A stretch of 37,921 bases of DNA, from the NCBI GenBank assembly GCA_025361445.1, contig JANYLP010000049.1, positions 1-37,921 on the forward strand, in the 5' to 3' direction. The translations under genes were made by a program, and so were the position numbers. The notes under the pieces are model-generated. The model saw nothing but the letters and a program-made list of their open reading frames with translations, was not told the DNA's origin and did no database searches. Below are positions 1 through 37,921 of the stretch, piece after piece. Within the stretch, counting starts at the first letter, position 1, and every line of letters begins with the position of its first letter. The stretch is from Coriobacteriia bacterium. Lineage in GTDB: Bacteria; Actinomycetota; Coriobacteriia; Anaerosomatales; PALSA-660.

Positions 1-43
1 CGGGCGCATGCGCCCCGGCCCTGCCGTCACCCACGGTGATAGT

Positions 44-103
44 GAGACTCTCGGTGACGGGTATCCGTGTACGCAACGGTACCCGCCACCGAGAGTCTCT
101 TTT
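44..103 (+). terminator. Rho-independent terminator-like hairpin of an upstream gene
   Basis: Perfect 13-bp stem GAGACTCTCGGTG (44-56) / CACCGAGAGTCTC (87-99), inner CGGGTA(T)CCG/CGGTACCCG extension, followed by TTTT (100-103). Confidence 0.75.
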
Positions 104-125
104 GTTGGTCCGACACGGAGGAACC

Positions 126-2810
126 ATGGAAGACGCCCGGCGCGAGAGCACCCTCTACCACGTCCGCACGGCGGAGCAGGTTCTGGCCGAGTTCGACAGC
201 GACCCGGACCTCGGTCTGACCGGGCATGAGGTGCTGCTGCGGCAGGAGCGCTACGGCAGCAACGAACTGCGCGGGTCCAAGTCGACCCCGCCGTGGCGCC
301 TCTTCCTCGAGCAGTACAACGACTTCATGATCTGGGTCCTTCTCGCGGCCGTTGCCGTCTCCGCGTTCGAGGGCCAGACGATCGAAGCGATCGCGATCGC
401 TGCGATCCTCGTCCTCAACGGAGTGCTCGGGTTCGCACAGGAGTACCGCGCCGAGAAGGCGCTCGAGGCACTCGAGCAGATGTCGGCGCCCTCCGCCACC
501 GTCATCCGCGATGGGCGCGAGATGGATGTCCCGGCGATCGAACTCGTACCCGGAGACGTGGTACTTCTCGAGGCGGGTGACCGCATCCCTGCGGACGGAC
601 GCCTGATCGAGGCGGTCGTGCTCAGGCTCGAGGAGGCCTCGCTGACCGGCGAGAGCCTGCCTGCAAGCAAGGTGGTCGATGTCGTCGAGGACCCGGAGGC
701 GGCTCTCGGTGACCGATTGAACTCGGTATTCGCAGGCACCTCGGTGGCGGTGGGGCGCGGGCGGGCGGTCGTCACCGCCACAGGGCAGGCGACCGAGATG
801 GGACGGATCGCTGACCTCCTCGCCGCCCAGGAAGATGTGAAGACCCCGCTCCAAGAGGAGCTCCGCCGAGTCGGCAAGGTGATCGCGGTCATGGTGCTGG
901 CGATCGCGGCGCTCGTGTTCGGAGTCGAGGTGTGGCGCTCGCTCTCGTCTCCCGCAGGCCCGTCGATCACCACAGCGCTGCTCGTCGCCATCTCGCTCGC
1001 CGTGGCCGCCATCCCCGAGGGACTTCCAGCCATCGTCACCGTGGCGCTCTCACTCGGGGTACGAAAGATGGCCGACCGCAACGCCATCGTGCGCAAGCTG
1101 CACGCGGTCGAGACGCTCGGCTCTACGAGCTTCATCTGCTCGGACAAGACGGGGACCCTGACCCGCAACGAGATGACGGTACGGCGCATCCTGGTCGGCA
1201 TCGACGGCGCGGAGGTCACACACGACTTCGCGCTCGTCCCCGACGGGCTGGAGCCCGTGCACGCCGATCGTGAGCTGCTCCTCAGCATCGCCGCCTCGTG
1301 TAACGACGCGCGGTTCGGTGAAGCGGGCGCACTCCTCGGCGATCCCACCGAGACCGCGCTCATCGTCGCGGAGCGCGAACTGGCCGCGGACCCGGTCCGG
1401 CTGCGTAGGCTCGCAGAGGTCCCCTTCGACTCGCAGCGCAAACGAATGACGACGGTGCACGACACAGGTGAAGGCCGCGTCGCCTACGTGAAGGGCGGAG
1501 CGGACGTCGTCTTCGACCTCTGCACGCGCGCGTTGATCCGCGGCGAAGTGGTACCGCTCACGCCTGCGCTTCATAAGCAGCTCCACGGGCTCAACGAGTA
1601 CCTCGCGTCCTCGGGCAATCGCACACTCGCATTCGCGTACCGGGAGCTTTCGAGTGACGAGGCCGTCATCGACGAGGGCATCGAACGCGACCTCGTCTAC
1701 GTGGGCGTCATGGGCCTGCTCGATCCGCCGCGGCCCGAGGTCGCGCTAGCGATCAGGGAGTGCCACGACGCGGGCATCAACGTGGCCATGGTCACCGGCG
1801 ACCATGCGCTGACCGCGCGCGCCATCGGCGCTGAGATCGGGCTGCTGGAGGGCCATCGCGTCCTTACGGGCGCCGAGATCGCGAAGATGACCGACGAGGA
1901 GCTCGCCGACGTGGCCGAGGACGTCCGCATCTATGCGCGCGTCGACCCGGAACACAAGCTGCGCATCGTGGACGCGCTGAAGCGGCGTGGTCACACGGTG
2001 GCCATGACAGGAGACGGTGTCAACGATGCGCCCGCCCTGAAGCGCGCCGACATCGGAGTCGCCATGGGACTCATCGGCACGGATGTGAGCCGCGAAGCCG
2101 CCGACATGGTGCTCGCGGACGACAACTTCGCCACGATCGTGGAGGCCGTGAGGCAAGGGCGCGTCGTCTTCGACAACCTCAGCAAGTCGATCCTGTTCCT
2201 GCTGTCGTGCAACATCTCGGAAGTCGCGATCGTCTTCACCGCGGCGCTTCTGTTCGAGGCGCCGGCCCTGCTGCCGCTGCAGCTTCTGTGGATCAACCTC
2301 GTGACGGATGGCCTGCCCGCGCTGGCGCTCGGTGTCGATCCGGGCTCTCCCCGCGTGATGGAGCGGAAGCCCCGAGGCGCGGGCGAGTCGATCCTCACTC
2401 CGCGGCGCCGGATCGAAGTGGTCGTGCAGGGCCTCCTCATCACCCTTGGGGCACTGCTGATGTACATAGGCGTGGAGTCGGGCTGGATCCCCAATGAGGG
2501 CGCCGAGCACGCGCAGACCATGCTCTTCACCACGATCGTCCTCACGCAGTTGCTCCACGCATTCAACTTCCGGTCCACGACGAGGACTGTGTTCCGGTTC
2601 GAGTCTCTCCGGAACCGCTGGCTCGTCTTGGCCTTCGTCGGATCGATGGCCCTGCAGTCACTCGTCATCTACGTCCCGGCACTCCAGCGCATCTTCAACA
2701 CGAAGCCCCTGGGCCTGCACGACTGGGTCGCCATCTTGGTGGCGTCGTTGGTCCCGCTCATCGCTATCGACTTCATGAAGGTGGGGCGCGCCCGGCGCAC
2801 CGGCCGCTGA
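126..2810 (+). CDS. P2A-type cation (probably Ca2+) transporting ATPase
   Basis: Phosphorylation motif CSDKTGTLTRNE, TGES, TGDGVNDAPALKRADIGVAMG, PEGLP in M4, NISEV in M5, NLVTDGLPALALG in M6. ATG at 126 follows GGAGG; the ORF-track start at 36 lies before/inside the terminator hairpin. Confidence 0.9.
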   Translation: MEDARRESTLYHVRTAEQVLAEFDSDPDLGLTGHEVLLRQERYGSNELRGSKSTPPWRLFLEQYNDFMIWVLLAAVAVSAFEGQTIEAIAIAAILVLNGVLGFAQEYRAEKALEALEQMSAPSATVIRDGREMDVPAIELVPGDVVLLEAGDRIPADGRLIEAVVLRLEEASLTGESLPASKVVDVVEDPEAALGDRLNSVFAGTSVAVGRGRAVVTATGQATEMGRIADLLAAQEDVKTPLQEELRRVGKVIAVMVLAIAALVFGVEVWRSLSSPAGPSITTALLVAISLAVAAIPEGLPAIVTVALSLGVRKMADRNAIVRKLHAVETLGSTSFICSDKTGTLTRNEMTVRRILVGIDGAEVTHDFALVPDGLEPVHADRELLLSIAASCNDARFGEAGALLGDPTETALIVAERELAADPVRLRRLAEVPFDSQRKRMTTVHDTGEGRVAYVKGGADVVFDLCTRALIRGEVVPLTPALHKQLHGLNEYLASSGNRTLAFAYRELSSDEAVIDEGIERDLVYVGVMGLLDPPRPEVALAIRECHDAGINVAMVTGDHALTARAIGAEIGLLEGHRVLTGAEIAKMTDEELADVAEDVRIYARVDPEHKLRIVDALKRRGHTVAMTGDGVNDAPALKRADIGVAMGLIGTDVSREAADMVLADDNFATIVEAVRQGRVVFDNLSKSILFLLSCNISEVAIVFTAALLFEAPALLPLQLLWINLVTDGLPALALGVDPGSPRVMERKPRGAGESILTPRRRIEVVVQGLLITLGALLMYIGVESGWIPNEGAEHAQTMLFTTIVLTQLLHAFNFRSTTRTVFRFESLRNRWLVLAFVGSMALQSLVIYVPALQRIFNTKPLGLHDWVAILVASLVPLIAIDFMKVGRARRTGR

Positions 2811-2933
2811 GCGCCTCTGAAGGTCCGTCCGTCGCGCAAATGCCCCGCAAGACCCGCGATTCCTTACGATGAGCGGGTGGTGCGGCGCACGCGGCGGCTC
2901 CACTCGTACGCGATCATCGTCGAGGGGGTATAG

Positions 2934-5138
2934 GTGGGCCGAACGTCCGGAACGAAGCCCCACGTCCGGAGACGATGGCTCCCGGATTCAATCGGCGCGC
3001 GCCTCATGCTCACGGGCGCCGCGCTCGCCATCGCGACGGCGGGGGCCACCATCGCGATCGACACCTGGCTTGTCTCGTCCCAGGTCGACGCATGGGCGCG
3101 CAACGACTTCGCGGCCGGCCTGCGGGGAGTCCATTCCCTTCTCTCTGTCGAGGCCGACGAGGCCAAGGCCGACATCGACAGGATCGTAGACACCCCTGAC
3201 TTCCGTATGACCGTTGCGTCCTCCGACAGGGCAGGACTGGCGACGCGGTACAGCCACGTCTTTCGGGCCGGCGTCACGGCATATGCCATCGCCGCGCTCG
3301 ATGCATCCGGAGCCGTGCTCGCGTCCGGCGGAAGTGCACCTGACGTTGAGAGGCTCGCTGCGCTGGGGCGCCTGGGTCCGTCGCGAGAGACAACCGGCCT
3401 TGTCGCGATGGCCGGGACGGTGGCGACCGTCTACGGCCGACCGGTGGTCGAGGGCGACAACGGGCGAATCGTCGGCTACCTGATCGCCGCACGGCTGTTC
3501 GGCGGGAGCCAAGCGGTCCGCTTCGCCACGGTAACGAGTCCCATCACCATCGCCATCAGGCCGGCAGGATTCCGTCCACCGGGAGTGTCCCTGGCAAGCC
3601 AGGTCGTGGGATCGAACACGTTCAGTTCGGGCGAGGCCTCCGGAAGTGCTGTGGCCTTTCAGGACTTGGTGGGTCTGGACGGGGGAAGCGCCGGCGTCGT
3701 GGAACTCATCAATGCCGACCCGCGGGCGATGCGTGTCACGGAGATCGCAGGTCGTTCCGCCCTGCTCTCGGGCATGCTGGCAATACTGATCGGGGTCGGC
3801 CTCGGAGCGTGGCTCACCGGAGTCATGCGACGCCCGGTTCTGCGGATGACCGAACACCTGCGCACTCAGGGCTTCCTCGCGGCAGAGGGCGTCGCCTACA
3901 CCGCTGACGACATCGCTGACGACATGACGCTGCCCGTGGAGTTCCGCGATCTCGGTACGGTGATGCAGGACCTGCTCGTTCACCTGAATACTCGGCAAGC
4001 CGAGCTTCGGGAAGCGATCAGGGAGGCCACGTACGCCGAAGAGACGATGGGCGTCGTCGTCAACGAGTCCTCGGAGGCGAAGATCGTCTTGCAGGACGGT
4101 CGGATCATCGCCGCCAACCCGGCTGCAGCCTCTGCGCTAGGGCTCCCCGTCAGCCAACTGACTCATCTGACCGCACATGAGGCCATGTACGGCGTTGAGA
4201 TCCGCGGAGAGGACGGCACTCACTACGACGCGGACGCGCTCGTCGATCGCGGCCTTGTGGAGCCGGTGACGGTCTCGATCACTGAGCCGGGCCGACTCGA
4301 GCACTGGTACATCGTCGACGCCGTCCGGCATGAGGACGATCTTCACCACCGCATGCTGCTCACCGCCCGCGACATCACCGAGGAACGTCGCCTCGGCCTG
4401 ATCCGCGCCGAGATCATCTCGATCGTCGGACACGACCTCCGATCGCCCCTCACTGTGGTCATGGGGTACCTCGACTTGCTGACACGACCGATGACCGAGG
4501 AGCAGCGGCTCAAGGCCATCGACACGGCGCGCCGCAACGCGGGGCGCATGGCCGACCTCCTCGAGGACCTTCTGACCGCGACCAAGGCCGAGGAACTCTT
4601 GGCCCCGTCGGAGCTCGTTCCCACACCGCTCGTAGCACTGGCCGAGGACGTGGTCGGGTCGATGGCGCCGACGCACGCCGAGCGCCAGCTGCTGCTGGAG
4701 GTGGACTGCAACCCGGTCGTGCTCGGCGAGGAGAAGCGGCTGCGACAAGTGCTCGTGAACCTCGTTACCAACGCGTACAAGTACTCGCCCGACACCGACC
4801 CCGTGGTCGTGCGCGTGCGCTGCGACGAGACGTACGCGTATCTCGAGGTCGTCGACCACGGCCCGGGTATCCCCGAAGAGGACCGCGCGCACGTGTTCGA
4901 GCGCTTCGCGCGGTTGGCGAACACCGCGAGCCGGCCGGGGCTCGGACTCGGCCTCTACATCGTGAGCATCATCGCGCACAACCACGGTGGCGACGCGCTC
5001 GTTGAACAGACTCCCGGTGGCGGAGCGACGTTCGTGATCCGGCTCGCGCTGGCCGGACGGGTCGTCGACGGCGAGATACAGCTCAACGAGCAGGCGCCGG
5101 TCGCAGCGAAACGCACGACGCGCGGCACCCGGGGCTAG
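2934..5138 (+). CDS. Membrane sensor histidine kinase (N-terminal TM, extracytoplasmic sensor domain, TM, PAS-like, HisKA, HATPase_c)
   Basis: H-box IVGHDLRSPLTVVMGYLDLL; N-box RQVLVNLVTNAYKYS; G-boxes VVDHGPGIPEEDRAHVFERF and GLGLGLYIVSIIAHNHGG. GTG start. Confidence 0.9.
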   Translation: MGRTSGTKPHVRRRWLPDSIGARLMLTGAALAIATAGATIAIDTWLVSSQVDAWARNDFAAGLRGVHSLLSVEADEAKADIDRIVDTPDFRMTVASSDRAGLATRYSHVFRAGVTAYAIAALDASGAVLASGGSAPDVERLAALGRLGPSRETTGLVAMAGTVATVYGRPVVEGDNGRIVGYLIAARLFGGSQAVRFATVTSPITIAIRPAGFRPPGVSLASQVVGSNTFSSGEASGSAVAFQDLVGLDGGSAGVVELINADPRAMRVTEIAGRSALLSGMLAILIGVGLGAWLTGVMRRPVLRMTEHLRTQGFLAAEGVAYTADDIADDMTLPVEFRDLGTVMQDLLVHLNTRQAELREAIREATYAEETMGVVVNESSEAKIVLQDGRIIAANPAAASALGLPVSQLTHLTAHEAMYGVEIRGEDGTHYDADALVDRGLVEPVTVSITEPGRLEHWYIVDAVRHEDDLHHRMLLTARDITEERRLGLIRAEIISIVGHDLRSPLTVVMGYLDLLTRPMTEEQRLKAIDTARRNAGRMADLLEDLLTATKAEELLAPSELVPTPLVALAEDVVGSMAPTHAERQLLLEVDCNPVVLGEEKRLRQVLVNLVTNAYKYSPDTDPVVVRVRCDETYAYLEVVDHGPGIPEEDRAHVFERFARLANTASRPGLGLGLYIVSIIAHNHGGDALVEQTPGGGATFVIRLALAGRVVDGEIQLNEQAPVAAKRTTRGTRG

Positions 5139-6088
5139 CCCCGGCGAGCGGTCCAGTCCTCGAGCCCGTAGCGCACGAGCCGCTGGCACAGTTCGGGGAA
5201 CGGGATCCCCGCGGCCGCCGCGGCATCGGGAAGCAGGCTCGTCTTGGTCATTCCGGGGATGGTGTTCGTTTCGAGCAGGAAGACCGTCCCGCCCGGCGTC
5301 ACTATCGTGTCGGACCGTGACATCCCGGCGCAACCGAGTGCGCGATGGGCCTCCACGGCCAGGCGCTGGCATTCCAGCCGCGCTCCCTCGCTCACGCCAG
5401 CGGGGATGATGTGCCGTGACATGCCCGGTACGTACTTCGATTCATAGTCGTAGAAGGCATTCACCGGCACGATCTCGAGCGTCGGGAGCGCGACCGGCTG
5501 CTCGTTGCCGATCACGCCGATCGTGACCTCGGTGCCGGTCTCGAAGCGCTCAACCAGTACCAGCGGATCGAAGCCGAGTGCGAAGTCGACCGCAGCTCCG
5601 AGGTTGGCCGGATCCTCCACGATCGTCATGCCTACCGATGAGCCCTCGTTGGCGGGTTTCACCACCGTGTGAGGTCCCAGTGCGATCGTCAGATCCTGGA
5701 CGTCGAAGGGCTGGCTGCGCCGTACCACGCGGTAGGCCGGAGTCGTGAGGCCGTGGGTCGCATACACGTGCTTGGTCATGACCTTGTTCATCGCGAGAGC
5801 GCTCGCAAGCACGCCCGATCCGACGTAGGGGAGGTCGAGCAACTCGAGAAGACCCTGGACCGTGCCGTCCTCGCCGAAGCGCCCGTGCAGCGCGATGAAG
5901 ACCACGTCGGGCGCCGAAGCCACGAGCGCGTCGATGAATCCCGGCTGGCCCGTGTCCACCGGCGTCACGGCGAAGCCGCGCGCCGTGAGGGCTTCTGCGA
6001 CCTGCGCGCCGGTGTTGAGCGACACCTCGCGTTCGGCCGAGCGTCCGCCCAGCAGTACGGTGACCTTATGTACGACGCGTTCGCCCAT
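5135..6088 (-). CDS. ddl: D-alanine--D-alanine ligase
   Basis: VTVLLGGRSAEREVSLNTG, DVVFIALHGRFGEDGTVQGLLELLDLPYVGSGVLASALAMNK, FLLETNTIPGMT. Likely ATG at 6088 (MGERVVHKVTV); the longer ORF start is upstream of homology. Confidence 0.93.
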   Translation of the reverse strand: MGERVVHKVTVLLGGRSAEREVSLNTGAQVAEALTARGFAVTPVDTGQPGFIDALVASAPDVVFIALHGRFGEDGTVQGLLELLDLPYVGSGVLASALAMNKVMTKHVYATHGLTTPAYRVVRRSQPFDVQDLTIALGPHTVVKPANEGSSVGMTIVEDPANLGAAVDFALGFDPLVLVERFETGTEVTIGVIGNEQPVALPTLEIVPVNAFYDYESKYVPGMSRHIIPAGVSEGARLECQRLAVEAHRALGCAGMSRSDTIVTPGGTVFLLETNTIPGMTKTSLLPDAAAAAGIPFPELCQRLVRYGLEDWTARRG

Positions 6089-6107
6089 CACAGCTTCCTT
6101 CACGTGA

Positions 6108-6782
6108 CTAGCCGATGACTCCGGAGTGGTGGAGATCCAACAAGAGAAGCCCGACCCACCACAGCGCCACCCCGCCGGCCGTCCACGCGAGGGCGCGCGT
6201 CCAGAGCGCGAGCCCAAGCCCGGCGCTCTCATCTTCGCCGGCGCGCTTGCGCGCGACCAGCCAGACGACAAGTCCCGTAGCCACACCGATGAATGCCAGG
6301 GCGGCTCCACCGAGAACGAGGATGGCGTAGGGCAGTCCGTCGGCGAAGGTGGCTGAAGGTGAACGCCACAACACGATCACCGCCGAGACCGTGAGCACGA
6401 ACCACACGGCGTCGAGCGCCCAGAAGGGTGCGCGGGTCCAGATCCGGTTCAGCAGCGCGATCGGCTCCACGGGGACGTCTGCGGACTCGGGATCGGATTC
6501 TGCCGACGCCGAAGCCGTCTCAGGTGGATTCGAGTCGGTCTCGGAGGCCTGTTCGGATTCCGGCTCTTCGACGACCTCGGCGGAGTCCGGCTCGGCAAGG
6601 TCCGCCACGAGCTCCTCGAGGGTGAGCGCCCCGGCGTCCGGGTCGGGCTGGGGCTCGGGCTCCGGCTGGGGCTCGGGCTCGGGCTCGGGCGCGGGCTCCG
6701 CCATCGGGGTCGCTGCAGCCTGCTCGAGGAGCTCCATGTCTCCTGCCGCTTCTGTCTCTGGCGTGCCGGCGGCGTCGTTCAC
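6108..6782 (-). CDS. Hypothetical membrane protein with acidic Pro-Glu repeat N-terminus and three predicted TM segments
   Basis: PAPEPEPEPQPEPEPQPDPD repeat; hydrophobic segments FWALDAVWFVLTVSAVIVLW, AILVLGGAALAFIGVATGLVVWLVA, WTAGGVALWWVGLLLLDL. GTG at 6782 preceded by GGGGGAG. Confidence 0.65.
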   Translation of the reverse strand: MNDAAGTPETEAAGDMELLEQAAATPMAEPAPEPEPEPQPEPEPQPDPDAGALTLEELVADLAEPDSAEVVEEPESEQASETDSNPPETASASAESDPESADVPVEPIALLNRIWTRAPFWALDAVWFVLTVSAVIVLWRSPSATFADGLPYAILVLGGAALAFIGVATGLVVWLVARKRAGEDESAGLGLALWTRALAWTAGGVALWWVGLLLLDLHHSGVIG

Positions 6783-6954
6783 GCGTCTCCCCCTTGGATC
6801 GGTCAGCACTCTCTCGGAAGTCTATTAGAGCCCCGGCGTGCGCACAACGCTCCGAGGTCGTGCGATGCCATGCAGCGAGTTCCACACGTTCCTCACATCA
6901 TCGCAGGTCACGGCGGGTAAGATAGCGCCAACTCCGGAAAGAAGAGGTGCGATC

Positions 6955-8280
6955 GTGAGCGACTACCCCACAGACTCGTCCATCCCCGCTGTCCAATCGG
7001 CTTCCGAGCCGGCTGGCACGGAGCCCGCGTATTCCACGCCTGAGGCCCCATGGACTCCGGTGGCACCGGAGGAACCGGCGCACTTCGCGCCTGCTTACGC
7101 GCCCCCCGCCACACCCCCGCTGGCACCGCGCTCGCCCGGCGTCGGCCGGGTCGCTGCGATCGCGGTCGTGATCGCCCTCATCGGCGTCCTCGCCTCGGCG
7201 GCAGCAGGCGGTGTCGCGGGATTCTACGTCGCCGGCATGTCAGGCACCGGACTGAAGACAACGACGGCATCGGGCGTTTCCGTCAGCATCAACGCCACCG
7301 AAGAACCGATAGCCGCCGCGGCAGCGATAGCGCTTCCTTCGATCGTCAACATCGATGTGACCGGCAGCTCATCTACCGACGGTCTGCCCTCCGGGCACCC
7401 CGGTGTGCCGTCCGGCGGGACCGGATCCGGCATCGCGTACAAGGCCGCACCGGGCGGCGGTACCTACATCCTCACGAACGATCACGTGGTTGCGAATTCA
7501 TCCAAGATCGTCGTCACGCCCGCGAGCGGCGAGAAGGTCATCGCCACGTTGGTAGGGACCGATCCGGAGACCGATATCGCTGTCGTCAAGGTCGACGTGG
7601 CGCTGCCGCTCATCGCTATCGGAGACTCTGAGGGGATCGTGGTAGGACAGGCGGTCGTCGCCATCGGATCACCGTTCGGCTTCCAGCATTCGGTGTCGAG
7701 CGGCGTCATATCGGCGCTGCACCGGTCCATAACCAGCGGGTCCTCCTCGGACACCACTCGCTCCACCTACCCGCTCGTCGACGTCATCCAGACCGACGCT
7801 GCCATCAACCCGGGAAACTCGGGTGGGGCGCTCGTGGACAGGCTCGGCCGCCTACTCGGGATCAACTCGGCCATCTACACGGAGTCGGGCAGCAACGCCG
7901 GAGTCGGTTTCGCGATCCCGTCGAAGACCGCGGTACGCATCGCGGAGGAGTTGATCGCCGGTGGAGAAGCGACCCATCCCTTCCTCGGAGTCGAGGGCCG
8001 AACGGTCACTGAGGCCGATGCGAAGACGGCGGGCCTGACGAAGATCGAGGGTGCGATCGTCGAGAACGTCATCAAGGACACCGGGGCGGCCAGAGCCGGT
8101 CTTCTCAAGGGCGACGTCGTCACGGCTTTGAACGGTCAGACGATCCGCACGATGGACGATCTCATCCTCGCCGTCCGGCGCTCGCAGGTCGGTGTCGAGG
8201 TGACGCTGACGGTGTGGCGCGCCAAGGCGTCCATCTCGGTCGTTATGACCGTCGGAGACAAGCCCGCCTCCCTCAACTGA
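6955..8280 (+). CDS. Trypsin-like serine protease with C-terminal PDZ domain (HtrA/DegP family), N-terminal TM anchor
   Basis: ILTNDHVV (His), DIAVVKV (Asp), IQTDAAINPGNSGGALVD (Ser), PDZ region GAARAGLLKGDVVTALNGQ. GTG at 6955 with AGAAGAGG upstream. Confidence 0.92.
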   Translation: MSDYPTDSSIPAVQSASEPAGTEPAYSTPEAPWTPVAPEEPAHFAPAYAPPATPPLAPRSPGVGRVAAIAVVIALIGVLASAAAGGVAGFYVAGMSGTGLKTTTASGVSVSINATEEPIAAAAAIALPSIVNIDVTGSSSTDGLPSGHPGVPSGGTGSGIAYKAAPGGGTYILTNDHVVANSSKIVVTPASGEKVIATLVGTDPETDIAVVKVDVALPLIAIGDSEGIVVGQAVVAIGSPFGFQHSVSSGVISALHRSITSGSSSDTTRSTYPLVDVIQTDAAINPGNSGGALVDRLGRLLGINSAIYTESGSNAGVGFAIPSKTAVRIAEELIAGGEATHPFLGVEGRTVTEADAKTAGLTKIEGAIVENVIKDTGAARAGLLKGDVVTALNGQTIRTMDDLILAVRRSQVGVEVTLTVWRAKASISVVMTVGDKPASLN

Positions 8281-8284
8281 GAGG

Positions 8285-8314
8285 CATGGCCGTCCTGCTA
8301 GAGTGACGGCCATG
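8285..8314 (+). promoter_or_regulatory. Extended -10 promoter (TGC-TAGAGT, 8296-8304) embedded in a perfect 10-bp inverted repeat over the rlmN start
   Basis: CATGGCCGTC (8285-8294) - CTGCTAGAGT - GACGGCCATG (8305-8314). Confidence 0.6.
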
Positions 8315-9367
8315 GAGCAGCTCACGGATATCGGCGCGCTGGACCGCGAGGGGATCGCGGGGCTCGTCGCCGAACTCGGACAGGCAACGTACCGGACGCG
8401 TCAGCTGGTGCGGTGGCTCTACGCCCGCGGGGTCGTCCGTTTTGAGGACATGTCCGACCTGTCGGCCGAGTTCCGGACGGCTCTGGCGGAACGGTACGTC
8501 GTGGGAACCGCCGAGACCGTCGTCAGGCAGGAGTCGGCCGACGGCACGCGCAAGTACCTCGTGCGGTTCGCAGATGGTGTGAGCGTCGAGACGGTCGGGC
8601 TGCCCGAAGGTGAGCGGCTGACCGTCTGCTTCTCAACGCAGGCCGGATGCGCGATGGGATGCAGCTTCTGCGCGACCGGACGCGCCGGCTTCGTGCGCGA
8701 CCTGAGCCCCGGCGAGATGGTCCGTCAGATCATGCTCGTCGCGCGGGACTTCGGGCGCCGCGTCACCAACGCCGTCGCGATGGGGCAGGGCGAGCCGTTC
8801 GCCAACTACGACGCCGTCCTCGGCGCGCTGCGCCTCATGAATGCGGACGACGGCCTCGGCATCGGAGCGCGCCACCTGACGGTCTCGACGTGCGGGCTGC
8901 TTCCGGGAATCCGGCGGTTCGCCACGGAGCCCGAGCAGTTCACCCTCGCGGTCTCCTTGCACTCAGCGGTGGCAGTCACGCGCGGTGCGCTCATGCCGGG
9001 AGTGAGGTCGGTGAGCCTCACCGCGCTGCGACAGGCGATCATCGGGTACGCGGATGCCACCGGTCGGCGCCCCACGCTGGAATACGCACTCATCGAGGGC
9101 GTCAACGACTCCCCGGCCGAACTCGAGGCTCTCGTCGCGTTCGCGCGGGGCCTACTCGTGCACGTGAATCTGATCCCTGTCAACGCGATCGAAGGCGTCG
9201 ACCTGAAGCGCTCCGCGGCGACGCGTGCGCGGGCCTTCGCCGATACCCTGTCGGCCGTGGGGATAGAGGCCTCCATCCGCACGGAACGTGGCGCGGACAT
9301 CGATGCAGCCTGCGGACAGCTCCGACAGCACGAGGTCGGACGCGGCATCTCGGACCGAGCGCTCTAG
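8312..9367 (+). CDS. rlmN: 23S rRNA (adenine(2503)-C(2))-methyltransferase, radical SAM
   Basis: Radical SAM CX3CX2C motif GCAMGCSFCATGRAGF, NAVAMGQGEPFANYDAVLGAL, C-terminal IRTERGADIDAACGQL. Confidence 0.95.
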   Translation: MEQLTDIGALDREGIAGLVAELGQATYRTRQLVRWLYARGVVRFEDMSDLSAEFRTALAERYVVGTAETVVRQESADGTRKYLVRFADGVSVETVGLPEGERLTVCFSTQAGCAMGCSFCATGRAGFVRDLSPGEMVRQIMLVARDFGRRVTNAVAMGQGEPFANYDAVLGALRLMNADDGLGIGARHLTVSTCGLLPGIRRFATEPEQFTLAVSLHSAVAVTRGALMPGVRSVSLTALRQAIIGYADATGRRPTLEYALIEGVNDSPAELEALVAFARGLLVHVNLIPVNAIEGVDLKRSAATRARAFADTLSAVGIEASIRTERGADIDAACGQLRQHEVGRGISDRAL

Positions 9368-12300
9368 ATTCTGCGCGCCCGCGAGTGCGGGTGCACTACA
9401 CGGCACAGCCCCCCGGATACGGGGCAGTCGGCGCAGAGGCTCGGATCGTAGGCGGTGAGGGGCGGGAAGCGCCCCGACTGCATCGCTTCGAGCGCCGCGT
9501 CGACCCGAGCGACGACCCGCGCCCGGTCCGCAGCGGTGAAGCGGTACTCCACCTCTTCGCATCCGGCTTCCACATGGATGAAGCGCATCCGCACGGACGC
9601 GGCTCCGGCTTCGAGAAGCGCGAGAGCGTAGATCTCGGCCTGGGCCGAATACCGGGCTCCCGTCGCGTCCCAGGTGACGCCGGTCTTGTAGTCGAGCACC
9701 GTCGCTTCGTCCCCGTCCCACGTGACCAGGTCCATCGTTCCGCGGATGACCCCGCCGTCGACCCGGATGGCGAATGGGACCTCAGGGCTGCCCGCTGCAA
9801 CGAGCGGCTCGATCTCAGACGCCCTAACGGCCTCGACGGCGCCACCGAGCCGCTCGAGCACCCCCGCACTCAGGTGCCTGCCGGCGGCGATCCGGCGGAG
9901 CCTGTCAGAGTCCACCGTCTCCCCCCGTGCGATGAGCTCGAGTGCGGCGTGGAGCGCCGAGCCGAACGCCAAAGGGTCCTCGTCCTTCGGGATCTCGAGC
10001 GCTCCGATGCGCAGCATGCGTTCGGCGAAGAACCGGTACGCGCAGCGCGCGTGCAGCGCGAGCGCCGTGTACGAGACCTCCCGGGGCGGCGGAATGGGGC
10101 CCGCGGTCCTCAGCGACGGGGCGGCCGGTTGCATCCGCCGGATCCGGACCTCGGACTGCGTGTCCGGCAGCGCAGGGGCCTCGACTAGGTCGTCCGGCCC
10201 GATGACCGAGAGGGTCATCAGCGCATCGAGGTCGGCGTCTCCCCTTCGGGCTGATTCGAGCACCCAGTCGATCGCGATGTCGTCGCGCGGCGCGGCCGCG
10301 GGGTCCGTGGACCCGGCGAGCAGCAGCGCCCTTTCCGCGCGCGTGCAGGCAACGTAGAACACGCGCTTCGCTTCCGCGAGGTCAAGCCGCTTCTCCTCTT
10401 CCACCGCTTGCGTCCAGGCCGTGGCGGCGTCCGCCTTCGCTCCACCGATCACTTTCGGTCCACGCGCGACCACGACGAGCCCGTCATCCTCGGGTTCAAG
10501 AAGGAACGCGCCGTGCGTATTGAGCGAGCCGTGCCCCAGATCCGCCACGGCGACCACGGGGAACTCGAGGCCCTTCGCAGCGTGCACCGTCATCACGCGG
10601 ACAGCTCCGGAGCCCTCCACCGCAAGAGCCGCAGCGGGTTCGCGACGGACGAAGGTCTCCCTGTCGTCGAGATAGCGCAGGAATGCGGCCGGATCGCCCG
10701 CTGAGACGCGTTCGAACTCCGAGGCGAGCCGTGCCGTCTTGCGCACGTTGGCCCACGACTCAGGCCGTTCGAGCAGGCCTCCGCCCGGTCCGAGAGCGCG
10801 AGCGGCGTACAGGATCGCGTCGGCCAGACCGAGACGGGCACGCACCTCGCGGAGCAGCTCCACCGTGCGCAGCAACAGCTCGGCGCGCTCCCGGTCGCCG
10901 GCGGGCAGCCCGGCCGCGTGTGCCTCTCTGATGGCCTTCCACAGGCCGTCGCGACCGTGGGTCGCAAGAGCGAGCAGGGCGTCGTCACTGAGCCCTCCGA
11001 AGCCCCCGGCGGCCAGCGCGAGCACGCCCTCGTCGTCGAGCGGGTTGGCGAGCACGCGGAGCAGCGCCCGCACATCGGCGTATTCGGGTGTCTCGTAGAA
11101 GCCGCCTGAAGATGCGGCTATCACGTCGAAGCCGACCTCCCGCAGCGCGTGCACGTACACGGGCATGGTCGTGGACGCGCGAACCAGCACGACGATGTCG
11201 TCTGCTGCGGTGCCCTCGACCACGAGACGTGCAAGGCGCTGCGCGAGAGCGCGCGCCTCGACCGCACGCCAGTCCTTCTCGGGACACAGTCTCTTGTCGA
11301 CGACGATCACCTCGACGAGCGGAGCAGCGTCGGGTGCGCCCGTCTTCGGATCGCCGCTCGTACCGCTCTCAAGAGTCAGGTAGTCCTCGCCGAAGAAGGC
11401 CTGCGTGCCGAACATACCGTTGAGCGCCTGGAGGAGACGCCGCTCCGAACGGTAGTTGACCGTCAGGCGACACGCCTGTTGTGCCTCCCGGGCCTCAGCC
11501 GACTTCCGCTTGCCCTCGAGCACCGTCACATCGGCGTCGCGGAACCGGTAGATCGACTGCTGGGCGTCTCCGACGACGCACTGCCCCGAGCCTGAGATCG
11601 GCTCGATGACCTGGAGCTGCAGGAGGTTCGTATCCTGGAACTCGTCGACCATGACTTCGGCGAAGGACGCGCCGACACCGGCTGCGATGTCTGGACGCTC
11701 GTTCCACAACCGTCGCACCAGGAGCTGTAGGTCCTCGAAGTCGAGGACCCCGGTGCGCGATTTGTCCTGCTCGTATTCGTCAGAGAAGGCGACGAGGAGC
11801 TCTCGCCACGCGTGGGCCCGCTCGGTGGCGAGCGTGTCGATCGCTGCCTGCACGGCGGCCTCAAGCTCCGCGTTGATCTCCCGAGTGGCGGCTTTGGCCT
11901 CCTCATCGCCGCGAGCTGCGCCCTTGCACGCTGCGAGCGCGAACGCTGCCCGAGCACCCTCGCGATCGGATCCGCTCTTCAGCACCTCCGTGATCGCGCT
12001 ACGGAGCTCGATGTATCCCGCAAGGTTCGCAGCCACCGTGGGTGTCTCACGGAGCGCCTTGTAGCCGGGCAGCAGCCTGTCGAGCGCCTGCGTGAGCCTG
12101 ACCAGCGCCTCCCGATATCCCATGCCGTGCGCGATCCCCGTAGCGTCGATCCGCGCACCTTTCGAGCGCGCGCGATCGAACCCATCGAGGACGGTCTTTC
12201 GGAGGTCGGCGACGCCCTCCTCCACGAGTTCCGCGATGACATCCGCACTCGTCGACGTTCGAAGACAGACGGATGCGGCACTCTCGAACGCGGCGGTACG

Positions 12301-12690
12301 CGAAAGACCCGTGTACGGATCGGCGAGAACCGCGAACGCGGGATCCACGCCCAGCTCGAGTGCGTGGCGGCGAACGATTCGGGCGCAGAAACCGTGGATG
12401 GTCGATATCCATGCGTTGTCGACCTCCCGCGCGAGTGCCGGGTGGCCCGCGTCGAGGAATGCGCGTCTCACGCGCTCCGTGAGCTCCCCGGCCGCCTTGT
12501 CCGTGAACGTGATGAGCAAGACGGAGCGGATCGGGAAAGGCCGGCCGGCCGCCTCCTGCTCCAGGACTCGATCGACGAACCTCTGCACGAGCACGCGTGT
12601 CTTACCCGAGCCGGCTCCGGCGCTGATCACGATGCGATCCGCCCTACTGTCGACCGCCTCACGCTGACCGGGGTTGAAGTCGAGGCTCAC
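9364..12690 (-). CDS. addA: UvrD/RecB-type helicase-nuclease, AddA-like
   Basis: Walker A ISAGAGSGKTRVLVQRF, Walker B VMVDEFQDTN, helicase motifs ADVTVLEGKRKS and VMTVHAAKGLEFPVVAV, C-terminal nuclease GTMDLVTWDGDEATVLDYKTG. GTG at 12690 overlaps the upstream stop by 1 nt. Confidence 0.85.
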   Translation of the reverse strand: MSLDFNPGQREAVDSRADRIVISAGAGSGKTRVLVQRFVDRVLEQEAAGRPFPIRSVLLITFTDKAAGELTERVRRAFLDAGHPALAREVDNAWISTIHGFCARIVRRHALELGVDPAFAVLADPYTGLSRTAAFESAASVCLRTSTSADVIAELVEEGVADLRKTVLDGFDRARSKGARIDATGIAHGMGYREALVRLTQALDRLLPGYKALRETPTVAANLAGYIELRSAITEVLKSGSDREGARAAFALAACKGAARGDEEAKAATREINAELEAAVQAAIDTLATERAHAWRELLVAFSDEYEQDKSRTGVLDFEDLQLLVRRLWNERPDIAAGVGASFAEVMVDEFQDTNLLQLQVIEPISGSGQCVVGDAQQSIYRFRDADVTVLEGKRKSAEAREAQQACRLTVNYRSERRLLQALNGMFGTQAFFGEDYLTLESGTSGDPKTGAPDAAPLVEVIVVDKRLCPEKDWRAVEARALAQRLARLVVEGTAADDIVVLVRASTTMPVYVHALREVGFDVIAASSGGFYETPEYADVRALLRVLANPLDDEGVLALAAGGFGGLSDDALLALATHGRDGLWKAIREAHAAGLPAGDRERAELLLRTVELLREVRARLGLADAILYAARALGPGGGLLERPESWANVRKTARLASEFERVSAGDPAAFLRYLDDRETFVRREPAAALAVEGSGAVRVMTVHAAKGLEFPVVAVADLGHGSLNTHGAFLLEPEDDGLVVVARGPKVIGGAKADAATAWTQAVEEEKRLDLAEAKRVFYVACTRAERALLLAGSTDPAAAPRDDIAIDWVLESARRGDADLDALMTLSVIGPDDLVEAPALPDTQSEVRIRRMQPAAPSLRTAGPIPPPREVSYTALALHARCAYRFFAERMLRIGALEIPKDEDPLAFGSALHAALELIARGETVDSDRLRRIAAGRHLSAGVLERLGGAVEAVRASEIEPLVAAGSPEVPFAIRVDGGVIRGTMDLVTWDGDEATVLDYKTGVTWDATGARYSAQAEIYALALLEAGAASVRMRFIHVEAGCEEVEYRFTAADRARVVARVDAALEAMQSGRFPPLTAYDPSLCADCPVSGGLCRVVHPHSRARRI

Positions 12691-15428
12691 TATCTCACCG
12701 CCTTGGCGCAGAAGCCCGCAGCCGAGCAGTAGCGACACGACGCCGATGAAGGCGTCGGCTCGATCCTGCCCTGCCGCATCTCGTCCGCAACCCGACGCGC
12801 CTCTGACGCCGCCGCATCGAGCAGCGCGTCGATCTCGCCACGCTCGATCACGTCGGCGGGCTTGAACGCGCCCGCGACGCCGCTCAACACGAAGCCGCGG
12901 TCAGAACCGTCCTTCAGGCTGCGGTAGACGCCCCCCGCTACGGGCAGCCCAAGGACGCGGGATGCTGCCACCGCGTACAGCTGAAGTTGCACGAGCCCGT
13001 CGCGGCGGATCTGCGCCAGTGATGAGGCGGTCGTGCGCTTGTAGTCCAGGATGACGAGGCCTTCCGGCCCCACGTCGATCCGATCGGCGCGGCCCTTGAG
13101 GGACACACCGCCGATATCGACGGCCGGCAGCTCGGCCGAGCCGCCGAACGCCCACTCGATGTGTGCCGGCGCGTAGTCCGGAAGGAACACCGCGTCGCGC
13201 TCCACGAGCGCCACGACCGAAGGTGGAACGCTCTCGAGCAGGACGAGCTCCTCCAGGGACTCCGGGGTGCGCACATCCGTCATCGCGGCCGCAACGGCTT
13301 CGGAGGCGACGATCGCTGCTGCAGCCCGGGTTCCGGGCGTGACCCGTGGCTCCCGCAGGTGCCATCCCTGGTAGAAGCGGGCGAGAGCGTCGTGTGCGAG
13401 CCTTCCGGCCGCTGAGCGATCGAGCGCCTGGTCCGGTGCCTGCGCGGCGATCTTGCGCTCGATGAACCATCGGTATGGGCATGCGAGGTACGTCTCGATC
13501 TGGCTCGGAGAAACCTCGTTCGTTCCGGCCAGATTCGCAAGTGATGCCTCGCAGAGCACCGCACCGTGAGCACCGCGCGGGCCGCCGAACGCCCCTTCAG
13601 CGTCGAGGGTGACCACTCGCAGCAACGGCCGCTCGCTCGTGGGTAGCGGGTCTCCCGGGCGTCGGTAGAGGTCGAGGAACTCGTCCCAGAAGACCGATTC
13701 CCGCAAGGGTGCGCCTTCGTCGTTCGCGCCTTGTCGCGTGAGCGTGAGGGTGGACGTGGCGGTCACGGCTGCGAGGAAGAACGCCCGACGCTCTCGCTTC
13801 GCGTGTTCCTGTGGATCGCCCACGATCCCGAGAGCCCTCATCGCTTCTGCTACCGACTCGCCTTCGAGGCGATCCTCGCTCCCCCGCCGCGGAATCTCGG
13901 CCGCGATCATCCCTGCGATGATGACGTGCGCGAACTCCCCGGACGGGACAGCATCGATGCCCGTTATGAGCACGTGCCCGGGTCGCCGGGCCGACGCGGG
14001 AGCGATACGGGCAACGGCGAATCGCTCCCAGAGCTCATCCGCAGTCACCTCGCCGTCCCCGAGCTCCATCGCTTCCTGGACGAGACGACAGAACGCACGG
14101 TGGACGGCCGCGTCGATCGCCCCGTCCTCATCAGTGACGGGCGCGGCCCCCGCGTTCGCGTTCACCAGGAGTGCATCAACCAGATTCTTCCATTTCTTGG
14201 CAGTCTCGATACTGATCGGAGCATGGGAGAGTGCTGCAGCGGCTTCGATGATCGGGTCCATCTGCGTGACCTGCCGGAGAAGCTCGCGCCCTCTAGCGGC
14301 CCCGCCTCGGCGCCAGGCGGAGTCCGCCCGGTCGGCCTGGTCGGTCGGAACGCCGGAGAACGGAGTGCGCGCCAGTGCCGCAAGATCCGCCCTGGCGATC
14401 CCGCCGGTCGCGCATGCGCGCAGGGAGAGCAGCGCGCGACCCAGTGCGGTATCGACTGCAAGCAGGCTCTCCTCCGTCTCGGACTCGACCCCCACGTCCC
14501 TGAACGCACGCCGCAACCACTCGCTGTGCCTTCCGGGATCCGCGAACGCGACGACGATGGACTCGGGACGGGCGCCCGATCCGATGAGAGAGGCTGCGGT
14601 GGTCGCGATGTGGCGCGCTTCGGCTTCTTCGCCCTGTGTCACGACCATGCTCACCGAGCCTCGCCACTCACCGGGTTCGGCTCCCCTGAACAGGTCGCGG
14701 CGTATTCTCAGCAGTTCGGGATCGAGGGCATCCGCGACGATCGCCTCATCGATCTCGGCACCGGACGCGCGCAGCCGTTCGATCAAGTCGGTCGTAGCGG
14801 CGGTCCCCGGGCACTCGGGACGCCAGGGCAGTGACAGCAGAACCTCGGCGCCGCCCGCGCTCCAACCACAGATCAGCGCTTCGTGTTCGGGCAGCAGATC
14901 GACGAAGCCATCGGCGACGATCAAGGAGGCGGGCGGCCTCTCCGCACCCAGCGCGGCGCACACCTCCGCACCCTCTGCAAGACCGTGCTGAACGAGCGAC
15001 GCTCGATAGGCGTCGACGGCCGCGATGATCCGACCCGGGAGACCCTCTGCCTTTCGAGAGTCCCGCGAACCAACTCCCGCACGCATCGCCAGCATGCCAA
15101 GAAGGCCGACCGTGCCACGTCCGGACCACTCGGTGACGCAGGCGTTCACGAGAGAGCGCGCGAGGAGCACGTCCCTGCCCAACCCGGACGCGATGCGTCG
15201 TCCATCCCCGATGAGGGCCCATTCGGCCTGAATGAGCCCGTCCAGGGTCGCGACACGCACTCCGACCGGTGAATCGGCTGCCAGAAGCGAACGCGTACGA
15301 ACGGCGTCCGGCCCGGACGGCACGACGACCAGCACGCTGCGGCCCTCGCTCGCTGCGCCAACGACTGCGTCGCGCGTCGCCTGCGCCACGCCTTCGCCCG
15401 GAAGACCCGTTAGGACAGATAGAGGCAC
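12690..15428 (-). CDS. addB: PD-(D/E)XK exonuclease / AddB-like subunit
   Basis: C-terminal RecB-like nuclease GRADRIDVGPEGLVILDYKRT; YLACPYRWFIERK plus CRYCSAAGFC Fe-S-type cysteines; immediately upstream of the AddA-like gene. N-terminal nucleotide-binding site degenerate. Confidence 0.78.
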   Translation of the reverse strand: MPLSVLTGLPGEGVAQATRDAVVGAASEGRSVLVVVPSGPDAVRTRSLLAADSPVGVRVATLDGLIQAEWALIGDGRRIASGLGRDVLLARSLVNACVTEWSGRGTVGLLGMLAMRAGVGSRDSRKAEGLPGRIIAAVDAYRASLVQHGLAEGAEVCAALGAERPPASLIVADGFVDLLPEHEALICGWSAGGAEVLLSLPWRPECPGTAATTDLIERLRASGAEIDEAIVADALDPELLRIRRDLFRGAEPGEWRGSVSMVVTQGEEAEARHIATTAASLIGSGARPESIVVAFADPGRHSEWLRRAFRDVGVESETEESLLAVDTALGRALLSLRACATGGIARADLAALARTPFSGVPTDQADRADSAWRRGGAARGRELLRQVTQMDPIIEAAAALSHAPISIETAKKWKNLVDALLVNANAGAAPVTDEDGAIDAAVHRAFCRLVQEAMELGDGEVTADELWERFAVARIAPASARRPGHVLITGIDAVPSGEFAHVIIAGMIAAEIPRRGSEDRLEGESVAEAMRALGIVGDPQEHAKRERRAFFLAAVTATSTLTLTRQGANDEGAPLRESVFWDEFLDLYRRPGDPLPTSERPLLRVVTLDAEGAFGGPRGAHGAVLCEASLANLAGTNEVSPSQIETYLACPYRWFIERKIAAQAPDQALDRSAAGRLAHDALARFYQGWHLREPRVTPGTRAAAAIVASEAVAAAMTDVRTPESLEELVLLESVPPSVVALVERDAVFLPDYAPAHIEWAFGGSAELPAVDIGGVSLKGRADRIDVGPEGLVILDYKRTTASSLAQIRRDGLVQLQLYAVAASRVLGLPVAGGVYRSLKDGSDRGFVLSGVAGAFKPADVIERGEIDALLDAAASEARRVADEMRQGRIEPTPSSASCRYCSAAGFCAKAVR

Positions 15429-15437
15429 GCGCCCACT

Positions 15438-15462
15438 CCTTCGGTCGTCACTCGGCCGAAGG
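15438..15462 (-). promoter_or_regulatory. Hairpin overlapping the Shine-Dalgarno sequence of addB
   Basis: CCTTCGG (15438-15444) / CCGAAGG (15456-15462); on the minus strand the 3' arm contains GAAGG of the addB SD (GAAGGAG). Confidence 0.45.
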
Positions 15463-15491
15463 CAAGTGTGCGCCGAGGGTCTGACACCGAG

Positions 15492-15788
15492 CTATACGGC
15501 CTGAGCCTGCGTGTAACGGTCCACGCCTTCCCGGATCTCGCGTACCTTGCGCCACGCGATCTGCTCATCGCGGCCCATGTAGTGATCGAACCGCTCGCTG
15601 AGCCCCTCTGCAGCCACCTCGGCCCTGTCGGCGACCACTCGAGCCAGCTCGGCCGCCTTGAGCGCGCGCTCGGCGAGCCGATGGCGCGTCTCGTCGCCAC
15701 TGGCCGGCGCCATCAGAAGCCCGGCAAGGACCCCCAGGCCGGCGCCGACGATGCAGCCAATGCCAAAATATGCCAATCTTCGTGACAT
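15492..15788 (-). CDS. YtxH-like membrane protein
   Basis: MSRRLAYFGIGCIVGAGLGVLAGLLMAPASGDETRHRL: Gly-rich TM followed by MAPxSGxETR, typical of YtxH-like proteins. Confidence 0.75.
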   Translation of the reverse strand: MSRRLAYFGIGCIVGAGLGVLAGLLMAPASGDETRHRLAERALKAAELARVVADRAEVAAEGLSERFDHYMGRDEQIAWRKVREIREGVDRYTQAQAV

Positions 15789-15789
15789 G

Positions 15790-16662
15790 CTAATCAGCCT
15801 CCACAGCCGACGGGCCCTCACTCAACAGCCGATAGATGCGCTCGAGCTCCTCTTCCCCCTGGAAGTCGATCTCGATCTTGCCCTTATTCGCTGTCTGCCG
15901 GACCCGGACGTTCGTACGCAGGAGACGCCGCATCTTGCGAGCCACGATCTTGTAGGACTTCGGCGAGATCGGCCTCGGCGCGCGATCGGCGCTCTGGCCT
16001 GCCGCGAACAGCCGTGCCAGCGTCTCTGCCTCACGGACCGACAGCCCCTCGTCGATGATCTTGTTGGCGAGGCGTATCCGCCGATCGTCGTCGGGAACCG
16101 ATAGGACTGCACGTGCGTGGCCGGCGGTAAGCTTCTCCTGGGAGATCAGGTCCTGGATCTCATCGGGCAGGTCCAGAAGCCGCAGGGCGTTGGCGATGGC
16201 GGAGCGCGACTTTGAGACCTTGTCCGCGAGCTCTGCCTGAGTCATCTGGTGCTCGTTCAAGAGCCGCCGGTATCCGTGCGCCTCTTCCATCGCATTCAGG
16301 TCTTGGCGCTGCAGGTTCTCGATGAGCGCGAGCTCGAGCGACTCGCCCTCGCTCGTCGACATAACTCGTACCGGCACACGTTCCAGCCCCGCCGCCTTTG
16401 CTGCGCGCCATCTCCGCTCGCCGGCGATGATCTGATAGCCGTCGGAATGCGGGCGCACGATAATGGGTTGAAGCATGCCGACCTTGCCGATCGAGTCTGC
16501 AAGCTCGTCGATCGCCTCCTGGGCGATCACGGTGCGCGGCTGGTTTGGATTGGGGGAGATCGCTGCGGTGGGAAGCTCGTGCGTCTCGTCGGGTGCGCTG
16601 CTGCCGCCGCCGGGGATCAGCGCGGCCAAACCACGGCCGAGTCCACGTCTTTGCTCAGACAC
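15790..16662 (-). CDS. parB: Chromosome-partitioning protein ParB/Spo0J
   Basis: RRGLGRGLAALIP N-terminus, ISPNPNQPR, IIAGERRWRAAKAAG, ALIENLQRQDLNAMEEA, HTH MTQAELADKVSKSRSAIANALRLL. Confidence 0.96.
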   Translation of the reverse strand: MSEQRRGLGRGLAALIPGGGSSAPDETHELPTAAISPNPNQPRTVIAQEAIDELADSIGKVGMLQPIIVRPHSDGYQIIAGERRWRAAKAAGLERVPVRVMSTSEGESLELALIENLQRQDLNAMEEAHGYRRLLNEHQMTQAELADKVSKSRSAIANALRLLDLPDEIQDLISQEKLTAGHARAVLSVPDDDRRIRLANKIIDEGLSVREAETLARLFAAGQSADRAPRPISPKSYKIVARKMRRLLRTNVRVRQTANKGKIEIDFQGEEELERIYRLLSEGPSAVEAD

Positions 16663-17437
16663 GGTCGAGCACCTCCTTAGCCAGACGGCGGTAGGCGTCC
16701 GCGCCGCGCCCGGACGGATCGTACACGGTTACGGGCTTGCCGTGGCTCGGGGCCTCGGCGATACGGACCGTCCGGGGAATGAGGGTATCGAACACACGGT
16801 CCTCGAAGAAGTCACGTACTTCGTCGACGACCTGCTGCGAGAGCCGCGTTCGAGAGTCGAACATCGTCATGACGGCGCCGAAGATGTCCAACGTGGGATT
16901 CAGGTGAGTCTTCACGAGACGCACGCTGTCGAGGAGCTTGCTCAGGCCCTCAAGTGCGTAGTACTCGCACTGTACGGGGACGACAAGCCCGTTCGCGACG
17001 GTGAGAGCGTTGATCGTGAGCAGACCCAACGACGGGGGGCAGTCAATGATCACGAAGTCGAAGTCCGCCAGCACCGGCTGCAGAACCACGCGGAGACGGC
17101 CCTCGCGACTCATCGCAGAGACCAACTCGATCTCGGCCCCTGCCAACTGGATGGTCGCCGGGGCAACGAAGACGTTCTCAACTTGAGTCGGCTCGATGAT
17201 CGCCTCTATCGGCGTGTCGCCAAGGAGGGCGTCGTACATACAGAGATCGCGCTGGTTCTTGTTCAGCCCGAAGCCTGAGGTTGCATTCCCCTGTGGGTCC
17301 AGGTCGACCAGCAGGATCCGTTCCCCAAGGTCGCCGAGCGCAGCCGCCAAGTTCACGGCCGTAGTGCTCTTGCCGACCCCGCCCTTCTGGTTCACAACAG
17401 CCAGAACGCGCTTCGGTCTCCCGCCTGAGCCTGACAT
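16655..17437 (-). CDS. parA: Chromosome-partitioning ATPase ParA/Soj
   Basis: Deviant Walker A NQKGGVGKSTTAVNLAAAL, LLVDLDPQGNATSGFG, FVIIDCPPSLGLLTINAL. Confidence 0.96.
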   Translation of the reverse strand: MSGSGGRPKRVLAVVNQKGGVGKSTTAVNLAAALGDLGERILLVDLDPQGNATSGFGLNKNQRDLCMYDALLGDTPIEAIIEPTQVENVFVAPATIQLAGAEIELVSAMSREGRLRVVLQPVLADFDFVIIDCPPSLGLLTINALTVANGLVVPVQCEYYALEGLSKLLDSVRLVKTHLNPTLDIFGAVMTMFDSRTRLSQQVVDEVRDFFEDRVFDTLIPRTVRIAEAPSHGKPVTVYDPSGRGADAYRRLAKEVLDRV

Positions 17438-17500
17438 CCGCTTCCTCCCGATCCGAAGACATCCCACGCAGTATACGATGGATCCGCGCAGATGCGACCC

Positions 17501-18208
17501 CTATGCCAGCGGCTGACGCTGCGCCATACCCGGGCGCCGCGGCAATCTGACCTGCGACTGAGAGAGCTTCTCGTAGATGACGATGCTTCGCTCGACTTCC
17601 GCTCCCGGTACAGACACGCGGCGGGTCGAAGTTCGTCGCATCCCACAGAGTGCCGCCACTCGATCGCCGCGCATGAGCTCCTCGTCGTCGACTCGCCCCT
17701 TCATACAGAGGAGCAGACCACCGAGACGGAGCAGGGGAGACGCGAGCTCAACCAGAGAGGGCAGACTCGAGAGCGCGCGGGCGGTCACCGCCGCGAAGCC
17801 CCCCGGCATCTCGACCGCCAGCTCCTCCGCCCTGATTGGGTGGACCGTGGCTTCCAGGCGCAGCTCCGTCGCTTCGCGCTCAAGGAAGGCTGCCTTCTTC
17901 TTGACCGACTCGACGAGTGCCACCGGGCGACCGCTGAGTACTGCCAGCGGTATCCCGGGGAAGCCCGCCCCGCTCCCGATGTCGGCGAAAGGGCCGGGAG
18001 GGGCCAGCTCCAACGCCGGGCCTGCAGTCAGACTGTCCAAGACGTGCAGCCTGACCGCGTCCTGAGGGTGAATCGATGTCAGGTTCATTGACTCATTGGT
18101 CTCAAGCACTGCCTGCAGGTGCGCACTCAGAGCGCCCGCCTGAGCGCTGCTGAGGACGAGCCCGAGGGCGTCCACCCCTGCCTGAATGGCACTTGTGTAG
18201 GTCTCCAT
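17501..18208 (-). CDS. rsmG: 16S rRNA (guanine(527)-N(7))-methyltransferase RsmG (GidB)
   Basis: NLTSIHPQDAVRLHVLDSL, FADIGSGAGFPGIPLAVL, VESVKKKAAFLE, VTARALSSLPSLVELASPLL. Confidence 0.94.
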   Translation of the reverse strand: METYTSAIQAGVDALGLVLSSAQAGALSAHLQAVLETNESMNLTSIHPQDAVRLHVLDSLTAGPALELAPPGPFADIGSGAGFPGIPLAVLSGRPVALVESVKKKAAFLEREATELRLEATVHPIRAEELAVEMPGGFAAVTARALSSLPSLVELASPLLRLGGLLLCMKGRVDDEELMRGDRVAALCGMRRTSTRRVSVPGAEVERSIVIYEKLSQSQVRLPRRPGMAQRQPLA

Positions 18209-18296
18209 ACCCGGAGGATACCGCAACTTTCCGACCCGCACCTTGCGGAGATCGGACCGGGCTCAGATCGGTTCTCCGTGACCGGATGGCCTGCGA

Positions 18297-18312
18297 TGTT
18301 TCACGTGAAACA
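18297..18312. promoter_or_regulatory. parS: parS centromere site 1
   Basis: Perfect 16-bp palindrome TGTTTCACGTGAAACA. Confidence 0.96.
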
Positions 18313-18333
18313 CTGCAGTCCCTGAAAACGGAA

Positions 18334-18349
18334 TGTTTCACGTGAAACA
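18334..18349. promoter_or_regulatory. parS: parS centromere site 2
   Basis: Second perfect TGTTTCACGTGAAACA (extended palindrome ATGTTTCACGTGAAACAT, 18333-18350), 37 bp from site 1. Confidence 0.96.
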
Positions 18350-18364
18350 TCTCCGGCAATGAAA

Positions 18365-18390
18365 CAGGGGACCCGCTGACGGGTCCCCTG
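18365..18390 (-). terminator. Terminator-like hairpin downstream of jag
   Basis: Perfect 10-bp stem CAGGGGACCC-GCTGAC-GGGTCCCCTG; minus strand continues TTTCATTG (weak T tract). Confidence 0.6.
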
Positions 18391-18414
18391 ACTGAAGAAC
18401 TAGTCTCGTAACGC

Positions 18415-19152
18415 CTACTTCGGCGACACAACCACCGAGCGGGCCGGATCTTCGCCCTCACTGGCGGTCACGACGCGCCTGTCTTCACGCAGGGCCATGT
18501 GTACGAGCCTGCGCTCGTAGCTGGTCATGGGACGCAGCTTGACAGGGCGTCCCTGCCGGACCGCACGGTCAGCGGTCCGCTTGGCCATGTCCTCAACCTT
18601 CTCGCGCCGCCGACTGCGGTAGCCCTCTACGTCAACGACGATCGGATACCTGAAGCCGAGCTGGCGGCTTGTCGCGGCTCCAACCAAAGTCTGAACGGAA
18701 TCGAGCGTCTTACCGTGCCGCCCGATGAGGAGGGCGAGGTCTCCTCCGACGATGTCGAGGATGATCTCCCCGTCGTCACCTTCGTACTCATCGATGGCCG
18801 CCTCGATCCCGAAGCCGGCCAGTATCTGCTGGATGACAGCTACCGCGGTATCGGCGACCTTGTCCAGGTCCTCCTCCGAGAGCTCGGGGGACTCCTGCTC
18901 CACGCGAAGCTCAACCGGCAGCGGCTCCTCTTCCAGGTCTTCTTCGGAATTCTCGCCCGCCTCAATGGCCGCCGCCACGTCCGGCTTCAGCCAGACCCTG
19001 ACAACGGCCGGCTTGCCCGAACCGAACACACCACGGGTCGGGGCCTCTATCACCTCGAACTCGGCGGCGTCAGCCTGAACGCCGAGCTCCTCGAGGGCTG
19101 CGTCGACTGCTTCTTCTATGGAAGGTGCTTCCTTCGTAGTCTCTGTGCGCAT
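18415..19152 (-). CDS. jag: RNA-binding protein Jag/KhpB/EloR (Jag-N, KH, R3H)
   Basis: Jag-N-like TKEAPSIEEAVDAALEELGV, KH LLIGRHGKTLDSVQTLVG, R3H MTSYERRLVHMALREDRRVVTASEGEDPARSVVVSPK. Confidence 0.92.
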   Translation of the reverse strand: MRTETTKEAPSIEEAVDAALEELGVQADAAEFEVIEAPTRGVFGSGKPAVVRVWLKPDVAAAIEAGENSEEDLEEEPLPVELRVEQESPELSEEDLDKVADTAVAVIQQILAGFGIEAAIDEYEGDDGEIILDIVGGDLALLIGRHGKTLDSVQTLVGAATSRQLGFRYPIVVDVEGYRSRRREKVEDMAKRTADRAVRQGRPVKLRPMTSYERRLVHMALREDRRVVTASEGEDPARSVVVSPK

Positions 19153-19959
19153 CTATGCGTCAGCCCCTTCTTTGGAGGCGAGGTACCGCTGGGTCAGGAC
19201 CTGCTGTCCGATCTGCCACGCGCTCGACGTCACCCAGTAGATGAGTACCCCAGCCGGAGAGATGAAGCCGAACCAGATCATCATGATCGACATGTACCCG
19301 GCGGTCTTGCGCTGGGTCGGGTCCTTGGTGAGCAGGTACTGGGGCAACCAGGTGCTGAGGGCAAAGAGAGCCACCATGATGACGTACGGAAGAGCGGCCA
19401 ACACTCCGTTCATCATGCCGCCAGCGCCCGGGACGATCGACGACGTGGCGACGGTGCTGGCGACGCCGGCTACGGCGTCCGCCGTCTTGGTTGCCGCAGT
19501 GGAGACGATACCGTAGACCTCACTCGGCGTCTTGGTAATATCTGGAATTATTACCCACCACTGCTTGGCGGCCGCCTGCGCCACCGGCTCGAGCTTCGCG
19601 ATGTGCTGCGGAAGCAGGTCCCTGAGCACTGAGAAGAGCGCGAACAGCAGTGGCATCTGCAGCAGGAGTGGCAGGCACCCGCCGAACGGGTTCACCTTGT
19701 TCTCCTTGTAGAACTTCATCAGCTCTTCTTGCTGCTTCTCCTTGTTGTTCTTGTACTTGTCCTGCAGCGCCTTGATCTTGGGCTGGATCTTCTGCATCTC
19801 GATCATCGACTTCGTCTGCTTCCACACGAGCGGGAAGGTGATGATGCGGAAGACGATGGTCAGCAGGATGATCGCGAAGCCCCAGTCGTGCACAACTCCA
19901 TAGAAGAAGAGGAGCAGCGAGAAGATCAGGTTGAGCAGGCCTTGCCAGAGTTCTCCCAC
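19153..19959 (-). CDS. yidC: Membrane protein insertase YidC/OxaA
   Basis: FGFAIILLTIVFRIITFPLVWKQTKSMIEMQKIQPKIKALQDKYKNNKEKQQEELMKFYKENKVNPFGGCLPLLLQMP. GTG at 19959. Confidence 0.95.
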   Translation of the reverse strand: MGELWQGLLNLIFSLLLFFYGVVHDWGFAIILLTIVFRIITFPLVWKQTKSMIEMQKIQPKIKALQDKYKNNKEKQQEELMKFYKENKVNPFGGCLPLLLQMPLLFALFSVLRDLLPQHIAKLEPVAQAAAKQWWVIIPDITKTPSEVYGIVSTAATKTADAVAGVASTVATSSIVPGAGGMMNGVLAALPYVIMVALFALSTWLPQYLLTKDPTQRKTAGYMSIMMIWFGFISPAGVLIYWVTSSAWQIGQQVLTQRYLASKEGADA

Positions 19960-20023
19960 GTGTCCGGTACCTCCTCTATGGGCCGCATGAGCGGCCCTTA
20001 TCGAGCCGCGGACGGCTCGGCCA

Positions 20024-20251
20024 TCAGTGCTTCCGGAGCGCCTCCGGTACGGGGTCGAATCCCCCGGTGTTCCACGGGTTGCAGCGCGCGATGCGCTTGA
20101 CGGCCAGCCATCCTCCGCGAAGGACACCGAACCGCTCGACAGATGTTAGCGCATACGAGGAGCAGGTCGGGTGAAATCGACACGACCGCGGCAGGCCCGA
20201 AGAGATATATCGCTGATATGCACGGATCAGCGATGACACCAGGCTCACCAT
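20024..20251 (-). CDS. yidD: Membrane protein insertion efficiency factor YidD
   Basis: [61 protein letters not shown]. Confidence 0.95.
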
Positions 20252-20284
20252 GGGTCTTGGCCGGTCAGCGCGAACACCGCTCAT

Positions 20285-20614
20285 CTACGACACCCCGCCC
20301 GCTTTGAGCGCGGCCTTGAGCGCCCGGTCGAGAGCTTCAGGAGCTGCCGTCGCTGTGGCCGCTCGAGCCACGATCGCTACGTCGAAGGTGTCCCACGGCC
20401 CGTCGCAGCGTCGAACCGCCTCGCGAAGGACGCGTTTGCATCGGTTGCGGACGACGGCACCACCGAGCTTCTTCCCCGCGACGAAGACGACGCGACCCAG
20501 AGGGCCGCGTCGTTCAGGAGTCCGTATGCTGAGTACGAGGACGAGGTCGGTACTGCCGCGCCGGCCTGACTTGAACAGCGCGTCGATCTCGCTCGGAGCC
20601 TTCAGTGTGCGCAT
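20285..20614 (-). CDS. rnpA: Ribonuclease P protein component
   Basis: GRVVFVAGKKLGGAVVRNRCKRVLREAVR signature; position between yidD and rpmH. Confidence 0.94.
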   Translation of the reverse strand: MRTLKAPSEIDALFKSGRRGSTDLVLVLSIRTPERRGPLGRVVFVAGKKLGGAVVRNRCKRVLREAVRRCDGPWDTFDVAIVARAATATAAPEALDRALKAALKAGGVS

Positions 20615-20657
20615 CGAGCACACCCGATCACAGACGGCCACGTCGGGCCGTCGGCTC

Positions 20658-20795
20658 TCAGGCGCTCAGGACCTTGCGGCCCTTGCGACGACGGGCAGCG
20701 ATGACCGCGCGGCCACCGGGGGTCGCCATACGGGCACGGAACCCGTGGGTCTTCGCACGCCTGCGGTTGTTCGGCTGAAATGTACGCTTGCTCAT
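20658..20795 (-). CDS. rpmH: 50S ribosomal protein L34
   Basis: [45 protein letters not shown]. Confidence 0.98.
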
Positions 20796-20900
20796 AGTGT
20801 TCACTCCATCCCTTGCGGGAAGGTCGGATGTCGGTACGATCAGGCGCGGGGGAGGATTCGGCGGTGCGCCGACAGCGCCACCCGGGCGCAAAGCCGCACG

Positions 20901-20930
20901 ATTGTATCCTCGGCTCATCTTTGGTGTCAA
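20901..20930 (-). promoter_or_regulatory. Sigma-70-type promoter for the rpmH-rnpA operon
   Basis: Minus strand TTGACA (20930-20925), 18-nt spacer, TACAAT (20906-20901). Confidence 0.8.
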
Positions 20931-21060
20931 CGAGCAGGGCGCCGATCGGACCCAGGGCCTGCCCCTCTCGGCCCCTTATGACGGTCAGGCTCCACACGGC
21001 AGCGCGCTTCATACCCTATCAATGCCTTTCCGAAGGCCGCGTCACTATTGCCCCGGAAAT

Positions 21061-21564
21061 TGTGGATAGTGTGGAAAACGCAGGATACAGGCGCGTTCAC
21101 CCTGTGGAAAACCCGCGTGGCGTGATTGTTGACCACAGGCCCCTCTGCTAGAATCGGCGGCACCGCGCGGGCTCGGAGTGCGGCGCTCAGAACCTTGAAA
21201 ACCCCTGCTCAGAAGGCATGCTCTTGATCGGACACCTTGAGCGCCCTCGTCACTCCCGGGAAGTTATCCACAGCGTTCCGGCTGCGACGGGGGCATCGTC
21301 GTCCCTTATCCACAATCGGGCCTTGTGGAACGGTCTCGGAAAGCCCGTGATGGGTGCGCTACACCCCTTACCTAGCGTTTCGGCTTCGCCGGGTAGTGCG
21401 TGAACGGCATTGTTGTCCACAGGTGTGGAAAGGTCTGTGGACAGACGCGGAAATCCGCTGGTCAGTGGCTCTCATGAGCCTCTCAGTAAGGAGCCGGCTT
21501 GATTGTGGATACGCCCTTGAGCAGGGGTTTTGTAAAGCCGGATGTTTGGTTGGGTTGTGGATGG
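21061..21564. other. oriC: oriC: cluster of DnaA boxes at the strand-switch point
   Basis: TGTGGATAG (21061), TGTGGAAAA (21070), TGTGGAAAA (21103), TTGACCACA (21129), TTATCCACA (21264), TTATCCACA (21306), TTGTCCACA (21413), TGTGGAAAG (21424), TGTGGACAG (21436), TGTGGATAC (21504), TGTGGATGG (21556). Genes diverge from here. Confidence 0.88.
21126..21154 (+). promoter_or_regulatory. Extended -10 promoter overlapping a DnaA box
   Basis: TTGTTG (21126-21131), 17-bp spacer, TG-C-TAGAAT (21146-21154); DnaA-box-like TTGACCACA (21129-21137) lies across the -35. Confidence 0.45.
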
Positions 21565-21607
21565 AGTCTTGCAGTGTTCCACCGGGGAGAGACGCGAGGG
21601 GGTGTGT

Positions 21608-22399
21608 GTGAAACGGTTCTTTGAAGTCGAAGACGAGCGCGCCGGCATGGTCGAGATCACATCTCTCGGCGAAGCAGCCTCGGCTCCCGGCCGCCAGGCG
21701 GGAGCGCGTATCGCCGTCTATGACGGGCTGATCGCGGCGCCGCGCGTAGAGGAGCTGCTCGCGGACGACCTTGCAGCCGCCATCGAGCAGCTTGCTTCAC
21801 GCACCTACAACCTGGCGTACGAGCGCGGCGGTTCGATCCCTTTCACGATCATCCGTGAGGTGTCAGAGAACCTGATCCATGCCGGATTCCGCGAAGTCGT
21901 AGTCACGATCCTTGATAACGGGGCCACGATCCGCTTCGCGGATCAGGGCCCGGGGATTCCCGACAAAGAGAAGGTCTTCCTCCCCGGCTTCTCGACTGCG
22001 ACCGCCGGGATGAAGCGGATCATCCGCGGCGTCGGGTCGGGACTGCCGATCGTTCGGGAGACCCTTGCGTTCGCTGGGGGGACCATAGAGATAGATGACA
22101 ACCTCGGATCAGGCACGGTCGTGACACTGAGGGCCGCCGCGCCGGACATCCACGAGGATCCGATACCGACGATCGACGTCCCACGTCTGTCGGACCGGCA
22201 GAAGCACACGTTGTCGATCATCCTCGAACAGGGCGCCGTGGGGCCATCCGCCCTGTCGCGTGAACTGGATGTGGGACTGGCCACCGCGCACCGCGACCTC
22301 GCCTTTCTTGAGGACGCGGGGCTCATCGTCGGAGATCAGACAGGAAAGCGCACACTCACCGATCACGGCATTGCGTGTCTTGAGCGGGTGTTCGGATAA
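21608..22399 (+). CDS. GHKL (HATPase_c) ATPase domain fused to C-terminal winged-helix DNA-binding domain, upstream of dnaA
   Basis: N-box IIREVSENLIHAGF, G1 FADQGPGIPDKEKVFLPGF, G2 IIRGVGSGLPIVRETLAFAGG, GSGTVVTLRA; C-terminal wHTH LSDRQKHTLSIILEQGAVGPSALSRELDVGLATAHRDLAFLEDAGLIVG. No HisKA H-box seen. GTG at 21608 after GAGGGGG. Confidence 0.75.
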   Translation: MKRFFEVEDERAGMVEITSLGEAASAPGRQAGARIAVYDGLIAAPRVEELLADDLAAAIEQLASRTYNLAYERGGSIPFTIIREVSENLIHAGFREVVVTILDNGATIRFADQGPGIPDKEKVFLPGFSTATAGMKRIIRGVGSGLPIVRETLAFAGGTIEIDDNLGSGTVVTLRAAAPDIHEDPIPTIDVPRLSDRQKHTLSIILEQGAVGPSALSRELDVGLATAHRDLAFLEDAGLIVGDQTGKRTLTDHGIACLERVFG

Positions 22400-22419
22400 G
22401 TATGGGGGAGGACCGCTTC

Positions 22420-23877
22420 ATGCAGCAGGTCGAAGAGATCGCGTCCGTCGCGCCCGAGGGCGCGGTCGCCGAGCTATGGGAGCAGGCGCTCGCCGTCGTC
22501 AAAGGCGAACTGAGTGAGCTTGTGTTCAAGACGTGGTTCGCCGTGGCTGAGCCGCTCGGCATGGTCGGCTCGGACGTCATCGTCGCTGTACCGAATGCCT
22601 GGGGCCGCGATTGGCTTCGTAACCGCTACTCGGGCCTTCTCGCAGCCGCCCTCTCGGAAGTCTCCGGTGAGCAGATCGGCGTACGCTTCGTCATCCGGGC
22701 ACCGGAAGACCCGTCAGTCAAGCCGCTGACGAAGGACGTCGAGCCGGCGCGGAACGACGACGTGCTGGAGATCCATGAGACACCCGTGGTCATCCAGCCT
22801 GACCAGCACTCCGACGCTGAGCCAACACGCGGCGCGCACGAGATGTCCGGCCTGCGTTCGCGCTACACCTTCGACCGCTTTGTGCCTGGGGATTCGAACC
22901 AGTTGGCCTACGCGTGCGCGCTGGCTGTCGCCGAGACTCCCGCCTACAAGTACAACCCGCTGTTCATCTACGGAGGCTCGGGGCTCGGCAAGACCCACCT
23001 GCTCCAAGCCATCGGCCATTACATCTCGACCTACTATCCACACCTGCGGATCCGCTACATCGACGCTCACCACATGGTCGATGACTTCACCGACTCGATA
23101 CGGTCGAAGAGTATGGAGTCGTTCAGGAAGCGCTATCGCGAGAACGACGTGCTGTTGGTCGACGACATCCAGGGGCTTATCGCGAAGAAGGAGACACAGG
23201 AGGAGTTCTTCCGTACATTCAAATTCCTCCACGACAACCACAAACAGATCGTACTCACATCAGACCGACCCCCCTACGAACTCGAGACGCTGAACGAACG
23301 CCTGATCAGCCGCTTCAATCAGGGGATGATGGCGGATATCAACCCACCCGAGCTGGAGACCCGCGTCGCGATCCTCAAGAAGAAGGTGGAGGCCGAGCCG
23401 GGGATCCCTGTTCCAGAGGAAGTCCTGACGCTCATCGCAGAGCGCGCATCCGGCAATGTGCGTGAACTCGAGGGGGCGCTTCTGCGGGTCCGTGCCTTCG
23501 CGGCCCTCCGTCCCGTGAAGCGCATAACCATTGAAGACGCCCGCGATGTATTGAAGGGGATGTTCCCGGAGCGCACAGTCCGACAGATATCTATACAGAC
23601 GATCCAGAACGAGGTCTGTCGCTACTTCAACCTCTCCAAGGACGACCTGCTCGGCAACAAGCGGTCCCAGAACATCGTCCTACCCCGCCAGATAGCCATG
23701 TATCTGTCCAGGGAGCTGACGGAGCTGTCACTCCCGCGGATCGGCGCCGAGTTCGGCGGCAAGGACCACACCACCGTCATTCACGCTAACTCCAAGATCA
23801 CGAAACTTCTGGGGGAGAAGCGCGAGATACTCAACGATGTGCAGACACTCACCACGGCGATCCGACAGAAGAGCTGA
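22420..23877 (+). CDS. dnaA: Chromosomal replication initiator protein DnaA
   Basis: [38 protein letters not shown], domain [41 protein letters not shown] at 22420 preceded by GGGGGAGG; 22402 is an alternative start. Confidence 0.97.
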
Positions 23878-23906
23878 GATGCAAGTCCTCGAGCGAGCGT
23901 CAGGCC

Positions 23907-24018
23907 TGTGGAATAGTGTGTGTGTTGCCTGTGGGGAGCCTGTGGGTGGCTCGGTCGGTGTTGTGGGTGGATCCGCCTGCTCCCACAAAGCTCAACAGTT
24001 TCCACATTTCCATCCACA
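23907..24018. other. Secondary cluster of degenerate DnaA-box-like sequences between dnaA and dnaN
   Basis: TGTGGAATA (23907), TGTGGGTGG (23941 and 23962), GTTTCCACA (23998), CCATCCACA (24010). Confidence 0.5.
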
Positions 24019-24152
24019 CCCCGGTCCCTCGACGGACACACCGCCCGGGCTGGACTGATAGGGGTTTTACACAGAAGTCACAGCACGACGGATACGAATA
24101 CTGATTGAAGAAGAGAAAGACCGTAAGAGCCGTACAGGGGAAGAGGAAGTCG

Positions 24153-25262
24153 ATGAGATTCACGATCGCCAAGGGCGCTCTGCTGGAGTCACTGAGTGTC
24201 GTCACGAAGGCGTTGTCTTCAAGGACGACCCTGCCGATCATCTCCGGTGTGCTGGTGAACGCAGCTGATGGAGTGATCGTCCTGCAAGCGACAGACCTCG
24301 AGATCTCCATCCGTTCGTCTGTTGCGGCTGACGTAGAGGAGAAAGGCGCTGCTGTTCTCCCCGGACGCCTGCTTGCTGACGTCGTGCGCAATATGCCGGA
24401 CGTGGCCATCAAGATCGAGACCACTTCATTCGACAGGGTCACCATCTCCTGCCGTTCAGAGAAGGCAGGCACCATCTCGTTCGAACTCAGAACCCTCCCC
24501 TCCGATGACTTCCCGCGCTTCCCGGAAGTCGAACCGGACACAACGACCACGGTCTCAGTACAGCAGATCGGGGCGATGGTCAGGCAGGTCGCCCGCGCTG
24601 TGAGCCGTGACGAGGCTCGACCCATCTTCACGGGGATACTGCTCGTCATCGAAGGCGACGACATCCGGATGGTGGCCACCGACTCGTATCGGCTGGCGAT
24701 CAAGTCATCCAAGCTCCCGGCAACCGCTCCGGAGAGGATCGAAGTCGTGATCCCCGCCAAAGCCCTCGAGGAAGTTCCGAAAGTGGCGGGATCGGCTGAA
24801 TTCATGACCATGGGGCTGAGTGCCAACCAGATCGTATTCATCGCAGGCGAGACGACCTACGTGACGCGGCGCATCGAAGGCACCTTCCCGAACTACCGCC
24901 AGCTCGTTCCGGCGGAGGGAACGACCCACATGAGCGTGGATCGTCAGGAGCTGCTCGAAGCGGTCAAGCGCGTGTCGATCCTCGCCCAGCAGAACGCTCC
25001 GATCAGGATGAAGATCGCAGACAGCACACTGACGCTCACCGCGATGACACAAGACGTCGGTGACGCGTCGGAGGATCTCATGGTCGAGACGAGTGGCGAG
25101 CCGTTGGAGATCGCGTTCAACCACGCCTTCCTCACCGCCGCGGCATCATCCTCCGACGACGAGAAACTAGCGTTCCTGGCGACAAGTCCGCTCAAACCCG
25201 GTGTCTTCTCGGCCAAGGGTGACGGCGAGTACACGTACCTCATCATGCCGGTGCGGCCCTAG
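24153..25262 (+). CDS. dnaN: DNA polymerase III beta sliding clamp
   Basis: MRFTIAKGALLESLSVVTKALSSRTTLPIISGVLV, ATDSYRLAIK, EGTFPNYRQLVP, C-terminal YTYLIMPVRP. ATG at 24153 after GAGG. Confidence 0.96.
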   Translation: MRFTIAKGALLESLSVVTKALSSRTTLPIISGVLVNAADGVIVLQATDLEISIRSSVAADVEEKGAAVLPGRLLADVVRNMPDVAIKIETTSFDRVTISCRSEKAGTISFELRTLPSDDFPRFPEVEPDTTTTVSVQQIGAMVRQVARAVSRDEARPIFTGILLVIEGDDIRMVATDSYRLAIKSSKLPATAPERIEVVIPAKALEEVPKVAGSAEFMTMGLSANQIVFIAGETTYVTRRIEGTFPNYRQLVPAEGTTHMSVDRQELLEAVKRVSILAQQNAPIRMKIADSTLTLTAMTQDVGDASEDLMVETSGEPLEIAFNHAFLTAAASSSDDEKLAFLATSPLKPGVFSAKGDGEYTYLIMPVRP

Positions 25263-25286
25263 GGTCCCCGGGCGGGACGGGAAGCC

Positions 25287-26384
25287 GTGCGGATCACCCG
25301 GCTGGAACTCACAGACTTTCGCAGCTACGAGAGGTTCGTACTCGAACCCGCGGCGGGCATGACGGTCCTCGTGGGCCCGAACGCCGCTGGCAAGACGAAC
25401 ATCATCGAAGGTATCCAGCTCGTCACCGCGGCACGATCGTTCCGGCGGCCGGAGTTCACTGACCTCATCAGGTCAGGAAAAACGCAGGCCAAAATCACAC
25501 TGCGAGCAGAAGAGGGCACGCGCCTTCTCGAGACCGAGATGCGGGTCGAAGAGGGCGGCAGGCGTTCCTATCTCGTGAACGGGCAGCCGCGCCATCGTCA
25601 CTCTGAAGTAGCCGGACTGCTTCCATCTGTCGTGTTCACCCCGGACGATCTCGCGATGGTGAAGGGACCTGCCGAACGCCGCCGGTCGGCCATCGACGAC
25701 CTCGGGGACCAGATCTCCCCGACATACGGCTCGCTCAGGCGCGACTATGCGCGGGTCGTGAAACAGCGCAACACACTCTTGCGGGATGGGGCGTCGGATG
25801 CCTCATTCGACGCGTGGGACGACCAGGTCGTATCGCTCGGATCGCGACTCGTCGTGCATCGGTTGGGTCTGCTCGACAGGACGATGGCACATGCATCCAG
25901 GCGCTACTCGGAGATGACGGGCGGGGAGGTCCTCACCTACTCATACGCCGACAGGTGTGGCCTCGGGTCCTGTTCGGAGCTCGAGCAACCCCAGGTCGCC
26001 GTCGCGATGCGTGAGCAGTTGAAAGCGCGTCACACCGAAGAGCGCCGTCGTGTCACGACGCTCGTCGGCCCCCATCGTGACGACATCACACTGCTTGTCG
26101 ACGGAAGGGATGCCCGAACGTTTGGATCGCAAGGGCAGCAACGCACGATCGCTCTGGCGTGGAAGCTCGCTGAGGTCGAGATGGTCGAAGAGGTGCTTCG
26201 CCGCAAACCCATCCTTCTGCTCGATGACGTCATGTCCGAGCTCGACGCCGAGCGACGCGAGGCACTCTCCACAGTGATCTCCGGCGAGATCCAGACCGTT
26301 GTGACCACGACCACGACGGCCTACTTCACAGACCAAACACTTGAGCGCGCCGTGATCGTGCCCATCGAGAGGTCGGTCCGATGA
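25287..26384 (+). CDS. recF: DNA replication and repair protein RecF
   Basis: LELTDFRSYERFVLEPAAGMTVLVGPNAAGKTNIIEGIQLV, FTPDDLAMVKGPAERRR, SQGQQRTIALAWKLAE, ILLLDDVMSELDAERRE. Confidence 0.96.
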   Translation: MRITRLELTDFRSYERFVLEPAAGMTVLVGPNAAGKTNIIEGIQLVTAARSFRRPEFTDLIRSGKTQAKITLRAEEGTRLLETEMRVEEGGRRSYLVNGQPRHRHSEVAGLLPSVVFTPDDLAMVKGPAERRRSAIDDLGDQISPTYGSLRRDYARVVKQRNTLLRDGASDASFDAWDDQVVSLGSRLVVHRLGLLDRTMAHASRRYSEMTGGEVLTYSYADRCGLGSCSELEQPQVAVAMREQLKARHTEERRRVTTLVGPHRDDITLLVDGRDARTFGSQGQQRTIALAWKLAEVEMVEEVLRRKPILLLDDVMSELDAERREALSTVISGEIQTVVTTTTTAYFTDQTLERAVIVPIERSVR

Positions 26385-26950
26385 GACGCATGGGCGAAGC
26401 GAGCGTGACCGGTATGGCTCGCGGACTGCTCGACGGCCTTGACCGCAGCGGGGAAGGCCGGGCCCGGGCGGACATCATCCGCCTATGGAGAACGGTCGCC
26501 GGACCCGAGGTCTACTCACACGCCCGCGGATTCGCGCTACGCGACGGCGAGCTCGTCGTATTCGTCGACTCCCACGCGTGGGCCACCGACCTCACGATAA
26601 TGAGCGCGCACTATCTGGCGGCCATCCAGGAAGGCGCCGGTAAGGACACGGTCACATCCCTGCGATTCACTGTGTCGAGGAAGGTCTCGCAGGACAAAGA
26701 GCACGACGCCGAGGACATGGACGCCACCGGTGCTTCCGCAGAGCCCGCGGTCGAAACGCGCAAGGCGACGGAGCATGAACGCCAGCAACTCCAGATGATG
26801 GCGGCTGGTATCCATGACGTCGAACTCCAGAAGGCGGTCATTGCGGCCGCGATAGCCCAACTTGAGTGGCGCAAGGGTATCGAGGCCCGAAACGCGGCGG
26901 AGCGGGGCGTACAGCGCGCGAGAGGCACCAAGCCACCCGCGCAACGGTAG
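26381..26950 (+). CDS. DUF721 protein, DciA-like helicase-loader family
   Basis: ADIIRLWRTVAGPEVYSHARGFALRDGELVVFVDSHAWATDLTIMSAHYLAAI; recF-gyrB position; ATGA overlap with recF. Confidence 0.8.
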   Translation: MRRMGEASVTGMARGLLDGLDRSGEGRARADIIRLWRTVAGPEVYSHARGFALRDGELVVFVDSHAWATDLTIMSAHYLAAIQEGAGKDTVTSLRFTVSRKVSQDKEHDAEDMDATGASAEPAVETRKATEHERQQLQMMAAGIHDVELQKAVIAAAIAQLEWRKGIEARNAAERGVQRARGTKPPAQR

Positions 26951-28987
<2,037 letters not shown>

Positions 28988-29023
28988 CGCGGGCACCGGC
29001 GAGAGGGCGGGGTCTAGGGCAGC

Positions 29024-29566
29024 ATGAGCGACAACGGGACACGGTCGAAGGGCACGTTCGAGCCACCCCCCTGGGAGCGCGAAGCATTCGACGCTCTCGC
29101 GGCACGGCGTGCGGAGGAGCAGGCGGTGGCCGCGGCGCTTGCTGCGGCAGCGGCGAAGGATGCCGTGATCGTGGAGCCGCCGAAGCCCGCTGACCCGTGG
29201 GCGGAAGAGCCTGTTCGAGCTGCCGAGGCGGCAGTGCCTTCAGTCGATGCAGTGGATGGCGCAGGCAGCGCTCGACAGGGCGCCGTTACCGTGGACGAGC
29301 GGGCGGTCGAAGCGATGCTCACGAAGCTGCAGGCCGAGGAGACCAGCGACGGGACCGCCACCGTGTGGGTCGGCTGGGTCGCCTCGGGAGTGACGTTCCT
29401 TCTTGGAGGAGCGATGGCCGTTGCAGGGTTGCTCTCCGTGCGCGGGGCAGAAGCCAAGTTCGCGAATGTCGTCGGTAGCGCCGTGCTCGTGATCTTCGGT
29501 CTGTGTTTCGTGGGTATGGCGATATGGATGTGGGTCAGGACGAATCGTTCGAGAGGACGTCGATAG
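29024..29566 (+). CDS. Hypothetical membrane protein (Ala-rich disordered N-terminus, two TM helices) between gyrB and gyrA
   Basis: ORF tightly packed between gyrB and gyrA; TM segments VGWVASGVTFLLGGAMAVAGLLSV and VVGSAVLVIFGLCFVGMAIWMWV; basic C-terminus RTNRSRGRR. Confidence 0.65.
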   Translation: MSDNGTRSKGTFEPPPWEREAFDALAARRAEEQAVAAALAAAAAKDAVIVEPPKPADPWAEEPVRAAEAAVPSVDAVDGAGSARQGAVTVDERAVEAMLTKLQAEETSDGTATVWVGWVASGVTFLLGGAMAVAGLLSVRGAEAKFANVVGSAVLVIFGLCFVGMAIWMWVRTNRSRGRR

Positions 29567-32122
29567 GTGCCGGACGAGCAGCACGACAAGATAGTCCCGA
29601 TCGATATCGAGAGAGAACTCAAGGATTCGTTCCTCGAGTACTCGATGTCGGTCATCGTGGCGCGTGCCCTCCCGGACGTGCGCGACGGCCTCAAGCCGGT
29701 CCACCGGCGCATCCTGTACGCGATGAACGACATGGGGCTGTCGCCCGGTCGCGCGTACCGCAAGTCTGCGACCACCGTCGGTGAAGTGCTCGGCAAGTAC
29801 CATCCCCACGGCGACACTGCCGTGTACGACACGATGGTCCGCATGACGCAGGACTTCTCGATGCGTCTGCCTCTCGTGGATGGCCACGGCAACTTCGGTT
29901 CGGTCGACGGCGACTCCGCGGCCGCCTATCGCTACACGGAGTCCCGCCTGGGCAAGCCGGCGATGGAACTGCTGCGGGATCTCGACAAAGAGACAGTCGA
30001 CATGATCCCGAACTACGACGAGTCCACCACCGAGCCGAGCGTGCTCCCGGCCCGTTACCCGAACCTACTCGTGAACGGCAGCTCGGGCATCGCCGTCGGT
30101 ATGGCCACCAACATCCCGCCGCACAACCTCGGCGAGGTCATCGACGGCACGATCATGCTGATCGACAACCCGGACGCCTCGATCGAAGACCTGATGACCG
30201 TCATCAAGGGGCCGGACTTCCCCACCGGCGGCGCGATCATGGGCCGCGAGGGGATCGTCGACGCATACATGACCGGCCGCGGTTCTCTCAAGGTGCGCGG
30301 CAAGGCGCACATCGAGCAGACGTCCACCGGGCGCATGCGGATCATCATCACCGAGATCCCGTACATGGTGAACAAATCACGCCTCGTCTCGAAGATCGCC
30401 GAACTCGTGCGCGAGAAGAAGCTGACCGAGATCTCGGACCTGCGTGACGAGTCCGATCGCAAGGGCATGCGCGTCGTCATCGAGCTCAAGCAGGCGTGCA
30501 TCCCGCAGGTCGTCATGAACAAGATCTTCAAGCACACGCCGCTCGAGACCGGCTTCGGCGTGATCATGCTCGCGCTCGTCGATGGAGTGCCGCGCACGCT
30601 GACTCTCAAGCAGATGCTGTCCTACTACATCGCGCATCAGGAAGAGATCATCGTCCGCCGGACGAAGTACGACCTGCGCAAAGCACAGGAGAAGGCTCAT
30701 CTTCTCGAGGGCTACGTCATCGCGCTCGACAACATCGACGAGGTCATCCGCATCATCCGCGCATCGGCGGACGATGTTGAGGCAAAGGCCGGCCTGATGG
30801 CCGCCTTCGCACTGACCGAGATCCAGACGGACGCCATCCTCGAGATGCGCCTCCGCCGCCTGACCGGACTCGAGCGCCACAAGATCGAGGAGGAGCTCGC
30901 GGAGCTGCGCGAGAAGATCGCCTGGTTCCTCAAGCTTCTCGCCGACGAGAGCCTCGTGCTGCAGGTCATCAAGGAAGAGATGATCGAGATCCGCGACAAG
31001 TTCGCTGACCCGCGCCGCACCGAACTGGCCTCGACCGCGCACGACCTCGACGTCGAAGACCTCATCGCCGAAGAGGACATGGTCGTCACGATCACGAAGG
31101 CCGGCTACGTGAAGCGCCTTCCGGTCGCGACCTACCGCCAGCAGAAGCGCGGTGGCAAGGGCATCGCCGGCGTGAACCTCAAGGAGAACGACTTCGTCGA
31201 GAACTTGTTCATCTCGTCCACGCACGACTACGTGTTGTTCTTCTCGACCAAGGGCAAGGTCTACCGGATGAAGGTGCACGAACTCCCGGTCGGCAGCCGG
31301 CACGCTCGCGGGACCGCCGCCGTGAACCTTCTGCCGTTCGAGCAGGACGAGAAGATCGCCGCGGCCATCACGACGCGCGACTTCTCCGCCGACGACTTCC
31401 TGCTGTTCGCCACCCGCGACGGCATGGTCAAGAAGACCGCTCTTCAGGCGTACGACCGGTCGCGTCGTGACGGCATCATCGCCATCGCGCTCAAGGCCAA
31501 GGATGAGCTGATCTCGGTCCGACGCGTGAAGGACGGCATGAAGGTCATGATGGTCTCGGCCTCAGGCAAGGCCATCAAGTGGGACGAGCAGCAGGCGCGG
31601 CCGATGGGCCGGGACACCATGGGCGTCCGGGGCATGAACGTGAAGGCAGGCGACGACCACGTTCTCGGCATGGAGATCGCGCCCGACGACGCGGAGTTGT
31701 TCGTCGTCACCGAGAACGGCTATGGCAAGCGCACCTCGGTCTCGGACTACCCGGAGCAGAACCGCGGCGGCATGGGCGTCAAGACGATCCAGGTGACCGA
31801 GAAGAAGGGGCGCCTGGCCGGGATGAAGATCGTTCTCCCGCAGCACGAGCTCATGCTCATCTCGCAGGAGGGCGTCGTCATCCGTGTCAAGGCCGAAGAC
31901 ATTTCGAAGCTCGGTCGCTCGACGCAGGGCGTGAAGGTCATGAACGTCGCGGCGACCGATTGCGTCAGCGCGCTCGCTCGGGTGACCGCCAACAAGAAGA
32001 AGAAGAAGGTGCCCGAGGGGCAGCAGGTCCTGGTAGCAGATGACACGGTGCCGCCGGGCATGGACGAGCGCGACCTCGAGGCCGAGGAGCTCGTCAGCGA
32101 GGAGTTCGAAGAGGACGAGTAG
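29567..32122 (+). CDS. gyrA: DNA gyrase subunit A
   Basis: [49 protein letters not shown], catalytic Tyr context [11 protein letters not shown], GyrA-box-like QKRGGKG. GTG start. Confidence 0.97.
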
Positions 32123-32154
32123 GGCGAGCAGCGGGAAGGATCGCAACGCTCTCG

Positions 32155-32184
32155 AGGGGCCCCGTCGCCGGGGCCCCTTTCCTT
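32155..32184 (+). terminator. Rho-independent terminator after gyrA
   Basis: AGGGGCCCCG-TCGC-CGGGGCCCCT stem followed by TTCCTT. Confidence 0.8.
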
Positions 32185-32292
32185 GTCGATCGGGCGTCAC
32201 CCACCACCGCGGAGTCAGCAAATACCATACGCCGCACTGGATAAGCCATGAGATGAGTCGACCTCATGAGGCATATGACGGTCGTCAAGGGG

Positions 32293-32320
32293 TTGTGCTC
32301 AGGATTTGGCGCGGTACTAT
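32293..32320 (+). promoter_or_regulatory. Candidate sigma-70-like promoter of the giant surface-protein gene
   Basis: TTGTGC (32293-32298), 16-bp spacer, TACTAT (32315-32320). Confidence 0.5.
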
Positions 32321-32363
32321 GAATACAGCGTGCTCCCTCGGGGCAGGCTTGTTGGGGAGTGGC

Positions 32364-32372
32364 GGGGGGGGG
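32364..32372 (+). repeat. (G)9 homopolymer in the predicted leader
   Basis: Nine consecutive G between the candidate -10 (32315) and the GTG start (32505). Confidence 0.9.
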
Positions 32373-32504
32373 TCCTTCCGTGTCTCCGCAGATTTCGAGA
32401 CCGGGAGGTGGTCGTTCGTCCGTTAGAGCGAATGCGGCGTTCGACCGACATTAGTACCACCGCGCACGCTCGTGCGTGGTCACTGCAAGAGGGGAGTGAA
32501 GCAC

Positions 32505-35500
32505 GTGAATTTGTCTCGCGAGATTCGATGGTCGAAGACCACGGCCGTACTCGTCGTGAGTATGGTGCTCGTGATCGCGCTCGGTGTCGCAGCGGCATTC
32601 GCCGTACTGACACCGCCCGCGAGCGTCACGGCGACCGATACCAAAGTCGGCAACCAAGTCAACGTGACTTGGGTCGGCAGCGGGGGAATCGGCACCACGT
32701 CGTACCTCGTCCAGTTCAAGGTGCAGGGTGGGCTCACCTACACCGATGCGACCACAACGGTCCTGACCAATGTGACGGTCACCGACCCGGGTCTCGTCAA
32801 CGGGTCGACGTACGTCTTCCGGATCACGGCTATCAACGCCTTGGAGGAGCCGGTCGCACCGACGTCCTCGAATCCGGTCGTACCTACTGACCAGACAGCA
32901 CCCACTGCGGTGCTGGTGGCCAACCCCGCAGCACCGAACGGTGCGGGCTGGTACTCCGTACTCCCGACATACACCATCACCGCGCAGGATCCGTCCGGTA
33001 TCTCGATGTACTACGCGAGCAAGGACTCGGGAGTGACCTCTGTCGCGGTGCCGGCGGGCACAGTGGGTCAGTTCTCCGCTGCCGGCTTCAACGCCGTCAA
33101 GTTGGCTGAGGCCACTCAGACCCTGTCCTACCGTGCTGTCGACGGTGCAGGGAACGTCGGCGCCTGGCAGTCCAATCCGTTCAAGATCGACCTGACCAAT
33201 CCGACGATCACCCTGGCGACCCTGCCGGAAGAGGTCAATGGTAAGGCGGGTTGGTTCACAACGGTGCCGACGATCACGCTCGACCCGGCGGATGCCGGCT
33301 CGGGCGTCGCGCTGACGTCGTACAACTGGAACGCTCTCGCGTCCGTGAACAGCACGTCTGACCCCGTCGTCTTCAAGGCGATCCAGGGCAGCAACCTGCT
33401 GACCTGGTCGACCATGGATCTGGCCGGTCGCACCTCGACCGTGGCCACCGCCGTCATCATGGTCGACTCCGTGACGCCGTCCGTCGTCGCGACTCCGACC
33501 TTGGTTCTTGGCCCCGCGGGCAAGATCTCCGCGTCGTGGGCTGCGGCAACCGACGCGCTTCCTGGTTCGGGCGTTTCCATCTACACGATCGAGTGGTCCG
33601 AAGAGACCAGCTTCGGCGTCCTCACGGGCTCCCAGGATGTCACTGCTGGTGTGACCGCGTGGGACATCACGGGCGTACACGGCAACACCTACTACGTTCG
33701 CGTGAAGGCGTTCGACACGGCGGGCAACGGCTCCACTTCGTGGTCTGCCGCCGCGTCGGCAAAGGCCGACACCCAGGGACCTGTCGTGACGATCCTTGGT
33801 GCGAATTCCTCGTATACCGCGACCTCGTCGATCCCGGCGACCATCACCGCCATCGACGGCGGAAGTGGCCTGCTCAACATCAAGTACCGCTGGTATCCGG
33901 CGAGCGGCGCCCCGACCGGGCCATTCTCGGCACCGTCGGCCGCTGCCACCACGACACTGTCTGCTCCTGAGGGCGACTACGTCCTTCAGGCAGTCGGCGT
34001 AGACGTTGCGGGCAACGTGACTACTGTTACCGCAGCCTTCAAGAGCGACTGGAGCAAGCCGGTCAGCACGTTCACGATTGCTCCGGCGGCCCCGAACGGG
34101 GATAACGGCTGGTACATCTCGATAGACGCGACCCTCTCGGCCGTCGACGTTCCTGCTGTTGCGGGATCGGGCGTCACGACGGTGACCCTCAACGGTGTCG
34201 GGCACGCAGGCGCCTCTTATGCGCTGCCTGCGGGGGCGTACATTCAGGGCACGAACAACTTCGTGTTCTTCGCTTCTGATCTCGCCGGCAACATCGAGTC
34301 TGCGAACGCGACCGTTACGGTCAACTTCGACAGCGCTAGGCCGACGATCACTGCGACGGGCGTGAACGGCTACGTCTCCGACGCCGCGACGGCCACCCTG
34401 CCGGCATTCAAGCTCGCCGCAGACGACCTGACCTCGGGCGTCAACCGCATCGAGTACGTGTTCCTGCCGCACGGCAGCGCACCCACCTCGGTCACGGTCT
34501 GGACCCAGGTTCCGTCCTTCGCAGCCACGGCGACGGCGACCGAGGGTCACTTCGACCTCTACTACCGCTCCGTCGACAATGCGGGTCTCAAGTCGTCGTC
34601 GGTAGTATTCGTCTCCACTTGGAGTGACACGACGACCCCGACCACGACATACACCACGAACCCGGCTGCCGCTGATGGAGCCGCTGGCTCTTGGAAGACC
34701 GCTCCACTCGTCACGTTCGTGGTGAACGACACCACCATCGAAGGCGCGGTCACGTACTCGCGTTGGGATGAGACCGGCACGGTTGCTGCCGGCGTCACCG
34801 CCCAGACGCCTTCGTCAAAGGCCACCCACACGCTCGAGTACTACACGATCGATGCTGTGGGTAACCGGGAGGCTACCAGGGTGGCCACGTTCGTCGTGAA
34901 CCAGAGCCAGCCGATCATCGATTCGCTGTCGCTCAGTGGCACGCCGAATCCTGCGGGTTGGTACTCCGTCGCCACGACGGCGAGCGTCACCGCGACTACC
35001 AACGGTAGCCTGCCGATCGGCAACATCTTCTTCAAGTACGACGCCGCGTCCACGTGGACCACGTACACTCCGGTCCTCTCGGCCAACGAAGGCACCCACA
35101 CGCTGTCCTTCTACGCCACTGACGCGAGCGGCACGGTCGGCCCGACCCGGTCGATCTCCTACAAGCTGGACCTGACCAAGCCGGTCATCAACCAGTTCAC
35201 GCCGCAGGTCGTATACAGCGCCTATCCGACGCTCATCGTTCCTGTGACCGAAACGGGCTCGGGCTTGGCCTCCGGTAGCTTCATGACCGCGTGGGGCCAA
35301 CCGATCCTGGGCACCGTCTCCGGCAGCAACCTGAGTGTCGAGCTGCCGATGCCGCTGGTCGTCGGCGACAACCTGATCAAGGTCGATGCGACGGACGCTG
35401 CGGGCCTGCCGGCCGATTCGAAGTACCTCATCGTCACCTACGTGACGGACTACACCGTCAGCTCTAGCTCTGGTGCCAACGGTGTAATCTCGCCGGTGGG

Positions 35501-36896
35501 CAGCAACTCGGTGGCTGTCGGCGCGAGCGAGACCTTCACGGTCACGCCGAACGACGGCTACCACGTGGCTGACGTCCTGGTCGATGGCGTGTCCGTCGGT
35601 GCGGTCAGCTCCTACACGTTCTCGAACGTGCTGGCCGACCACACGATCTCAGCGACTTTCGCGATCAACAGTTACGCTCTGACGATCACGGCTCCGAACA
35701 ACGGCACGATCACCGGTCCGGCGAGCGTGAACTCCGGCTCTGACGCCGTATTCACGATCACCCCGGCGGCCGGCTATCACGTCGTAAGCGTGACCGACAA
35801 CGGTGTCGCCAAGGGCGCTCTCGCGTCCTACACGGTGTCGAACGTGACGGCAGTGCACACGATCGCTGCGACTTTCGCAGCTGACGTGCCCCCGGCACCG
35901 ACGACTTGGACCCTCACGGGTTCGGCTGGCGCCAACGGCACCCTGTCCGTTCTCGGCGCGCAGACGTACGCCGTGAACGCACCTGTGACCGTTGCCATCA
36001 CGCCGGACGCTGGCTACCAGGTCGCGACCGTTCTCGTCGACGGCGTGTCGGTATCCGTCGCCCCGTCGAAGACCTTGGTCTTCGCCAGCGGCAACCACAC
36101 GATCTCGGCGACCTTCTCGCTGATCCCGGTGGCTCCGCCCGTCACGTTCAACATCACCAAGACCGTCGTCGGCAGCGGCTCGATTACGGGCCTCGCCGCC
36201 GTGGTTGATGGCAACAACGCGGCATACACGATCACCGCGGATGCGCACAATCATCTGGTCAGCGTCACGGTGGATGGCGGTGCTGTCGAGCTCATCGGCG
36301 GCAAGGTCACCCTCGTGAATGTGAAGGAAACCCACGTCATCGTGGCGACCTTCGCGGTCGACACCTTCTCCGTCACCGCTACCGCCGGTAGCCACGGTTC
36401 GATCACCGCCCCCGCGGGCGCTGACGCTGTGGCCTACGGCTCCTCGACCGGCACCTTCACCATCTCGCCCGCCGCGGGTTATCACGTGGCAGACGTCCTG
36501 GTCGATGGCGTCTCGGTCGGCGCTGTGACTGAGTACAAGTTCGCGAACGTCACGTCGAACCGTACGATCTCGGCGACCTTCGCCTGGTCTATCGTTCCGA
36601 CGAGCATGTCGATCACGTCCGACCTCACCACCTCAACCCGTGGCCATTCGATCGTCTTCTCGGGCAAGGCGTCGCCGAGCAGCATGATGACGGGTTCGCG
36701 CATCACCGTCTGGCTGCGCAAGGCGGGCGGCAGCTGGGGCAAGTTGAGCACTGTCTACACCAGCAGCAGCGATAAGTGGGCCTACACTCTGAAGACCGCC
36801 ACGCGTTCGCATGGCACCTACTACGTGCGGGTCGAGTGGGCCGGTAACGCGATCTTCGCCCCGTGCTCCACCTACCGCAAGATCGTCATCAAGTAG
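32505..36896 (+). CDS. Large secreted/surface protein: N-terminal TM or signal, FN3 and Ig-like repeats, five InlB B-repeat/Flg_new_2-like repeats, C-terminal Ig-like domain
   Basis: Signal/TM TTAVLVVSMVLVIALGVAAAFAVL; repeated YR.VD.AGN and DTAGNGSTSW motifs; repeated (A)GYHVADVLVDGVSVG...HTISATF units. GTG at 32505 preceded by AGGGGAG. Confidence 0.85.
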   Translation: MNLSREIRWSKTTAVLVVSMVLVIALGVAAAFAVLTPPASVTATDTKVGNQVNVTWVGSGGIGTTSYLVQFKVQGGLTYTDATTTVLTNVTVTDPGLVNGSTYVFRITAINALEEPVAPTSSNPVVPTDQTAPTAVLVANPAAPNGAGWYSVLPTYTITAQDPSGISMYYASKDSGVTSVAVPAGTVGQFSAAGFNAVKLAEATQTLSYRAVDGAGNVGAWQSNPFKIDLTNPTITLATLPEEVNGKAGWFTTVPTITLDPADAGSGVALTSYNWNALASVNSTSDPVVFKAIQGSNLLTWSTMDLAGRTSTVATAVIMVDSVTPSVVATPTLVLGPAGKISASWAAATDALPGSGVSIYTIEWSEETSFGVLTGSQDVTAGVTAWDITGVHGNTYYVRVKAFDTAGNGSTSWSAAASAKADTQGPVVTILGANSSYTATSSIPATITAIDGGSGLLNIKYRWYPASGAPTGPFSAPSAAATTTLSAPEGDYVLQAVGVDVAGNVTTVTAAFKSDWSKPVSTFTIAPAAPNGDNGWYISIDATLSAVDVPAVAGSGVTTVTLNGVGHAGASYALPAGAYIQGTNNFVFFASDLAGNIESANATVTVNFDSARPTITATGVNGYVSDAATATLPAFKLAADDLTSGVNRIEYVFLPHGSAPTSVTVWTQVPSFAATATATEGHFDLYYRSVDNAGLKSSSVVFVSTWSDTTTPTTTYTTNPAAADGAAGSWKTAPLVTFVVNDTTIEGAVTYSRWDETGTVAAGVTAQTPSSKATHTLEYYTIDAVGNREATRVATFVVNQSQPIIDSLSLSGTPNPAGWYSVATTASVTATTNGSLPIGNIFFKYDAASTWTTYTPVLSANEGTHTLSFYATDASGTVGPTRSISYKLDLTKPVINQFTPQVVYSAYPTLIVPVTETGSGLASGSFMTAWGQPILGTVSGSNLSVELPMPLVVGDNLIKVDATDAAGLPADSKYLIVTYVTDYTVSSSSGANGVISPVGSNSVAVGASETFTVTPNDGYHVADVLVDGVSVGAVSSYTFSNVLADHTISATFAINSYALTITAPNNGTITGPASVNSGSDAVFTITPAAGYHVVSVTDNGVAKGALASYTVSNVTAVHTIAATFAADVPPAPTTWTLTGSAGANGTLSVLGAQTYAVNAPVTVAITPDAGYQVATVLVDGVSVSVAPSKTLVFASGNHTISATFSLIPVAPPVTFNITKTVVGSGSITGLAAVVDGNNAAYTITADAHNHLVSVTVDGGAVELIGGKVTLVNVKETHVIVATFAVDTFSVTATAGSHGSITAPAGADAVAYGSSTGTFTISPAAGYHVADVLVDGVSVGAVTEYKFANVTSNRTISATFAWSIVPTSMSITSDLTTSTRGHSIVFSGKASPSSMMTGSRITVWLRKAGGSWGKLSTVYTSSSDKWAYTLKTATRSHGTYYVRVEWAGNAIFAPCSTYRKIVIK
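35452..36590 (+). repeat. Five tandem InlB B-repeat/Flg_new_2-like units within the surface protein
   Basis: Units at about 35452-35664, 35665-35883, 35904-36116, 36145-36362 and 36363-36590, each of the form T..G..G.I......F.I.P..GYHV..V.VDG........HTI.ATF. Confidence 0.85.
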
Positions 36897-36924
36897 ACCG
36901 ATCCGGATCTTCGGATCGCGCGTG

Positions 36925-36965
36925 AAGGAAGGGGCCGGAGGCGACAAGCCTCCGGCCCCTTCCTT
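36925..36965 (+). terminator. Strong Rho-independent terminator (possibly shared by the convergent metW side)
   Basis: 18-bp perfect stem AAGGAAGGGGCCGGAGGC-GACAA-GCCTCCGGCCCCTTCCTT, then TTGTT. Confidence 0.88.
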
Positions 36966-37000
36966 TTGTTGCGCGGGAAGCTAGAGAGGCAGTCGCCGCT

Positions 37001-37615
37001 CTAGCGGCGCCGCAGGACGAAGACGGCTTCATCGGCCAGCAGGTTCGGCCGGGTGCGGACCACGCGGAGTGTCCCGTCCGCGCGTCCGACGAACGCAATC
37101 TCGCGCTCGATGACTGCCCCGCAGTCGGCGCTGAAGTCCCGGAAGTCCGCTATCGTCGTGTGGTGGATGTTGGGCGTGTCGTACCAGGAGTACGGGATCG
37201 CATCAGAGACCGGCATGCGCCCGCGCAGCGCCAAGTGCGCACGCACGTGCCAGTGTCCGAAGTTCGGGAACGACACCACGCTGCGCTTACCCACGCGGAG
37301 CATCTCCGAGAGCACCAGCCGCGGACGGCGCACCACCTGCAGCGTCTGGGAGAGGATGACGACGTCGAAGCAGTCGTCCGGGACGTCTGCGAGACCTTCA
37401 TCGAGGTCGGCCTGGTACACGGGTACGTCGCGCTCGACGCACTTCGCGATGTCCGCGAGGTCGATCTCGACGCCGCGGACGATGGCGCCCCGCTCCTCAC
37501 GCAGGCGCGCGAGCAGCGCCCCGTCGCCACATCCGAGGTCGAGGACGCGGGCTCCCTGGGGCACCAGCTCGGCGACCACCCTCTGATCCGCGCGAAGCAG
37601 CTCGTGAGGCGTCAT
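37001..37615 (-). CDS. metW: Methionine biosynthesis protein MetW (class I SAM methyltransferase-like)
   Basis: VLDLGCGDGALLARLREERGAIVRGVEIDLADI, FDVVILSQTLQVVRRPRLVLSEMLRVGKRSVVSFPNFGHWHVRAHLALRGRMPVSD. Confidence 0.93.
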   Translation of the reverse strand: MTPHELLRADQRVVAELVPQGARVLDLGCGDGALLARLREERGAIVRGVEIDLADIAKCVERDVPVYQADLDEGLADVPDDCFDVVILSQTLQVVRRPRLVLSEMLRVGKRSVVSFPNFGHWHVRAHLALRGRMPVSDAIPYSWYDTPNIHHTTIADFRDFSADCGAVIEREIAFVGRADGTLRVVRTRPNLLADEAVFVLRRR

Positions 37616-37921
37616 ACGGCCACCTCCGCCCCGTTTGCGAGAGTGACGGCTCTGGGTGCCTCGCCCGCGCGCGCATGGCGCAGCGCGTTGTTGAGGAATG
37701 GCGCGATGAGCTTGTGCTGGGCTTCCGGCTCCAGCAGGAACGCATCGTGCCCGTATGCGCTCGGGATCTCGGCGAAGCTGACTTCGTTCCCGTTCTCGCG
37801 CAGCGCGGAGACGAGCTCCTTGGAGCGTGCCGTCGGGAAGAGCCAGTCGCTCGAGAACGAGATGACGAGGAACCGGGCGCTGACGTTGCGGAGCGCGGCA
37901 GCAAGAGAGGGCGCGTCGCCC
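37612..37921 (-). CDS. metX: Homoserine O-acetyltransferase MetX, C-terminal part (5' end beyond the window)
   Basis: My translation of the minus strand from 37920: GDAPSLAAALRNVSARFLVISFSSDWLFPTARSKELVSALRENGNEVSFAEIPSAYGHDAFLLEPEAQHKLIAPFLNN...AEVAV*. ATGA overlap with metW. Absent from the ORF track because no start is inside the window. Confidence 0.92.
   Translation of the reverse strand, partial: GDAPSLAAALRNVSARFLVISFSSDWLFPTARSKELVSALRENGNEVSFAEIPSAYGHDAFLLEPEAQHKLIAPFLNNALRHARAGEAPRAVTLANGAEVAV

Follow-up and report, generated by a model that had tools for sequence, protein, structure and literature searches.

Two described systems come closest to the protein reported here, which belongs to neither family. 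In function, the closest precedent would be AdpA, a protein that binds oriC in Streptomyces in competition with DnaA and does so with lower affinity in the presence of ATP; it is a pleiotropic regulator without a recognizable ATP-binding motif (PMC3411110). The likeness lies in a transcription factor-type protein at an actinobacterial oriC whose balance with DnaA is shifted by ATP (predicted, in our case), and the difference in an ATPase domain that is built in and a gene that is the first of the dnaA unit. AdpA is, to our knowledge, not encoded at dnaA. In architecture, the closest precedent is the pair CapK (HTH-STAS-GHKL) and CapS (STAS-wHTH), two proteins of immune operons; the CapK kinase is activated by single-stranded DNA and controls CapS, a winged helix-turn-helix (wHTH) repressor (PMC13373217). 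As there, a GHKL domain and a wHTH module would belong to one circuit upstream of the operon under control, but here the two are fused, there is no STAS domain, and the locus is dnaA.

Other GHKL proteins resemble it in part. SpoIIAB and RsbW likewise have a small stand-alone GHKL domain with a Glu at N-4 and no DHp domain; the present protein differs in its C-terminal wHTH, in having no adjacent sigma factor or STAS partner (its neighbors are rpmH and dnaA), and in its best Pfam match, HATPase_c, where proteins of that group consist entirely of a HATPase_c_2-type domain and have a STAS partner encoded in their operon. Two-component sensor histidine kinases share the HATPase_c fold with its N, G1, and G2 boxes, but here there is a wHTH and no HisKA/HisKA_3 helix, sensor domain, or adjoining response regulator. 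Proteins of the COG2865 type (AlbA_2-HATPase_c_4-wHTH) also have a GHKL-like domain followed by a wHTH; ours differ in having no AlbA_2 match and in being single-copy and dnaA-linked.

Many deep-branching Actinomycetota carry, between the origin and dnaA, a gene whose product joins a GHKL ATPase to a wHTH; both active parts are conserved, the linkage to dnaA is kept, and in the close families a second spaced motif accompanies the DnaA boxes. We describe it from one 37,921-nt window (the whole stretch of DNA that was analyzed), in which the 263 codons are preceded by a ribosome-binding site (GAGGGGG) and followed by a stop codon at 22397-22399. Close relatives likewise open with (M/V)KxFF/FY, in support of the GTG start. 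Coordinates of all features are given in Table 1.

Table 1. Features of the rpmH-dnaA region, numbered from the first letter of the window
Feature	Position	Strand	Remarks
rpmH	20658..20795	-	divergent neighbor across origin region
DnaA-box cluster	21061..21512	.	21061(-), 21070(-), 21103(-), 21264(+), 21306(+), inverted pair 21413(+)/21424(-), 21504(-)
Probable promoter, GHKL gene plus dnaA	21126..21154	+	TTGTTG 21126-21131, 17 nt, TAGAAT 21149-21154
S1	21197..21211	-	TGAGCAGGGGTTTTC
S2	21368..21382	+	TTACCTAGCGTTTCG
S3	21450..21464	-	TGACCAGCGGATTTC, 82 bp past S2
S4	21518..21532	+	TGAGCAGGGGTTTTG, 68 bp past S3
GHKL ATPase-wHTH gene	21608..22399	+	GTG start, 263 aa
N-terminal five residues, (M/V)KxF(F/Y/L)	21608..21622	+	short conserved motif, then variable linker
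GHKL/Bergerat ATPase domain, residues 33-176	21704..22135	+	takes in strand-helix module ahead of N-box
N-box REVSENLIHAGF	21854..21889	+	Glu at N-4 = E84, His at N+3 = H91
C-terminal wHTH, residues 194-262	22187..22393	+	recognition helix ~22277-22315
dnaA	22420..23877	+	preferred start 22420; alternative ATG 22402

The original prediction, made from the letters and open reading frames, had assigned the protein a Bergerat-fold ATP site, a C-terminal HTH, and no phospho-acceptor histidine domain, and all three assignments hold. Pfam HATPase_c matches residues 80-175 (E=3.4e-12) as well as 50/50 relatives, the N-box Asn, G1 (DxGxG), and G2 (GxGxG) of the GHKL superfamily are in place, and profile searches relate this part to histidine kinases, SpoIIAB, and MutL. 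A Pfam search for HisKA/HisKA_3 (DHp) domains in the protein and its 50 relatives gave no match, and neither AlbA_2 nor STAS was matched in the 263-aa protein. At the C terminus, Pfam matches are weak and to HTH models only (HVO_A0261_N, 4e-5; HTH_DeoR, 3e-3); among the relatives, HTH_IclR, TrmB, and MarR models match 17-33 of 50, with HTH_IclR at the upper end (33/50, best E 6e-11), and profile searches relate the region to MarR/IclR-type wHTH chains. PADLOC matches, almost all of the CARF/Csa3 type, are confined to it. As for the two-domain fold, AlphaFold2 run on a four-sequence alignment returned a confident wHTH for residues 191-260 (block pLDDT 81-93 for most of it), which has the three-helix bundle, wing, and conserved recognition helix of MarR/Csa3-like domains and superposes on MarR-type and Csa3 wHTH structures; the ATPase part, in contrast, came out at low confidence and is unreliable because only four sequences went in. 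No NCBIfam family spans the whole protein (matches are mostly to histidine kinase ATPase parts, far under cut-off), other GHKL proteins of the same genome show at best weak similarity to it, and the closest relatives that have a name are MAGs of Coriobacteriia and Actinobacteria. A literature search that covered papers outside subscription found no description of it, and with neither a family model nor a paper found, we regard a GHKL-wHTH gene before dnaA as undescribed.

Conservation was counted over 116 distinct loci. The ATP site is invariant in 116/116 (E84, N88, H91, D112, G114, G116, G127, G141, G143, G145, and G158), and the sole invariant His of the family is the one in the N-box. Within the wHTH, L234 is retained in 116/116, the recognition-helix Arg (R229) in 111/116, and R248 in 109/116; the recognition helix STAYRDL persists in most lineages and has diverged in families f42 and f18/f19/f22. 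The N-terminal motif occurs in 58/116 proteins versus 1.9 expected from shuffling, with variants such as MKSFY, MKNFL, MESYF, and RDFYPFVE in relatives, and could possibly be a peptide for protein contact. The linker between ATPase and wHTH is ~12-25 residues, reaching >200 in some Coriobacteriales; five Coriobacteriales orthologues (L086, L088, L123, L124, and L128) have linkers of 130-210 residues, Q/P-rich in L086, and in the same genomes the DnaA N-terminal domains have diverged.

The gene lies, as had been described, directly to the right of a DnaA-box cluster. The rpmH-gene interval of ~800 bp holds eight DnaA-box-like sites, and three more occur in the dnaA-dnaN spacer, so both spacers carry them. 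GC skew moves from negative to near zero at ~20 kb, a weak signal in keeping with an origin. We tried the inverted pair TCCACA-N-TGTGGA as a mark of GHKL-bearing origins and rejected it: it is absent in six relatives without the gene, yet present in phylum members that also lack it.

On its other side, the gene appears to form a unit with dnaA. The preferred dnaA start, which relative L014 favors, is 20 nt past the stop, as originally stated (the alternative ATG would leave 2 nt), and in relatives the gap is typically ~10-50 nt, with some 4-nt overlaps and larger gaps in some Coriobacteriales. We saw no terminator-like site in the GHKL gene-dnaA region, and the co-transcription that had been proposed is probable on this spacing. 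A sigma-70 consensus scan did not pick up the TTGTTG/TAGAAT promoter; its -10 element, TAGAATCGGC (the TAGAAT box), is conserved in relatives at about -457 from the gene, which implies a long leader crossing the origin. The probable ~450-nt 5' leader (21155-21607) would pass through the DnaA-box cluster. A conserved ACCTTGAAAAC, which recalls rRNA leader sequences, opens it ~40 nt after the TAGAAT box.

New here is a second, non-DnaA motif of 15 bp, yTnACCwGsGGkTTy, which in the close families accompanies the DnaA boxes and the conserved TAGAAT promoter and whose four copies (S1-S4) keep their order, orientation, and spacing in those families. It was found with DnaA boxes masked across 28 loci, drawn from the window's family and one neighboring family, and its information is 1240 versus 366-398 for shuffled sequence. 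In close loci, S2 and S3 are ~80 bp and S3 and S4 ~69 bp apart; the S2-S3-S4 arrangement beats all shuffles in 23/28, a score that describes more than it independently tests because the motif was fitted to these loci. S1-S4 are the top four motif matches in the window, and with a matrix made without the window's family, S4 and S1 still rank first and second. The conserved non-DnaA elements of the interval are compatible with a dedicated DNA-binding protein, and the GHKL-wHTH protein is the obvious candidate for binder of the S motif.

We were concerned that S1-S4 might instead belong to another factor, to a DnaA-dependent origin architecture, or to the 5' leader RNA, with the GHKL protein unrelated to them, and we rate this as a real possibility that falls somewhat short of an even chance. 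S1 and the promoter persist in L134, a relative without the gene, and S1 at least may therefore serve something else; in the window, S1 is complementary to S4, and the two covary in L009; folding of the leader is somewhat better than that of shuffled sequence (z=-1.9). Against this, S2-S4 copies do not covary within genomes, and no S2-S4 are evident by eye in the sequences of relatives without the gene. Copies from one genome are no more alike (0.53) than copies from different genomes (0.55), a pattern that suits degenerate protein sites more than RNA pairing. An RNA stem of S1 with S4 was rejected: complementarity is significant in just 6/21 loci, mostly of the window's own family, and S2-S4 show no within-genome excess. 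In other families sharing the recognition helix, the motif did not turn up, the core word ACCWGC being enriched with z=8.0 in close families versus <2.5 in those others, and a universal CCWGC half-site is unsupported beyond the close families. One clade of four genomes (L025, L028, L031, and L042) keeps the gene and has no S arrangement. Because the motif does not extend to other families, because of this clade, and because of S1 in a GHKL-less relative, we put S2-S4 as the target of the GHKL-wHTH protein at roughly even odds.

We favor, with fair but not strong confidence, the view that the protein is an ATP-responsive, one-component DNA-binding regulator acting in cis at dnaA/oriC, close to what had originally been inferred. 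It would be soluble, cytoplasmic, and dedicated to the dnaA locus. Its GHKL domain would bind, and probably hydrolyze, ATP and would set the dimeric state, and its wHTH would bind DNA within the rpmH-dnaA interval that holds oriC. Once bound, the protein would, by nucleotide state, tune transcription of its own gene and dnaA and/or access of DnaA to oriC; S1-S4, interspersed with the DnaA boxes, would be likely contacts in the closest families, and as to the sign of regulation, we offer autorepression as a guess. The dnaA neighborhood by itself is not proof of the protein's function.

The invariant Glu at N-4 is also found in SpoIIAB, and profile searches match structures of the anti-sigma F factor SpoIIAB (E ~1e-4); together with CapK/CapS, where a GHKL kinase controls a wHTH repressor (PMC13373217), this could point to a Ser/Thr kinase of SpoIIAB/RsbW/CapK type that its wHTH would hold on DNA and whose GHKL domain would phosphorylate a partner, possibly DnaA or a different regulator, instead of only changing conformation. 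We consider such a kinase unlikely: the rpmH-dnaA interval holds neither a STAS-domain gene nor any other obvious gene for a substrate, and the best Pfam match is HATPase_c, not HATPase_c_2, which only 3/50 relatives match. The same Glu also occurs in non-kinase GHL ATPases.

Wide distribution of the gene and its linkage to dnaA speak for the favored regulator, and its absences speak against it. A six-frame search (E<=1e-20) found one orthologue per genome in 342/398 Coriobacteriia genomes, covering 127/153 genera and 296/316 high-quality genomes. Across Actinomycetota, 157/396 genomes carry an orthologue (E<=1e-10), a few with a second, weaker match and many in other families at ~35-60% identity; we take the carriers to include Rubrobacter xylanophilus DSM 9941, Eggerthella lenta DSM 2243, and Cryptobacterium curtum. 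Most sampled Actinomycetota outside the carrier classes have no GHKL gene at dnaA. The linkage on which the original prediction was to stand or fall is kept in several classes: in 108/108 loci with continuing sequence, dnaA comes next on the same strand (the remaining 8/116 stop at a contig or replicon end), and a divergent rpmH lies upstream in 108. Protein distances track DnaA distances (Mantel r=0.67; maximum of 999 permutations, 0.20). Of 20 class genomes without the gene, 12 are also without dnaA (assembly gaps), two have dnaA at a contig edge, and six have assembled intervals with rpmH followed directly by dnaA (L132, L134, L135, and L137-L139), natural gene-loss cases for origin comparison. 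Such relatives count against an essential role, and because carriers and noncarriers interleave on the DnaA tree, the pattern suggests several losses.

That the gene is lost in places while dnaA remains, and that the S motif is not conserved family-wide, would also suit a protein that controls other genes (a stress or energy regulon) and sits at dnaA through an old operon arrangement, without acting in cis at oriC. We think this quite improbable, since linkage is without exception across the 108 testable loci and their many families and the window's own genome has no second S-consensus cluster: a consensus fitted to S1, S3, and S4, with <=1 mismatch allowed, matched nowhere else in the 1.57-Mb genome. 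Very unlikely, in our estimate, is a fuller scheme of a switch in the dnaA operon, an ancient Actinomycetota system lost in the well-studied Actinomycetes, whose wHTH would hold it at S-type sites of oriC while the GHKL domain, with its SpoIIAB-like Glu, would respond to ATP/ADP, or to single-stranded DNA where the origin has opened, by phosphorylating or displacing DnaA. We rejected a classical histidine kinase (no DHp/HisKA phospho-acceptor domain), a CapK-like defense regulator (no STAS match, nonimmune locus), an orphan or chance ORF (conservation and distribution across Coriobacteriia and Actinomycetota), and a mobile or plasmid gene (no plasmid match, no viral match, vertical signal).

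Work on replication start covers a small number of actinobacterial models (Streptomyces, Mycobacterium), and we know of no gene that separates rpmH from dnaA in these. Much of the phylum, with gut Coriobacteriia and Rubrobacter among its members, encodes an unstudied ATPase-wHTH at the head of the dnaA unit, and the protein may be a dedicated control protein for the start of chromosome replication. Were it to regulate dnaA or oriC, it would allow a direct test of coupling between energy state and initiation. For culturable lineages, the finding points to a gene for deletion, and S1-S4 provide defined DNA for a binding assay.

Two other sequence patterns were seen in subsets of the loci. In all seven Rubrobacter-type loci of family f40 (L102, L104-L107, L118, and L121), (S)CTGCAAA follows an inverted DnaA-box pair plus a third box at an unvarying distance, and similar copies lie farther upstream; as a counterpart motif beside the third DnaA box, it is only suggestive. 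In one subgroup (L020, L027, L029, L034, L035, and L039), repeated GTGTTCGA words, for example ACCTGCGTGTTCGACGCGTGTTCGATG, follow S2 at about -215.
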